Below are positions 1 through 64,000 of a DNA stretch of 64,000 nt, in pieces. The notes beneath the pieces are model-generated. The model searched no databases. It was not told where the DNA came from and was given only the letters and a program-made list of their open reading frames with translations. How positions within the stretch are numbered: the first letter of the stretch is position 1; the number at the start of each line of letters is the position of its first letter. The stretch comes from Caldithrix abyssi DSM 13497 (GTDB lineage: Bacteria; Calditrichota; Calditrichia; Calditrichales; Calditrichaceae), in NCBI RefSeq assembly GCF_001886815.1, contig NZ_CP018099.1, positions 3,222,501 to 3,286,500 of the forward strand, read 5' to 3'. The position numbers and the translations under genes are program-made.

Positions 1-117
1 GGGAGAAAAATTCTCCGGAGCTTCTACCTGCCCTTCGCGCGTGGTAAAAGGATTGGTACAGGTCAGCAATATTCCGCCGATCAGCAAAATTAAATATTTA
101 TTAATGATTTGTAACAT
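1..117 (-). CDS. N-terminus of a lipoprotein (cut by window edge)
   Basis: The minus strand opens at an ATG at 117 and stays open to the window edge (39 codons seen). The peptide starts MLQIINKYLILLIGG, has a hydrophobic core, and reaches a lipobox-like ILLTC, so Cys20 is the likely lipidated residue after signal peptidase II cleavage. The stretch after it (TNPFTTREGQVEAPENFSP) is hydrophilic, like a mature lipoprotein. An AAAGG lies 4 bases before the ATG. It diverges from ligA. The function cannot be told because the body of the protein lies outside the window. Confidence 0.6.
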   Translation of the reverse strand, partial: MLQIINKYLILLIGGILLTCTNPFTTREGQVEAPENFSP

Positions 118-180
118 TTGCCTTTATCTTCTTTCTAATTAATTGAAAAAAATAAGGATAAAATACTGTAAAATCAAATT

Positions 181-206
181 GAGGTGCGCTTTAAAGCCCG
201 CACCTC
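181..206. other. Hairpin in the divergent region before ligA; otherwise nothing seen in 118-315
   Basis: GAGGTGCG (181-188) pairs perfectly with CGCACCTC (199-206) around a 10-base loop. No T-run follows on either strand, so it is not a convincing terminator. It lies between the divergent lipoprotein and ligA genes and would fall in the ligA leader or promoter region. I see no gene in 118-315. Confidence 0.35.
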
Positions 207-264
207 GGGTTGAACTTTTAGTAAAGAAATATTATCTTGTGAGGTACAAAATCTCGCTAAATGA

Positions 265-2322
<2,058 letters not shown>

Positions 2323-2340
2323 AAAACCGTTGACGGGCTT

Positions 2341-2377
2341 TTTAAGGCTATTTTTTGCGCTAAAAAACGGCCTTAAA
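2341..2377 (+). terminator. Probable terminator after ligA
   Basis: TTTAAGGC (2341-2348) pairs with GCCTTAAA (2370-2377). Inside it, a T6 run faces an A6 run, so the stem is long and A/T-rich. It starts 18 bases after the ligA stop. No clean U-tract follows, so termination efficiency is uncertain. Confidence 0.5.
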
Positions 2378-2552
2378 CGATCACTTTTATTTGTAATCTT
2401 ATTTTTTATTGCTTACCTTTAACTCAGTTAATTCGTCGGGACAGGCCGGCTTGACCTTCAGGATGATTACATTCTTTTGCGTCAAACCAATCTTGCCCTT
2501 AGAACGGATTTTTTAGTTAATTTTATTTTTATCAATTTCAAGGAGTTTTACA

Positions 2553-2852
2553 GTGAACATCTACGTAGGGAACATTCCCAAAAGCACCGATGAACAAACC
2601 ATTCGTGATTTGTTCGAAGAGTATGGAAGTGTATCGGAAGTTAAATTACTTCGTGATCGGTACACCGGTGAGTTACGTGGTTTCGGTTTCGTGACTATGG
2701 AGTCGGACGACGAGGCTCAAAACGCCATTGACAACATCAACAACACAGATTTAGGCGGTCGTACGCTGGTTGTCAACAAAGCACGTCCACGTACAGAGCG
2801 GCCGAACCGTGGTGGTTACGGGAATAGAAACAACAATCAACGTTCCTGGTAA
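2553..2852 (+). CDS. RRM-domain RNA-binding protein
   Basis: This 99-residue protein is a single RNA-recognition motif plus a short basic, Gly/Asn-rich tail (RGGYGNRNNNQRSW). RNP2 is IYVGNI at residues 3-8 and RNP1 is RGFGFVTM at about 42-49, both with the aromatic residues that stack on RNA bases. Family knowledge: short bacterial RRM proteins (the cyanobacterial Rbp type) bind single-stranded RNA and often respond to cold. The start is GTG with AAGGAG 9 bases upstream. It is monocistronic, with a long AT-rich leader and a strong terminator after it. A cold-shock role here is inference. Confidence 0.92.
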   Translation: MNIYVGNIPKSTDEQTIRDLFEEYGSVSEVKLLRDRYTGELRGFGFVTMESDDEAQNAIDNINNTDLGGRTLVVNKARPRTERPNRGGYGNRNNNQRSW

Positions 2853-2875
2853 AAAAAGAAATCGAAATTAATCAG

Positions 2876-2899
2876 GCCCCGCACCAGCGGGGCTTTTTT
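2876..2899 (+). terminator. Rho-independent terminator of the RRM gene
   Basis: GCCCCGC (2876-2882), a 4-base loop, GCGGGGC (2887-2893), then TTTTTT. A textbook intrinsic terminator 24 bases after the stop codon. Confidence 0.92.
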
Positions 2900-3040
2900 A
2901 TTTAAATAAAGCGGGATTATCAGTTAAACTTTGCCGCTTTCTGCGCCATATCCTTTCCATCTTCCTGCATTTGCCCATTGCAACTTGATGATTTTATTAA
3001 TAAACTACTTAAAACGTGTTACACCGGAGAATTTTCAGTC

Positions 3041-4756
3041 ATGGAAAAAATCCCCAATTTTCCATTGGACCCTTCGCTCAAAAATCTTCAGATGGGTTAT
3101 CGTTTTGACGATCGGTTCGAAATAAGCGGAAAGCCGGTGCGCCGAAGCCACTGCTTTGCTTTTAAGGTAAACGATCTTCAGGAAAATCAGCCCAAAGTCG
3201 TTTTACTTTTTCCCCAGCGCATTAAAAGAGACCCGGAGGCTCTCCGTTACCTGACAGAGCAAATTCTGGTTTTAACGGCTCTGGATCATGCGCAGATTGC
3301 CCGAATTTACGGCATACATACCAACGGACCGCTTGGCTACATCGAAACGGAGTACGTGGCGGGCAACACCTTAAAGACGCTCAAACTAAAAAAAGAGCAG
3401 CAACGCTTTAACGAAGAAGAAGTGCGCTGGATTGCCGGGCAAACCCTGGACGCCCTGGAATACGCTCACAACCTGAATATTTTGCATCGCGATTTAAAAC
3501 CGGCCAACATCATTTTAACGGCCGAACAAAAAATTCACCTGATCGACTTTGGCCTTTCGGAACCAGTGCGCCAGGCCATGAATCTGGTGCAGGACGCCAC
3601 CGCTTCCACCATCATTTTGTACTGGTCGCCGGAACAGGTACAGGGCAAAGCGCTGACCGTTCAATCCGATCTTTACACACTGGGCGCCGTGATGTACGAT
3701 TTACTGAACGGCAAGCCGCCTTTTTTTACCGGCGATGTTTACAACAATATCCTTTACAAGGAACCGGAACCCATTGCCCACTGCTCCGGTTTTATGAACG
3801 ATGTATTGCTCAAAGCGCTGGCTAAAAAACCGGAAGAACGTTTTCAGAATTGCCAGGAGATGCGCCAGGCTCTGGAAAAAACGGGTATTTCGTACTTTTC
3901 CAGTTCCTTAAAAATGGAAGATAAAGCGCCGCCTGCCAGAGAGAAAAAGAAAAAAACCGGCCGCGGATTAAGAACGCTTTTAAAGCCGCAAATCCGTTAC
4001 GGCCTGATGAGCGCTCTTTTGATCGTCTTATTAACCGTGATGATATCGCGGCTACAGTTCGGCACACACGATGCGCCGCAGGCCGATTCGTCCGCGGTTG
4101 ACCGGCAAACGGGACGGCCGGACAGTTTTCAGGTTAAAATGCTCAACGCCCTGCTGGATCAGGCCCAGGAAAAAATTGCGCGCAAGCAAATTCTCTCTCC
4201 TCCGCAAAACAACGCCATGTTTTTGCTGCAACAGGCGCAAAAAATCGATCCGCACAACCACCGGCTGAAATCCCTGCAAAACGAAGTCAAATCGGCTCTG
4301 CGCCAGCAGGTCTATTTGCTTTCCACCAGCGGTCGGCAGGTTCAGGGCCTTGAACTTTTAAACAATGCCCTGAAATTTTTCCCGGACGACTCCCTGATGC
4401 TGCGACTTAAAAACGAGCTCTTTGGCCAGCTGCCCCGCCAGATGCCTTTGAAGGTAGAAATCCTCAACGGCGCAGGCGTTAGCGGCATTGCCCATCGCTT
4501 AAGCCGTTTTCTGCAAAACAGAGGCGTCGTCGTGGTCAACACCGAAAACTTTCGGACGGACGGACGCGTGAACTGGAACGTACCAAATTCTTTTATTAAA
4601 GGGAATCTACCGGAAAACGAGGCGGTCAAAAAGCTGGAAGAGCTGCTGGGATTGAACTACCGGCAGGAAGCTTCGTTTAAAGGGCAAAACCCCGCAGCGC
4701 GAATTTCCATTGTGCTGGGGAAAGACTACCAAACCTTAAAACCCTTTCGAAAATAA
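3041..4756 (+). CDS. Ser/Thr kinase-like membrane protein with LytR_C domain
   Basis: The first half is a Hanks-type kinase fold. The catalytic loop HRDLKPANI, the metal motif DFG (LIDFGLS) and SPEQ are present. The strand that should carry the VAIK lysine reads VVLLF, and no GxGxxG loop is visible, so ATP binding is doubtful; a lysine in FAFKV (beta-2 position) might substitute. One transmembrane helix follows (LMSALLIVLLTVMI, near residue 340), then a TPR-like helical stretch. The C-terminus resembles LytR_C (VEILNGAGVSGIAHRLS). Topology would be kinase inside, LytR_C outside the membrane. I chose ATG 3041 (571 residues) because CGGAGA lies upstream; a TTG at 2978 is in frame but has no SD. 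It heads an operon with the NHL and outer-membrane genes. Confidence 0.85.
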   Translation: MEKIPNFPLDPSLKNLQMGYRFDDRFEISGKPVRRSHCFAFKVNDLQENQPKVVLLFPQRIKRDPEALRYLTEQILVLTALDHAQIARIYGIHTNGPLGYIETEYVAGNTLKTLKLKKEQQRFNEEEVRWIAGQTLDALEYAHNLNILHRDLKPANIILTAEQKIHLIDFGLSEPVRQAMNLVQDATASTIILYWSPEQVQGKALTVQSDLYTLGAVMYDLLNGKPPFFTGDVYNNILYKEPEPIAHCSGFMNDVLLKALAKKPEERFQNCQEMRQALEKTGISYFSSSLKMEDKAPPAREKKKKTGRGLRTLLKPQIRYGLMSALLIVLLTVMISRLQFGTHDAPQADSSAVDRQTGRPDSFQVKMLNALLDQAQEKIARKQILSPPQNNAMFLLQQAQKIDPHNHRLKSLQNEVKSALRQQVYLLSTSGRQVQGLELLNNALKFFPDDSLMLRLKNELFGQLPRQMPLKVEILNGAGVSGIAHRLSRFLQNRGVVVVNTENFRTDGRVNWNVPNSFIKGNLPENEAVKKLEELLGLNYRQEASFKGQNPAARISIVLGKDYQTLKPFRK

Positions 4757-4772
4757 GCGTCCGGAGAAGCTC

Positions 4773-5687
4773 ATGTTAAAAAAAACGCTGTTATTTTTTA
4801 TATGGCTGTCGATTTTAAACGGCTTTTTATTAGCCCGCACCTTTGTGGAAGAATTTCGTATCGGGCAGGCGGGCAAAAATCCCGGCGAATTCAGTAATCC
4901 TTCGGCAGTAGCCGTTTCGCAGGAGGGTATTTTATTTGTGGTGGATTCGGGCAACAATCGCCTGCAGCTCTTCGATTTACAGGGCCGCTTTTTGAAAACC
5001 GTCGGCGGTTTTGGATTTGAGGCCGATCAATTCGATCGACCGCTGGACATCTGGCTTAAATCGCTCATTAATATCTACGTGGCCGATTACAACAACCAGC
5101 GCATTCAACGCTACGATCGGCGCATGAACTACATTGCACAATTTGCCAGCCAGCCCAACTGGCCCGAAGAGTTCCGCTTTGGCCAGGTGTTAAGCTGCGC
5201 GGTCAATTCACAAAACGATCTTTTTGTGCTGGATTACGCCGACGCCAAAGTGGTTAAGTTTGACCGAAACGGTTGGCCGGAACGCGTCTTCGGCCTGTAC
5301 GACTCCGGCCCCGGCGAACTGTTTGAACCGGTTCAACTGGACATCTTAAACAACAAATGGCTGCTGGTGAGCGATGTAGGTCGCAAAGCCGTTCTGGCCT
5401 TTGATTTTTTCGGGAACCTGCTAAAAGTAATCGAAGATTCCCGCTTTGATCGTCCGCGCGGCCTGGCCACCAACCGGCAGGGCGATTTTTTGGTCATCGA
5501 TGAAGGCGCGCAAAAAATTTTCAGCGTTGGCTCAGACCTGAAAACCGTGACGCCATGGAATTTTGTGCTGCAAAAAGCGCTTTCCGCTCCGCGCGATGCG
5601 GCCGTCTTTCATCTGAACCAGGCCGAGCGATGCGTTATTCTGGACGGAAATCAGCTCATTTTCGGGAGAATTGAAACGCATCAATGA
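4773..5687 (+). CDS. Secreted NHL-repeat beta-propeller protein
   Basis: This 304-residue protein begins with a signal peptide (MLKKTLLFFIWLSILNGFLLA). The rest is about six NHL-type blades of the kind NPSAVAVSQEGILFVVDSGNNRLQLFD. Conserved patterns are an opening rxPxgia/ldiw, then vaDynNqRIqrYd. NHL propellers are protein or ligand-binding scaffolds; no catalytic residues are visible. GGAGAA precedes the ATG. It lies 16 bases after the kinase-like gene and overlaps the next start by 4 bases (ATGA), so the three genes are almost certainly co-transcribed and the two downstream genes translationally coupled. A periplasmic partner of the outer-membrane protein encoded next is a reasonable inference. 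Confidence 0.85.
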   Translation: MLKKTLLFFIWLSILNGFLLARTFVEEFRIGQAGKNPGEFSNPSAVAVSQEGILFVVDSGNNRLQLFDLQGRFLKTVGGFGFEADQFDRPLDIWLKSLINIYVADYNNQRIQRYDRRMNYIAQFASQPNWPEEFRFGQVLSCAVNSQNDLFVLDYADAKVVKFDRNGWPERVFGLYDSGPGELFEPVQLDILNNKWLLVSDVGRKAVLAFDFFGNLLKVIEDSRFDRPRGLATNRQGDFLVIDEGAQKIFSVGSDLKTVTPWNFVLQKALSAPRDAAVFHLNQAERCVILDGNQLIFGRIETHQ

Positions 5688-8600
5688 AACGGGAACAGGC
5701 GATTTCAATCAACCAGCGGCGGCAAACAATCCGCCCGGAGCGCGCCAGCGTCGCGGCCAGGCGAACCAAAAACGAGCCGCGTTTTCCATTTCTTGTAAAA
5801 ATATTTTTTTTCTGGCTGCTGCCGTTTATTTTAACCGTAAGCGCCCAATCGCTTCAGCCGGTCAATGTTCTGCAGGTCGATTCCCTTTTATGGAATTTAC
5901 CCAAAACCTTCACCTTCGTCTTTCCGCCCGATCACCATCCGCGCCTGAACACGCTGCGCCTGCAACGCAACGGTCAATTGCTGCACGAAACACTGGATTT
6001 TAAACTTTTTGGCAGAGATTCCATTCGCTTTTATCGGCATTTTTCGCCCGACGACACGCTGCGCGTCACCTATCAGCGACTGCCCTACTTTTTCCCCCGT
6101 AAAATGCAACTATTCAAAGCCGACACCGTCAGCGGGCTGCCAGTGGATAGCTTAAAAAAGTGGCAAAACGTTCAAACCTTTCAGGCCTTTAAGCTGGAAA
6201 ATCCCCTGGCCCGCATTCCTTCCACCCTGCAAACCAGCGGCAGCATCATGCGCGGCGTGCAGGTGGGCAGCAACCGCGACTTTACGCTCAATTCCGGCCT
6301 CAATTTGCAGCTTTCGGGGCATTTGACCGACGACATCGAAATCATTGCCGCGCTGACCGACGAAGCCACGCCCATCCAGCCCGAAGGAAACACACAAACC
6401 CTCGAAGAAATCGACAAGGTATTTGTGCAGTTTAAAAGCCCCTTTTTAGAAGGAACGGTGGGCGACTTTAACTACCAGTACAACGGCTCACAATTCGGCA
6501 AAGTGCAGCGTAAGTTACAGGGGCTGGATTTACAAACGCGCATTAAAAATCAGCGTTTTGGGGCAACCATTGCCACCACGCGCGGTTTTTTCCATCACGT
6601 CTCTTTTTTAGGTCAGGAAGGCAACCAGGGGCCCTACCTGTTGACCGGCAAAAACGGCGAACGGGAAATCATTGTTCTGGCCGGAACGGAACGCGTTTTT
6701 GTCAACGGTCAGCGCATGATCCGCGGCGAAGACAACGACTACGTTATCGAATACGGAAACGGACAGCTGCGTTTTACCAACAACCGCCTGATTACCAGCG
6801 AATCGCGCATCGAAGTGGACTTTGAATATTTCCCCGCCGTGCAAAACTACAACCGCAATGTCTATTCGGCCTTTACGCAGGCGGCTTTCTTTAAGAATAA
6901 AATGCAATTGAATCTGCACTTTTACCGGGAAAAGGACAACACCAGCCAATTACTGGAAGAAGGCGCCGCCCTGCAAGAATCGCAAAAAGAGATCCTTAAA
7001 CAGGCCGGAGACGATCCTTTTAAAGCGGCGGAAGCGGGTTACACTTTTAAGGGCGATTCCGCCGGCAGCTATGTGTTAATCGACACTGCCTACCAGGGCG
7101 AGAGCTATCAGGTTTTTAAATACGTGGGTAAAAATAAAGGCAACTACTCCGTTTCATTTACCTACCTGGGCAGCGGAAAGGGCGACTACGTGCGCGACCG
7201 GCTGGGTGTTTATCGCTGGATTGGCAAAGGCCGCGGAGATTACGCGCCCATTAAACTGATCCCGCTCCCCTCGCGCCACGATGTGCTGGACGTTCAGCTC
7301 AACCTAAAACCTTCCGCCGACTGGAAGCTGCGCCTGGACTACGCCCTGAGTTCGCTGGATCAGAACACCTTTTCCCCGCTGGACGACGGAGACAACCGCG
7401 GGCAGGCTGTTGCTCTGAGCGGCGAATTTTCCAGACCAAAACTAAAAATTTTACGGCGCAACATGGGCAGCCTGCAATGGAGACTGAAAACGCGCTACAT
7501 TGATGAGAACTTTCGCGCTGCCGATCGCTTCCGCAAGCCGGATTTTCAACGCTACTGGAATTTGTACTCTGGCGATCCCGCCAGCCAGCAAGAACTGAGC
7601 TTTGAAATGAACACGCTTTACCAGCCACACCGTTCTGTAAAAATCGCCAACAATCTGGGTCGTTTTGAGCAAAAAGACTTCCGTACTTTGCGGCAGCTGT
7701 GGACGGTTGATTACCAGTCTCCAAAATGGTTTAAGGCCAGCGCTTCTTTTGAAGAAATCGCCTCGCAAAACGATGCGTTAAAGCAAAGCGAAAACTGGCA
7801 GCGTTACGGGATTTCGTTCGAAAAGGCGTTGTGGAAAGTGGCGCCCTTTGTTAAATACCGCGGCGAACACCGCAAACAGGACGTCCAGCAACAACGCAAA
7901 GGATTTCGCTTCGACGATCTGGGAACAGGCCTTTCGCTGATCAAAACCAGCAATCTGAGCGGCAGCCTGACCTTTAACCAGCGGCAGGATTATGTTTACG
8001 ACCCGCTGAGCAACAACCGTTTACTCAAACAGGCGGTCAGCCGGACCATCCAGTTGAAACTCGGCTTGCAAAACATTCGTTCGACCAGCATTAATCTGAC
8101 CATTCTGCAACGCAAAAAAGATTATACGCCCGCTTTTGAAGCCATCAAGCTGGACACCGTTAAATCGTTTTACATCGATCCCGCCGTGCAAGATACCTCC
8201 TGGCGCGACCGCACTTCCAGTCTGGCCCGCATCAACTTTACGCACCGCAGTTTTAAAGGGGCCATTGATTTAACCGGGCAGTACCGGCTAAGCACAGAAG
8301 AAACGGCGCTTAAAGAAAAGGTTTATGTGGACGTGGGCGAGGGGCGCGGCAATTTGCGCTATGATCCGTTTTTGAATGAGTACGTGCCCGATCCGCTGGG
8401 CAATTATATTTTGTACATCCTGCCTTCCGGAAAATTTGAACCGGTAACCAATGTGCAAATGTCCATGCGTCTGGCGCTGGATCCTTACAAGTACACGCGT
8501 CGCAGTCAAAAGTTAAAAAAACGCTGGTATTCCAAACTGAGCAGCGAATCCTATTTACGTCTGGAAGAAGAATCGCGCGATCCGGATAAATTGGCCGTGT

Positions 8601-9307
8601 CTCTTTTGAATCCGGCCCATTTACAAAAAAACTACACCGTACGCGGCGTGCTGAATTTTATGCAGGACATTTATTTGATGCGCCACAACCGACGTTTGTC
8701 GTTTCGACTGCGCTACAACTTTAGCCAGAATTACAATAACCAGTTTTTAGACGCCAACGAAAACGACCGGCGCAAAAGTCAGGAAATCGGTCTGCGCGCC
8801 AACTGGCGACCGTCATTTAAATTGCGCAGTTTAACCGAAGGCCGGTTGCGTTCCTTTTACCGCCGCTCCACCACCAATCCCTTTCGCGACCGGGATATTC
8901 TGGGCTACTATGTGGCGCAGAATTTATCGTACCGTCCACGCTCGCGCTGGGAGTTCGGACTGGGCAATGAAAGCGGCCTGGAAAAGAACAGCACAGCCAC
9001 CTACCCCATTGAATTGTGGTTTGCCACTTTAAAGCCACGTTTAAATTACGAGCTGCCCATGCGCGGAAGGGCGACCATCGAATATCAGTTGCAGAATGTG
9101 TCCATTTTAAAAAATCCGCAAAATCTTGTGGTGCCTTTCGAAATGGCCCGCGGCCGAAAAGCAGGAATTTCGCATACATGGCAACTGCGGATGGAATACA
9201 CGCTTAGCAAAAACGTGCTTTTTACGCTGCAGTACACCGGCCGTAAGGACGCCGGATTTGAACGCACCATCCATGCCGGCCAGGCCCAATTGCGGGCATT
9301 TTTGTAA
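5684..9307 (+). CDS. Very large outer-membrane protein, SprA-like
   Basis: This 1207-residue protein has an unusually long basic N-region of about 34 residues, then a signal-type hydrophobic segment (VKIFFFWLLPFILTVSA), then almost continuous alternating beta-strand sequence rich in Arg, Tyr and Phe, as in big outer-membrane barrels. Near residues 185-235 it has QVGSNRDFTLNSGLNLQLSG. Near 330-385 it has AGTERVFVNGQRMIRGEDND followed by YVIEYGNGQLRFT. Those patterns recall SprA-type cell-surface proteins of the FCB group (SprA is the type IX secretion translocon barrel, roughly twice this length). Homology to SprA is my reading of motifs, not an alignment. Start: ATG 5684 overlaps the previous stop. 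Export or surface transport is plausible; the exact role is unknown. Confidence 0.75.
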   Translation: MKREQAISINQRRQTIRPERASVAARRTKNEPRFPFLVKIFFFWLLPFILTVSAQSLQPVNVLQVDSLLWNLPKTFTFVFPPDHHPRLNTLRLQRNGQLLHETLDFKLFGRDSIRFYRHFSPDDTLRVTYQRLPYFFPRKMQLFKADTVSGLPVDSLKKWQNVQTFQAFKLENPLARIPSTLQTSGSIMRGVQVGSNRDFTLNSGLNLQLSGHLTDDIEIIAALTDEATPIQPEGNTQTLEEIDKVFVQFKSPFLEGTVGDFNYQYNGSQFGKVQRKLQGLDLQTRIKNQRFGATIATTRGFFHHVSFLGQEGNQGPYLLTGKNGEREIIVLAGTERVFVNGQRMIRGEDNDYVIEYGNGQLRFTNNRLITSESRIEVDFEYFPAVQNYNRNVYSAFTQAAFFKNKMQLNLHFYREKDNTSQLLEEGAALQESQKEILKQAGDDPFKAAEAGYTFKGDSAGSYVLIDTAYQGESYQVFKYVGKNKGNYSVSFTYLGSGKGDYVRDRLGVYRWIGKGRGDYAPIKLIPLPSRHDVLDVQLNLKPSADWKLRLDYALSSLDQNTFSPLDDGDNRGQAVALSGEFSRPKLKILRRNMGSLQWRLKTRYIDENFRAADRFRKPDFQRYWNLYSGDPASQQELSFEMNTLYQPHRSVKIANNLGRFEQKDFRTLRQLWTVDYQSPKWFKASASFEEIASQNDALKQSENWQRYGISFEKALWKVAPFVKYRGEHRKQDVQQQRKGFRFDDLGTGLSLIKTSNLSGSLTFNQRQDYVYDPLSNNRLLKQAVSRTIQLKLGLQNIRSTSINLTILQRKKDYTPAFEAIKLDTVKSFYIDPAVQDTSWRDRTSSLARINFTHRSFKGAIDLTGQYRLSTEETALKEKVYVDVGEGRGNLRYDPFLNEYVPDPLGNYILYILPSGKFEPVTNVQMSMRLALDPYKYTRRSQKLKKRWYSKLSSESYLRLEEESRDPDKLAVSLLNPAHLQKNYTVRGVLNFMQDIYLMRHNRRLSFRLRYNFSQNYNNQFLDANENDRRKSQEIGLRANWRPSFKLRSLTEGRLRSFYRRSTTNPFRDRDILGYYVAQNLSYRPRSRWEFGLGNESGLEKNSTATYPIELWFATLKPRLNYELPMRGRATIEYQLQNVSILKNPQNLVVPFEMARGRKAGISHTWQLRMEYTLSKNVLFTLQYTGRKDAGFERTIHAGQAQLRAFL

Positions 9308-9485
9308 AAAACAGAAAAACCATTAACTCTTGACCGCATCAAAAACACTCTGTTTCAGGTTCTTTTTTTATTGACAAAAACAGCCAAAATGGTAACGCTG
9401 GTTTAAAAATCCAGCAAATTTATTTCGCGAATCTTGTAACAAACATGCATTATTCGTAAATTGAAACTGCAGTAATACTGGTGGT

Positions 9486-10835
9486 ATGACGATGAAATTA
9501 AATGTTGATGAATCGTACTTTAACTGGCTGATTCGCACGTATTTTTCGAATCCAGCGCGCTGGATTCGCCTGCAAAAGGGCGAAATCCTTTTAAAGCAGG
9601 GGCAGTACAACAACCGTTTGTACTTAATCCGCCAGGGGAAAATGATCGGTTTTATGATTGATGAGGACGGGAATCGCGTTGAAATTTTACGGGCTGGTAA
9701 GGGTGCCTTTGTGGGTATTTACAGCTTTTTTTCCAAAAACTTCACCAGCATTGCCACTGTAGAAGCGCTGGAAGATTGCGAGTTAGCCTACATCGACAGC
9801 CACCAGCAAATTATTACCACGCGGGGCGAGTGTTCTCTGGAGCAGCAATTTATGCCACTTGTAATGAGCGACCTGCTGCGCCGCCAGCAAGAGCTGCACC
9901 ATCTCAATCAGGAACGCGCCCGGACTTTAAAAAAATTATTGGATCAGCAGCGGCTGGCTTCGCTGGGCCAGATGGCCGCCGGCATTGCGCACGAGCTCAA
10001 CAACGCGGTGGCGGTGTTAAGCCGAAACACCAGCTGGCTGGTGGAACAGATGCAACTGCTTTGCGGGGATCCCAGATTTTTGCCCATTTTTGAGATCGGT
10101 CTGAACAAAGGGCGTTTTTTCTCCAGCCGCTTTGTCCGTTCACGGAAAAAAGAGCTCATCCAAAAATACCAGCTTCCACCGCAAAAAGCCGATCTGCTGG
10201 CTCAGACCGGCCTGCCCGACGAAATAATTTTCGAGGGCGATCAATTAAAATACACACCCGAAGAATTGTACCGTTACTGGGAGCTGGGCGCCACCTTTCA
10301 CGATATGTTAGTCGCCGCAGACCAGACCACCCATGTGGTACATTCCATCCGCACCCTGGGCGCGCAACACTCGCAAAAGCAAAGCGGACTCGACGTTAAC
10401 GAAACCATCCAGAACACCATTACCCTGTTGCGCCACAAGTTACGCAATATTCAACTGCTTCTGGAGCTCTCTCCCCTTCCGGGAATTACAGCTAATAAGG
10501 GCGAATTGGTTCAATTGTGGATGAATCTGGTTCAAAATGCCATCGAAGCATTGAATGCAGCGCAAATTGAAAACAAAGTGATTAAAATCTCTTCCCAATT
10601 TAAAAAGCCGGAAATTATTGTAACCATTGAAGACAACGGCCCGGGAATTCCGGAGGAGATCAAACCCAATATCTTTCAACCCAATGTTACGACCAAGGTA
10701 AGCGGTTTATCTTTTGGTCTGGGCCTGGGACTGACCATCGTCCAGCGGATTGTATCCGACTACCAGGGCAGCATCGAGGTTAAAAGTTCGCCAAAAGGCA
10801 CAAAGTTTACAATAAAACTACCAATCGGAGGTTAG
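9486..10835 (+). CDS. Sensor histidine kinase with N-terminal cNMP-binding domain
   Basis: Residues about 20-115 form a cyclic-nucleotide-binding (CAP/FNR-type) beta-roll (GEILLKQGQYNNRLYLIRQG). A coiled-coil linker follows (LNQERARTLKKLLDQQRL), then an H-box ASLGQMAAGIAHELNN with His169 as the phosphorylation site. The C-terminus is a HATPase domain with N-box NLVQNAIEAL, G1 EDNGPGIP and G2 GLGLGLTIV. No transmembrane segment is visible, so it should be cytoplasmic. An insert of about 100 residues separates the H-box from the next part of the dimerisation helices (THVVHSIRTLGAQ). The response regulator gene follows after one base, and its SD lies inside this gene's end, so the two form a cognate pair. 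The ligand is unknown. Confidence 0.9.
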   Translation: MTMKLNVDESYFNWLIRTYFSNPARWIRLQKGEILLKQGQYNNRLYLIRQGKMIGFMIDEDGNRVEILRAGKGAFVGIYSFFSKNFTSIATVEALEDCELAYIDSHQQIITTRGECSLEQQFMPLVMSDLLRRQQELHHLNQERARTLKKLLDQQRLASLGQMAAGIAHELNNAVAVLSRNTSWLVEQMQLLCGDPRFLPIFEIGLNKGRFFSSRFVRSRKKELIQKYQLPPQKADLLAQTGLPDEIIFEGDQLKYTPEELYRYWELGATFHDMLVAADQTTHVVHSIRTLGAQHSQKQSGLDVNETIQNTITLLRHKLRNIQLLLELSPLPGITANKGELVQLWMNLVQNAIEALNAAQIENKVIKISSQFKKPEIIVTIEDNGPGIPEEIKPNIFQPNVTTKVSGLSFGLGLGLTIVQRIVSDYQGSIEVKSSPKGTKFTIKLPIGG

Positions 10836-10836
10836 A

Positions 10837-11310
10837 ATGGAAAAATTGCAAATCATTTGCGTGGATGATCAAAGAGAGGTTCTGGCGGCCGTCAAAAAAG
10901 ACCTGGAAATTTTTGAAGAGTATTGCGAGCTGCACACCTGCGAAACAGCCGATGAGGCCGAAGAACTTTTTCAGGAACTTAAAGAAGAACAAAAACCAGT
11001 GGCTTTAATTATTTGCGATCATATTATGCCCGGAGAAAACGGCATCGACTTTTTCATCCGCCTGAATCGGGACGGACAACTGAATAAAACGCAAAAAATG
11101 TTGTTAACCGGTCTGGCTACCCACCAGGAAACCATCAAAGCCATAAATGAGGCAAACATCGATTTTTACATCGAAAAACCATGGGTGCAGGTTGAATTTC
11201 AGAACGCCGTTAAAAAATTACTGACACGCTTTATCCTCAAAAACGACCTGAACAAAGCAGACTTTAAGCCGCTTCTGGATGAAGACGAATTGAAAAAATT
11301 TGAGGCTTAA
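10837..11310 (+). CDS. Response regulator, receiver domain only
   Basis: This 157-residue protein is a CheY-like receiver with acidic pocket Asp10/Asp11 (ICVDDQ), phosphoacceptor Asp61 (IICDHIMPGENG) and the conserved lysine in IEKPW. The last 35 residues are a short helical tail with no DNA-binding or enzymatic domain, so output must go through protein contacts. GGAGG at the end of the histidine kinase gene is its SD, giving tight coupling. It is the likely target of that kinase. Confidence 0.92.
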   Translation: MEKLQIICVDDQREVLAAVKKDLEIFEEYCELHTCETADEAEELFQELKEEQKPVALIICDHIMPGENGIDFFIRLNRDGQLNKTQKMLLTGLATHQETIKAINEANIDFYIEKPWVQVEFQNAVKKLLTRFILKNDLNKADFKPLLDEDELKKFEA

Positions 11311-11316
11311 ACGGCG

Positions 11317-11775
11317 GTGTATTGGGACTATTTAAACACGCCTCTTGGCTGGATTAAACTGGTAGCAAACCAAAACGGCCTGCTCGAAATTCAATTTGTG
11401 CCGCAGCCGGAAAAGACCTATTCGCCCAACTCCATTACCACAGCAGCCAGAAGGCAGTTGGAAGAATATTTTTCTGCCGAACGCACTGCGTTTAATCTGC
11501 CGCTGGAACCGCGGGGAACCGAATTCCAGAAACAGGTCTGGCAGGCCTTGCAAACCATACCCTTCGGGCAAACGGTGAGCTACAAAGACATTGCGCGTAT
11601 GATTCACAATCCCAAAGCGCTGCGCGCTGTTGGCCTGGCCAATGGGCGCAATCCCATTCCCATTATCATTCCCTGCCATCGTGTGATTGCCGCCGACGGC
11701 ACAATAGGCGGGTTTAGCGCAGGATTATGGCGAAAACACTGGCTGCTCCACCATGAACGGGTTTTGATGAGCTGA
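11317..11775 (+). CDS. ogt: Methylated-DNA--protein-cysteine methyltransferase
   Basis: It removes alkyl groups from O6-alkylguanine by suicidal transfer to its own cysteine. The active-site motif IIIPCHRVIAADGTIGG is intact, with acceptor Cys120. The preceding helix-turn-helix (TVSYKDIARMI, ALRAVGLANGRNP) and the arginine finger region are present. At 152 residues it is a compact Ogt/AGT form. The start is GTG at 11317, only 6 bases after the response regulator stop; no strong SD is visible, so translation may depend on coupling. Its place behind a two-component pair is unusual. The next 800 bases are a repeat array. Confidence 0.93.
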   Translation: MYWDYLNTPLGWIKLVANQNGLLEIQFVPQPEKTYSPNSITTAARRQLEEYFSAERTAFNLPLEPRGTEFQKQVWQALQTIPFGQTVSYKDIARMIHNPKALRAVGLANGRNPIPIIIPCHRVIAADGTIGGFSAGLWRKHWLLHHERVLMS

Positions 11776-11817
11776 CACACGGGTAAAATCAAAGAGTAAC
11801 GCAACGTCTTTTTGGTT

Positions 11818-11838
11818 GAATAGGTGAATGGTTGAATG
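11818..11838 (+). repeat. TTGAATGG-type microsatellite and leader of repeat array 1
   Basis: Degenerate TTGAATAGG / TGAATGG / TTGAATGGG units followed at 11840-11854 by a CGCCGACCTGTCAT leader that runs straight into repeat array 1. Matching leaders occur before array 3 (38520-38548) and alone at 28950-28985. Confidence 0.7.
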
Positions 11839-11848
11839 GGCGCCGACC

Positions 11849-12552
11849 TGTCATTCCGTCTGAGCGCAGCGAGAGGCGGAATCCACTGCATATTGGAAGG
11901 GATTCCTGCTTGCGCAGGAATGACGTGGGGGGTGCGTGGGAATGACTGCCCGGTGTCATTCCGGCCGAGCCCAGCGAGAGCCGGAATCCACTGCATAATG
12001 GAATGGATTCCCGCTTGCGCGGGAATGACGTGGGGGGGTGCGTGGGAATGACTGCACGGTGTCATTCCGGCCGAGCGTAGCGAGAGCCGGAATCCACTGC
12101 ATAATGGAAGGGATTCCCGCTTGCGCGGGAATGACGTGGGGCTTGCGTGGGAATGACTGCCCGGTGTCATTCCGGCCGAGCCCAGCGAGAGCCGGAATCC
12201 ACTGCATAATGGAATGGATTCCCGCTTGCGCGGGAATGACGTGGGGGGTGCGTGGGAATGACTGCCACGGTGTCATTCCGGCCGAGCCCAGCGAGAGCCG
12301 GAATCCACTGCATATTGGAAGGGATTCCTGCTTGCGCAGGAATGACGTGGAAGGGTGAAAGGGATTCCCGCTTGCGCGGGAATGACGTGGGGGGTGCGTG
12401 GGAATGACTGCCCGGTGTCATTCCGGCCGAGCGTAGCGAGAGCCGGAATCCACTGCATAATGGAAGGGATTCCCGCTTGCGCAGGAATGACATGGAAGGG
12501 TGGAAGGGATTCCCGCTTGCGCGGGAATGACTGTGGGGCTTGCGCGGGAATA
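11849..12552 (+). repeat. Palindromic repeat array 1 (six units, about 105-bp period)
   Basis: Six tandem units begin (TCATTCCG) near 11851, 11956, 12062, 12167, 12273 and 12418. Each has hairpin A, ATTCCGGC ... GCCGGAAT around a CGAGCSYAGCGAGA loop. A spacer CCACTGCATAATGGA follows, then hairpin B, ATTCCCGC-TTGC-GCGGGAAT, then GACGTGGGG and a degenerate half-copy GGGAATGACTGC. The last unit carries an extra hairpin B. Units 2 and 4 match each other, as do 3 and 6. Hairpin B has the ATTCCC-N8-GGGAAT layout of Neisseria dRS3-type elements. Open frames crossing it are by-products of the repeat, and no gene is present between 11776 and 12614. Confidence 0.93.
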
Positions 12553-12614
12553 AATTTTGGCTTCAAATTCCTTGCGCCCGTTTCAATCAAAGTCTTATTA
12601 GAGACTGCGCTGTG

Positions 12615-13967
12615 TTAGTTTTTTTGAATCTTCTTTAAAAAGTCGGGAATTAACTTTTCATTGATCGCTTTGGCTGCATTGCTTAAAGCCTTAAAGCCCG
12701 CTTTTTCATAATTTAAATCGATGCCTTTTACATTTTCCAGAACATTTTTGTAAATTTCCTGTCCGCTGCGCATGTCAATCACCGAAAAGGTTAAATTGAC
12801 AAAAGAAGAATACAGACCATACATCTCTGCGCCCTTACGCGCCGTGGCTTTAATCTTAATAATAAAATCAACATCAACCGGAGAATCAGTAAAAGTAAAG
12901 CCGTTGTTGCTTAAGATATTTTTTAACGCCGGTTCCAGTTGTTTAATTTCAAGCGGCCTGCCCAGATTGACCTCCTGGCTTTCAATGTAGGCGGTCAAGC
13001 CGCTTACGTTGATCATAAATCGCGTTGACGGACGCACCAGCGTATTAGTTATTCCTTTTAATAGGGGCGAAGGGTTGGTTTGACTGATTGATTTTTCAAT
13101 AGCCAGATCGGCAACCACGATTTGTAGATTGTCGTTCGCGTTTATTCTTAAAATACGTGAGTGCGCTTCTCCGCGCGCGTCCGTAAAGGCCTCTTTAATG
13201 AGATCCCCCGCGCCGCGCACAAAAGCAAAAGCAATCGGCAAATTCTGCACGGGCAAATCGCCGCGCGTGGCTTTAACCGTTAAGGGCTGCGAAACGGGCT
13301 GCCCCAATTTGCCTTTGAGCTGAGGATTGAGCGCCTGCAATTTAATTTCGCTCAAAATTCTTTGTAAGGAGGAATAGATTTCATTAAACAAAAAGACTTG
13401 CTGCCCGTTGATTTCTGTTTGCAACGGCTCGCCCAGATATTTTTCAATGGGCGGCAGCGCCTGAAAATAAAACAACAAGGCCCGATCGATTTTACCGTTT
13501 TCTTCAGCCGACCGCGCTCTTTGCAGCATGTCCACCGCCAGCGCCCTGGCTTTGGCCAATCGGGCGTTTTTTAACGCCTCGTACTTTTTTCTGGACAGCC
13601 GATAATACACCCAGTACTCAAGGTCGTTTTCCCATTTATCAACCAGTTCATAACCTTCCAATTCTGCTTTGGTGGAAGACTGAACGTAAGATTTAAATTC
13701 ATCCTGTAAAATTCCGGCCCTTTCCAGCACCTTTTGCACGGTCTGGCTGCTGATATTGATCTGGATTTCCGAAGCCAGATTGCTTAAGGCGTTGTCCATG
13801 GCAACCTTATGGTAGTCGGTAGGATGCTCGATCTTAGAAGCGTAGCCAATCCCCACGTAATACCCTTTAACTAAAGGTCTGTTTTCGATCCAATCCGGTC
13901 TGGATTTCTGGGCAAAAACCAGAGCGGTAAGGAAAATGACAAAAGAGGTGATTTTAAACACGCGCAT
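12615..13967 (-). CDS. LPP20-like envelope protein
   Basis: This 450-residue protein has a signal peptide (MRVFKITSFVIFLTALVFA, then Gln) and no lipobox. Residues 22-140 resemble the LPP20 family: PDWIENRP, then YYVGIGYASK, then an Ala-rich helix with SNLASEIQINISSQ. The middle (about 145-210) is helical. Residues 220-300 look like a beta-sandwich (VKATRGDLPVQNLPIAFAFV). The C-terminal 110 residues (LEPALKNILSNNGF ... VDFIIKIKATA) resemble the beta/alpha fold of CsgG-associated proteins. It would act in the periplasm or at the outer membrane. It shares strand and theme with the two genes upstream, but a terminator separates it from the nearer one. Confidence 0.75.
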   Translation of the reverse strand: MRVFKITSFVIFLTALVFAQKSRPDWIENRPLVKGYYVGIGYASKIEHPTDYHKVAMDNALSNLASEIQINISSQTVQKVLERAGILQDEFKSYVQSSTKAELEGYELVDKWENDLEYWVYYRLSRKKYEALKNARLAKARALAVDMLQRARSAEENGKIDRALLFYFQALPPIEKYLGEPLQTEINGQQVFLFNEIYSSLQRILSEIKLQALNPQLKGKLGQPVSQPLTVKATRGDLPVQNLPIAFAFVRGAGDLIKEAFTDARGEAHSRILRINANDNLQIVVADLAIEKSISQTNPSPLLKGITNTLVRPSTRFMINVSGLTAYIESQEVNLGRPLEIKQLEPALKNILSNNGFTFTDSPVDVDFIIKIKATARKGAEMYGLYSSFVNLTFSVIDMRSGQEIYKNVLENVKGIDLNYEKAGFKALSNAAKAINEKLIPDFLKKIQKN

Positions 13968-14025
13968 GGCCTGAGTCCTTTAATTTCAACTTGATACTTG
14001 TTAACGAGCCGTTTAAATAAAAATC

Positions 14026-14060
14026 AAAGAGAGTGTAAAAGAAGACTTTACACCCTCTTT
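14026..14060 (-). terminator. Terminator after the small beta-barrel gene
   Basis: AAAGAGAGTGTAAA (14026-14039) and TTTACACCCTCTTT (14047-14060) form a 14-bp stem with one mismatch and a 7-base loop. On the minus strand it is followed by GATTTTT. It sits 40 bases after the stop of the gene at 14100-14732. Confidence 0.85.
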
Positions 14061-14099
14061 AATCGATATCGTTCAATATGTTTATGCAGTAAGAAACAT

Positions 14100-14732
14100 T
14101 TAAAAAACCAGACCGGCTGTAATTCCAAGGAAAGTTGTATTCTCATCTTCGGTAAAAATAATGCGGTACAGGCCTTGAATAATCATATTCATTGTTTCGG
14201 TCATGGGCATTTCTAAACCTGCGCCGGCAGCCACGCCCATTTTTTTAGTTTCGTCGCTTTCTGATCCCATGTCAATGCCATTGTAACTTATGGTAACTTC
14301 TGTTTTTAGTATATTGTAGGTTCCCATTCCAAACAGAAAAAATTGCGTGGTGGCTTCTGGCGAGGTGAGATAAGGTCTAACGCCTATTCCGAATTCCAGG
14401 ATATTGGCGCTTCCATCAATACCCACGCCAGAATAATCTGTATAGGGATCCATCGCCTGGATATCTTCCATCATTTTGTCGCCATCAAACGCGAAAGGTT
14501 CATAAGCTGCCCCAAAGCTAATCCCCAGTTTTGGAGAAGGAAATACCACATATTGACCGTGAATACTGTAACCCATTTTAAAATAATCTTTGAAATCATC
14601 TGGTGCCATTGGAATCGCCAGTCCGCCAAAAACTTCAATCTGCGGCTTTCGCGAAATCTCCCCAAATTGAGAAAAACCCGAGGTTGTGAATACAAAAATC
14701 AAAATAATGGATAGGATAAAAAACTTTTTCAT
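14100..14732 (-). CDS. Small outer-membrane beta-barrel protein
   Basis: This 210-residue protein has a signal peptide (MKKFFILSIILIFVFTTSGFSQ) and then alternating beta-strands (KPQIEVFGGLAIPMAP, KLGISFGAAYEPF, GVAAGAGLEMPM). It ends in a terminal Phe (GITAGLVF), the usual C-terminal signal for assembly of outer-membrane barrels. The size fits an 8-stranded OmpA/OmpW-like barrel. A GGAGG lies just before the ATG. No substrate can be assigned. Confidence 0.8.
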   Translation of the reverse strand: MKKFFILSIILIFVFTTSGFSQFGEISRKPQIEVFGGLAIPMAPDDFKDYFKMGYSIHGQYVVFPSPKLGISFGAAYEPFAFDGDKMMEDIQAMDPYTDYSGVGIDGSANILEFGIGVRPYLTSPEATTQFFLFGMGTYNILKTEVTISYNGIDMGSESDETKKMGVAAGAGLEMPMTETMNMIIQGLYRIIFTEDENTTFLGITAGLVF

Positions 14733-14961
14733 AAATCCTCCTTTTAATGAGTTTGAGTTTAGTGAATTGACTAGACAAGGTAGTTATTAAATAGCCTTTA
14801 ATTTTTAAACAGTTTTAAATATTTCTTACATTTTTATCGTATTTTAACTCCTCCCACCATAATTTTTTTAAGTCCCCATTCATTACCTGCGACATGCTCT
14901 TTGAGTCTTTTTTGAAAAATATAGGGAACACTTTCTATCAAAAATCACTATTTAAAGGCTT

Positions 14962-16116
14962 TCATTTTGTAATAACCTTATCAAGTTTTTGTGGCTGCCC
15001 GGAAAGTATTTTTGTAGTTTCAGCCATCGAATAGGCTGGAAATATTTCTGTAATCCGTACTTCGCATACCTGATTAATGATGCGGCCTATCACTTCTTTG
15101 GTAACAGGGTGTACAATGGGATCGCCTTCTCGATAAACCAGACATTTCATACCTTTTTTAAGCCCTTTTTTTAGCCCGATATCCAGCGTTACTCTGTTTC
15201 CCTGAACATTGATTACCAAGCCCTGAACGATGGGCAGATCTTTTTTAAACTTTTCGGCCAATTGATTAACCATTTCAGCAATCTGATAGATAGATAGCTT
15301 ATTGGAATAGGCGTCCTGTGCAGAAATAATGGTGGCGTTTTCCGTATCGATTAAACGGGCGTCAATACTAAGCGAATTCCCGGCGCGTGTAACGCTACCC
15401 AGAATAACGGCATCCACACCAATGCCCTTACCGATCTCCGCAGCGGTCGTCGGATCTATGATTCCGGACAATCCTAACTTTTGTTCTTCCAAAATCCTTT
15501 CCAGTTGGGCTCGTTCAATTACCTTAAAACGACCGCTATTTACAAAACCGGTAATTAATTTGTCCAAAAAATCTATATCCTGAAGCTCGGTCCCGATTCC
15601 CTGGCTAGAAAAAGGTAGTACGGCAATACTCAGGCGTTCGCCCACCAGGTTCATGTTGTTGGCCTCTGTATTTGTCGGCGGCAAAGGCTTTTCGGGCACT
15701 GAGGGCTTTGTTGACACTGATTCGCTAGTGGGAGGGCCATCAGTATCACTCTCCTTTATTAATTGTAAATACCTTTTAGCCCGAAGAGACGGTTGCTGAT
15801 TTAAGGAGATTATTAAATGTTTACGAGCTTCTTCTTTCATGCCAAGGTGATACAGCGCAATTCCCAACTCTCGATGAGGAAAGTATTGGATAAATGTGGT
15901 TCCGTAAGCACGAGTCTTCTTTCGATCGACATTCTTCACTTTTAAACAGGCCTTAAAGTGTTCAACGGCTTCACTGTATTCCCCCCGTTCCATGGCCTGT
16001 AACCCGTTATAATAAACTTTGTACCATTTTAATTGTTGAGCATTTAAGTCGGATAGTAACAATGGTAAGAATAAGGTAAACATAAAAATTAAAAGCGTAC
16101 GCGAACAGTTTTTCAT
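14962..16116 (-). CDS. TPR + CsgG/FlgT-like envelope protein
   Basis: After a signal peptide (MKNCSRTLLIFMFTLFLPLLLS) there is a TPR-like stretch (YYNGLQAMERGEYSEAVEHF, ELGIALYHLGMKEEA) to about residue 115, then a Pro/Thr linker. Residues about 165-300 are a CsgG-like domain (LSIAVLPFSSQG, GRFKVIERAQLERILEEQKL, IGVDAVILGSVT, ARLIDTENATIISAQ). The last 80 residues resemble the FlgT C-terminal barrel (VTLDIGLKKGLKKGMKCLVY). CsgG-type proteins form or line outer-membrane secretion pores. I chose ATG 16116 because GGAGAG lies 6 bases upstream; a GTG at 16122 would have no room for an SD. It diverges from the beta-helix gene. Confidence 0.82.
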   Translation of the reverse strand: MKNCSRTLLIFMFTLFLPLLLSDLNAQQLKWYKVYYNGLQAMERGEYSEAVEHFKACLKVKNVDRKKTRAYGTTFIQYFPHRELGIALYHLGMKEEARKHLIISLNQQPSLRAKRYLQLIKESDTDGPPTSESVSTKPSVPEKPLPPTNTEANNMNLVGERLSIAVLPFSSQGIGTELQDIDFLDKLITGFVNSGRFKVIERAQLERILEEQKLGLSGIIDPTTAAEIGKGIGVDAVILGSVTRAGNSLSIDARLIDTENATIISAQDAYSNKLSIYQIAEMVNQLAEKFKKDLPIVQGLVINVQGNRVTLDIGLKKGLKKGMKCLVYREGDPIVHPVTKEVIGRIINQVCEVRITEIFPAYSMAETTKILSGQPQKLDKVITK

Positions 16117-16330
16117 GACCACTCTCCGAAGACCTACTTTATTTTAATTTAATGATTATAACCATAATGTCAACATCAATACACTTAATCATTAAATTTG
16201 TTTTACGGCATAATTTTTGTAAAATTTAGGTTGAAATTAAAAAAAATGCAAAATAAGCAAGTTCAAATTGATATTACCCGTACCTTGTTTTGTTAAATGT
16301 GCAAAAAATTTACATAACTGGAGATAAGAT

Positions 16331-17965
16331 ATGCTGCGAATCATTCTAATCATATTAACTATGTCACAAATGCTCTTCGGATTATCAATTTATTTTGTGG
16401 ACAACACGGCCGGCAACAACGGAGATGGCAGTTTTGAACAGCCATTTAACTCCATTGCGGAAGGCATGTCGCACCTGCAGGCCGGAGATACGCTTTTTGT
16501 CAGAGGATCGCAATCAGGCCCGGCGCAAATTTATAACGAAGAGCTGTATTTGAGCGATTCTTCTCCAGCCGGAACGCAGGAAGCGCCCATTGTGGTAAAG
16601 GCCTATCAAAATGAACAGGTTCGCATCATTTTACAATCGTCTTTCAGCATTTACGCAACGCACTGGACTTTTGAAGACCTGATTTTCGACATGGACAGCA
16701 AAAACTACGACACCATTAAATTAAAAGGCGATTATATTACTTTTAGAAATTGTGAAATTACCAATGGTCAAAAAGATGGCTTTGACATCGCCGGCGCAAG
16801 CTACACATTAATTGAAAACTGCATTATTCATAATTTTACACGCAGCGATCAGTACGACGCGCATGGCATCATTTTAGACGGCGGCCTGGATAATGTGTTC
16901 AGAAACAATACCATTTACGATTGTAAGGGAGACTGCATTCAACTTTACAAAAGCGAGCAAAACTACGGCACGCTTATTGAAGGAAATAATTTGTACACCA
17001 CGCTGGGGGCTGGTTCAGAAAACGCCATTGACGTGAAAGCGGCCCGCAATCTTAGAATCATTAACAACAAGATGCACGGTTTTCATGATTCCGAAGATAG
17101 CGACGGCGTGGCTTTAAAAATCAACAAAGATTCGGACGACATTCTCATTTACGGAAACGATATTTACGAAAGCAACGGCGGCATCAGAGTCAGCGGCGGA
17201 GATGTGGATTCCATTCGCATTGAACGCAATGTGATCCACGATTTGCACGTGGACGGCGGCGACAGTTCCAAATACGGCTATGGCATACAATTTGACGGCG
17301 TTAACAAAGTCCATTTAATCAACAACACCATGGCCAATATTCCAGGCCCCCTTTTCTGGATTGCCAGCGGCAGCGCCACCGACATCCGCATGGAAAACAA
17401 TCTCTTTTACCGCAGCAATGCATTCAAAGGTTCGGCTTCCGAGTTTAAGGGCAACGTATTCATCGATTTTAATGGATGGTTTAAATGTCAGGAAATCATT
17501 GCCAGCGATAACCAGGTGATCGGCGATGATCCTTCTTTTGTAGATGAAGCGAATTATGACTATCATTTAAGAGGCAACAGCCCGGCCATTGACGCCGGAA
17601 ATCCTGCCACCGGTAGCGACTTTCCTGGCGGGCGCGTGGATCTTGGGGCATTTGAATACGAGCCGGCAACGCCCATCGATCAAACGCCCCCTCAGCCGCC
17701 TCAAAATCTACGTTTTTTTAACTGCTACCCCAATCCATTTAATCCCGATACCATCCTGGAATATGAACTGGTTAAAAGCGGGCAGGTCAGGCTGGATATT
17801 TTCAATATTCTTGGCGAAAGGATAGACACCCTGACCAACGGCTTTCAATCAGCCGGTATTTACCAAAAACGCTGGCTGGCTAATGCCCTGCCCGCCGGCA
17901 TTTACTTTGCCAGGCTGCAGATTGGCCGGCAAACCAAAGTGCAATCGCTTATTCTTTTAAAATAA
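16331..17965 (+). CDS. Secreted beta-helix protein with C-terminal sorting domain
   Basis: This 544-residue protein has a short signal peptide (MLRIILIILTMSQMLFG). Next is YFVDNTAGNNGDGSFEQPFN, the usual opening of right-handed parallel beta-helix proteins (polysaccharide-lyase-like, DUF1565 type), then many turns (ITFRNCEITNGQKDGFDIAG, LIENCIIHNF, LRIINNKMHGF). Residues about 455-544 are a sorting domain: CYPNPFNPDTILEYEL, GQVRLDIFNILGERIDTL, LPAGIYFARL, ending VQSLILLK. Cell-surface polysaccharide binding or cleavage is likely but no catalytic residues can be fixed by eye. GGAG precedes the ATG. Confidence 0.85.
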   Translation: MLRIILIILTMSQMLFGLSIYFVDNTAGNNGDGSFEQPFNSIAEGMSHLQAGDTLFVRGSQSGPAQIYNEELYLSDSSPAGTQEAPIVVKAYQNEQVRIILQSSFSIYATHWTFEDLIFDMDSKNYDTIKLKGDYITFRNCEITNGQKDGFDIAGASYTLIENCIIHNFTRSDQYDAHGIILDGGLDNVFRNNTIYDCKGDCIQLYKSEQNYGTLIEGNNLYTTLGAGSENAIDVKAARNLRIINNKMHGFHDSEDSDGVALKINKDSDDILIYGNDIYESNGGIRVSGGDVDSIRIERNVIHDLHVDGGDSSKYGYGIQFDGVNKVHLINNTMANIPGPLFWIASGSATDIRMENNLFYRSNAFKGSASEFKGNVFIDFNGWFKCQEIIASDNQVIGDDPSFVDEANYDYHLRGNSPAIDAGNPATGSDFPGGRVDLGAFEYEPATPIDQTPPQPPQNLRFFNCYPNPFNPDTILEYELVKSGQVRLDIFNILGERIDTLTNGFQSAGIYQKRWLANALPAGIYFARLQIGRQTKVQSLILLK

Positions 17966-18125
17966 GTATTATTTGCATTTTAGACTCCAATTCATCAAAT
18001 TCTTAACAGTAATAAATAGATGGGTATCAATTAAATTTTTTCACATCTTAAATTCTGAAGCTAAAATTCCGAGTATCGACCATAGTGTTAGCGATCATGA
18101 TCAAAAATTTTCGGTGGAGCGAATG

Positions 18126-19601
18126 ATGAGAATTTTTAATCGATTGTTCTGGTTACCTCTGCTGGTCTTGTCTCTGGTACAAAGTCAATCGGCAGACTTT
18201 AACTTTCAGCGCTACATCCAAACTCAGGAAACGACCGGACTTCTTAAAAACGCACAATGGAGTCTTTACGCCATTTACGCCGATTCCAAAAAACCTGTTA
18301 TTGAGCACAACATCCGCTTTGCGCTGGCTCCTGCTTCGTGCCTTAAATTGATTACCACCGGCGCGGCGCTTAAAATTCTGGGCGCCGATTACACTTTTAA
18401 GACCTGTGTGTTAACAGACGGCTTTATCGCCCCAAACGGTCAAATAAAAGGCAACATTATTTTAAAAGGAGGTGGTGATCCGACACTGGGTTCAGCGGTC
18501 GTTCCGGGCAGTCTTCCGCTCGATTCGCTGTTTTTAAGCTGGGTGCAGGCTTTAAAACAAAAAGGCATCAGGCGCATTGAAGGCGATATTATTGCCGATG
18601 CCACTCTATTTGATCCTCATCCCATCCCCGACAACTGGGCGTGGGTCGATATGGGCAATTACTACGGCGCCTCATCGCCGGCGCTGAGCATTCATGACAA
18701 CCTTTATTATTTGATCTTTAAACCGTCTCGAACCGTTGGGCAGCCGGCTGCAATTCTTGCAACCAGGCCTTACATTTCTGGCTTATCTTTTGAGAATCAC
18801 GTGCTAACCGGCCCGGCCGGCAGCGGCGACAATGCATACATTTATTGCGCTCCGCAGCAATTTAAGGCGCGCGTTTTCGGCACCGTTCCGGCAGGCGTGG
18901 ACTCGTTTACGATTAAAGGTTCCATACCTGATCCGGCGCTTTTTGCCGCTCAATATTTTTTAACCTTTTTGCAAAAAAACGGTATTAACGTAACGGGAAA
19001 AGCGCTGACGTTGAAAAAGCCAGCCAGGACCAGGCGTCAAATCCTGCTGGCAGAAACCACCTCGCCGCCACTTAAAAAGATTATCGAACAAATCAATAAA
19101 CGCAGCATCAATCTCTATTGCGAGATGCTGGTCAAAGCCATTTCTATTGAACGGGGCGGAAACGGCAACACCAAACACGGATTAAATGTTATTAAAAAAA
19201 CTCTGGAAGATTTAAAGGTCAATACCGAGGGGCTCCATCTCTCCGACGGAAGCGGTCTGTCGCGCACGAACGCCATCACGGTTCGGACAATGGTTGAATT
19301 TTTAAACGCCATGCGCCACGACGAACAGTTTACAGACTACCTGCATTCGCTTTCGCTGGCCGGCGATCCGAACGATGTGGGCTATTTTAAAAAATGGGGG
19401 GTTGGCACCAAACTGGCTAAAAACGCACGCCTTAAATCCGGCTTAATCGAAAGCGTCCGCAGCCATTCGGGCTATTTGCGCGATAGTTCCGGCCGCTGGA
19501 TTATCTTCTCTTTTATCGCTAACAATTTTGATGGCCATTTTAGCGCTATCGATCGCATTCATGAAAGCCTGCTCATCCAATTGAGCAACCTTGAAAATTA
19601 G
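18126..19601 (+). CDS. dacB: D-Ala-D-Ala carboxypeptidase/endopeptidase (PBP4 family)
   Basis: This peptidase S13 protein trims and cuts peptidoglycan peptides in the periplasm. The three active-site motifs are present: SxxK as SCLK (nucleophile Ser71, Lys74), SxN as SIN (RSINLYCEML), and KTG as KSG (RLKSGLIESV). The long insertion between motifs 1 and 2 typical of class C penicillin-binding proteins is present. The open frame extends back to 17973, but ATG 18126 (or the adjacent 18123) is preferred: GGTGGAG sits just upstream and the protein then begins with a normal signal peptide (MRIFNRLFWLPLLVLSLVQSQS). That gives 491 residues. Confidence 0.92.
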   Translation: MRIFNRLFWLPLLVLSLVQSQSADFNFQRYIQTQETTGLLKNAQWSLYAIYADSKKPVIEHNIRFALAPASCLKLITTGAALKILGADYTFKTCVLTDGFIAPNGQIKGNIILKGGGDPTLGSAVVPGSLPLDSLFLSWVQALKQKGIRRIEGDIIADATLFDPHPIPDNWAWVDMGNYYGASSPALSIHDNLYYLIFKPSRTVGQPAAILATRPYISGLSFENHVLTGPAGSGDNAYIYCAPQQFKARVFGTVPAGVDSFTIKGSIPDPALFAAQYFLTFLQKNGINVTGKALTLKKPARTRRQILLAETTSPPLKKIIEQINKRSINLYCEMLVKAISIERGGNGNTKHGLNVIKKTLEDLKVNTEGLHLSDGSGLSRTNAITVRTMVEFLNAMRHDEQFTDYLHSLSLAGDPNDVGYFKKWGVGTKLAKNARLKSGLIESVRSHSGYLRDSSGRWIIFSFIANNFDGHFSAIDRIHESLLIQLSNLEN

Positions 19602-19635
19602 AAATAACAAGTCCAATTAACATGGAAGACAGGCC

Positions 19636-19980
19636 ATGAAAATTAAAGAAAATATCCAGCTCAAAGTAGCGGTCCTTAAGCTGCAGGGTAAGCTCATGGG
19701 CCCGCCAGAAACCGAAGAACTGGAAAAACATGTGGATCATCTGATTAAGGAGGGGTTAAAACTATTCGTATTCGACATGAAAAACGTTCGCTGGTTGAAC
19801 AGCATGGGCATGGGCGCCATCATTAAATGCTTAAAAAAGATTCAGGCCATTGAGGGACATCTTATGTTAGCCGAGCTTTCTCCAAAAATTAACAGCATCA
19901 TGTCCATTTCGCAGATGAATCGCGTATTTAAGACCAAAAACACCGTAAAAGAAGCCGTGAATGAATTAAACAATATTTAA
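19636..19980 (+). CDS. STAS-domain anti-sigma factor antagonist
   Basis: This 114-residue protein is a single STAS domain of the SpoIIAA/RsbV type. The phosphorylatable serine lies in WLNSMGMGAIIKCLK. The usual VLKLQGKLMGP opening and the LMLAELSPKINSIMSIS strand-helix are present. In partner switching, the unphosphorylated form captures an anti-sigma kinase. No kinase or phosphatase gene is adjacent here; candidates are in the 55-61 kb operon. It lies 34 bases after the PBP4 gene and may be co-transcribed. Confidence 0.92.
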   Translation: MKIKENIQLKVAVLKLQGKLMGPPETEELEKHVDHLIKEGLKLFVFDMKNVRWLNSMGMGAIIKCLKKIQAIEGHLMLAELSPKINSIMSISQMNRVFKTKNTVKEAVNELNNI

Positions 19981-19982
19981 TC

Positions 19983-20025
19983 AAAAAAAAACGGAGGCGG
20001 CAGATTACCGATCTACCCGCCTCCG
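19983..20025 (-). terminator. Terminator of the peptide transporter gene
   Basis: CGGAGGCGG (19992-20000) pairs with CCGCCTCCG (20017-20025) around a 16-base loop. On the minus strand the stem is followed by a run of eight or more T, making it a strong terminator for the gene at 20054. On the plus strand there is no T-run, though the hairpin may still help end the STAS transcript. Confidence 0.88.
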
Positions 20026-20053
20026 CTGTCATTTAACCTTCAAAATAATTCTA

Positions 20054-21337
20054 TCAAGTGCCGCGCGTGGCGTGTTCCAATCTATTCAAGAATATTTTTA
20101 CCATAAGAGCCGACAGCAGTAAGAGCACGGTTAAGATGGCAAAGAACTGAGTATGGGTCAGCGTATTGTAAAATCCGCCGATGAATCCCGACAGGTAATT
20201 GCCAATGGCGGTTGCTCCGAACCATCCGCCCATCATCAGGCCGCGCATGCGCTGAGGCGCCACCTTGGAGACGAAAGAAAGCCCCATGGGACTCAAGCAC
20301 AGCTCGCCTATCGTAATGACGAAATAGGTAGAAATCAGCCACCAGGGCGACATGTTGTTGGCGTCGGCGTCGCCGCCCATGGCCGAGGCAATAACCATAA
20401 TGACCATGGCCATAGCCGAGATAAACATTCCCCAGCCGATCTTAGCCGGCGTGGAAGGTTCTTTGCCTTTTTTATTGAGCCAGCCCCAGAAAGCAACAAT
20501 AACAGGAGTTAAAATCAGAATGAAAAGCGGATTAAAGGTAGCATAGGTCTCCGGTCTTAGCCATTCCGATCTCACAATGGAACGCTGGGCAAATAACGTT
20601 AAGGCAAAACCGTTCTGATGGAACGACATCCAGAAAAAGATAACAATGGCAAAAATGGTTAGCAGAGCAAAGATGCGCTCTTTTTCGATGGCCGGATCCA
20701 CCTTTTCTTCGCGCGTGGTTTCATCGGCCTTGTTTTCTGCCGAAGCATGGTCGGCATACATATAATTACTTTTCCAGATTTCAAACACAATAAAAGAAAG
20801 CAGCATGCCCACAGCGGCTGCGGCAAACGCGCTTTGATACGTTCCAAAAAATTTGTGCAAAGCGGTAGCAGCCAGCGGCGCCAGAAAAGCGCCCAAATTA
20901 ATTCCCATGTAAAAAATATTGTAACCGGCGTCTTTGTTTGGACTGCCCAACGGATAGAGATTGCCCACCAGCACCGAAATATTGGCCTTAAATAATCCAT
21001 TGCCAATAATGATGACTCCAAGAGCCACAAAGAAAATCCACACGCGATCAACATTGGACAGGGCGAGCAAGGCATACCCTATGGCTAACACAATGGCGCC
21101 AATCTTGATCGTGGTGCGATACCCTAAAAAACGGTCGGCAATCCAGCCACCGGCAATGGGCGTAAAATAGACAAAAGCCAGATAGATGCCGTAAACCTGA
21201 CCCTTGTAGGCGTCTGACCAACCAAACACCTCGTCCATATAAAGCGTAAAAACCGCCAGCATGGTGTAAAATCCGAAACGCTCCCACATCTCGGTAAAGA
21301 AGAGCGTCATCAGTCCTTTGGGGTGGTTTTTGAACAT
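20054..21337 (-). CDS. Proton-dependent peptide transporter (POT/PTR2)
   Basis: An inner-membrane MFS transporter of the POT family, which imports di- and tripeptides with protons. The first helix carries the family signature TEMWERFGFYTM (ExxER). The second PTR2 signature region is NIFYMGINLGAFLAP. About 12 hydrophobic helices can be counted. At 427 residues it is somewhat shorter than DtpT-type proteins (around 490-500), mainly because loops are short. ATG 21337 is preferred over GTG 21343 because AGGAG lies 6 bases before the ATG. It is monocistronic, with a terminator downstream. Confidence 0.9.
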   Translation of the reverse strand: MFKNHPKGLMTLFFTEMWERFGFYTMLAVFTLYMDEVFGWSDAYKGQVYGIYLAFVYFTPIAGGWIADRFLGYRTTIKIGAIVLAIGYALLALSNVDRVWIFFVALGVIIIGNGLFKANISVLVGNLYPLGSPNKDAGYNIFYMGINLGAFLAPLAATALHKFFGTYQSAFAAAAVGMLLSFIVFEIWKSNYMYADHASAENKADETTREEKVDPAIEKERIFALLTIFAIVIFFWMSFHQNGFALTLFAQRSIVRSEWLRPETYATFNPLFILILTPVIVAFWGWLNKKGKEPSTPAKIGWGMFISAMAMVIMVIASAMGGDADANNMSPWWLISTYFVITIGELCLSPMGLSFVSKVAPQRMRGLMMGGWFGATAIGNYLSGFIGGFYNTLTHTQFFAILTVLLLLSALMVKIFLNRLEHATRGT

Positions 21338-21682
21338 ACTCACTCCTTTTTTTAATTAAATGTTACTTAATCAAAAAAAGGAATATAGAAAAAAAGGAGA
21401 CGGGGTTCAAAAGAAAAACAGAAAACTTAACCAAAACCTGCAGAATAACTTTTGAGTAATGGTAATGCCTTGCGCCTAAAAAGTAGATTATTCACTCACG
21501 ACGCCCAACACGACACTTGTCACGTGTTACTTAAATTTGCGGCGCCTTTTTAAGATAGTTGATGAGGCGAGATGCCGACGTACCAGCTGTTTTCAACAAA
21601 GGCAAGCGCTTTAGGATACTTCCCTCGTAGCATCTGTCTCGCCCGGGAGGGATTCGAAAATTTTTGTGCTGCTGGATTGGTT

Positions 21683-21729
21683 GAATAGTTAATTAGTTGA
21701 TTTGTTGAATGGTTGAATGGTTGAATGGC
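21683..21729 (+). repeat. TTGAATGG microsatellite
   Basis: Degenerate units (GTTGAATAGTTAATTAGTTGA) grade into three exact TTGAATGG copies ending at 21728. It is followed by the second repeat family rather than by the ATTCCCGC hairpins. Confidence 0.75.
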
Positions 21730-21750
21730 AACTGTCCACGTTCAGCGTTC

Positions 21751-21781
21751 CCCTTTCCCAGACTTTTATTCTGGGAAAGGG
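21751..21781. repeat. Perfect 12-bp stem-loop in repeat family 2
   Basis: CCCTTTCCCAGA (21751-21762), a 7-base loop, TCTGGGAAAGGG (21770-21781). It is not followed by a T-run and is 200 bases from the nearest gene end, so a repeat-element hairpin is more likely than a terminator. Confidence 0.65.
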
Positions 21782-21954
21782 AGATCAAAGGGGTGAGGGC
21801 ACTTGAAACTATTTTAAATTTTTAACATTCTTTGCGCTCTTGGTGACTTCTCTGCGTGCTGTGTGCTGTGCGCTCTGTGGTTGCTTAAATCCCTGCGGAA
21901 ATGGCTTCGCTGCTTTAGATTTCGATTTGAACACAAAGAACATATTTTAGCTTA

Positions 21955-22335
21955 TCAAAACGGCTCCTCCAGCCAGAAGGCCGCCGGGTAATGGGTGATT
22001 TGCGCCGGATAGGCGGAAAAATCCACAATAATCACGTCAAAACGCAGATGGTAGCCTTCAAAAACCGGATGCTCTTCTAAAAAGCCGTAAGCCGTTTCGA
22101 TGATTTTTCGGCGTTTGGCCTTGTGTACGCGCAATTCCGGCAGATCAAGCGGTTGGGCGTGGTAGCTTTTAACCTCCACAAAGGCCAGCGCCTCTTCATT
22201 ATGCACAATCAAATCGATTTCGCCGCGTCCATGGCGATAATTTCGGGCGACAACGCGGTAACCGGCTTCTTGCAAAAAGCGCTGAGCCAATGCTTCCCCC
22301 CTTTTGCCCAGGGCTTTTCTGTCGTGCTGCGTCAA
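21955..22335 (-). CDS. yraN: UPF0102/YraN family protein
   Basis: This 126-residue protein has the predicted nuclease-fold signature of the family: GKRGEALAQRFLQEAGYRVV, RNYRHGRGEIDLI, then ALAFVEVKSY. The residues E (GE), D (IDLI), and ExK (VEVK) match the PD-(D/E)XK-type catalytic pattern. Its cellular role is not established. The start is TTG at 22335, chosen because GAGGTGAT lies immediately upstream. It diverges from the 5'-nucleotidase gene. Confidence 0.9.
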   Translation of the reverse strand: MTQHDRKALGKRGEALAQRFLQEAGYRVVARNYRHGRGEIDLIVHNEEALAFVEVKSYHAQPLDLPELRVHKAKRRKIIETAYGFLEEHPVFEGYHLRFDVIIVDFSAYPAQITHYPAAFWLEEPF

Positions 22336-22415
22336 CGATCACCTCATTCTGATTTTACACACGTTAAAATTATTTGTACCTTCTCTTCGTCGTTATCATT
22401 TTAAGGGAGTTTAAT

Positions 22416-24113
22416 ATGTTTCGTTTTCAATCTATAAAACGCCTAACGCGTGGCATTACGATTATTCCTGTTCTGCTTCTAAGCCTTTTTACTTCGCTGC
22501 TTTTTGCCGGTCAGGCCGACACGCTTTACATTTTACAAACCACCGACGTGCACGGCCGGATTTATCCTTACAACTATGTTACCGATCAACCGGCGCCTTA
22601 CGGTCTGGCGCGCGCTTACAGCAAAATTACGGAATATCGTTTGAAACACCAAAACGTTTTATTGATTGACAGTGGTGATTTGTTGCAGGGCACCCCGCTC
22701 ACCTACTATTTTAATAAAATCGAAGACACGCGCCTTAACCCGATGATTCTGGTCATGAACTACATGGGCTACGACGCCTTTACGGTGGGCAACCACGACA
22801 TCGAACAGGGCGTGGAAGTTTATTACAAAGCCATGAAAGAATCGAATTTTGCCTGGCTCAGCGCAAACGGCGTTTTACCCGACGGACGCACCTTTTTTGA
22901 GCCCTATACCCTTTTTGAGGTTAACGGCATTCGAGTGGGCGTGCTGGGGCTGACAACGCCGGGCATCCCCATGTGGCTGGATTCCACGCTTTACCCTGGC
23001 ATTGACTGGGAAGATATGGTGCAAAGTGCCCGCTACTGGGCGGAGCAGATACGTCCCCACGTGGACGTGCTGGTTGGTTCGTTCCATGCCGGCTTTAACG
23101 CCGATTACAGCGCCGAACAGACCGACCGGCTGGGGCTGCCCAACGAAAACGCTTCACGGCTGGTAGCCGAACAGATTCCCCTGTTTGATGTGGTCTTTGC
23201 CGGACACTCTCACCGGCAAATCGGCCGAAAAGGAAAAACCGCCCCGCAAAAAGACGCTTCTAACTTTTTACAATTTACTGAACGCACCACTCTGCTACTC
23301 AATGCCGGATCATGGGCGCAAAATTTAGCCGTGGCGCAAATCATTGTTCAGCCGACCGATTCGGATCGCCTGCCTTACAAAGTGCTGGCCGTTGACGGCT
23401 GGCTGGAGCCTTTAAACGACGTACCAGCGTCCAAAGCCATATTAGACCTGGCCCTTCCCTTCCATAAAAAGACGCTGGAATACACGCGCACGGTCATCTG
23501 CACATTGACGGACTCTTTGAGCGCCGCTAAAGCCCGCTGGCAGGACACGCCCTTTATGGATTTAATTCATCAAACGCAATTGCATTTTTCCGGCGCCGAC
23601 ATCTCTTTTGCCGCCTGCTTCGACGATCGTTTTGCTCTTCCGCCCGGAGCGGTGCGCGTGAAGGATGTTTACAAGATGTATCGCTACGAAAATTTTTTGT
23701 ACACCGTGGAGATGACCGGTCAGCAGATCAAAGATTTTCTGGAATACTCAGCGCGTTATTATCAATTAAAGGACGGTAAGTTAAAACACAATCCCAAAGT
23801 GGCCGGCTACAACTACGACATGGCCGAAGGCATCAGCTACAAAATTGACGTTCGCAAGCCAGTGGGCCGACGCATTGTCGATCTGACTGATCTTAAAACA
23901 GGTCAGCCACTGGATATGAAAAAGACTTACAGGGTGGCCATGAACAGTTACCGGGCAACCGGAGGCGGCGGTCACATGGCCGCGGCCAAAGCCAAAAATG
24001 CGCCGATCATCTTCAAATCGGATCAGGAAATTCGCAACCTGTTAATTGAATACATGAAAGCTCAAAAGGTCATTTCGCCCCGGGCAAATGGAAACTGGAA
24101 GATTATTCGCTAA
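22416..24113 (+). CDS. Secreted 5'-nucleotidase / 2',3'-cyclic phosphodiesterase family
   Basis: This 565-residue protein starts with a signal peptide (SIKRLTRGITIIPVLLLSLF ... LFAGQ). Metallophosphatase motifs are intact: TTDVHGR, DSGDLLQGTP, GNHDIEQG, GSFHAGF and GHSHRQIG. The C-terminal 5'-nucleotidase substrate domain has YKMYRYENFLYTVEMTG and NSYRATGGGGH. Such enzymes dephosphorylate nucleotides or cyclic nucleotides in the periplasm to allow nucleoside and phosphate uptake. ATG 22416 was chosen because AAGGGAG sits 6 bases upstream; the frame itself extends back to 22374. UshA-like and CpdB-like substrate ranges cannot be separated by eye. Confidence 0.9.
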   Translation: MFRFQSIKRLTRGITIIPVLLLSLFTSLLFAGQADTLYILQTTDVHGRIYPYNYVTDQPAPYGLARAYSKITEYRLKHQNVLLIDSGDLLQGTPLTYYFNKIEDTRLNPMILVMNYMGYDAFTVGNHDIEQGVEVYYKAMKESNFAWLSANGVLPDGRTFFEPYTLFEVNGIRVGVLGLTTPGIPMWLDSTLYPGIDWEDMVQSARYWAEQIRPHVDVLVGSFHAGFNADYSAEQTDRLGLPNENASRLVAEQIPLFDVVFAGHSHRQIGRKGKTAPQKDASNFLQFTERTTLLLNAGSWAQNLAVAQIIVQPTDSDRLPYKVLAVDGWLEPLNDVPASKAILDLALPFHKKTLEYTRTVICTLTDSLSAAKARWQDTPFMDLIHQTQLHFSGADISFAACFDDRFALPPGAVRVKDVYKMYRYENFLYTVEMTGQQIKDFLEYSARYYQLKDGKLKHNPKVAGYNYDMAEGISYKIDVRKPVGRRIVDLTDLKTGQPLDMKKTYRVAMNSYRATGGGGHMAAAKAKNAPIIFKSDQEIRNLLIEYMKAQKVISPRANGNWKIIR

Positions 24114-24172
24114 TCATTTTGAAAGGGATTTTCCCGGGATGGCCTTTGTTTCGTACCTCTTCCTCGTCCAAC

Positions 24173-24475
24173 AGTCATTCCCGCGCACCCCCACAGTCAT
24201 TCCCGCGCAAGCGGGAATCCCTTTCACCCTTCCACGTCATTCCCGCGCAAGCGGGAATCCCTTTCAACCTTCCATGTCATTCCTGCGCAAGCAGGAATCC
24301 CTTTCAAAATGCAGTGGATTCCGCCTCTCACTACGCTCAGCCGGAATGACACCGTGCCAGTCATTCCCGCGCAAGCAGGAATCCCTTCCACCCTTCCATG
24401 TCATTCCTGCGCAAGCAGGAATCCCTTTCAAAATGCAGTGGATTCCGCCTCTCACTACGCTCAGCCGGAATGACT
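24173..24475 (-). repeat. Palindromic repeat array 2 (inverted orientation)
   Basis: Same family as array 1 but reversed: ATTCCCGC-GCAA-GCGGGAAT hairpin B copies (about 24199, 24239, 24361; variants with TTCCTGCGCAAGCAGGAA near 24279 and 24402) and two hairpin A copies with CTCACTACGCTCAGCCGG loops (about 24329-24347 and 24446-24464). The last two half-kilobase sub-blocks (24278-24352 and 24397-24473) are near copies. It begins 60 bases after the 5'-nucleotidase stop. No gene lies in 24114-24557. Confidence 0.9.
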
Positions 24476-24511
24476 CCTCTCCCCTCACCAGACCCAGTAC
24501 ACCGACAGGAC

Positions 24512-24536
24512 AATTCGTAATTCGTAATTCGTAATT
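24512..24536. repeat. AATTCGT microsatellite
   Basis: Three 9-bp units of AATTCGTAATTCGTAATT type directly after repeat array 2, just before the 3' end of the prolyl oligopeptidase gene. Confidence 0.7.
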
Positions 24537-24557
24537 AAAAAAACTCCTTTCAAGCCT

Positions 24558-26666
24558 CTATTTACCATCCAAAATACGATCAATCAAAAACGCGTAATCA
24601 AAAGCTACTTCCTTAAGATAGTCATAGCGTCCGGAAGCGCCCGAGTGTCCCGCGCCCATGTTGGTTTTGAGCAGCAGCAAATTGTCGTCGGTTTTGGTGG
24701 CACGCAATTTGGCCACCCATTTGGCCGGTTCCCAGTAACTAACCCGCGGATCATTCAATCCCGCCGTTACCAGCATATTGGGGTAGTTTTGCGCTCTCAC
24801 ATTGTCGTACGGCGAGTAAGACTTGATGTACCAGTAGTACTTCTCTTCATTGGGATTGCCCCATTCATCGTATTCGATAACCGTTAAAGGCAGGGTGGGA
24901 TCAAGCATGGTATTGAGCACATCCACAAAAGGCACATGAGCGATGACCGCTTTGAACAGTTCCGGGCGCATATTGGTTACCGCGCCCATCAACAAACCTC
25001 CGGCGCTTCCCCCGGCGATGGATAATTTATCTTCTGAGGTGTACCCTTCATTAATCAAATGCTCCGCACAGGCGATAAAATCGGTAAAGGTATTTTTCTT
25101 CTTTAGCAGTTTGCCGTCTTCGTACCACCGACGACCCAGGTCTCCGCCGCCGCGGATATGACCAATGGCATAAACAAATCCGCGATCCACCAGGCTAAAG
25201 ATATTGGAAGAAAAATACGGATCGCGACTGATGCCGTACGAACCGTATCCGTACAGTAAAGCGGGATTGGTACCGTCCTTTTTCAAGCCTTTTTTGTAAA
25301 CCAGTGAAATGGGCACCTTTACGCCGTCTTTGGCCGTGGCCCAGATGCGTTCCATCTGGTAATTTGCCGGATCGTAACCGCCCAACACCTCTTTTTTCTT
25401 CTTTAATATCCGTTCCCGGGTTTGTAGATTGTAATCGTAAATAGAAGAAGGGGTAATTAAAGACTGGTAGTTAAAGCGTAAGGTGCGTGAGTTATATTCT
25501 GCATTGCCGGTGAGATAAACCGTGTACAGCGGCTCTTCAAATTCGATAAAGTGAATTTCGTTATTCTTCATATCGCTCACGCGGATTCTTTTTAACCCAT
25601 TATCACGTAACAACACCACCAGGTAATCTTTAAAAGCTTCCACCTGTTCAAGCATCACCTGCGGATCGTGCGCAATGACTTCCTGCCAGTAAGCCGGTTT
25701 AATTTTGTTCAACGGGGTGCGCATCAATTTGAAATTAATGGCATCCTGATTGGTCAAAATGTAGAAATAATCGCCCTGATGAGCGAGGGAATATTCCACT
25801 TTGTACTGGCGCGGTTGAAATACTTTAAAAGGCTTTAATGGTTGATCGGCCTTTAAAAAACGCTCCTCGGAAGTAACCTGACTGGATAGGTTCAGAAAGA
25901 TGAATTTTCCGCTCTTGCTGCGTCGTACCGTAATAAAAAATTTATCGTCGGTTTCGTGGTGCACCAGCACATCCTCTTTTGCATCGCGACCCAGTTGATG
26001 GCGAAACAGTTTAAAAGGTCTTTTAGCCGCATCCAGCACGGTGTAAAAAAAGGTCTGATTGTCATTGGCCCAGGCCAGGGTGTAATAAGTGTTTTCAATT
26101 TTCTCTTCAAACAGCCTGCCGGTTTTCAGATCTTTGATGTAAATGGTGTACGTTTCGCTGCCCGTGGTATCCACCGAGAAGGCCAGAAAACGATGATTGG
26201 GACTGACCTCGAACACGCCCAGATTAAAATATTTGTGACCTCGAGCCAGTTCGTTTTCATCCAATATCACCTCTTCTTCTGCCTCCAGGCTGCCTTTTTT
26301 CCGGCAGTGAATCGGATATTGCAGGCCTTTTTCGGTGCGCGTGTAGTAAAAATAATCCCCTTTTTTAACCGGCACCGAAAGATCGGTTTCTTTTATGCGC
26401 CCCACCATTTCCCTGTACAATTTTTCCTGCAGCGATTTGGTGTGGGCCATCATAGCCTCGGTGTAAGCATTTTCTGCTTTTAAATATTCGATGACTTTAG
26501 GATTGTTGCGATCGCGCAGCCAGTAATAATAATCAACGCGCACATCATTGAACATGGTATCGCGGTGGGCAATCCGTTCGGCAATGGGCGGATCGATTTT
26601 TTCAGATTGACAACTCATGATTAAACTTCCCGTTAAAACCAACAAACTCAAAATTAAAAGACGCAT
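24558..26666 (-). CDS. Prolyl oligopeptidase family lipoprotein (S9A, oligopeptidase B-like)
   Basis: This serine peptidase cleaves short peptides. After a lipoprotein signal (MRLLILSLLVLTGSLIMSC, Cys19 lipidated) come the N-terminal helices (YYWLRDRNNPKVIEYL), a beta-propeller, and the catalytic alpha/beta-hydrolase domain. The nucleophile is the Ser of GGSAGGLLMG, the Asp lies in the GLNDPRVSYWEP loop, and the His lies in MGAGHSGASGR. The EYDEWGNP sequence is typical of oligopeptidase B-like members. I chose ATG 26666 (702 residues): GAAGGAGG lies upstream and the lipobox is then well placed, whereas the frame extends to 26690. Its location is a membrane-anchored envelope peptidase. Confidence 0.93.
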   Translation of the reverse strand: MRLLILSLLVLTGSLIMSCQSEKIDPPIAERIAHRDTMFNDVRVDYYYWLRDRNNPKVIEYLKAENAYTEAMMAHTKSLQEKLYREMVGRIKETDLSVPVKKGDYFYYTRTEKGLQYPIHCRKKGSLEAEEEVILDENELARGHKYFNLGVFEVSPNHRFLAFSVDTTGSETYTIYIKDLKTGRLFEEKIENTYYTLAWANDNQTFFYTVLDAAKRPFKLFRHQLGRDAKEDVLVHHETDDKFFITVRRSKSGKFIFLNLSSQVTSEERFLKADQPLKPFKVFQPRQYKVEYSLAHQGDYFYILTNQDAINFKLMRTPLNKIKPAYWQEVIAHDPQVMLEQVEAFKDYLVVLLRDNGLKRIRVSDMKNNEIHFIEFEEPLYTVYLTGNAEYNSRTLRFNYQSLITPSSIYDYNLQTRERILKKKKEVLGGYDPANYQMERIWATAKDGVKVPISLVYKKGLKKDGTNPALLYGYGSYGISRDPYFSSNIFSLVDRGFVYAIGHIRGGGDLGRRWYEDGKLLKKKNTFTDFIACAEHLINEGYTSEDKLSIAGGSAGGLLMGAVTNMRPELFKAVIAHVPFVDVLNTMLDPTLPLTVIEYDEWGNPNEEKYYWYIKSYSPYDNVRAQNYPNMLVTAGLNDPRVSYWEPAKWVAKLRATKTDDNLLLLKTNMGAGHSGASGRYDYLKEVAFDYAFLIDRILDGK

Positions 26667-26946
26667 TCTAACCTCCTTCAGGCAAAACATCAGACAGAAA
26701 AGGAAGTAATTTAACTATTTAAAATGAATAAATCAATGAAACACACAAGTTATTTGTTTCTCTTTATAGAAATCAATGCCTGTCGTACGGCCGCCATACC
26801 CAGCTTTAACGCAAAAATACAGAAGGCAAAAGACCGATTATTTTTTCTACCCAAAAGAAAGTACAAAAAAACTTGCTTTCTGAACCGAAATCTTTTTCAT
26901 TTAAAATGATTACTTTATTTTTAGAGGTTTAAAATTCGGAGAACAA

Positions 26947-28947
26947 ATGTTTTTAAAGCCCTTTGCGTCGTTAGTATTTTACGAAAAAAAAGTGCGAAAA
27001 GCAGTTCAGCGCCACGCTATTGGAAAACTACTTTTGCCGGCGCTGGCCTTCTCTCTTTTGCAATTCGGCTGCTCCTCCAACCAGTGGGCCAGACAACTGA
27101 ACTGGAAAGAGCTCTCGCTGGCAAACCTGACCGATAGCACAGATTATCCACAGGCTCACGCTGTAATCTTGCTTGACGAAGGGAAGGTAACGGTGGAAGG
27201 CAAAGGAGAGATCAAACTCACCATCTTCGAACGGCGCAAGGTGATTCGCATTCTGGATCGCGGCGGTTTACCTTACGCCAACGTTGTCATCCCTTACACG
27301 CCCGGCAGCTCTTCGATCGAAAAAATCGAGGCGCGCACCATCCATCCGGACGGGCGTATTTCGGTCTTAAAACAAGATCAAATCTTTGACATCTTTCTTT
27401 ATCCGCAATTCATCTTTTACGCCGACCAGAAAGCCAAAAAATTTACCTTTCCCGATGTGGAGCCGGGCGATGTGATCGAATATCGCTATCGAATGGTGTT
27501 TTCCAATCTTACGCTCTACCATAGCTGGAAATTTCAGGATTTTATTCCCGTTTTGCGCTCGCGTTTTGAGCTGGCCTTTCCCTCCTCCTGGAATTTACGC
27601 TACAAAACCTACAATTACACCCTGCAACCGGACAGTATTAAGCGACCCACTGGCTTTAAAAAAGTTTATCGCTGGCAGGCAAAGGACGTGCCGCCCTTAA
27701 TACGCGAACCGGCCATGCCGCCCGCCGCGGAAGTGGCCGCCTACCTGCTTTTTGCCCCGCTGGGATTTAAAGACTGGCAAGACGTTGCCAACTGGTACGC
27801 CGGTCTGAGCATGAAACGCATGCAACCCGACCAGCGGCTTAAAACATTTACTGTAGATTTACTGGGCGGCGCGCAAAGCAAAATGGCAAAAATTAAAAAA
27901 ATTTATGAGTGGACGCGCGACCACATTCGCTACGTGGCCATCGCCATTGGTATCGGTAGTTTTCAACCTCATTTTGCCGCAGAGGTCTTTGAAAATCGCT
28001 ACGGTGATTGCAAAGATATGGTCACCCTGATGTGCGCCATGGCTAAGGCCGCCCATCTTAAGATGTATCCCGTTCTGATTTCCACCCGGCAAAATGGCAA
28101 ACTGGACACCAGCCTGGCCACGCCCTTTCGCTTTAACCATGTAATCGCCGTTGCCGAACTGGCTGACGGCAGACGAATTTATCTCGATCCTACGCACAAA
28201 GGGGCGCCGTTTGGATTTACGCCCTGGTATTTACAAAATGTGTGGGGCTTAATCATAAAAGAAGAAAATGACTTTGAATTAATTCGCCTCCCGAACGATT
28301 CTACCGTGCACAACAGAACAACAGTGCGCGGATATCTGAAAATTCAAGAAAACGGATCGGCCTTCGGCGACTTTTCGTTTGTCTTCAACGGCTCGCCGGC
28401 CGCCCGGTTGCGCGCCATCCTTTTATCCTTTAATCGGAAGGAGCAAGAACAATGGCTGGAAGATTTTTTATGCCGCCTGGACGTACCTTTTACTTTGCAA
28501 TCATTTCACATTAGCGGCCTGGCGGATTTCGTAGATTCTTTAACGATTAAGGCGCGTTTACGACTTGAAAACACCGCCGACGGTTCGGCCCATTCTTTAA
28601 CCATTACACCGGGAAATTTAATTCGCTCCGAACTATGGCAACTATTTCGCTCTCCGCAGCGCGTTCATCCTGTGGCGCTGGGCTTTAAATTTGAAAAACG
28701 ACTGCGTCTGACCATCGATTATCCTGAGTCCTGGGAAGTTCAAACATTACCCGTTTTGCAAGATTTTAAATCACCGTTTGGACGCTATTTCGTAACCGTA
28801 AAGGCGAATAATGAAAAATGTTTGACAATTAAAGCGACTTTTGCCATTCAACGAATAAGGATTATGCCGGAGACCTATCCTTCCTTCCGGCAATTTGTAT
28901 CCGCCGCCCACCAGGCGCTAACACAACCGCTGCTTTTTAGGTATTGA
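26947..28947 (+). CDS. DUF3857/transglutaminase-like lipoprotein
   Basis: This 666-residue protein has a long N-region and then LALPALAFSLLQFGC-like signal with Cys42 as a possible lipidation site. Residues about 60-230 match the DUF3857 beta domain (ERRKVIRILDRGG, VEPGDVIEYRYRM). Residues about 310-420 are a transglutaminase-like core with a full triad: Cys in RYGDCKDMVTLM, His in FRFNHVIAVA, Asp in IYLDPTHKG. A C-terminal beta domain follows. Such proteins are common in FCB bacteria but the substrate is not known. CGGAGAA precedes the ATG. It stands alone. Confidence 0.85.
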   Translation: MFLKPFASLVFYEKKVRKAVQRHAIGKLLLPALAFSLLQFGCSSNQWARQLNWKELSLANLTDSTDYPQAHAVILLDEGKVTVEGKGEIKLTIFERRKVIRILDRGGLPYANVVIPYTPGSSSIEKIEARTIHPDGRISVLKQDQIFDIFLYPQFIFYADQKAKKFTFPDVEPGDVIEYRYRMVFSNLTLYHSWKFQDFIPVLRSRFELAFPSSWNLRYKTYNYTLQPDSIKRPTGFKKVYRWQAKDVPPLIREPAMPPAAEVAAYLLFAPLGFKDWQDVANWYAGLSMKRMQPDQRLKTFTVDLLGGAQSKMAKIKKIYEWTRDHIRYVAIAIGIGSFQPHFAAEVFENRYGDCKDMVTLMCAMAKAAHLKMYPVLISTRQNGKLDTSLATPFRFNHVIAVAELADGRRIYLDPTHKGAPFGFTPWYLQNVWGLIIKEENDFELIRLPNDSTVHNRTTVRGYLKIQENGSAFGDFSFVFNGSPAARLRAILLSFNRKEQEQWLEDFLCRLDVPFTLQSFHISGLADFVDSLTIKARLRLENTADGSAHSLTITPGNLIRSELWQLFRSPQRVHPVALGFKFEKRLRLTIDYPESWEVQTLPVLQDFKSPFGRYFVTVKANNEKCLTIKATFAIQRIRIMPETYPSFRQFVSAAHQALTQPLLFRY

Positions 28948-29268
28948 CTGGTGAATGGTTGAGTTGAATAGTCGCCGGTCTGTCATGATACAGTGATGGG
29001 AATGCCTTACAGCGTTAAATAAAGATCGCGTGCACTGCACTGGTTGCCTGCACTGGTTGCTTGCACTGTCGGCAATCTGTTCACCACTGCCGGACTTCTA
29101 TTTTAGGAGAGGAGGTGCAGGGGATGAGGGTAATTGAAACCATTTTTAATTTTAAAACCCTTTGTGACTTATCTGTGCTCTTTTTAGTTGCTTAAATCCC
29201 TGCGGAAATGTTTTTTAGATGCGGATTTGCTGCCCTGGTAGTTAAAAATATCCACTCCCTTGCTCTGA
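28948..29268. other. Gene-free region: repeat leader and family-2 repeat copy
   Basis: It holds a GGTGAATGGTTGAGTTGAAT / CGCCGGTCTGTCAT leader (28950-28986) with no palindromic units after it, a short 13-bp tandem repeat (29035-29068), and at 29110-29215 a copy of the element also seen at 21782-21910. I see no gene. Confidence 0.65.
29035..29068 (+). repeat. 13-bp tandem repeat TGCACTGGTTGCY
   Basis: TGCACTGGTTGCC and TGCACTGGTTGCT follow each other, flanked by partial units (GTGCAC before, TTGCACTGTC after). Intergenic, with no obvious role. Confidence 0.6.
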
Positions 29269-29310
29269 ATGGTTCAAATCCGTAAAATAAGAGAAAAAAA
29301 GGAGCAGGCA

Positions 29311-30291
29311 TTGTCGCAGGTAGATGTATTTTTTTACGAAGCATTTGACGAAGAGCGGGCTTTGATTGAGAAATATTTACCCTCCTCTATCAAAGCCGGT
29401 TTTGCCAGAGAGACCATACAGGAGACGGGACATCAAACGCCGCCGGCAAGCGTGATCAGCACACGCACGCAGTCGCATATTCCGGAGCAGTGGGCGTCCC
29501 AATTAACCGCCATTCTTTCGCGCAGTACGGGCTACAATCACATGCAGGATTACCGCGAGAGCACGGGTTTTTCCGGTCAGATGGGCTATTTGCCTCTTTA
29601 CTGCAATCGAGCCGTTGCCGAGCAGGCCATGCTTTTGTGGATGAGTTTGTTGCGCAAACTCCTCTTGCAAATGGAACGCTTTAACAGCTTTTCGCGCAGC
29701 GGCTTAACCGGCTACGAATGTTCCGGCAAAAATTTACTGGTGGTGGGCGTGGGAAATATCGGCCACGAAGTGGTAAGAATTGGCAAGGGCCTGGACATGA
29801 ACGTTTACGGCGTGGATCTGGTGAAAAAATTTGACGACACGAATTACGTTGAACTGGAAGAAGGCATTGCACAGGCGCATATCGTTGTCAGCGCCATGAA
29901 TTTAACCAAAAAAAACAGAGGATATTTCAACTACCAATTGCTAAAAAAAGCGCCTGCCGGAGTCATTTTTGTCAATGTGGCCCGCGGCGAACTTTCGCCT
30001 ATCGACGATCTTTATCGGCTGGTAAAAGAGGGGCATCTTGGTGGTTTGGCGCTGGACGTGTATGAACAGGAAAGTAAAATAGCGATCTTTTTGCGTTCAG
30101 GAGCCGCCAAGGTCGGCGATCCCCTGCTACAAAAAATAAAAGAACTGCAACAATTGCCCAATGTAATTTTTACGCCGCACAACGCCTTCAATTCTCACGA
30201 AGCCGTACTGCGCAAAGCCGAACACAGCGTAAAGCAGATTGAACATTTTCTGCAAAGCGGTCGATTTTTATGGCCGGTTCCGGAAGAATAA
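29311..30291 (+). CDS. D-2-hydroxyacid dehydrogenase (D-lactate dehydrogenase-like)
   Basis: It reduces 2-keto acids to D-2-hydroxy acids with NADH. The Rossmann motif is VVGVGNIGHEVVRIG, with an acidic residue (GVDLV) at the end of the second strand that favours NAD. Catalytic residues are Arg in NVARGE, Glu in LDVYEQE and His in FTPHNAFNS. The N-terminus (SQVDVFFYEAFDEE) fits D-LDH/VanH-type members. The frame opens at ATG 29269, but TTG 29311 has AAGGAG 6 bases upstream and the ATG has no SD, so I prefer TTG (326 residues). The stretch AIFLRSGAAKVGDPLLQKIK before the His is a D-LDH-like feature. The substrate is not certain. Confidence 0.85.
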   Translation: MSQVDVFFYEAFDEERALIEKYLPSSIKAGFARETIQETGHQTPPASVISTRTQSHIPEQWASQLTAILSRSTGYNHMQDYRESTGFSGQMGYLPLYCNRAVAEQAMLLWMSLLRKLLLQMERFNSFSRSGLTGYECSGKNLLVVGVGNIGHEVVRIGKGLDMNVYGVDLVKKFDDTNYVELEEGIAQAHIVVSAMNLTKKNRGYFNYQLLKKAPAGVIFVNVARGELSPIDDLYRLVKEGHLGGLALDVYEQESKIAIFLRSGAAKVGDPLLQKIKELQQLPNVIFTPHNAFNSHEAVLRKAEHSVKQIEHFLQSGRFLWPVPEE

Positions 30292-30325
30292 AAAGGACGA
30301 ATACTCAAATACCATAAGACGCAAT

Positions 30326-30421
30326 AAATAACCTATACCGTTAAAGATCAATCGCTTAGCAACTAATGCTGTGCTCGCAATAGCCGTATAGTAGATCAGA
30401 TTTATTCACAATAGGTTATTT
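30326..30421. repeat. 11-bp inverted repeats around a 74-base loop
   Basis: AAATAACCTAT (30326-30336) and ATAGGTTATTT (30411-30421) are perfect inverted repeats. The right arm overlaps the stop codon of the minus-strand gene. It may be an unusual terminator or the ends of a short element. Confidence 0.5.
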
Positions 30422-33247
30422 TAAAATGACCAGCTTTTTTACAGCTGTTTTTTCTCCGGCAGTTAGACGATAATAGTAAACACCACTGGCCAGATTTTTA
30501 GCATAAAATTTGACGCTATGCGCTCCTGCTTTGTATTCTTTATTAGTGATTGTAGCCACTTTTTGACCGGCTGAATTGAACACTTCAATGTGAGTTTTAA
30601 GGTCTTTAGGCAGAATAAATTCTATAGTGGTTTCGGATTTAAATGGATTTGGATAGTTTTGCTTGAGTATAATTTGCCCCAGTAAAATTGCTTTGAGAGT
30701 ATTTGAAACTTCGTATGCCGAACTTTTTAATCCAACGATACCCTCTTCTGTAACAGCGCTCACCGCAAGATAATATTGTGGTAATTTTAATAAATCCAGG
30801 TTTTTTATCGTATAACAGGTATCGGATGTTGTACCCAACAAGCTATCAGGTTGTTGGCTTGTCCCACCGTAAATTCTGTATTCCATAATATTATCTTCAA
30901 AATTTCTCAGCCAGCTGATTTTTAATCCTTCATCTGAAGCTTCAACCTCAATGCCAATCGGGCTATGGGGCACACCGTAATAGACTCCTCCGATTTTTCC
31001 ATTAACCAGATTATACTTTCGTTGGGTAATAATGTCTGATGATTTTATATAATTCTTATATAGAATCCCGATATGGGGCGCAGTAAATAGCGTATCCTTA
31101 AAGTCATAACTCACTATACAAATACTGCCCGAAGCCGTAACCTTCTGCCCGGCATAGGTTTCATTATTAAAATTAAAGGACGCATTCTGTAGTTTGAAAT
31201 AAGCATTACAAACGATTTCATCCGAAATGCTCCAGCTTGTATCCTGAGATAAGGAATCCTGGTACAAAATAATATCAAAATAATCATCGTTGATAGTCAG
31301 GTAATCTTTTGCATTAGTAATAGTATTAACATTTGTGAATTTACTGCCATCATCCTTGTAAATCGTTTCTTCTATAGTAATCTTAAATACATCATTTTCA
31401 AAATAAACATTTTTGATTTCGGCTTTAGCAATGGCGTTATATTCCGTTTTGGGAGCTGAAGGTAAATTAAAATATTCCTGATTATAATAATAATCATATA
31501 TCCAGTAATTATCCAATGTCATATCGAACAAAGAATAGGCGCTGGTATCTATAGAAGAATAAAAATGTCCTATATTTTTGCTTGATAATTCATCGCCAGC
31601 AAGGTTTCTGGCAACTACGTACCAATAATGAACACCAGGATCGGTTATGCGAACCGTATAAAAGGTATCTGTGGTTGTGTAGTGAGTCGGATCGTTAAAA
31701 TCAGGATTATCGTCTATGATTAGTTCGTAGGTTATTTCAGCAGGAAAATGCTGTTCTTCTTGAGTAGCTTTTTGCCAGCTGAGTTTTATTTCAGCACCAA
31801 GTTCAACGGTGTCTTTACTTACATCATTAACAGAAAATTCAGCCAAGGTCAATCTTTGCAGGGTGATCGTTCGCTTTACTCCTTCGACACCATCCTCTGT
31901 CGCAGCACTCACTGCAAGATAATAATTTGATGAATTTGAAAAATCTGGAATTGTAATCGTATAAGAGGTATCGGAAGTTGTACCCAGTAAGTTGTCGGGT
32001 TGTTGGTTGAATCCACCGTAAATTCTGTATTCCATAATATTATCTTCAAAATTTCTCAGCCAGCTGATTTTTAATCCTTCATCTGAAGCTTCAACCTCAA
32101 TGCCAATCGGGCTATGGGGCACACCGTAATAGACTCCTCCGATTTTTCCATTAACCAGATTATACTTTCGTTGGGTAATAATGTCTGATGATTTTATATA
32201 ATTCTTATATAGAATCCCGATATGGGGCGCAGTAAATAGCGTATCCTTAAAGTCATAACTCACTATACAAATACTGCCCGAAGCCGTAACCTTCTGCCCG
32301 GCATAGGTTTCATTATTAAAATTAAAGGACGCATTCTGTAGTTTGAAATAAGCATTACAAACGATTCCATCTGAAATGCTCCAGCTTGTATCCTGTGATA
32401 AGGAATCCTGGTACAGAATAATATCAAAATAATCATCGTTAATAGTCAGGTAATCTTTTGCATTAGTAATTGTATTAACATTTGTGAATTTACTGCCATC
32501 ATCCTTGTATATCGTTTCTTCTATAGTAATCTTAAATACATCATTTTCAAAATAAACATTTTTGATTTCGGCTTTAGCAATGGCGTTATATTCCGTTTTG
32601 GGAGCTGAAGGTAAATTAAAATATTCCTGATTATAATAATAATCATATATCCAGTAATTATCCAATGTCATATCGAACAAAGAATAGGCGCTGGTATCTA
32701 TAGAAGAATAAAAATGTGCTGTATTTTTGCTTGATAATTCATCTCCAGCAAGGTTTCTGGCAACTACGTACCAATAATGAACACCAGGATCGGTTATGCG
32801 AAGCGTATAAAAAGTATCTGTGGTTGTGTAGTGAGTCGGATCGTTAAAATCAGGATTATCGTCTATGATTAGTTCGTAGGTTATTTCAGCAGGAAGATGC
32901 TGTTCTTCTTGAGTAGCTTTTTGCCAGCTGAGTTTTATTTCAGCACCAGGTTCCACGTTACCTCTAATTATTCCATTAAGATAAAATTCAGATAAGGTTA
33001 CTACACTCACTGCGTCGACAGAAGAATGCGTAGAGCTCTTACTGAATAGGCCGTCACTCGCTGATTTAGTTGTTTTTACTTTCCTTGAATAAGGTTCAAG
33101 CTTTTTAACCTTAGATCCATTGATTAAAGGATTAATATGAAATTCTTCTTTGGATTTAATTTCCTGAGCATAAATTGAATGAAGGAATAATAAAGAAATA
33201 ATAATAAAATGGAACGCTATTTTTAAATACAAAGTTGATGGTGTCAT
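30416..33247 (-). CDS. Large secreted protein with two near-identical repeats and sorting domain
   Basis: This 943-residue protein has a signal peptide (IAFHFIIISLLFLHSIYAQ) and two tandem blocks of 383 residues. Each has a fibronectin-III-like part (EITYELIIDDNPDFNDPTHY ... GVHYWYVVARNLAGDELSS). Next is a unique beta-rich part (SLFDMTLDNYWIYDYYYNQE ... YNLVNGKIGGVYYGVPHSPI), then another FnIII-like part (GLKISWLRNFEDNIMEYRIY). The C-terminus is a sorting domain (LKQNYPNPFKSETTIEFIL, ASGVYYYRL, VKKLVILK). ATG 33247 is preferred because GGAG is upstream; TTG 33262 also opens the frame. It is probably displayed or released through the type IX-like route. Function unknown. The A+T content is visibly higher than in its neighbours. 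Confidence 0.85.
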   Translation of the reverse strand: MTPSTLYLKIAFHFIIISLLFLHSIYAQEIKSKEEFHINPLINGSKVKKLEPYSRKVKTTKSASDGLFSKSSTHSSVDAVSVVTLSEFYLNGIIRGNVEPGAEIKLSWQKATQEEQHLPAEITYELIIDDNPDFNDPTHYTTTDTFYTLRITDPGVHYWYVVARNLAGDELSSKNTAHFYSSIDTSAYSLFDMTLDNYWIYDYYYNQEYFNLPSAPKTEYNAIAKAEIKNVYFENDVFKITIEETIYKDDGSKFTNVNTITNAKDYLTINDDYFDIILYQDSLSQDTSWSISDGIVCNAYFKLQNASFNFNNETYAGQKVTASGSICIVSYDFKDTLFTAPHIGILYKNYIKSSDIITQRKYNLVNGKIGGVYYGVPHSPIGIEVEASDEGLKISWLRNFEDNIMEYRIYGGFNQQPDNLLGTTSDTSYTITIPDFSNSSNYYLAVSAATEDGVEGVKRTITLQRLTLAEFSVNDVSKDTVELGAEIKLSWQKATQEEQHFPAEITYELIIDDNPDFNDPTHYTTTDTFYTVRITDPGVHYWYVVARNLAGDELSSKNIGHFYSSIDTSAYSLFDMTLDNYWIYDYYYNQEYFNLPSAPKTEYNAIAKAEIKNVYFENDVFKITIEETIYKDDGSKFTNVNTITNAKDYLTINDDYFDIILYQDSLSQDTSWSISDEIVCNAYFKLQNASFNFNNETYAGQKVTASGSICIVSYDFKDTLFTAPHIGILYKNYIKSSDIITQRKYNLVNGKIGGVYYGVPHSPIGIEVEASDEGLKISWLRNFEDNIMEYRIYGGTSQQPDSLLGTTSDTCYTIKNLDLLKLPQYYLAVSAVTEEGIVGLKSSAYEVSNTLKAILLGQIILKQNYPNPFKSETTIEFILPKDLKTHIEVFNSAGQKVATITNKEYKAGAHSVKFYAKNLASGVYYYRLTAGEKTAVKKLVILK
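30864..31800 (-). repeat. Copy B of internal tandem duplication (period 1149 bp)
   Basis: This block matches 32013-32949 with a constant offset of 1149 bases and only about a dozen single-base differences by eye. Flanking DNA on both sides is still homologous between copies but much more divergent. Confidence 0.92.
32013..32949 (-). repeat. Copy A of internal tandem duplication (period 1149 bp)
   Basis: Partner of 30864-31800. It encodes the first 383-residue block of the secreted protein. Confidence 0.92.
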
Positions 33248-34095
33248 TTTAATATACTCCAACTTTAAAAATTATATATTTTACGCGCTTAGTTCCACAT
33301 ATCAAGATTTCAGGCTCTAAATAAGGAGGAAGTTTCTTCAGCTTTTTTTTAATTTCGTTTACGCTCATTATATTCCTTTTTTTCTAATATAATTAAAATA
33401 GGTTTTATTTACAAGGATATGAAACACATGCTGAATGTCCCCCAAATTTTTTAAGATTACAATATTTTTTCTAAGATCATTTTTACAACTCACCTACTAA
33501 CCTCATACTTACTAACACGTTAGGTATGCCCTTATCCACCTCTCTTCGTCTAAGACTCACAGAGCAAGGCGGGGGATTAAGGGGGTGAGTTTTTCATACA
33601 TTCAGCTAATTTATTCCTTTAAATATCAATCGATTATGAGGTCTTTGTTTGAAATTTTGGGAGACATTCAGTATGAAACACATGATTCTACTGTATTTTT
33701 AAGGTTTAAGGACCTTAGCTAACCGACTTTCCATACCCAACATACTTTCACTTGGTGCCCCCAGCTTGCCCCGCCTGGATAAATAGGCCATATCTGTCGA
33801 TAATGCGGTCTCATTGATTGAGTGGTTAAATTAAGGAAATCGGTGGTTGAAAGAATGAGAAAGAAGTTTTTCTTTTTTTTTAACCTTATCCTGCCTCTAC
33901 CGACACCTCACTTTTCTTTCCATGACATCTGCAGAAAAGGCTGAAAACCGGCTATCGATATATTAAATAAATCAAAGCTTTGTTGTTTACAGTTGTGCTC
34001 CTTTAGAGAAGGGGCTGGTATAAAAAACTTCGTGTGAGTCGGCAGAACTTGACCTTCAATCGGCTATGTCCTCAGAGCAATATTTGCAATGCGGC
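33248..34095. other. Long gene-free region with a MITE-like element
   Basis: No credible open frame in about 850 bases. It carries the element at 33431-33671 and, inside that, a stretch (33520-33595, CTAAGACTCACAGAGCAAGG ... GGGGGTGAG) related to sequences near 61850-61900. The rest (33685-34095) is unremarkable. Confidence 0.6.
33418..33684. mobile_element. MITE-like element with 20-bp inverted ends and 13-bp direct repeats
   Basis: A 241-bp segment (33431-33671) begins CTGAATGTCCCCCAAATTTT and ends AAATTTTGGGAGACATTCAG, inverted repeats matching at 18 of 20 positions. It is flanked on both sides by the perfect 13-bp direct repeat TATGAAACACATG (33418-33430 and 33672-33684), as expected for a target-site duplication. 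There is no transposase or other gene inside. TSDs of 10-13 bp with about 20-bp ends are known for IS4/IS231-like elements, so it could be a non-autonomous derivative of such a family; that assignment is inference. Confidence 0.7.
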
Positions 34096-34680
34096 TTACA
34101 GTAAACTGTTTCGGTAATTAATAAACTGCTTAACGATGTCGGCGGCGGAGATGTTGAACATTTTGCGCTGTACATCAAAAACAATTTTATGAACAAATTC
34201 CTGAAATTCGCCGAATTCATCGGTCCAGGCCATCAGCAGGCACCACACCGGCCAGCCGCCATTGGCGCCCGCCGGCAGTGCTTTTTTCGATTGACGGACT
34301 TTTATATCAAGCTGCAAAAGATCGAGTCCATGTTTGTTTAACAAAGGCTGTAATTCAATCTGCAGGAAATCATTTAAACGGTCTTCACAGTATTGAATGG
34401 CGGCCCTGACGATAGAATTGGCCGATTTTTTCAGGGCCAGTTGCAAATCCCGCAGCAGTTCGTCTTTATTCGCGCTTTGAACGTGTTTACGGGAAAAAAT
34501 TTTGTGCGGTCCCCAGAAAATCTGAAAATGGTATTCATTCGCTTTTGCCGTCGAGTAAAAATGAAATTTTAAGGAGCCAAAACGCGTGGCATCATCCGGA
34601 AAGAGCAAACCGCTTGTTTTTTCCAGCGTCTCCTTTAAAAACTGTAATTCGCATTCCGTAAATGCTTTTAATTCCTTCAT
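34096..34680 (-). CDS. Uncharacterised protein (194 aa)
   Basis: Not recognised. The sequence is soluble, mostly alpha-helical in the middle (KDELLRDLQLALKKSANSIV) with beta-like ends (GSLKFHFYSTAKANEYHFQIFW). It ends with a helix AADIVKQFINYRNSLL. No signal peptide, membrane segment or metal motif is visible; cysteines are only two. Codon usage and composition look like the neighbours, which supports a real gene. It stands alone, with a gene-poor region downstream and mtaB divergent upstream. Confidence 0.6.
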   Translation of the reverse strand: MKELKAFTECELQFLKETLEKTSGLLFPDDATRFGSLKFHFYSTAKANEYHFQIFWGPHKIFSRKHVQSANKDELLRDLQLALKKSANSIVRAAIQYCEDRLNDFLQIELQPLLNKHGLDLLQLDIKVRQSKKALPAGANGGWPVWCLLMAWTDEFGEFQEFVHKIVFDVQRKMFNISAADIVKQFINYRNSLL

Positions 34681-34912
34681 GATTGGTTCCCCAATGCCTG
34701 CGTCTAATATACGACAAAATTTGCGGAAATGTAAAAAGAACTCGTTCTTTTAATAAAAATCAAATGCCGATATTAAAAGGTCAGGCTTCCTTCCTAAAAG
34801 AATGAATATTCAAAGATTTAAGTTTGACAAACGGACAGATTACCGTTAAATTTTGAAGCTTTAATTAAACGAGTAGAATGAAGGGTTAAAAACGGAGAGA
34901 ATCATCGCACCC

Positions 34913-36202
34913 ATGCCAACGGTTGCTTTACATACACTGGGCTGCCGCCTGAACCAGGCAGAAACAGCCATCATTGCCAACAAGCTCAAACAGCAGGGCT
35001 ACCAGATTGTCGAATTTGGGCAGAAGGCCGATTTAACGATTATCAATACCTGCACGGTTACCGAGCAGGCCGACGCCAAGTGCCGAAATGCCGTGCGGCA
35101 AAGCTTACGCAAAAATCCCGATTCCTTTGTGGCGGTAATCGGCTGCTACGCTCAAATGGCGGTGGATGTCATCAGTCAAATTCAAGGCGTGGATTTAATC
35201 ATGGGCAATGAACACAAAATGGCCATCGACCGCTATCTGGATGACAATCTGCAAAAGCAGGCCCAACCGCTGGTTGTCCATTCCAGTAAAATTTCGCGCA
35301 AGCCCTTTGTCATCGAATCCATTGGCCTTTACGATACTCATACGCGCGCCAATCTAAAAATTCAGGACGGTTGTAATTTCGTCTGTTCGTTTTGCATCAT
35401 CGCCACGGCCCGCGGTCCGGCGCGCAGCAGAGAATTCGACGATCTTGTAAACGAAGCGCGTGAGCTGGTGGATCATGGCTTTAAAGAGATCGTGTTAACC
35501 GGCGTAAATATCGGCACCTATCAATATCAGGATAAAACCTTTCTGGATATTTTACGCGAGCTGGAAAAGATAAACGGACTGCAGCGCATTCGCATCAGTT
35601 CCATTGAGCCGACCACAGTCACGCCTGAACTGATCGATTTGATGGCCGATTCGCAAAAAATCTGCCGTCATTTACACATTCCGCTGCAAAGCGCGGATGA
35701 TAAAATTCTGGAATCCATGCGCCGCAAACACACCTTTGACGATTTTGAACGCATCGTCAATTACGCCGTCAAACGCCTGCCGGATGTTGGCCTGGGTACC
35801 GATATCATGGTCGGTTATCCAGGCGAGGACGACGCGGCCTTTATCAACACCAAAAAACGCGTGGCCGATTTGCCGCTGGCTTATTTCCATGTGTTTACCT
35901 ATTCGGATCGCAAAGGCACCACTTCTTTTAAAATGAAACCAAAAGTGGCGCCGCAGGTTAAAAAATTGCGCAACCGAATCATGATCGAAATGGGACAGCG
36001 CAAGAAATTCGCTTTTTACCGCAAGTTTCTTGGACAGACGGTGGATGTGCTGTTTGAACAGCAGATCAACGGCTTGTGGGAAGGCTTTAGCGATAACTAC
36101 ATGCGCATCAAAGCGCGCAGCGACCGTTCTTTAAAAAATGAAATTGTTCCCGTAAAACTCATAGAAATTGATGGCGATAAAATAATCGGAGAAATACATT
36201 GA
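34913..36202 (+). CDS. mtaB: tRNA t6A37 methylthiotransferase MtaB
   Basis: This radical-SAM enzyme converts t6A to ms2t6A at position 37 of tRNAs reading ANN codons. At 429 residues it has the family domain order. The UPF0004 domain has three cysteines for the second 4Fe-4S cluster (Cys11, Cys47, Cys78: TLGCRLNQAE, NTCTVT, GCYAQ). The radical-SAM triad is Cys154/158/161 (DGCNFVCSFC). A C-terminal TRAM domain follows. LGCRLNQ and ATARGPARSR distinguish MtaB from MiaB and RimO. It heads a three-gene operon in which each next start overlaps the previous stop. Confidence 0.94.
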   Translation: MPTVALHTLGCRLNQAETAIIANKLKQQGYQIVEFGQKADLTIINTCTVTEQADAKCRNAVRQSLRKNPDSFVAVIGCYAQMAVDVISQIQGVDLIMGNEHKMAIDRYLDDNLQKQAQPLVVHSSKISRKPFVIESIGLYDTHTRANLKIQDGCNFVCSFCIIATARGPARSREFDDLVNEARELVDHGFKEIVLTGVNIGTYQYQDKTFLDILRELEKINGLQRIRISSIEPTTVTPELIDLMADSQKICRHLHIPLQSADDKILESMRRKHTFDDFERIVNYAVKRLPDVGLGTDIMVGYPGEDDAAFINTKKRVADLPLAYFHVFTYSDRKGTTSFKMKPKVAPQVKKLRNRIMIEMGQRKKFAFYRKFLGQTVDVLFEQQINGLWEGFSDNYMRIKARSDRSLKNEIVPVKLIEIDGDKIIGEIH

Positions 36203-37503
36203 AACGTGTTTACATAGAAACATACGGCTGTCAGATGAATGAATACGACACCGAAATCATCAAAACCATTTTAAAGCGACACCACTACCATTTTACCGAA
36301 TCGCCCGAAGAGGCGGAAGTCGTTTTTTTGAACACCTGTTCGGTGCGCGAGAACGCCCATCAAAAGGTGCAGCAAAGAATTAACACGCTTAAGCAACTGC
36401 GCAAAACCAAAAAGGGATTGGTGTTAGGCGTTCTGGGCTGCATGGCGCAAAATCTGCGCGATGAACTGCTGGACGAAAAAGTCGGCGTGGATGTGGTGGC
36501 CGGTCCGGACAGCTACAAAAAACTGCCCGAAATGCTCTCGCACGTTATCGGAGAAGGCAAAAAGGAATCCGACTTCAAATTGTCGGAATATGAGACCTAC
36601 AGCGATATCTTTCCGGAACGCGAGGGCGGGGTTAATGCCTGGATTGCCGTGATGCGCGGCTGCGATAATTTTTGCACCTTTTGCGTGGTTCCTTACACGC
36701 GCGGACGCGAACGCAGCCGCGACCCGTTCAATGTGCTGGAAGAAGTAAAAACTTTAGCCAGCAAAGGTTTTAAACAGATTACACTTCTGGGGCAGAATGT
36801 AAACTCCTACCGCTTTGATAAATACGATTTCGCCGATTTAATCGAAATGGTTTCGCAGGTCGATGGCATCCGCAGAATACGTTTCACCTCTCCGCATCCC
36901 AAGGATTTTCCAGAAAAATTAATTGAAGTGGTGGCGAATAATGACAAAGCATGCAAACACATCCATCTGCCCCTGCAGGCCGGCAACGATCGTATTCTGG
37001 AACTGATGAACCGCACCTACACGCAACGGGAGTTTCTGGACCTGGTTGATTACATGCGCTCAAAGATTCCCGGACTGGTTTTGACCACCGATGTAATTGT
37101 CGGTTTTCCCACGGAAACGGAAGAAGAGTTTCAGGACACACTGGAAGTGATGCGCAGGGTGGAATTTGACGCGGCCTTTATGTTCAAATATTCCGAGCGG
37201 CAGCACACCATCGCCTCGCGCAAATATCCCGACGATGTTTCCGAAGAAGATAAAACTTCCCGCATCACGCGTCTGGTGGAGCTACAGAAAAAAATCGCCT
37301 TAAAAAAGAATCAACAGCATGTGGGACAGGTGTTTGACGTGCTGGTTGAAGGTAAAGGGAAAAAACCGAACCAGCTTTTAGGCAGAAACGACGGCAACAA
37401 AATTGTGGTCTTTCCGGACAATGGCGCTAAAGTCGGCGACTTTGTTCGCGTAAAAATTAACGAAGTAACCTCCAATACGCTGATGGGAGAGCCGATTGAC
37501 TGA
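36199..37503 (+). CDS. miaB: tRNA i6A37 methylthiotransferase MiaB
   Basis: It makes ms2i6A at position 37 of tRNAs reading UNN codons. This 434-residue protein has UPF0004 cysteines Cys11, Cys47 and Cys81 (ETYGCQMNEYD, NTCSVRENA, GCMAQ) and radical-SAM cysteines Cys155/159/162 (RGCDNFCTFCVVPYTRGRER), then a TRAM domain. The start is TTG at 36199, overlapping the mtaB stop by 4 bases, with GGAGA upstream. Having mtaB and miaB adjacent means one promoter would set both hypermodifications. Confidence 0.96.
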   Translation: MKRVYIETYGCQMNEYDTEIIKTILKRHHYHFTESPEEAEVVFLNTCSVRENAHQKVQQRINTLKQLRKTKKGLVLGVLGCMAQNLRDELLDEKVGVDVVAGPDSYKKLPEMLSHVIGEGKKESDFKLSEYETYSDIFPEREGGVNAWIAVMRGCDNFCTFCVVPYTRGRERSRDPFNVLEEVKTLASKGFKQITLLGQNVNSYRFDKYDFADLIEMVSQVDGIRRIRFTSPHPKDFPEKLIEVVANNDKACKHIHLPLQAGNDRILELMNRTYTQREFLDLVDYMRSKIPGLVLTTDVIVGFPTETEEEFQDTLEVMRRVEFDAAFMFKYSERQHTIASRKYPDDVSEEDKTSRITRLVELQKKIALKKNQQHVGQVFDVLVEGKGKKPNQLLGRNDGNKIVVFPDNGAKVGDFVRVKINEVTSNTLMGEPID

Positions 37504-38476
37504 TTGGCCAAGATTATTTCACTTTGAGCGGGACCTGCACATTCCAGAGATCGATCTCTGGCTGGATAGCAAGCGCGTCAAGCCCTTCGGCTTTGTTTCA
37601 CATGCCCATACCGATCATCTGGCGCGCCACAAAAAAATATTGTGCACGCCTCCAACCGCCGAGTTTGTGCAACAACGCATCAAACCCACCCACTACCAGC
37701 CTGTCGAATTCGGCCAGGAATTATCGGTAGGCGATTATAAAATTTCGCTGCATCCTGCAGGACACATTTTAGGCTCGGCGCAGATTAAAATCCAAAAAAA
37801 CGGGATTTCTCTGCTTTACACCGGCGATTTTCGGCTGCACCCTTCCAGAACCGTGGAACCGTTTGAATATGTGCAAGCCGATGTGCTGATTATGGAAACG
37901 ACCTTTGGCCAGGCTCGCTACCGGATGCCTTCCCGCGAAGAGGTGGAAGATCGCCTGATTGACCGCTGTAAAACCCTGCTGGCTAAGAACAAAACGCCCA
38001 TCATCTTTGCCTATTCACTGGGAAAGGGGCAGGAGGCGCTCAAGATTTTGACCGATGCCCAAATTCCCGTTGCTGTTGAAGAACAGATTGCCCGATATGT
38101 GCCGACTTACGAAAAATTTGGCGTAACCTTTGGCCATTACGAATTATTCGATCGGAATGATTTACGGGGCAAGGCCCTTTTACTGCCCGTTAATTATCGC
38201 TTTCACCGCTTTTACAAAATGTTGAGTTTTGGCTACACCATCTATTTATCTGGCTGGGGAATGGAGCCCAATGCGCATCGACGTTTTGGCGTTAATGAAG
38301 TTATCCCCTTAAGCGACCATGCCGACTACCATCAGTTACTGGAACTGGCAGACGCCTTGAAACCGCAGGAAATTTACTGCACGCACGGTTTTCCGCAATT
38401 TGTTGAGGAACTACGCGCCGCCGGTCACAACGCCAGAACTCTGGAAGAAGCCTCCCCTTTACAGCATGATTTGTAA
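37496..38476 (+). CDS. Metallo-beta-lactamase-fold nuclease-like protein
   Basis: This 326-residue protein has the zinc motifs of the MBL fold in the RNA/DNA-processing (beta-CASP-related, Ysh1/ExoI-like) branch: SHAHTDHL (motif 2 HxHxDH), GHILGSAQ, YTGDF, METTFG and LSDHADYHQ, with a late His in YCTHGF. It probably acts as an exonuclease or RNA-end processing enzyme. The start is TTG at 37496, 8 bases inside miaB, with GGGAGA upstream. Its coupling to two tRNA-modification genes suggests, by inference, an RNA-related role. Confidence 0.82.
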   Translation: MTDWPRLFHFERDLHIPEIDLWLDSKRVKPFGFVSHAHTDHLARHKKILCTPPTAEFVQQRIKPTHYQPVEFGQELSVGDYKISLHPAGHILGSAQIKIQKNGISLLYTGDFRLHPSRTVEPFEYVQADVLIMETTFGQARYRMPSREEVEDRLIDRCKTLLAKNKTPIIFAYSLGKGQEALKILTDAQIPVAVEEQIARYVPTYEKFGVTFGHYELFDRNDLRGKALLLPVNYRFHRFYKMLSFGYTIYLSGWGMEPNAHRRFGVNEVIPLSDHADYHQLLELADALKPQEIYCTHGFPQFVEELRAAGHNARTLEEASPLQHDL

Positions 38477-38542
38477 TCTATTGCTTTTGACCACACTTGT
38501 ATATTTAAGTGTAAGAGTTGGATGGTTGAATGGTTGTCGGCC

Positions 38543-39190
38543 TGTCATCTGAACGAAGCGAGAGCCGGAATCCACTGCAAAGTGAAAAGGATTCCCGCTT
38601 ACGCGGGAATGACGTGGAAGGGGGGAAGGGATTCCTGCTTGCGCAGGAATGACTGTGGGGCTTGCGCGGGAAAGACTGCCACGGTGTCATTCCGGCCGAG
38701 CGTAGCGAAAGCCGGAATCCACTGCAAAGTGAAAAGGATTCCCGCTTGCGCGGGAATGACATGGAAGGGTGGAAGGGATTCCCGCTTGCGCGGGAATGAC
38801 GTGGAAGGGGGGAAGGGATTCCTGCTTTCGCAGGAATGACGTGGGGCTTGCGCGGGAATGACTACCACGGCGTCATTCCGGCCGAGCGTAGCGAGAGCCG
38901 GAATCCACTGCAAAGTGAAAAGGATTCCCGCTTGCGCGGGAATGACATGGAAGGGTGGAAGGGATTCCCGCTTGCGCGGGAATGACGTGGAAGGGGGGAA
39001 GGGATTCCTGCTTTCGCAGGAATGACTGTGGGGCTTGCGCGGGAATGACTACCACGGCGTCATTCCGGCCGAGCGTAGCGAGAGCCGGAATCCACTGCAA
39101 AGTGAAAAGGATTCCCGCTTGCGCGGGAATGACATGGAAGGGTGGAAGGGATTCCCGCTTGCGCGGGAATGACGTGGAAGGGGGGATGAC
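38543..39190 (+). repeat. Palindromic repeat array 3 (four units, up to 187-bp period)
   Basis: Units start (TCATTCCG or TCATCTGA) near 38545, 38687, 38873 and 39060. The 186-187-bp units carry one hairpin A (GCCGGAATCC with a CGAGCGTAGCGAGA loop), a spacer CCACTGCAAAGTGAAAAGG, and up to three hairpin B copies (ATTCCCGC-TTGC-GCGGGAAT, last one TTCCTGC-TTTC-GCAGGAA). Units 3 and 4 are nearly identical. A TTGAATGG-type leader with CGGCCTGTCAT precedes it at 38520-38548. No gene lies in 38477-39283. Confidence 0.93.
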
Positions 39191-39283
39191 TGTTGGGCAG
39201 GGAGTGAGGGCTACCAAATGCTTGAATGCTCGCTCGCCAGTAACCAGCCCAGCAGCGCATGCCCCGCTCATTCAACCAAACGC

Positions 39284-40051
39284 CTATTGCAACTTTTCAG
39301 CAATGTGAATGATTTCCGAAAACGAGTCGGCTTTTAAACAGGCGCCACCCACCAGCGCGCCGTCAATATCCGGTTGACTCAAAAGTGATTCGGCGTTTGC
39401 GGGCTTTACGCTGCCACCGTATTGAATGACCATCTTTTCACCTATTTCGCTTCCGAACATCTCCGTAAGCAGCTGACGAATTTCCTGGTGCACCTGTTGC
39501 GCCTGTTCAGGCGTGGCCGTTTTGCCGGTGCCGATAGCCCAAACCGGTTCATAAGCCACAATCACTTTTTTCATCTGTTCGGCGCTTAAATCGGCAAAAG
39601 CGCCGCGAATCTGTCGGCTGACCACTTTTAAAGTAATATTGGCCTCCCGCTCTTCCAGGGTTTCGCCAACGCACACAATGGGCTTTAAACCGTTTTCCAG
39701 CGCGGCTTTCACTTTTTTATTAACGGTTTCATCGCTTTCGCCAAAATATTGCCGCCGTTCAGAGTGGCCAATAATCACATAATCCGCGCCCGTACTTTTG
39801 ATCATGCCCGCGCTAATTTCTCCGGTAAAAGCGCCCTCTTTTTCCCAGAACATGTTCTGCGCCCCCAGATGAATTCTGGAGTCGCCAATAACTTCGTAAA
39901 CCGGCGCAAGGGCGGTAAAAGGCGGACAAATGACGATCTGCGTTTTAGTTATGTCCATCGTTTTTATTCTCACCTGATTGGCCAGTTGCATGGCCTCACT
40001 ATTGGTTTTGTGCATCTTCCAGTTTCCGGCGATTACGATCTGGCGTTTCAT
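39284..40051 (-). CDS. tpiA: Triosephosphate isomerase
   Basis: It interconverts dihydroxyacetone phosphate and glyceraldehyde 3-phosphate in glycolysis. This 255-residue protein has every active-site motif: Lys12 in GNWKMHK, His96 in IIGHSERR, Glu168 in AYEPVWAIGTG, and the phosphate-binding GGSVKP. AGGAGA precedes the ATG. It is the third gene of a gap-pgk-tpiA run but is separated from pgk by a strong terminator and 410 bases, and so likely has its own promoter, next to an octamer microsatellite. Repeat array 3 lies just downstream. Confidence 0.97.
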   Translation of the reverse strand: MKRQIVIAGNWKMHKTNSEAMQLANQVRIKTMDITKTQIVICPPFTALAPVYEVIGDSRIHLGAQNMFWEKEGAFTGEISAGMIKSTGADYVIIGHSERRQYFGESDETVNKKVKAALENGLKPIVCVGETLEEREANITLKVVSRQIRGAFADLSAEQMKKVIVAYEPVWAIGTGKTATPEQAQQVHQEIRQLLTEMFGSEIGEKMVIQYGGSVKPANAESLLSQPDIDGALVGGACLKADSFSEIIHIAEKLQ

Positions 40052-40071
40052 GAGTTATTCTCCTTGATTAT

Positions 40072-40127
40072 GGTTGAATAGTTGAATGGTTGAATAGTTG
40101 AATGGTTGAATGGTTGAATGGTTAATG
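40072..40127. repeat. Octamer microsatellite (RGTTGAAT)n upstream of tpiA
   Basis: Six consecutive 8-bp units of GGTTGAAT or AGTTGAAT and a degenerate seventh (GGTTAATG). The array begins 21 bases upstream of the tpiA start and about 9 bases upstream of its SD. Confidence 0.9.
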
Positions 40128-40387
40128 GGATGCGTGTGGCTTCCGGGATACATCATATTTTTCACCACATTAAGTTGAAAAAGATGTAGCCGTTTCTTTG
40201 CTCCTGGCGCCCTCATTTTCTTCTACCGTTCACTTTAATTTCAAGATTTAATCCGTCGTTTTTGCAGAATGCTTCCCCATTTGCTGCCAAAATTGTTTCA
40301 GCAAAATTTCGTCTGACGATTAAACACAAACGCATCGCCTCGCCAGGGCCATGCGCCCCTTCCCTTATTTCCACTTCCTGTTAAAAT

Positions 40388-40427
40388 AAATCAGACGACC
40401 GATCGAAGAACGCCGGTCGTCTGATTT
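40388..40427 (-). terminator. Terminator after pgk
   Basis: AAATCAGACGACCG (40388-40401) and CGGTCGTCTGATTT (40414-40427) form a perfect 14-bp stem with a 12-base loop. On the minus strand it is followed by TATTTTAA, 35 bases after the pgk stop. Confidence 0.88.
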
Positions 40428-40461
40428 GTTTAAATATCTGTTGAATAAAAGTATTTTACGC

Positions 40462-41658
40462 TCAGGCATCGGTTAGCGCGGCAATACCCGGCAGTTCCTT
40501 CCCTTCCAGAAATTCCAGCGATGCGCCGCCGCCGGTGGAGATGTGCGTAAATTGGTCTTCCATGCCGAATTTGGCGATGGCCGCCGCTGAGTCGCCGCCT
40601 CCGATCACACTCACGGCGCCATTTTTCGTGGCCTGGGCGATGGCTTCGGCAATTTTACGCGTGCCTGTTTCAAAATTGGGCATTTCAAAAACGCCCAGCG
40701 GCCCGTTCCACACAATGGTTTTGGCTCTGGAAACTTCTTCCGCAAAAAGCTTGATGCTCTCCGGCCCGATGTCCATTCCCATGTAATCTGCGGGAATTTC
40801 CGTTACTTTAACCACCTTACGCACGGCATCATTATCAAACTTATCGGCCACCACTGCATCAACGGGCAATAACAGGTTGATGTTCTTCTCTTTGGCCTCT
40901 TTCAAAATTTGTCCGGCCATCTCGATGCGGTCTTCTTCCAGCAATGATTTTCCGATTTCATAGCCCTGCGCCTTATAAAAGGTGTAGGCCATGCCTCCGC
41001 CAATAATCAACGTGTCCACTTTGTTGAACAGATTTCTGATCACATCGATTTTGCCGGAGATTTTCGCCCCGCCTAAGATGGCCACAAACGGGCGCGTGGG
41101 ATTTTCGATGGCCTGTCCCAGATATTTCAACTCTTTTTCTATCAGATAGCCGGCTGCGGCCTGTTTAAAATATCTGGTAACGCCCTCGGTCGAAGCATGA
41201 GCGCGATGCGCTGTGCCAAAAGCGTCATTGATGTAAAGATCGCAGCCTTCTGCCAGCTGACGGGCAAATTCCGGATCGTTTTCTGTTTCTTCTTTGTGAA
41301 AGCGTAAATTTTCCAGCAACAGCACTTCGCCCGGTTTAAGCTCGGCCTTCATCTTCTGCACTTCGGGACCAATACAATCGGGCGCCATTTTTACTTCAAC
41401 ATTTAACAGCTCACTTAACCGTTTGGCCACCGGTTTTAAGCGTAATTCTTCTTTAACCTGACCTTTCGGTCTTCCCAGATGGCTGCACAAAATGGCCGCT
41501 CCGCCGTCCTGCAGCACCTTTTTGATGGTCGGTAAAGAAGCCACAATGCGCCGATCATCGGTAATCTCGCCTTTTTCATTTAACGGCACGTTAAAATCGC
41601 AGCGGATTAAAACTTTTTTACCCTTCAAATCAAGCCGGTCTATGGTTAGTTTTTTCAT
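40462..41658 (-). CDS. pgk: Phosphoglycerate kinase
   Basis: It transfers phosphate between 1,3-bisphosphoglycerate and ADP. This 398-residue protein has the N-terminal signature [14 protein letters not shown], the substrate arginines ([16 protein letters not shown]), the hinge, and the C-terminal nucleotide motifs [11 protein letters not shown] and [11 protein letters not shown]. It follows gap on the same strand with a hairpin between them. GGAGAAGGAAG precedes the ATG. Confidence 0.97.
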
Positions 41659-41686
41659 CTTCCTTCTCCTGTCCGCTAATCCAACT

Positions 41687-41717
41687 AAAAAAAGAGAGGC
41701 AACTTAAAGCGCCTCTC
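41687..41717 (-). terminator. Hairpin with T-run between gap and pgk
   Basis: GAGAGGC (41694-41700) and GCCTCTC (41711-41717) pair around a 10-base loop. On the minus strand a run of seven T follows (complement of 41687-41693). It lies 11 bases after the gap stop and 28 bases before the pgk start, so it may act as a partial terminator that lowers pgk relative to gap. Confidence 0.8.
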
Positions 41718-41727
41718 CATTGTTTTG

Positions 41728-42765
<1,038 letters not shown>

Positions 42766-42903
42766 TCAAATGATGCAAAGTAAAAAATCACTCCAACAAA
42801 GTCAAGTAAAAAGTTATAAAATTCACTATTTCTGTATTTACTTTTATTTGCCCCATATCAAGCAATCGTTTAAATTTGTTAGCTCATTAATTAATAAGGT
42901 ATT

Positions 42904-44196
42904 ATGAAATCAAAACGCTTACTAATCAAAAACGGCCTTCTGATAACGGCCAATCACAACATGGATGTGTTCCGGGGCGATCTTTTAATCGAAGGCGGCC
43001 GCATCGCCTCTCTTGCTCCCCGGATTGATGATCCTGAAGCAGAGATTGTTTACGCCGATGAGCTGCTCATTGTTCCGGGATTCGTCCAAACGCACGTGCA
43101 TCTGGCGCAAACCCTCTTCCGCAATTCCGCCGAAGATCTTTCTCTATTGGGCTGGCTCGAAAAAAAGATCTGGCCGGGCGAAGCCTCGCACACGCCCGAA
43201 AGCCTTCGTTTAAGCGCCCAATTGAGCATTGCCGAATTTTTCCGCAGCGGCACCACCACCATCATGGACATTGGCATTGTTAAACACGCTGCCGTTCTTT
43301 TCGAAGTAATAGCTGAAACCGGCATGCGGGCCATTAGCGGCAAGATGCTGATGGATTACGGAGACGGCCCGGAAGCGTTGATCGAGTCCGGCGATGCAGC
43401 CCTTCAGGAGAGCATTGATCTGCTTGAAAAATGGCATGGTTACGATAACGGCCGCATTCACTATGCCTTTGCCCCGCGTTTTGTCCTTTCCTGCAGCGAA
43501 TATTTATTAAAAGAGATCGGTCTGCTGGCTAAAAAATATGGCGTGGGCATCCACTCGCACGCATCCGAAAATAAAAGCGAAGTGGCTCTGGTGGAAGAAC
43601 GATTCAAAATGAGCAACATTCAGGTTTTTGAACATCTGGGTCTTACCGAAGCGCCGTTGCGTCTGGCCCACTGCATCTGGACCGATGAAAACGACCGCCG
43701 GTTAATGCGTGCCAATGATATCAAGGTGCTGCACTGTCCGTCAGCCAATTTAAAACTGGGTTCCGGCATTGCTCCCATCCCCGATTATCTTGAAAGAGGA
43801 ATTAACGTCTCTTTGGGCGCAGATGGCGCCCCATGCAATAATAATCTCAGCATCTTTACCGAAATGCGTCTGGCCGCGTTGATTCAAAAAGGCCTGCACG
43901 GGCCGGAAAGCATGCCCGCCCCAACCGTTTTTCGTCTGGCAACCATTGACGGCGCACGCGCCCTGGGGCTGGATGAGCAGATCGGCAGCCTGGAAGTCGG
44001 CAAAAAAGCCGACCTGGTCTTTATAAAAAGAAATCAAGTTCACTCCATTCCTGACGAAAATATTTACGCCAAATTAATTTTTTCTACCAACGAGGCCGAT
44101 GTTTTACATGTGATGGTGGATGGGCGCTGGGTGATGAAAGAGCGGGAGTTGCTGACCATCAACGAAGAAGAACTGGTAAGTAAAATAAAATTATGA
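42904..44196 (+). CDS. mtaD: Amidohydrolase, probable MTA/SAH deaminase
   Basis: This 430-residue protein belongs to the ATZ/TRZ group of metal-dependent amidohydrolases. Metal ligands are seen in QTHVHLAQTLFR, IHSHASEN (with the paired His) and the Asp of LGADGAPCNNNLS. LGWLEKKIWPGEA is typical of the methylthioadenosine/S-adenosylhomocysteine deaminase branch, which salvages these nucleosides. Guanine or chlorohydrolase-like activities are alternatives. A long composite beta domain is formed by the N- and C-terminal ends. AAGG precedes the ATG. Its relation to the next genes is unclear. Confidence 0.85.
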   Translation: MKSKRLLIKNGLLITANHNMDVFRGDLLIEGGRIASLAPRIDDPEAEIVYADELLIVPGFVQTHVHLAQTLFRNSAEDLSLLGWLEKKIWPGEASHTPESLRLSAQLSIAEFFRSGTTTIMDIGIVKHAAVLFEVIAETGMRAISGKMLMDYGDGPEALIESGDAALQESIDLLEKWHGYDNGRIHYAFAPRFVLSCSEYLLKEIGLLAKKYGVGIHSHASENKSEVALVEERFKMSNIQVFEHLGLTEAPLRLAHCIWTDENDRRLMRANDIKVLHCPSANLKLGSGIAPIPDYLERGINVSLGADGAPCNNNLSIFTEMRLAALIQKGLHGPESMPAPTVFRLATIDGARALGLDEQIGSLEVGKKADLVFIKRNQVHSIPDENIYAKLIFSTNEADVLHVMVDGRWVMKERELLTINEEELVSKIKL

Positions 44197-44270
44197 TTTT
44201 TTTTAGAATACACCTAAATTAGCGTAAGCTGAATCACAAGTTTGGGTTCGTAAAAACCCGGGAGTAAGTT

Positions 44271-45077
44271 ATGAAGCGTAGCATACTGCTTTCTTTTTTA
44301 TTATTAGCCTTCATTATGGCGTTTAATTCCTGCGGCAGTAAAAAAGATGCCGTTTTACAGGAAACCCGTTCTCCTGAAGAAATATTGCAGGATGGCGACC
44401 TTTTATTTGCTCAGGGAGACTATAAAAGCGCACTGGACACGTATCAACGCCTGCTCATTTTTTATCCCACCTCGGAGCTGGATATTGATGCCAAATTACG
44501 CATGGCCGAATGCTACAATAAATTGGAAGAATACGAAAAACAGATGGACCTTTTGCTTCAGATGCTTAAAGAGAATCTGATTCCGGAAAAAGTGCCGGCC
44601 ATTTACGTCCAGATTGGAAAATACTACGAAGAGGCGGCTCGCTTTAACCCACAGAATGCGGATACGATGGACTACAAAACCGCCATCGAATACTACCAGA
44701 GGGCGATCAAATACGAAGACAGTAACGACGAGTGGAGTAAGGCCGAGGCCAAATATCGGATCGGGCTGGTTTATGCCAAAATCGGAAAGCTCGATCAGGC
44801 GCGGGAAGCCTATGAGCGTGTAATCGTAGAAAATGCAGAAACGCCCTTTGCCGTTCTGGCGCAGATTAAATTGCAAAATCCGGATAATCTGATGGAACTT
44901 TCTACAGTACCCGATTCCATTGAGGCTTACAAAGAGCGTCTTGGCAGTTTGCTGCAGCAGGCCGAAGAAAAGCCCATGCCCGAAGAACAAAGAACACCCT
45001 CGCTGGAAGAATACATTCAATCGCCTGAAATGCCTGCCACGCCGGCGGATACCAGCGGTACCTCAGAGGAAAATTAA
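44271..45077 (+). CDS. TPR lipoprotein (BamD-like layout)
   Basis: This 268-residue protein starts with a lipoprotein signal (MKRSILLSFLLLAFIMAFNSC, Cys21 as lipidation site). Several tetratricopeptide repeats follow: ILQDGDLLFAQGDYKSALDT, LDIDAKLRMAECYNKLEEYE, AEAKYRIGLVYAKIGKLDQA. The tail is acidic and Pro-rich (EEKPMPEEQRTPSLEE). The layout is that of BamD-like outer-membrane assembly lipoproteins, but the disordered tail and lack of a clear match mean only a general scaffold role can be claimed. GGGAG precedes the ATG. Confidence 0.85.
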   Translation: MKRSILLSFLLLAFIMAFNSCGSKKDAVLQETRSPEEILQDGDLLFAQGDYKSALDTYQRLLIFYPTSELDIDAKLRMAECYNKLEEYEKQMDLLLQMLKENLIPEKVPAIYVQIGKYYEEAARFNPQNADTMDYKTAIEYYQRAIKYEDSNDEWSKAEAKYRIGLVYAKIGKLDQAREAYERVIVENAETPFAVLAQIKLQNPDNLMELSTVPDSIEAYKERLGSLLQQAEEKPMPEEQRTPSLEEYIQSPEMPATPADTSGTSEEN

Positions 45078-45090
45078 GCGCATAATTCTC

Positions 45091-45663
45091 ATGAAAATTG
45101 GCATTGGTTCTTTAAACAAAACAAAGGTAGAAGCTGTAAAGTCGGCGTGCGCTAAGCTACAACAGACTTTCCCTTATTTGCAAAATCAGCGTTTTGAGTT
45201 TGTAACCATGGGCGCCCGTACGCCCATTCCGGATATGCCGCTTTCACAGGAACAGATCATTGACGGCGCCGTGTTGCGCGCCCAATATGTGTTCAAACAG
45301 GTTCCCGACTTAGACTACGCCATTGGTCTGGAAGGCGGCACCTTTCCTCTTACCACGCCCGCTCTTTCGCCGGATGTGCTCTACTTTTTACAAAACTGGG
45401 TTTATGTTTACAATGGCCAAACCGGGTCTCTGGGGAGCTCGCCGGCCCTGCCTTTACCAGGTACGATTGTGCGGCAACTATATGAAGAACGTCGCGAATT
45501 AGCAGAGGTTATCGACGAATTCAGCGGCAGGCATGACGTCCGCTCCAATCAGGGCGCCTTTGGCATTTTAACGCGCCAATTACTTTCGCGCACCCACACC
45601 TTCGAGATTTCTGTTATTAATGCTTTTATTCCCTTTTTAAACCCCGATTACGCCCGATTTTAG
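45091..45663 (+). CDS. yjjX: Inosine/xanthosine triphosphatase (DUF84/YjjX family)
   Basis: This house-cleaning NTPase removes non-canonical purine nucleotides. The start motif MKIGIGSLNKTKVEAVKSA (phosphate-binding N-K-K pattern) is followed by GARTPIPDMPLSQEQIIDGA and YAIGLEGGTF, with acidic metal residues in the latter. HDVRSNQGAFGILT is the family's C-terminal signature. The open frame extends back to 44920 inside the lipoprotein gene in another frame, but ATG 45091 gives the proper N-terminus and 190 residues. It lies 13 bases after the TPR lipoprotein stop; its SD is weak (AGGA, far upstream), so coupling is likely. Confidence 0.9.
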   Translation: MKIGIGSLNKTKVEAVKSACAKLQQTFPYLQNQRFEFVTMGARTPIPDMPLSQEQIIDGAVLRAQYVFKQVPDLDYAIGLEGGTFPLTTPALSPDVLYFLQNWVYVYNGQTGSLGSSPALPLPGTIVRQLYEERRELAEVIDEFSGRHDVRSNQGAFGILTRQLLSRTHTFEISVINAFIPFLNPDYARF

Positions 45664-45792
45664 CGTCCTGTCACGCCCAATGAGGTTGCCGACAGGAAGG
45701 TTAGTTTTCCATCAAATAGATCTATTACCCTTTGCCGTAGGGACGAGGAAACGGTTGTTGGCAGCTGCTAAACGCTTTCTCATCTACTCTCT

Positions 45793-45990
45793 TCACAAAT
45801 ACTTTCTTATCTTTTCCATCCAGCCCCGGCGCACCAGGGCAATGGCCAGAATAATAAACAAAGCGCCCGGAATGATGGGAATAAGGGCGCCAACCATACC
45901 CAAAAAGACCAGTAATATCACCCAGAATATTTTGCGTTTACGGAACTTCTTGACTTTTGTCAACACATCTTTTTGTTTTTCAGCTTTCAT
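45793..45990 (-). CDS. Small two-helix membrane protein
   Basis: This 65-residue protein has a basic N-terminus (MKAEKQKDVLTKVKKFRKRK), a transmembrane helix IFWVILLVFLGMVGALIPII, a Pro-Gly turn, and a second helix ALFIILAIALVRRGW. The layout recalls PGPGW-type small membrane proteins. The frame opens at 46032, but ATG 45990 starts one base after the bshC stop and is preferred, by coupling. Function unknown. Confidence 0.65.
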   Translation of the reverse strand: MKAEKQKDVLTKVKKFRKRKIFWVILLVFLGMVGALIPIIPGALFIILAIALVRRGWMEKIRKYL

Positions 45991-45991
45991 A

Positions 45992-47560
45992 TTACAAGGC
46001 CACATATTTATGCGAATGGTCGTCCAGGTCAATGGAATCGAAAATCGTTTTTAACCAGCGCAAACCGAATTTATTATGAAAATAAACCGAACTCAATATG
46101 CGTTCCTGCGGCTTGCCGGCCGGATAAAAACTGTGGTGGATTGCAGTCAATTGTTCTACCGTTTTTTGATTTTTTTGCCGAAAGGCGCGCAGCAGGCGAT
46201 CATTCATTTTTTGCAGATTGTTTTCTATGCCGCTAAAAGTCTTTTCGACCACGCTTTCCAGAGTGGGATCGATGTTTTTACCAAGTTTTCGATACAACTC
46301 CAGACTTTGAGCGATTTGCGCCTTTAGACGAGCGGTCTCTTTTTCCATCTCTTTTAAATCATTTTGTTTGAAAAAAGCCTTTATCCAGCTGCCGGCCTCC
46401 TGCGGCACATCTTCTGCTCGCAGATCGAATTTTTTCAGTAGCCTACCGATCCGGGGTTCGATCAGAGTGGCCGAAAATCGCGGCTGCAAATGCGGCATGG
46501 ATATGTCGAATTGTTTAAACGCTCTTTTAAGCTGCGCCCAGTAGGCGATTTCGGCGGGCCCTGCCACGTATGAGGCCACGGGCAACATCCAGCTTTGCCA
46601 TAACGGCCGGGTTAAAACGGAGGCAGAAATACGATCGGGACTTTCGCTTAAGCGATCCAGTAATTGCGTTAAGGTCAGCGTGCTCTGTTCGCCGTAAACT
46701 CTGAAATTTGGGCCCTCACGCAAAATCGGCTGGCGCGCGTCTTGCCGATCTCTGAAAAACAAATAGGCGCGTTCTAACTGAATCGGAACTTGCGGCCGGC
46801 CAATCTGTGCGGTTTGGACGCGCAGCGCCTGCAGCAGTGCATCGTTTTCCGACAGAACACGCTTAAAAAACGGCAGGCTTTGTTCCTTTACCTCTCTTGC
46901 GCCGGGATCAAAAAAAAGCAAGCCAAAGGGTCCCAGCAATTCCTGTAAATGTTCTTTAAAGCAGCGTAACCAATTTTCGCCTGGACGGTAAATGCTGGCC
47001 AGTAAATCGAACAAAGCGCCAGAAAATTCGCTGGGCTGCAAAGAGGCTTTTAGGGTCGATAAAACTTCTTTAATGTTCCGCGGTAACGAACGCCTGCCTA
47101 CCGGGGTTCTTCGTTCGCCGCTCGCTTGTACTTCAATCTTTTTTAGTTCATTTTGCCGATCAAACACGTAAGCGTGATTTACTTCGTCAAAATCATGGTC
47201 TTCGCCCTCCAGCCAGAAAACGGGCACATAGTTGAACGCCCGGTTGTCCTCATTCAACCTGGCGCTAAGCGCCACGGCGGTTAGCGCCTTAAATACCACA
47301 TAAAGGGGCGAAACCAGAAAGCCCAGTTGCTGGCCGCTAACCACCAGCAGCGTATTTTCTTGCTTTAAAAAGGCAAGATGCTGCTTTTGCCGCTCAAACT
47401 GTACTTCCCCATTCTGGCGGATCAATTCGCTTGTTAAAAAGGTGCGCCGCTGCCCCATCACCTCTTCGGAAAGAGCGTTCCAGTCCGCTTTTAAAGGATG
47501 GGCAAAATACTCAGTCAAAGTTCGATTGGACTGCAGATATCTGGAAAAAATTTCATTCAT
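45992..47560 (-). CDS. bshC: Putative cysteine ligase BshC (bacillithiol synthesis)
   Basis: BshC adds cysteine to glucosaminyl-malate in the last step of bacillithiol synthesis. This 522-residue protein matches the family in length. It has the Rossmann-like core motifs VVSGQQLGFLVSPLYVVFKA, YVPVFWLEGEDHDFDEVNHA and PVASYVAGPAEIAYWAQLK, plus a long C-terminal coiled coil (DLKEMEKETARLKAQIAQSL). bshA and bshB are not in the window. Its start overlaps the methyltransferase stop (ATGA). It implies the organism uses bacillithiol as a low-molecular-weight thiol. Confidence 0.92.
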   Translation of the reverse strand: MNEIFSRYLQSNRTLTEYFAHPLKADWNALSEEVMGQRRTFLTSELIRQNGEVQFERQKQHLAFLKQENTLLVVSGQQLGFLVSPLYVVFKALTAVALSARLNEDNRAFNYVPVFWLEGEDHDFDEVNHAYVFDRQNELKKIEVQASGERRTPVGRRSLPRNIKEVLSTLKASLQPSEFSGALFDLLASIYRPGENWLRCFKEHLQELLGPFGLLFFDPGAREVKEQSLPFFKRVLSENDALLQALRVQTAQIGRPQVPIQLERAYLFFRDRQDARQPILREGPNFRVYGEQSTLTLTQLLDRLSESPDRISASVLTRPLWQSWMLPVASYVAGPAEIAYWAQLKRAFKQFDISMPHLQPRFSATLIEPRIGRLLKKFDLRAEDVPQEAGSWIKAFFKQNDLKEMEKETARLKAQIAQSLELYRKLGKNIDPTLESVVEKTFSGIENNLQKMNDRLLRAFRQKNQKTVEQLTAIHHSFYPAGKPQERILSSVYFHNKFGLRWLKTIFDSIDLDDHSHKYVAL

Positions 47561-48300
47561 TGTCTTGCCTTTTTAACCGTTAAAAAAATCAATCGCGGGC
47601 TTTGCGCCTCAAATGGCCGGCCCTGATAATCGCCAAAAACTTTTTGTATTTTAAAGCCGGCCGCATTTAACAGGGCTTTCAGCTCAAAAAGGTTGTAAAG
47701 GCGTACGGATTCTAAAAATTCCCTCTGGCGGCCCTTTTGTTCGATGGTGATTGCTTTTTCAACGCGTTTGCCGACAATTCGCCGCGTCTCAACAATCTTT
47801 TTACCATTAATGGTTCTGACGGTCTCTCCTTTAAGATGTTTTTGCACATAGCTGGCATTGAGAAAATCTAAAAAGAAAACGCCGCCTTTCTTTAACACGC
47901 GATGGTATTCTTTTAAAACCTGTAAATTTTCGCCATCGTCAAAAAAATAACCAAACGAGGTGAACAAACTCACCACTACCTCAAAGCGCGTTTTAAAAGG
48001 AAGCGCCCGAATATCTCCGCGCACCAGTTCAAGCGGGCAATTCTGCCGGGCGCGTTTTAATAGGCTCATTGAAAGATCAAGCCCAAAAACAAAATCGGAC
48101 CAATTTTTCAAAAGGCAGGCGTGTCTTCCGGGGCCGCACGCCGCGTCCAGAATTTTCGTTTGTTTCGTAATATGAATATTTTTAACGATTAAACGAATCA
48201 AATCCTGCGCGTCTTGCTCATCGCGGTGGGCGTAAACTTCGATGTACTCTTCGCCAAACCAGTTTTTGAACCAGTTTTCTTTAAATCCACTTATGCTCAA
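47557..48300 (-). CDS. SAM-dependent methyltransferase
   Basis: This 247-residue class I methyltransferase has motif I ILDAACGPGRHACLL, an acidic residue in FGLDLSMSLL, motif II-like FEVVVSLFTSFGYF and post-motif KGGVFFLDFLNASYV. Substrate not determinable. The start is TTG at 48300, 20 bases inside the epimerase gene, with only a weak SD; it ends overlapping bshC by 4 bases. Such tight packing shows it belongs to the epimerase-bshC operon. Confidence 0.85.
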   Translation of the reverse strand: MSISGFKENWFKNWFGEEYIEVYAHRDEQDAQDLIRLIVKNIHITKQTKILDAACGPGRHACLLKNWSDFVFGLDLSMSLLKRARQNCPLELVRGDIRALPFKTRFEVVVSLFTSFGYFFDDGENLQVLKEYHRVLKKGGVFFLDFLNASYVQKHLKGETVRTINGKKIVETRRIVGKRVEKAITIEQKGRQREFLESVRLYNLFELKALLNAAGFKIQKVFGDYQGRPFEAQSPRLIFLTVKKARQ

Positions 48301-49264
48301 CGTACCATTCTAACGTTTGTTTAACTCCGTTTTCCAGACTCGTTTGCGTTGCAAACCCCAGCTCTTTTTGAATTTTTTTCGGCGAACAAATCCAGAAATC
48401 AGGTAACAGCTCCGCCACTTTCTGGCGATTGATGATGGATGGCTGTTTGGTAATTTTGCTCCATCTTTCCGAGACGGCGGCAATAATCTTTACCGCGCCC
48501 AGCGGGATGGGCACATGAATGGCCTTCGTTTTAAAGAAGTCTATGACAACGCGCGCCAGATCGTCCCACGAGTATGGCTGCGCGTCGGCAATAAAGTAGA
48601 TTTTATCCCGCGCTTTTTCGTGTTCGGCCGCCAGCGCGATACCCTCCACCAGGTCTTTAACGTAAACAAAGCTGGCATATTTATCGCGGTTTTGCCATTT
48701 GGGGATGATCCCGCGCTTAACAGTCTGGAAAAACTGCAAAACATCGGTGTCGCGCGGGCCATAAACAGCGGGCGGACGAATAATGGTAAAAGGCAGTTTG
48801 CCCTTTTGTTCAAGGATGTACTTTTCGGCCAGCAGTTTGCTTTTGCCATATTCGCTAACCGGGTGGGGCTCATCTTCTTCTGTAACCGGTTCGAAAGAGC
48901 TGGCTGGCCCAGCAGCTGCCTGCGAACTAATAAAGACAAAGCGTTTGACGGGCAGATTGTTATTGATAATCAGATCCACCAGCTTTTTTGTGCCTTCGAA
49001 ATTAACCTTGTAGTAATCTTCGTTTTTTAAGGCCTTGGTTAGCGCGGCGCAGTGGATGACCACATCAATATCCTTTAAACCGCTTAACAGACTCTGTGGA
49101 TTATCTAAACTGCCGTAAAAGCTTTCCAGATTTAAATCGGCAATCCAACGTAAATTGCTGGTTGTTCGCAATAAAACACGTAGCTCATGGCCCTGTTGTA
49201 ACAGCTTTTCTGCCAGGTGGCTGCCGACAAATCCGGTTGCTCCCGTTAAAAATATCTTCGCCAT
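48281..49264 (-). CDS. NAD(P)-dependent epimerase/dehydratase family protein
   Basis: This 327-residue extended short-chain dehydrogenase has the TGATGFVGSHLAEKL nucleotide motif (GxxGxxG), an HCAALTK strand, and the catalytic pair Tyr139 and Lys143 (SEYGKSKLLAEK). Overall it resembles dihydroflavonol reductase/3-beta-HSD-like and CerR-like members rather than a sugar epimerase, as far as can be judged by eye. It is the first gene of its operon and diverges from the SPT-like gene 154 bases away. If that gene makes 3-ketosphinganine, this could be the reductase (CerR type); that is inference. Confidence 0.82.
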   Translation of the reverse strand: MAKIFLTGATGFVGSHLAEKLLQQGHELRVLLRTTSNLRWIADLNLESFYGSLDNPQSLLSGLKDIDVVIHCAALTKALKNEDYYKVNFEGTKKLVDLIINNNLPVKRFVFISSQAAAGPASSFEPVTEEDEPHPVSEYGKSKLLAEKYILEQKGKLPFTIIRPPAVYGPRDTDVLQFFQTVKRGIIPKWQNRDKYASFVYVKDLVEGIALAAEHEKARDKIYFIADAQPYSWDDLARVVIDFFKTKAIHVPIPLGAVKIIAAVSERWSKITKQPSIINRQKVAELLPDFWICSPKKIQKELGFATQTSLENGVKQTLEWYVEHKWI

Positions 49265-49418
49265 GCATCCCTCTTTTGCTTTAAATAAATTAAAAACCTA
49301 TATTAAAAAAGATCGGAGAAATTCGCAATCTTTAATCGATATTTTTTTTTGCATATATTAGAATAAAATTGCGAATTTATAAAAATTTCTTAGTGTTTAA
49401 TTATGGGTGGAGGTTCTG

Positions 49419-50609
49419 TTGGATATTTTTGAAAAATGCCGTCGGTTTACACGCGCTAAAGAAGCGATCGAAGCGGGTATTTACCCTTACTTTCGACCGC
49501 TTTCAGGGAATGACGGTCCCCGGGTGTTTATGGAAGGACGCGAAATTATTATGATCGGCTCCAACAACTATCTGGGGCTGACGCACGATCCGCGCGTCAT
49601 TGAAGCGGCCATTGCAGCGACAAAGCAATATGGCACCAGTTGTTCCGGTTCGCGCTTTTTGAACGGGACGCTCGATTTACATCATCAACTGGAAAACAAA
49701 ATTGCGCAATTCATGAATCGCGAGGCAGCGCTCATTTTTAGCACCGGCTACATGGCTAACCTTGGGGGAATTGCGACTCTGGTTGGCAAAGATGAGTATA
49801 TTATTCTCGACAAATCGGACCACGCTTCCATTTATGCCGGAACGCGCGCCGCGATAGGCGCACAGATCAAACGCTTTGTGCACAACGACATGGAAAGTCT
49901 GGAACGCGTGCTCTCCCAGCTGGAGCCAGAAACGCCTAAACTCATCGTTTGCGACGGCGTGTTTAGTATGGAAGGCGATATTGTGCGCCTGGCAGAAATC
50001 CTACCTCTGGCGCAAAAATACAACGCTCAAATTTACATCGACGAGGCGCATGGCGTCGGCGTTCTTGGCGAACACGGCCGGGGCGCCTGCGAATATTTAG
50101 GTCTGGAAGAGCACGTTGAAATTGTAATGAGCACTTTCAGCAAATCGTTGGCTTCCATTGGCGGCTTTGTAGCCGGTCCGCAGTATGTAATCGACTACAT
50201 TAAACATCACGCCAGTCCGTTAATCTTTTCGGCCTCGCCCACGCCCGCCGCCACGGCAGCCGTACTTAAAAGCATCGAAATCATCGAAACGGAACCAGAA
50301 CACATGCAGCGCCTCCATCACATCAGCGATAAGATGCGCTACGAATTTAAACGTCTCGGTTTCGATATTGGGCACAGTAAAGACACGCCGATCATTCCCC
50401 TCTACATCCGTAATGACGACCTCACCTTCCTCTTCTGGAAACGGCTTTTTGAAGAAGGGGTTTACAGCAACGCCGTTATCAGTCCGGCCGTGGCGCCGGA
50501 TCAGGCTTTGATCCGAACCAGCTTCATGTCCACCCACACCGATGAAGACCTGGACAAGGTGCTGGAAATAGCAGCAAAAGTTGGCAAAGAACTGGGTATC
50601 ATTCAATAA
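49419..50609 (+). CDS. Alpha-oxoamine synthase, serine palmitoyltransferase-like
   Basis: This PLP enzyme condenses an amino acid with an acyl-CoA. The 396-residue sequence has the PLP lysine Lys242 in TFSKSLASIGGF, the aspartate and histidine of IDEAHGVGVLGEHG, His135 in DKSDHASI, and the family region GSRFLNGTLDLHHQLE. It looks to me closer to bacterial serine palmitoyltransferase than to KBL or BioF (IYPYFRP near the N-terminus, GSNNYLGLT, SASPTPAATAAVLKSIEIIE, and SPAVAPDQALIRTSFMSTHT). The longest frame begins at GTG 49407, but TTG 49419 has GGAGG exactly 5 bases upstream and is preferred. It is followed after 13 bases by an acyltransferase-like gene. Confidence 0.88.
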   Translation: MDIFEKCRRFTRAKEAIEAGIYPYFRPLSGNDGPRVFMEGREIIMIGSNNYLGLTHDPRVIEAAIAATKQYGTSCSGSRFLNGTLDLHHQLENKIAQFMNREAALIFSTGYMANLGGIATLVGKDEYIILDKSDHASIYAGTRAAIGAQIKRFVHNDMESLERVLSQLEPETPKLIVCDGVFSMEGDIVRLAEILPLAQKYNAQIYIDEAHGVGVLGEHGRGACEYLGLEEHVEIVMSTFSKSLASIGGFVAGPQYVIDYIKHHASPLIFSASPTPAATAAVLKSIEIIETEPEHMQRLHHISDKMRYEFKRLGFDIGHSKDTPIIPLYIRNDDLTFLFWKRLFEEGVYSNAVISPAVAPDQALIRTSFMSTHTDEDLDKVLEIAAKVGKELGIIQ

Positions 50610-50622
50610 CAGGAATTAAAAA

Positions 50623-51753
50623 ATGTCTGTCGAAATCATTCCCGTGCGTTCCAAAAAAGAATTCAAAAGATTCCTCGACCTTGAGTGGGAGATCAATCGA
50701 AATACGCCCAATTGGGTCAGCCCTCTACGCATGGAACGCGCCAAACTACTGGACACAAAGAAGAATCCTTTTTACCAACATGCCGAAATAGAAATGTTTC
50801 TGGCAAAAAAGGACGGTAAATTTGTGGGACGGATTGCCGCCATTACCAATGAAAACCACAACAAATTCCACGGCGATCGATGGGGCTTTTGGGGATTTTT
50901 CGAATGTATTAACGACCAGCATGTGGCAAACGCCCTGTTTAAAGCCGCAGCCGAATGGTTAAAAGCCCGCCAGCGGGACAACATGGTGGGGCCGATGAAT
51001 CCTTCGACCAATGATGAATGCGGGCTGCTCATCGAAGGATTTGATACGCCGCCATTCGTGATGATGACGCATAATCCGGACTACTATCCGCAGCTGGTCA
51101 CCAATTTTGGTAATACAAAGATTAAAGATTTGTACGCCTGGTACCTGCCAACCGAAACCGCGCTGGCCAATATTACCGACAAACTGGAGCGCATCGCCAA
51201 TAAAATTCAAGCCCGGCACAGCTTTCGATTCCGTACCGCGCAGCTAAAACATCTGGATCGCGAAATCAAACTCATCAAAGAGATTTACAATGACGCCTGG
51301 AGCAAAAACTGGGGATTTGTTCCCTTTACCGACGCTGAAATCGACTATCTGGCCGCGCAGTTAAAACAGATCGTGGATGAAGATTTGCTGCTTCTGGCCT
51401 TTAAGGGCGACGAACCTATTGCCTTTAGCTTAACCATTCCCAACATCAACGAGATACTGGCTAAAATTCCGGATGGCAGGCTGTTTCCCACGGGTATTTT
51501 TAAATTGCTGTTCGGCCTTAAAAAGATTAAAACGGCCCGCGTCATAACCCTGGGCGTTCGGCGGGAATATCAACACATGGGTCTGGGTTCCATTTTTTAC
51601 ATTGAAACGATTAAACGAGCGGCTAAAAAAGGCATTACCGCCGGCGAACTTTCGTGGATTTTAGAAGACAACGCACCCATGAACAGCGCGATTCAGGCCT
51701 TTGGTTCAGAGCTGTATAAACGCTATCGCATTTACCAGTATCCCTTAAAATAA
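50623..51753 (+). CDS. GNAT-like acyltransferase
   Basis: This 376-residue protein has an N-terminal domain (IIPVRSKKEFKRFLDLEWEI) and a C-terminal GNAT-like fold: DEDLLLLAFKGDEPIAFSLT, then VITLGVRREYQHMGLGSIFY, the latter like the acetyl-CoA-binding loop (Q/RxxGxG/A), then AGELSWILEDNAPMNSAIQA. Large YghO-like proteins of this kind are uncharacterised, but in bacteria GNAT-related enzymes can serve as ceramide synthase (bCerS). Being 13 bases downstream of an SPT-like gene makes N-acylation of a sphingoid base a testable idea. A terminator follows directly. Confidence 0.75.
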   Translation: MSVEIIPVRSKKEFKRFLDLEWEINRNTPNWVSPLRMERAKLLDTKKNPFYQHAEIEMFLAKKDGKFVGRIAAITNENHNKFHGDRWGFWGFFECINDQHVANALFKAAAEWLKARQRDNMVGPMNPSTNDECGLLIEGFDTPPFVMMTHNPDYYPQLVTNFGNTKIKDLYAWYLPTETALANITDKLERIANKIQARHSFRFRTAQLKHLDREIKLIKEIYNDAWSKNWGFVPFTDAEIDYLAAQLKQIVDEDLLLLAFKGDEPIAFSLTIPNINEILAKIPDGRLFPTGIFKLLFGLKKIKTARVITLGVRREYQHMGLGSIFYIETIKRAAKKGITAGELSWILEDNAPMNSAIQAFGSELYKRYRIYQYPLK

Positions 51754-51780
51754 AAAATCCGCCTCTCTGGGCGGATTTTT
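51753..51780. terminator. Bidirectional terminator
   Basis: AAAAATCCGCC, a 6-base loop, GGCGGATTTTT: a perfect stem with T-runs on both strands. It lies between the convergent acyltransferase (plus) and Cys-rich protein (minus) genes and should stop both. Confidence 0.93.
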
Positions 51781-51802
51781 CCTTATTCAAAAGCGATAGC
51801 GA

Positions 51803-52039
51803 TTAATATTCATCCTCATTGTAGTAATCTTCGTTGGACGTGAAGGCAGTGGAGTTGTATTTTTTGTCTTTTTCGCAAAAATCGAAAAACTCGCAATCCT
51901 GGCAATCAAAGTCTTCGCAAGTCACCATGTCCTCACACGTACCGTTCAGATCAAGAGTAATGGACTCTTTGTAGCAAAGAGAATCATGATTGTAATGGCA
52001 ATCGCTGCAACCACAGGTTAGATTCTCATGATAACCCAT
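51803..52039 (-). CDS. Small cysteine-rich acidic protein
   Basis: This 78-residue protein contains nine cysteines in the pattern CxCxxC-x7-C-x11-C-x5-C-x4-CxxC-x4-C, with several histidines, and an acidic tail ending EDYYNEDEY. The spacing suggests metal binding (zinc or an Fe-S cluster) or a cysteine-rich redox protein. A very strong SD (AAGGAGGTGA) supports expression. It precedes a bidirectional terminator and lies 34 bases after the rhomboid gene, so they may be co-transcribed. Not recognised as a known family. Confidence 0.8.
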   Translation of the reverse strand: MGYHENLTCGCSDCHYNHDSLCYKESITLDLNGTCEDMVTCEDFDCQDCEFFDFCEKDKKYNSTAFTSNEDYYNEDEY

Positions 52040-52073
52040 ACGTTCACCTCCTTCAATAAAAGAGAATCATTAT

Positions 52074-52922
52074 CTATTGATAATTTTCTTTGTCATGTTC
52101 CCGAAGGTAATTACTACCTTCTTCCAGTAACTTTTTTTCTTCTTCGGTTAAGTTTAAATAACCGACGCGATTAATCTTATCGAGCAATTCGTCAATGACT
52201 TTACGGTAATATTCGATTTTTTCCTGATCGCTTCCTTTGCCGCCCGGGCGGTATTTAAAATCAGTTCCCTTTTTAGGAAGTTTAATATCGCTGAACAGAT
52301 TTTTGATCTTGTAAAACAAATACCAGTATTTTAGATAGACATAGCCGATAATAATGCCCCCCAGGTGAGCCGCATGGGCAATTCCATCGCTATACGGGCT
52401 AAAGGTGGAAAAGAACGACACCAGCGTTAAAAAGGCCATAAAATATTTTATTTTAACCGGAAACAAAAAGTAAATGTAGATGTAGCGATCGGGATAGCGC
52501 AAGGCATAGGCCAGCATGATTCCGTAAACCGCTCCGGAAGCGCCAATGGTCGGGCTGGAAGAAATGATGATATTGAGAATTCCCGCACCGATGCCCGTGA
52601 TAAAATAGTACTTTAAAAATTCTCGCGTCCCCCACTCATTTTCCAGTTCGGCGCCAAACATCCATAAGAAGAGCATGTTGAATAAAATGTGCATTAACCC
52701 GGAGGGATCGTGCAAAAACATGTAGGTGAACAACTGCCAGATTTTAAAATTATGCAAAACATCGAAGCGATTGAGCGCAAACTGATCAAGCAGAAAATAC
52801 TGTAAACTGCCATTTAAGATCATCATTAACCAGATGACCCCATTGGCAAACATCAAATTCTTTACCGCCGGCGGTAGCATCCCCCCGGAGCGAAAGCGAT
52901 AATAAGAGCCACGATCGTACAT
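52074..52922 (-). CDS. Rhomboid-family intramembrane serine protease
   Basis: This 282-residue inner-membrane protease has about six transmembrane helices and a C-terminal helical soluble tail. The catalytic serine is Ser129 in TIGASGAVYGI and the histidine is His186 in AHAAHLGGIIIGY. The GLMHILFNMLFLWMFGAELE helix-loop carries the HxxxN oxyanion residues. It cleaves transmembrane substrates; none is identifiable here. The tail (DQEKIEYYRKVIDELLDKIN) is an extra feature common in Bacteroidetes-type members. Confidence 0.93.
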   Translation of the reverse strand: MYDRGSYYRFRSGGMLPPAVKNLMFANGVIWLMMILNGSLQYFLLDQFALNRFDVLHNFKIWQLFTYMFLHDPSGLMHILFNMLFLWMFGAELENEWGTREFLKYYFITGIGAGILNIIISSSPTIGASGAVYGIMLAYALRYPDRYIYIYFLFPVKIKYFMAFLTLVSFFSTFSPYSDGIAHAAHLGGIIIGYVYLKYWYLFYKIKNLFSDIKLPKKGTDFKYRPGGKGSDQEKIEYYRKVIDELLDKINRVGYLNLTEEEKKLLEEGSNYLREHDKENYQ

Positions 52923-52949
52923 AAATTCTTCTTATTTTGTTTAACCTTT

Positions 52950-52990
52950 AAGGAGTAACGTCATGCCAGCGCAAAAGTTTCTTACTCCTT
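52950..52990. other. Hairpin between proS and the rhomboid gene
   Basis: AAGGAGTAA (52950-52958) pairs with TTACTCCTT (52982-52990) around a 23-base loop. It lies in the proS-rhomboid gap upstream of the rhomboid start. It could be a weak terminator or a leader structure; no T-run follows on the minus strand. Confidence 0.35.
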
Positions 52991-53060
52991 TTGTTTCAAT
53001 CATTGCGCCTTAATAATATCATAAGCTATTGCCTGTCAAAATGCAAAAAAAACAGCAATT

Positions 53061-54491
53061 TTAATACGCCTTGGCAAAAATCACGCGACCTTCCGATTCT
53101 TTTCCGCAAATAATACACTTACCTTTTTCCGCTTTACGATCGAATGGAATATTGCGAATGGTCGCTTTAGTATCCTCTTTGATTTTAGCTTCACATTCGG
53201 CGCTGCCACACCAGTGGCTGTTAATAAATCCGCCTTCTTCTTCGATTGTTTTCTTGAATTGGTTATAATCGTCCACTTGATGGGTATTGTCTTCCTGGAA
53301 TTTACGCGCCCTTTCCAGCATCTCCTTTTGCATTAAATCGAGCGTAGCGCGCACCGTTTGTAGCACGCCGTCTCTGGCGATGAATTCTTTTTTGAGCAGG
53401 TCGCGGCGTACCATCACCAGGCCGTTTTTGGCCACATCTCTGGGCCCAATTTCCAGGCGCAGCGGAATGCCCTGCAATTCCCACTCCGCAAATTTGTAGC
53501 CGGGTTTGTATTGTTCACGATCATCCAGAATAACCGTAAATTCTTTAGTCAGTTCTTTTTTGACGGCATCGGCATAGTCCAGCACCTGTTTTTTCTCTTC
53601 TTCGCCGCGCCAGATGGGCACAATCACAATTTGCCGTTGCGCCACTCTGGGCGGAATGACCACGCCGTTATCGTCGCCGTGCGTCATTATTAGCGCGCCG
53701 ATCAACCGCGTACTCACACCCCAGGATGTAGCCCACACATATTGCAACTGGCCTTGCTGATCCTGAAATTTCACATCAAAGGCTTTGGCAAAATTTTGTC
53801 CTAAATTATGCGAGGTACCGGCCTGCAGCGCCTTTTTATCCTGCATCATGGCTTCGATGGAATAGGTGTGCAACGCGCCGGCAAATTTTTCCGCGTCCGA
53901 TTTTCTGCCGGCAATAACGGGAATGGCCAGGTACTCTTCCACAAATTTTTTGTAAAGATTTAAAATAAGCATGGTCTCTTGCTCGGCCTCTTCATAGGTG
54001 GCGTGGGCGGTGTGGCCTTCCTGCCATAAAAATTCAGAGGTACGCAAAAACAGGCGCGTACGCAGTTCCCAGCGCAAAACATTTGCCCATTGATTAATCA
54101 GGATGGGAAGATCACGGTAGCTCATGATCCATTTTTTGTACATACTCCAGATAATGGTTTCGGAAGTCGGCCGGATGTAAAGCGGTTCTTCTAACTCCTG
54201 CCCGCCGCCAATGGTCACCACCGCGCATTCCGGCGAAAAGCCTTCTACATGCTCGGCTTCTTTTTTCATAAAACTTTCCGGAATCAATAATGGGAAATAG
54301 GCGTTGACGTGCCCCGTTTCTTTAAACATGCGATCCAGGTTCTGCTGAATCATTTCCCAGATGGCGTATCCGTTGGGACGAATGACCATTGCCCCCTTCA
54401 CCGGAGAGTAATCGGCCAGCTTAGCCTGCAAAATCACGTCCGTGTACCAGCGTGAATAATCGACATTTCTTGGAGTAATTTTCTCTGCCAT
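53061..54491 (-). CDS. proS: Prolyl-tRNA synthetase, archaeal/eukaryotic-like type
   Basis: It charges tRNA-Pro. This 476-residue protein is the short form without the editing insertion of typical bacterial ProRS. Class II motifs include motif 2 ([19 protein letters not shown]) and a motif 3 region ([17 protein letters not shown] belongs to the following anticodon domain). The C-terminal extension has zinc-type cysteines (HWCGSAECE ... GKCIICGKE) and ends in a Tyr, as in the ProRS type 3 group. ATG 54491 begins [20 protein letters not shown], the family's N-terminus. Confidence 0.95.
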
Positions 54492-54653
54492 GATTTCCTC
54501 TTTTTATCTCCTTATTTTAAAATTCTCTTGTTAGATGGTTGGCTGTGTAAGGCTCGTACGGGAAGCGTACAATGATTAAAAACCAGTCGGCGCTCTTTCT
54601 TCTCAATATCTCGCTCTTTTTTATCAACTTTAATGGATACCGTTTTACAATCA

Positions 54654-54730
54654 TGGTGCGCCTGGAGGGGCTCGAACCCCCAACCTTTGGAACCGGAATC
54701 CAACGCTCTATCCAATTGAGCTACAGGCGC
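54654..54730 (-). tRNA. tRNA-Arg (anticodon CCG)
   Basis: The minus strand folds as a full cloverleaf. Acceptor GCGCCTG pairs with CAGGCGC, D-arm GCTC/GAGC, anticodon stem TTGGA/TCCAA with loop TTCCGGT, and T-arm GGGGGTTCGAGCCCCTC. The anticodon is CCG, reading CGG Arg codons. The 3' CCA is encoded (complement of 54654-54656). It lies between proS and a gene-free stretch. Confidence 0.95.
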
Positions 54731-55162
54731 AACTTGAGTGGGAGCAAATTTATTTTATCTTTATGATAAAGTCAAGTTAAAATAGCGTTTTTTTTCATAT
54801 TTCGTAATCGCACAACGCATGGAAAGCAATCTTTTCAAAATTTTGACGGGCGCTCTGCCGCAAACGACGAAAGATTTAACGTCTTGTAATTTCTAAAGCA
54901 GCAAAGCCGCAACTATTTTTTTACGCAGATATTCGCAGTTAGAAAAAAAATCTTTATAAAGCAGAGGGACGCTGAGCGTGGAAGATTATTTCCAACGGTG
55001 GTAGAAATTCACCACACCTACGGAAACAGATTTAAAATGACAGACTAACCATTTAATCCATCGGCACAATTTACCCCAGTTTTTAAAACAGCATAAAAAT
55101 TTCCGCTCCCGCAATGGCGGTATAGATGTTACGAAGGAATTATTCTAAGGCAGCAAGGCCTA
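54731..55162. other. Gene-free region, no feature recognised
   Basis: I see no credible gene, repeat array or hairpin of note between the tRNA and the phosphatase gene. Short stretches such as GCAGAGGGACGCTGAGC resemble decayed intergenic repeats seen elsewhere in the window, but too loosely to call. Confidence 0.5.
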
Positions 55163-56800
55163 TTAAAAATCTTTGAGCTGGCAGGCAGATTTTTCATTGG
55201 TATTGTGTCCGGCTTTTAAATACAGCGCGGTAATGTCATCGCTCTGCTGCGCGCCGTCGGTAAAATCTTTAATCTCTTCCAGCAAAGAAAATAAAAAGAC
55301 TTCAGCCGACAGATTCTTTCGCTGTTTCATAAAAGCCTTTAAAGGATGCCGCGCTTCGTATTCCTCTCCCTTTTTGTTCATGGCTTCAGAAATACCGTCG
55401 GTGTAAAATAAAAGTCCATCGCCAGCCTGCAGAGTGGTGTGCAGCTGTAAGCATTCAGGCAGTTCCGGCAAAAACCCCAGGGGCAGGCAGCTGGCGTTCA
55501 GCTCGAGTATTGTGCCGTTTACTTTAAGAATATAAGGCGGATTATGCCCGGCATTGACCCAGCTTAAAGTTTTTGTGGAGACATCCAGACAGGCAAAAAC
55601 AGCCGTCAGATATTTTTCGGTGGTGGCGCTTTCAAAGATAATACGATTGAGCTGCCTGACAATGGCTGTAAGGTCTTTAAAACTTTCCAGATGCGCATGG
55701 AGCGCGGCGTGCAGAGTATTAACCAACAATGCGGCGGCCACGCCCTTTCCGGCTACATCGGCAATCACAAAGAAAAACCTGCCGTCCTTCAGCGGAATGC
55801 AGTCATAAAAATCGCCGCCGATGAACTTTGCCGGAACATTCACAGCGTGCAGATCAAAGCCGTTTATAAGCGGCAGAGTTTCCGGAATAATTCTTTTTTG
55901 AATCTCACCGGCCAGGTAGATTTCGTGGTCTAAACGCTCTTTTTCCAGCGATTGTTCATAAAAGAATTGATTTTCAAGCGAAACCTGCACCTGCCGGCAA
56001 AAAGCCTGCAGCAGCAGTCGATCGGTTGCATCGAATGGTACAACTCCGGCGCGACTTTCCTTATGATAGAGGGAAAAGTCATATTCTTCTTTGTTCAAAA
56101 CAAAATTAACGGAAATCACATAGCCATCATTTTTCATGGCGTCTGCTTCAAAAGCCTGCGGATAAAAATAGCGTTCCGGTGGGCTGTCGTCTTTTTGAAT
56201 GGTCAGCGCCCCTTTTGAGGCATTGGTTAAGGCTAATACTTTTTGCAGGGCTGTTTGCAAAATATGACTGCTCTCTTTCAGACGAGAAATTTCGACACCG
56301 CTGTCAAACAGTCCTGTTAACTGTACAATACGGTGATTCTGAGAAAACATGAAATCCCGTTCTTTATGTTTAAAGAGCAGCACCTGGTAGGCGCTGTCTA
56401 ACTGCTGTAAAAAGATATGAAGCGTGGCCTCATGTTGCGCGGCGAACTTTTGCGAATTTTTCAAGGCGCCCAGCACAATGCCTAAGCGCGAATGGTCGAT
56501 GAGCGGCAGGTTGATGCAGCCCAGCAGTCGGGGATGTTCAATCAACTGCATGCAAAACCGATTGGTTCCGGCGCAAAACTGGCAAAAATCCTCCAGCGAT
56601 TCATCGGTTGTAAAAAGCAGCTCCCAGGCGCTATTATCGTCCCTTTTAAACGAGATGGCAATATGGCAAAAGTCGAAGTTTTCCAGCAAAACCATTCCGA
56701 ACATTTCGCTTAGATGCCTCACATCGGTCGTGTTGCTCAGGCGCTTAAAACTTTGCTGATAGAGGCTGGCGTTTAGATCAAATTGATTTTTTTTCATCAT
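55163..56800 (-). CDS. SpoIIE/RsbU-type PP2C phosphatase with sensory N-terminus
   Basis: The last 230 residues form a PP2C-like serine phosphatase with the metal-binding motifs GGDFYDC, FVIADVAGKGVAAAL, WVNAGHNPP, YTDGISEA and QSDDITAL. The first 300 residues hold a GAF-like sensing region (LLENFDFCHIAISFKRD; Cys-containing CQFCAGTNRFCMQL). A coiled segment links the two. In partner switching this enzyme dephosphorylates a STAS antagonist. It is the last gene of a four-gene (or five with the small ORF) operon, 20 bases after the STAS gene. It starts MMKKNQFDLN at a double ATG. Confidence 0.9.
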   Translation of the reverse strand: MMKKNQFDLNASLYQQSFKRLSNTTDVRHLSEMFGMVLLENFDFCHIAISFKRDDNSAWELLFTTDESLEDFCQFCAGTNRFCMQLIEHPRLLGCINLPLIDHSRLGIVLGALKNSQKFAAQHEATLHIFLQQLDSAYQVLLFKHKERDFMFSQNHRIVQLTGLFDSGVEISRLKESSHILQTALQKVLALTNASKGALTIQKDDSPPERYFYPQAFEADAMKNDGYVISVNFVLNKEEYDFSLYHKESRAGVVPFDATDRLLLQAFCRQVQVSLENQFFYEQSLEKERLDHEIYLAGEIQKRIIPETLPLINGFDLHAVNVPAKFIGGDFYDCIPLKDGRFFFVIADVAGKGVAAALLVNTLHAALHAHLESFKDLTAIVRQLNRIIFESATTEKYLTAVFACLDVSTKTLSWVNAGHNPPYILKVNGTILELNASCLPLGFLPELPECLQLHTTLQAGDGLLFYTDGISEAMNKKGEEYEARHPLKAFMKQRKNLSAEVFLFSLLEEIKDFTDGAQQSDDITALYLKAGHNTNEKSACQLKDF

Positions 56801-56820
56801 CCTTGCTCTCTTTTTTTTGC

Positions 56821-57165
56821 TTAAAAATTATGCAAAGCGCTTTTTACCGTGGCCGCCTGCCCGGCAAAGTTAAACAGGCCCATGATGGTTAACGTTTTTT
56901 CAATAGCCGGCTCCAGATCGGTAAAAATCAGTTTACCCTGCACGTGGTTTAATTGTTCGATGATCTCGATCAAAAAAGAGATGCCGATCGAATTAACCAG
57001 GTTACTGCGTTTAAAATTGATGACCACCTTTTTAACGCCCTTCTGAAAATAATCGTTAAAGGTCGTTAAAATCATTTCTCCGCCCTGGTTATTTACATAG
57101 CCTTCGGTGGTAATGATCAATATATCGCCTTTTAGAACGGAAGTCAGCTTAAAATTGCTTTCCAT
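56821..57165 (-). CDS. STAS-domain anti-sigma factor antagonist
   Basis: This 114-residue STAS protein is of the SpoIIAA/RsbV type, with the phosphoserine in LVNSIGISFLIEI. It begins MESNFKLTSVLKGDILIITT and ends with a helical FAGQAATVKSALHNF. GAGGAG precedes the ATG. It is 2 bases from the anti-sigma kinase gene upstream, so the pair is translationally coupled and almost certainly interacts directly. Confidence 0.93.
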   Translation of the reverse strand: MESNFKLTSVLKGDILIITTEGYVNNQGGEMILTTFNDYFQKGVKKVVINFKRSNLVNSIGISFLIEIIEQLNHVQGKLIFTDLEPAIEKTLTIMGLFNFAGQAATVKSALHNF

Positions 57166-57167
57166 TT

Positions 57168-57593
57168 TTACTCCTCAATCAGGTTTTTGACCAGTCTTAT
57201 TCTTGTGCCGTTGCTGTCGGATTCGATATGGCACTCGTCCGACATGGTTTTTAATATCTTTAATCCCCAGCCCCTTCTGTGGGAGCCGGCCATTTTGTCC
57301 TCCAGATTGGGATCTTTTACCTTGGTGGGATCGAATCCTGATCCCTGGTCGCGAACTAAAATAACCAATTCCCTGGATGACATGGTAAATTCGACATACA
57401 CCTGGCCCCGGGCGCTGCTGCCGTGCTCAAAGGCGTTTACCACCGCCTCAATGGTTAAAATATGCGCCTCCAGCGTTTTGTTGCGCGCAACGCCCAGAAA
57501 GCGCGCCATTTTATCGATACAGGCCGTGGCCAACAATTCAATATCCGGAATCTGCGGGAGAACCAGCTTCAAGTTGATTTTTTTACTCACCAT
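57168..57593 (-). CDS. Anti-sigma factor/serine kinase (RsbW/SpoIIAB-like HATPase)
   Basis: This 141-residue GHKL ATPase has N-box TIEAVVNAFEHGSS, G1 VRDQGSGFDP and G2 GWGLKILKTM. Such proteins phosphorylate STAS antagonists and sequester a sigma factor or other target. ATG 57593 has GGGAGG immediately upstream and sits in the end of a 19-codon small ORF. Which sigma factor, if any, it binds is unknown; no sigma gene is in the window. Confidence 0.93.
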   Translation of the reverse strand: MVSKKINLKLVLPQIPDIELLATACIDKMARFLGVARNKTLEAHILTIEAVVNAFEHGSSARGQVYVEFTMSSRELVILVRDQGSGFDPTKVKDPNLEDKMAGSHRRGWGLKILKTMSDECHIESDSNGTRIRLVKNLIEE

Positions 57594-57646
57594 ACCTCCC
57601 GATCCGTCCTTTGAACATGATTTTGAAGTCCACCTATTATTCCCAT
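57587..57646 (-). CDS. Candidate 19-residue leader peptide before the anti-sigma gene
   Basis: The minus strand carries a consensus SD, AAGGAGGT (57653-57660), 6 bases before an ATG at 57646. It encodes MGIIGGLQNHVQRTDREVW and ends TGA at 57587-57589, overlapping the start of the anti-sigma gene (57593) by 7 bases. Its perfect SD and overlap suggest translational coupling or a leader. It is too short to judge by coding bias, and could be a chance frame. Confidence 0.4.
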   Translation of the reverse strand: MGIIGGLQNHVQRTDREVW

Positions 57647-57746
57647 TCTTTTACCTCCTTAAAAATTGATGACGAAATTTATTCATAACGCGCTTTTTTC
57701 GGATACGATCATTGCATTCTTTACGTCCTTTTTGCGGCGGAAGAAA

Positions 57747-60700
57747 TCAATGTTTGCCTGTTGGCATAGTTTGCATCACACCCTGTCGATGGTCGGTTTT
57801 AATTTTAATGGCCATAATCGTAACATCGTCATCAGGGCGCTCTTTGTTCTTCCAATGTGAGCTCTTTTCTCTAAAAAAGTCGATGATATCTTGCGAGGTA
57901 TTTTCTGCGACTTCGTAAAAATCGTTTTTAATGCGCTCATAGCCGTACATACGGTTAACCGAGTCTCGTAATTCGGGCAGGCCGTCGCTCATCAATAAAA
58001 TGGTATCGCCGACTTCCAGCGCAATCTCTCGTGTTTGATAGGGAAATTGTTCCATCGTGCCCAGGGGCATGGCCTGTACAAGGAATTCTTCGATCAGCCC
58101 GCTTTTCTGGCGGTAAACAAAGATCGGCGGCATACCCGCAACAGCCGCCTGCAGATGGTTGTTCCTGATTTTGAGAATGGTTAAACACATGGCCATTTTT
58201 TCCATGTGCATTTGTTTAATACACCTGGTGATTTCCCGGAATGGCTTCATGATGTCCGGGTTGGATGCGTGGCTGTTGAACAACGACTTGGCCACAGTGA
58301 CCATGGTGCCCGCGCGCATTCCATGGCCCGTGGCGTCGCCAAGGACAATGGTGAGCGCGCCGTCGGAGCACAAATAAAAATCGTAATAATCGCCGCCCAC
58401 TTCCGATGCCGTTTGCATAAACACCGCAATCTCAAGGCCGGGCAGGCGGGGAATTTCTCTGGGCAGCATGGCCTGCTGAAGGCTCCTGGCTTCTTCCAGC
58501 TCCATGCTTTTGCGTCTGTTTTCGGCTTCTAACACCGCCAGCTCGATTTTGCTCCTCTCTCGGGCGATCAATCTGCGGCGTTGAAAGCGATCAACCAGAA
58601 ACACGCCCAGGACAAAGGCCAGTAAGTAAAAGGCGTAAGACCAATTGGTTTGCCACCAGGGCGGCGCAATGATCAAATGAATCGCCTTGCCTGCTTCATT
58701 CCACACGCCGTCGTTGTTGGCGGCCTTTACGCGAAACACATAGCGGCCCGGATCAAGATTGGTGTAAGAAGCCGTTCGTGTATTGCCCACATATCGCCAT
58801 TTATGATCGTAATTTTCTAATTTAAAAGCATATTGATTTTTAGCGGGATTGGCAAAATGCAGGGCCACAAACTCGAAAGACAAATCATTTTGCCAGTAAG
58901 CAAGACGCGCCTGTTTCAATCCCGAAAGCAAAGCATAGCGGGGAGCTTTCTCCCCCGCCATCGATAATTTATCAAATATCTTAAGTTCGGTTACAACCAG
59001 CGCCGGCAAAAAGGAATTGTCTCTGATCTCGGCCGGAAAAAAGGAATTGAAACCTTTAATGCCGCCAAAGAACAGCTCACCGTTGCGTCCCCTGTGATGC
59101 GAACCGCCGTTGAATTCTTCGCTTTGCAGCCCATCGTCCACTGTGTAATTTCTAAAAGAAAAATTCGATCGGTTAAATTTACTGATTCCCTTATTGGTTG
59201 AAAGCCAGAGATTTCCATCATCGTCGGGCAGCATACCGTAAACCACATTGTTTGGCAAGGCGCTGTTTTCTTCTGTAAAGCGTAAAAATTGCTCCATGCG
59301 GGGATTAAATCGGTTCAGGCCGCCGCCGTAGGTCGCCACCCAGATGTAGCCTTGCGTGTCTTCGTAAAACTGCATTATGCTCTGGTGGCTCAAGCTGGTA
59401 GAATCGTTTACATCATACATATAATATCTGAATTTTCCGCTCTTGATATTTAATATATTGATGCCCTGCGTGGTACCGGCCCATATTTCGTCGGGGCGGG
59501 ATTTTGACTGCCACACCGTCCGCACCAGATTGTCGCGGCCGCTTAATTGACGACTACCGGGGCGCGCATCAAAGACAAAGTTTTTAAATTCAAAGGTCTT
59601 TTTATGGAAGCGAACCAGTCCGCCCCCGCTGGAGCCAAACCACAAATAGTCAGAAGACAGCTCCGTTTGAATAATATTGTAAGTGACGCTGTTAATCGGA
59701 TTTTCTAAATGAACAGGATCCAGGTAAAAGCGCCTGAATGTTCCGCTCTGAAGATCAAAGCGATTTAATCCCCTGAGCGTTCCTATCCAGAGATATTGTC
59801 CGTCGTCGTAAATGCAGCGCACAACATCCGAGCTAATGGTTGTTGTGTCGGTGGAATCGTGTTTAAATCGCTCAAAACGACCGCTGCGCTGGTCGTAACT
59901 CGTTAAACCGTCGGCGGTGCCAATCCACAGTTTGTGATTGCCATCCAGATATAATCCGCGAGTGGTGCCAATATTTTGCCCGTCCTCATAGCTTTTAAAC
60001 AGTTTGAATTTTATGCCGGAAATATCGTACTTGTTTACGCCCCGCAAATACGTGCCGACCCACAACACGCCTGTTCGATCAATAAATAAAGAGAGAATGT
60101 TGTTTGAGCTCAGGCTGTGGCGATCTGCGTGTCGGTTAACATATTTTTGAATTGTGTGCGTTCTCAGATCGACTTTTAACAGTCCTGTTCCTTCCTGTGT
60201 GACGATATTTCCCTTACCCAGGGGAAACATGCCGCCCAACCACAAAGCGCCGTTTGCATCGGCCGCAATACTCAGGATGGGCGATGCGGAAAGCGTTTGC
60301 TTTAAATCGGCGGAACCGTAGCTGCGCAGGACATGGCTTCCTCTTTGAAAATGAAGCAGGCCGTCTGCACGCGTTCCAATCCAGATATTGCTCTTTTTGT
60401 CTTCGGCAATTGAAATGGCCGAAGATTTCAGGTTGTGTTTTAATCGAATGGGCCTCAGACGTGGCGTTCCCAATACGGTGTAGGCAATTTCAAACACAAA
60501 GACTGTGTTTTGCGCGCCCACCCACAACCAGTTCTGCGCATCCTGATAGATAAAGTCTATTTTAAGCGGGAAGATTGCGGAGTCGGTGGTTATCAGCTCT
60601 CTTGAATGGATGAATTGCCGCGTGCTGCGCTTAAAATAATTGAACCCGTTGTTTTTCGTAGCAATCCACAGGTTTCCTCTTTCATCTTCAGAAATAGAAA

Positions 60701-61145
60701 CTACAAAATTTTCTGCAATGGCGCCGGGATTCTGGGCGTCGTGTAAAAAATTGACGAATGTTTCCGACTGCGCGTCAAAACGGCCTAACCCGCCGTTCTG
60801 ACCGCCCGTCCAGAGCAGGCCGTCTTTTGAAACGTAAACACAATTAATACCATTGTAGAACAGCGAGCTGCTGTTTCCGGGGATGTTCTTAAAAATTTTA
60901 AAATTGAAACCGTCGTAACGATTTAATCCGTCTTCGGTGGCAATCCAGATGAATCCCTGGTGGTCCTGCGTAATGTCGAAAACCTTATTTTGCGACAGCC
61001 CATCGCTGGAAGAGAGATGCTCAAACTTTACCGGCCTGTGTTGCGCCGTTAAACGATTTGTCGAACAGATCAGCAAAAGCAAACCCAGAAAGACTAAGCC
61101 TTTTACAAACTCGTATTGAGATGTTTTTAACATGGTACCGATCAT
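57747..61145 (-). CDS. Regulator-propeller + Y_Y_Y + SpoIIE phosphatase sensor
   Basis: This 1132-residue membrane sensor starts with a signal/anchor (GLVFLGLLLLICSTNRLTAQ). About a dozen two-component-regulator propeller repeats follow (LSQNKVFDITQDHQGFIWIA, TEDGLNRYDG), to about residue 720. A Y_Y_Y domain comes next (NQYAFKLENYDHKWRYVGN), then a transmembrane helix (WSYAFYLLAFVLGVFLVDRF) and a coiled coil (KIELAVLEAENRRKSMELEE). The C-terminus is a SpoIIE/RsbU-type phosphatase (SLQQAMLPREIPRLPG, GGDYYDF, LGDATGHG, MSDGLPEL, DDDVTIM). In most relatives a histidine kinase takes the phosphatase's place. An ATG at 61133 is an alternative start. It heads the partner-switching operon and probably senses a periplasmic ligand. 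Confidence 0.93.
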   Translation of the reverse strand: MIGTMLKTSQYEFVKGLVFLGLLLLICSTNRLTAQHRPVKFEHLSSSDGLSQNKVFDITQDHQGFIWIATEDGLNRYDGFNFKIFKNIPGNSSSLFYNGINCVYVSKDGLLWTGGQNGGLGRFDAQSETFVNFLHDAQNPGAIAENFVVSISEDERGNLWIATKNNGFNYFKRSTRQFIHSRELITTDSAIFPLKIDFIYQDAQNWLWVGAQNTVFVFEIAYTVLGTPRLRPIRLKHNLKSSAISIAEDKKSNIWIGTRADGLLHFQRGSHVLRSYGSADLKQTLSASPILSIAADANGALWLGGMFPLGKGNIVTQEGTGLLKVDLRTHTIQKYVNRHADRHSLSSNNILSLFIDRTGVLWVGTYLRGVNKYDISGIKFKLFKSYEDGQNIGTTRGLYLDGNHKLWIGTADGLTSYDQRSGRFERFKHDSTDTTTISSDVVRCIYDDGQYLWIGTLRGLNRFDLQSGTFRRFYLDPVHLENPINSVTYNIIQTELSSDYLWFGSSGGGLVRFHKKTFEFKNFVFDARPGSRQLSGRDNLVRTVWQSKSRPDEIWAGTTQGINILNIKSGKFRYYMYDVNDSTSLSHQSIMQFYEDTQGYIWVATYGGGLNRFNPRMEQFLRFTEENSALPNNVVYGMLPDDDGNLWLSTNKGISKFNRSNFSFRNYTVDDGLQSEEFNGGSHHRGRNGELFFGGIKGFNSFFPAEIRDNSFLPALVVTELKIFDKLSMAGEKAPRYALLSGLKQARLAYWQNDLSFEFVALHFANPAKNQYAFKLENYDHKWRYVGNTRTASYTNLDPGRYVFRVKAANNDGVWNEAGKAIHLIIAPPWWQTNWSYAFYLLAFVLGVFLVDRFQRRRLIARERSKIELAVLEAENRRKSMELEEARSLQQAMLPREIPRLPGLEIAVFMQTASEVGGDYYDFYLCSDGALTIVLGDATGHGMRAGTMVTVAKSLFNSHASNPDIMKPFREITRCIKQMHMEKMAMCLTILKIRNNHLQAAVAGMPPIFVYRQKSGLIEEFLVQAMPLGTMEQFPYQTREIALEVGDTILLMSDGLPELRDSVNRMYGYERIKNDFYEVAENTSQDIIDFFREKSSHWKNKERPDDDVTIMAIKIKTDHRQGVMQTMPTGKH

Positions 61146-61207
61146 TTTCTGGCCGCCCGATTTATTTACATTACAGGTGCCCTGTTTTTTAGAATCATTA
61201 GTTTATT

Positions 61208-61555
61208 TTAAAATACACATTTCGGTTGAGACGATAGTCGGCCGGCATGGATTGTTTTACTCGCCTTCCGGGAAACCGTTAATGTACCGAAATGTTGAGT
61301 AAGAGGAAATCTGATAAAAGATTTGTTTTCTTTATTTATGCGGTTCAGGTCGCTCTCTTTGGCGCCGATCCAGATAAAGCCTGTTTTATCCTGATACAGG
61401 GTAAAGATGAAGCTCTGCGACAGAACATCTTCAATGGTCAAATCATGTATTCTAAGCGATTGAGATACGTCTGAAAGGGAAAATGGAGTGAGGGATGAAA
61501 TCAGCGTCAGAAAAATAGTCCGCCATGGGGGATGATTGCCTGTTGTTTTAGTCAT
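61208..61555 (-). pseudogene. Truncated regulator-propeller fragment
   Basis: This 115-residue frame resembles the N-terminus of a propeller sensor: a weak signal-like region, then LRIHDLTIEDVLSQSFIFTL and YQDKTGFIWIGAKESDLNRI. The usual EDGLSQ glycine is now Val and the DGLNRYDG motif is altered. It then ends with unrelated sequence. The remaining 900-odd residues are missing. It lies 62 bases upstream of the intact 1132-residue gene on the same strand and is best read as a decayed paralogue. Confidence 0.7.
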
Positions 61556-62180
61556 CGTTTCATTTTGCTTTCTGCGTTAATAAAGCGCTTAAAAAGACTG
61601 TAACGCAAATAAAGGGAGAATACTTCCGGGCGTGTTAAATGGGGGCGGATCATTTTCAATTGTCAATTACGAATTATCACGCAAAGCGGAAAGTCTGGGG
61701 CATGGGTGATGATTGACAATTTATGAATGATGAATGAGTTTGAGCAGAGCGAGTAATCTGTTATTTCATGGATCCAATTCCGGCCAGAGAGAATTCCTAA
61801 ATAGTAATGAAACCTTTGAAATATTAATTTTTGTAAATAAACTCCACCCTATTTCACCTCCTTGCTCTGTGAGTCTTTCAAAGAAAGGGAGACTCAACCT
61901 CCTGAAAAAAAACATAAGATAATTTTAATAGAGGCGAGTTAGAGTTGAAGTCGAAACATGAGAAATACTGAAAATTGTAGATTTTTTTAATTTTTCAAAG
62001 ACTTCATAATATCTTAAGGCGTTTTTTAAAAATCGGAATTCGCTTTTTTATTGTCAAAGATGAAAAAAAATCACATTATTGCCCCTTCCTGCAGGCAGCC
62101 TTTAAAAAAATTGTTAAATTGCAAAAATGTGGACTTGATAGCGCCGCCACAAAAAAAAAGACAGACGCACTCATTAAAAA
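61556..62180. other. Gene-free region with decayed repeats
   Basis: No credible gene. It has ATTACGAATTATC/TTGACAATTTATGAATGATGAATG microsatellite-like text (61660-61740) and a CTCACAGAGCAAGG-type stretch (61855-61900, inverted) related to 33520-33560. The rest is AT-rich and unremarkable. Confidence 0.6.
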
Positions 62181-64000
62181 CTAACGAATAATCACAAATT
62201 TACGTACCACTGAATCGCCAGCCCGGTACAAAAGCTCTCCCGTTTGAGGATCGTAATAATCTTTGGTTACTTCGATGTGAGCGATATAAATGCCGCTAAC
62301 CACGGTTTGCCTGGTCTTTGTTACCATGTTCCAGGACTCGTCTCCACTGCCATCGGTATGCTCTAATATTTGAATCAGATCCCCACGCTCAGTATAAATA
62401 GAAATACGGCAATACGCTGGTATGTTCATAAACACAATTTTATTGGGCTCAAGCGTAAAATTAAGCTCTCTCGCTTTGATATTATATGGATTTGGCACAA
62501 TGCGCACATCATTAATAGAACGTCCCGCCTGCCGTTGGAGATAGGCCGGTTCGGTAGCCCATGTGTAATACTTGCTGCTGCTCAACGGGCCGGGCGGATT
62601 GAGCGTTCCATCGTTATTTGAACCGTCGTTAAAGGCGGTAATATAATAATAATAGGCATGGTTTCTTTGGGGGGTAGTGTCATCAAATTGATAGACGATT
62701 TGTGGATGATCCGTCCCTTTTCCACAGGCAAAAATTTCGGTATAAAAAGTATCAGGTTTACCGATAGCCCTGAAGATCCGATAGCCTCCAAAATCGGCTT
62801 GATCTTCCGAAGGGCTTGGCTCCCATTTCAGCGAAATGCGATCGCCGCCAGAAAGCACTTCGAATTTTGTTGGCGGTTGCGGCGGTTGCGGAATATCAAA
62901 TCCAGAATCGTAATTCATTTTTGCCCTGGCAAAAACTTTCATAATAGAATCCCAGCCGGTATAAACCCAACTATTTTTAAAATAATCGGCCACGCCGTCA
63001 TTGTATGTACCGCTAATGGAGCTGCCATCGGGTAATTCAAATTCAAAAGACCTGCTGGGATAGGTTTTAGCTTCTTTCCATCTGGCGCCAATTAGCTCGC
63101 ACATCTGGCGGTTCAGTCCATGAACGCCTTCCGCTTCAACTATTACAATACTATCTCCCGGGGCAAGGTCAAAAGGCCCATAATTTACCCACAGGTTTGT
63201 TCCGCCGCCATCGTTATGGATGGTTGAAGGGTCAACGCGATCCGTAATAGAGCTGGTGTTATCTTCAAAAAAACGATTGGTTCCTCCTAGGCCCTGGTAG
63301 GGCACGCCGCTCAACATGGTGTATTGTTTAATCATCTGTCCTTCGTCAATCATGTCGCCCAGTTTGGGATAGGTGTCGCCAGCGTGCCAGCCCAGCGTAA
63401 CCGGTTGCTCCGGATCGTCGGAACGATCCTGTGGGCTTTTATCCACATGCAAAATAACAATACCCGCCATTTGCGGCGCAGTAAGCCTGCCTGTTTTCAA
63501 AATATCCGGCGCACCGATATTGTCAAAACTGTTCGACGCTTTCTGGCCTGCCCAGCTAAAACCGCAACGCAACCAATCAAGCTGTGAAATTGGAGTGTTT
63601 TCTGTAATAATTTGTTGATAATGATCTTCATAAGTCTCTCCTCTACGCGTTACCCATGATTGCTGTCCCCAGCTTTGGGTTCCCCCGATGTAAAAAGAGC
63701 CTTCCCGACACACGCTATAGCGAACGCCCCAACCGATTCTTAATCCTTTGATTGGCGTATTTAATTCAATTTCATCGTCATAATCGGTATTGCCGGTATT
63801 AATGAAGACAAATTTTTTTATAAAATAATCGTCATGGTACTGCTGCGAAAATGCGTAAATAATCCGTTTAATGGTTAGCCCCATCGACGTGTTGACCACA
63901 TTAACCACAATGCGATCTGGGATTTGATCGGGATTAATGTCATCCACGTCGCCTTGATAAGGAGCGGAAATATCATTACCGTCAACATAAACATGAGGCA
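62181..64000 (-). CDS. Large secreted protein, N-terminus cut by window edge
   Basis: The frame stays open to the window edge, so the GTG at 63947 is not taken as the start and the 5' end is missing. Over 600 residues are seen. The middle is beta-rich with Trp/Tyr/Gly motifs (WGVRYSVCREGSFYIGGTQS, QSWGQQSWV). Near residues 360-450 there is an FnIII-like domain (PPTKFEVLSGGDRISLKWEP). The C-terminal 90 residues (FTLEPNKIVFMNIPAYCRIS, SGIYIAHIEV, VVRKFVIIR) resemble the FlgD-like/sorting domains of the other secreted proteins, without a YPNPF motif (a VPNPYNIKARE sequence replaces it). Role unknown; surface export is likely. Confidence 0.8.
   Translation of the reverse strand, partial: PHVYVDGNDISAPYQGDVDDINPDQIPDRIVVNVVNTSMGLTIKRIIYAFSQQYHDDYFIKKFVFINTGNTDYDDEIELNTPIKGLRIGWGVRYSVCREGSFYIGGTQSWGQQSWVTRRGETYEDHYQQIITENTPISQLDWLRCGFSWAGQKASNSFDNIGAPDILKTGRLTAPQMAGIVILHVDKSPQDRSDDPEQPVTLGWHAGDTYPKLGDMIDEGQMIKQYTMLSGVPYQGLGGTNRFFEDNTSSITDRVDPSTIHNDGGGTNLWVNYGPFDLAPGDSIVIVEAEGVHGLNRQMCELIGARWKEAKTYPSRSFEFELPDGSSISGTYNDGVADYFKNSWVYTGWDSIMKVFARAKMNYDSGFDIPQPPQPPTKFEVLSGGDRISLKWEPSPSEDQADFGGYRIFRAIGKPDTFYTEIFACGKGTDHPQIVYQFDDTTPQRNHAYYYYITAFNDGSNNDGTLNPPGPLSSSKYYTWATEPAYLQRQAGRSINDVRIVPNPYNIKARELNFTLEPNKIVFMNIPAYCRISIYTERGDLIQILEHTDGSGDESWNMVTKTRQTVVSGIYIAHIEVTKDYYDPQTGELLYRAGDSVVRKFVIIR

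Follow-up and report, generated by a model that had tools for sequence, protein, structure and literature searches.

A gene trio in Caldithrix abyssi DSM 13497, a deep-branching thermophile of the phylum Calditrichota, very likely covers the core of bacterial (dihydro)ceramide synthesis by encoding a serine palmitoyltransferase (Spt), a GNAT-type ceramide synthase (bCerS) and an extended-SDR reductase (CerR). The window analyzed here is a stretch of 64,000 nucleotides from this genome, which consists of one contig of 4,978,541 bases (4.98 Mb). Sequence comparison established the identity and completeness of the three genes, their active-site residues and their conserved linkage, and given overwhelming family matches and a conserved neighborhood, the trio is not a chance arrangement. 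All three open reading frames were confirmed where the original prediction had placed them (Table 1), as were the 13 bases from the spt stop codon to the bcerS ATG and the 154 bases that separate the start codons of the divergent genes cerR and spt. For spt, the TTG at 49419 (also the choice in that prediction) was judged a better start than the GTG at 49407 given by a mechanical ORF caller, because a GGAGG motif lies five bases upstream of it. Furthermore, spt and bcerS apparently form a single transcription unit. A promoter scan of the gap between cerR and spt yielded a single plus-strand match (49336–49364), which is no more than shuffled sequences give.

Table 1. Features of the ceramide locus and its bacillithiol neighbors, with assigned functions (window coordinates).
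Feature	Coordinates	Strand	Description
bshC	45992–47560	minus	bacillithiol synthesis; TIGR03998 416.9 bits (above the cut-off of 265.8); ends the cerR-nmbA-bshC run
SAM methyltransferase, NmbA-like	47557–48300	minus	N-methyl-bacillithiol synthase-like; downstream of and overlapping cerR; best solved relative 9RI2 (2.4e-42)
cerR	48281–49264	minus	327 aa; extended-SDR (NDUFA9-like) ceramide/3-keto reductase
cerR-spt intergenic region	49265–49418	none	154 bp; both promoters presumed inside, by position only
spt	49419–50609	plus	396 aa; serine palmitoyltransferase, PLP-dependent alpha-oxoamine synthase
bcerS	50623–51753	plus	376 aa; GNAT-type bacterial ceramide synthase (YghO/CC_1154 family), predicted tandem GNAT fold

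Among the NCBIfam models, SerpalmtaseCFB (NF047600) scored highest for the synthase (524.6 bits), ahead of BioF (358), PRK06939 (KBL; 353) and TIGR01822 (KBL; 293). Naming the protein directly by family cut-off was nonetheless abandoned, since the score lies below the cut-off of 640 for this Bacteroidota equivalog (i.e., a curated naming threshold and not a biochemical feature), so that an automatic pipeline would not call it SPT; the cut-off of the SPT equivalog NF047599 was likewise missed (381 vs. 500). The best solved relative was the SPT of Sphingobacterium multivorum (about 403 bits, vs. 227 for KBL). Moreover, the catalytic residues are all kept (Lys242, the Schiff-base lysine, together with His135, Asp208, His211, Asn49 and Arg366), and the motif around the PLP lysine, STFSKSLAS, is of the GTFSKS type.

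Three discriminating positions (Ser243, Ala274 and Ser81 in S. multivorum numbering) are occupied in the window synthase by Ser241, Ala272 and Ser78, which is the signature of SPT and not that of KBL, BioF or SulA. This Ser/Ala/Ser signature was invariant in 84/84 SPTs drawn from loci with a GNAT gene, the equivalents being G/N/V in E. coli KBL and G/T/S in BioF. Specifically, the first position is Gly in both E. coli KBL and BioF, the second is Asn in KBL, Thr in BioF and Lys in the aligned SulA, and the third is Val in KBL, yet Ser in BioF too. In a tree of 29 sequences, the synthase joined the SPTs of S. multivorum and E. coli B (support of 97/87), apart from KBL and BioF and on the Bacteroidota rather than the Rhodobacteria branch, while a single clade of Calditrichota SPTs and KBL was rejected (lnL –54, AU p = 0.0006). 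A clear grouping with KBL or BioF had been named beforehand as a refuting outcome, and the synthase thus passed this test; KBL, BioF and ALA-synthase identities are ruled out by the scores, the tree with its AU test, and the signature. No second full-length alpha-oxoamine synthase was found in the genome, where the sole other match was partial (27.5 bits), so the synthase is not a spare copy of a biotin or threonine enzyme. Judged from its sequence, it is an SPT, and from described homologues it would be expected to condense serine with an acyl thioester.

The adjacent GNAT protein matches Pfam PF00583 and aligns end to end with YghO of E. coli B (38% identity over 378 columns, 246 bits). For E. 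coli B, yghO (ECD_02850) is listed as the aca gene and as orthologous to Caulobacter CC_1154, which encodes the ceramide N-acyltransferase required for dihydroceramide (PMC9386255). The predicted bCerS function therefore gained a full-length described homologue. The attached caveat, that a YghO-like form might differ in chemistry from bCerS, falls away because YghO is itself the E. coli B orthologue and listed ceramide N-acyltransferase, i.e., the YghO-like form is the described bCerS family. No solved structure related to bCerS by sequence could be detected. An AlphaFold2 model built from 63 sequences (mean pLDDT of 95) matched tandem-GNAT enzymes in the PDB, best of all the clavulanate-pathway protein 2WPW and MAB_4324, with mycothiol synthase, histidine N-acyltransferase-like entries and FemX among the lower matches. 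No strongly hydrophobic 19-residue segment was found, and bCerS is predicted to be a soluble, tandem-GNAT enzyme in which the blocks conserved most within the family (NWGFVP and E(x)SW(I)LEDN) may take part in catalysis. About a quarter of the YghO-family loci in other genomes (best 80 of at least 588 relatives) had no SPT in reach, including L058, L060, L064, L067, L072, L074, L077 and L118, so these GNATs may not be confined to ceramide and may also serve another N-acylation.

The SDR aligns over its full length with E. coli B CerR (28% identity, 139 bits), and it ranked first when the genome was queried with the E. coli protein (115.8 bits vs. 50.5 for the next SDR), in agreement with the CerR role originally predicted for it. 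NDUFA9-type structures match the protein as well, and CerR has been described as an NDUFA9-type match (PMC11087976). In an SDR tree, most spt-linked SDRs clustered with the window and E. coli B CerR proteins, but this tree carries less weight than that of the SPTs because the group also takes in a long-branched SDR (L005) encoded at another place in the genome. The SDR is the best CerR candidate in the genome, but the match is only 28% and falls within a large and promiscuous superfamily, which counts against the assignment. A second SDR (30–32% identical to the window CerR and forming its own clade) was seen beside the spt-bcerS pair in three Calditrichota genomes, either directly behind bcerS (L152:10930-11928 and L153:10267-11256) or beside spt (L154:10909-11910).

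Caulobacter CerR is reported to be periplasmic, with its source of NADH unexplained (PMC11087976). In the window CerR, the Rossmann nucleotide-binding motif begins as early as residue 3, and at most 11 extra upstream residues fit into the frame (338 vs. 327), leaving no room for a classical signal peptide; the protein could still be exported by a non-classical route. E. coli B CerR likewise begins directly at the nucleotide-binding motif, and many CerR homologues look like the window protein, the open frame ahead of the motif having a median length of 15 residues.

The minus-strand genes at 45992–48300 are probable N-methyl-bacillithiol genes on sequence grounds, with the NmbA-like methyltransferase gene overlapping bshC; 9RI2 is NmbA of C. 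tepidum (PMC12719100). The run of cerR, nmbA and bshC is conserved across several Calditrichota families. The methyltransferase probably serves a different pathway from ceramide synthesis, and the run could reflect either a link between redox thiols and lipid reduction or merely shared transcription. We tentatively propose that in Calditrichota CerR may be a cytoplasmic NAD(P)H enzyme produced together with the N-methyl-bacillithiol enzymes, with Spt and bCerS being made as one unit. If CerR is indeed cytoplasmic, keto-reduction would occur inside the cell, unlike with the periplasmic Caulobacter enzyme; and if Spt and bCerS are one unit, bcerS would not be set apart for the salvage route proposed for Rhodobacteria.

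To place the locus in context, 40 Calditrichota genomes were searched at set homology thresholds, revealing homologues of SPT in 38, of bCerS in 36 and of CerR in 35, with a few of the SPT matches being only KBL/BioF-like. In all 28 phylum loci where both genes were readable, spt lay directly upstream of bcerS on the same strand (median gap of 49 bp), and a CerR homologue was close to the pair in most Calditrichota families. A pattern scan outside the phylum returned at least 588 relatives, and among the best 80 of these loci SPT was present in 57 and the complete trio in 43. In other genomes, spt was directly upstream of bcerS in 51 of 57 loci holding both, and the window's order (cerR< spt> bcerS>) was the commonest among the three-gene loci of the best 80 (23/43), being seen in Ignavibacteriota, Zixiibacteriota, Planctomycetota, Gemmatimonadota and others. 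The window locus is thus a typical example of a cluster that occurs widely.

A few genomes departed from this picture or carried additional genes. A same-genus genome (L146; G001:C542) has, besides the orthologous pair, an additional spt (66% identical), followed about 1 kb downstream by an additional bcerS-like gene (45%). A contig of a Calditrichota MAG (L143; G033:C241) carries a Betaproteobacteria-type SPT scoring above the NF047599 cut-off, a YghO homologue, and a CerR that groups with that of E. coli B, a set that reflects either transfer or contamination. In a quick tree, the SPTs of one Calditrichota family (L028 and L030; G021 and G022) nested among those of Ignavibacteriota, which suggests horizontal transfer of spt. 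Finally, the public contig L049, titled "Caldisericaceae bacterium", encodes proteins 86–90% identical to those of the window and corresponds to the same-genus contig G001:C359; its record title looks misassigned.

In the proposed pathway, Spt would condense L-serine with a long-chain acyl thioester into 3-keto-sphinganine with loss of CO2, bCerS (apparently from the same transcript) would add a second acyl chain onto the amine, and CerR would reduce the 3-keto group. We infer these reactions from described homologues, as well as the use of serine, an acyl donor that is either acyl-CoA or acyl-ACP, and acylation before reduction. The original prediction had also held that the organism makes sphingolipids: its three gene assignments survived our tests, while the presence of the lipid itself is deduced from those genes. 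In this sense, Calditrichota very probably make sphingolipids. As a clue to the head group, three DAGK-fold kinases in the genome were considered and rejected, because this family occurs in nearly all control genomes and therefore says nothing on a ceramide kinase.

The choice of amino acid could alter the product. Position 79 (S. multivorum numbering), which contacts the amino-acid side chain via water, is Ser in the window Spt vs. Ala in S. multivorum, so the amino-acid preference of Spt could be broader. Since the S. multivorum enzyme also takes alanine and glycine, albeit weakly (PMC10196870), and 1-deoxy and unusual amino-acid ceramides are discussed for anaerobic marine bacteria in PMC11334938, the synthase might use alanine or glycine to yield 1-deoxy bases and, ultimately, 1-deoxyceramide or a similar amide. 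We consider this improbable, as the residues of the serine hydroxyl/carboxylate network in S. multivorum SPT (Asn52, Ser81, His138, Gly80 and Ser243) are all kept in the window Spt. Synthesis of sulfonolipid (capnine) by a cysteate acyltransferase like SulA is considerably less probable still: SulA is an SPT homologue with the same fold and an otherwise identical active site (PMC9304779), but its sole distinguishing residue, Lys281, is Ala272 in the window Spt, as in SPTs, so that the SulA reading is rejected on the diagnostic residue, and the entries for SulA (7U7H) and the cysteate enzyme CFAT (28EH) scored only 198–214 bits vs. 403 for SPT. Finally, that the synthase is a KBL/BioF-type housekeeping enzyme with the three genes being neighbors by chance is scarcely credible, since its shared superfamily and the missed curated SPT cut-off are outweighed by the tree, the AU test and the active-site signature, and chance is opposed by the invariant spt-bcerS pairing in the readable phylum loci and the nearby CerR homologues in most families. 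We therefore retain the assignment of the trio to (dihydro)ceramide synthesis.

This assignment places a complete core ceramide pathway in nearly all Calditrichota genomes, including that of an apparently cultivated thermophilic anaerobe, and with such a strain in culture, genome-based claims on widespread bacterial sphingolipids could be tested directly on its lipids. The Caldithrix abyssi genome paper makes no mention of sphingolipid or ceramide, and no report of Calditrichota sphingolipids was found in the open-access main texts searched. The phylum is also unnamed in the main text of PMC11334938, but the supplementary taxon list of that study (38 phyla) or the primary 2022 bCerS paper may already include it. 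The pathway as such is known; what goes beyond a repeat is the spt-bcerS unit, the CerR without room for a signal peptide, and the association of cerR with N-methyl-bacillithiol genes. The gene order bears on the dispute over where and in which order the final two ceramide steps take place, because spt and bcerS stand in tandem in the window as well as in many phyla, with cerR apart from them and its product lacking a signal peptide, and such gene-order and targeting details could help settle this open question on bacterial ceramide synthesis.

Among known systems, the ceramide cluster of E. coli B and Rhodobacteria comprises aasR, cerR, acpR, spt and yghO (i.e., aca/cerS; PMC9386255), and the E. 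coli B cluster (locus L003) holds full-length homologues of all three window proteins (39% for Spt, 38% for bCerS and 28% for CerR). However, the window bcerS lies directly behind spt, whereas E. coli B yghO is divergent and separate, and no AasR or AcpR gene is adjacent to the window spt, while the Rhodobacteria-type operon has both. A close stand-alone AasR is absent from the genome, in which the best AasR match forms part of a giant ORF with many domains. The published claim that bacterial cerS is always in another operon than spt is therefore not general, because bcerS directly follows spt in the window and in most examined loci outside Rhodobacteria.

The closest characterized Spt is of the Bacteroidota type (S. 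multivorum, PDB 3A2B/8GUH; NF047600), with which the active-site residues are shared; in Bacteroidota producers, however, the three genes reportedly do not lie near one another (PMC11334938), in contrast to those of the window. Alistipes SulA has its fold and PLP residues in common with the window Spt, but the diagnostic lysine of SulA is replaced by Ala272 in the window Spt. Finally, the same gene set as in the window, i.e., an Spt-like clade B with linked bCerS and CerR, is described for Black Sea MAGs of many uncultivated phyla in PMC11334938, which argues from genes to lipid by the same logic as used here; compared with those MAGs, the present case offers a single-contig genome and a phylum-wide survey.
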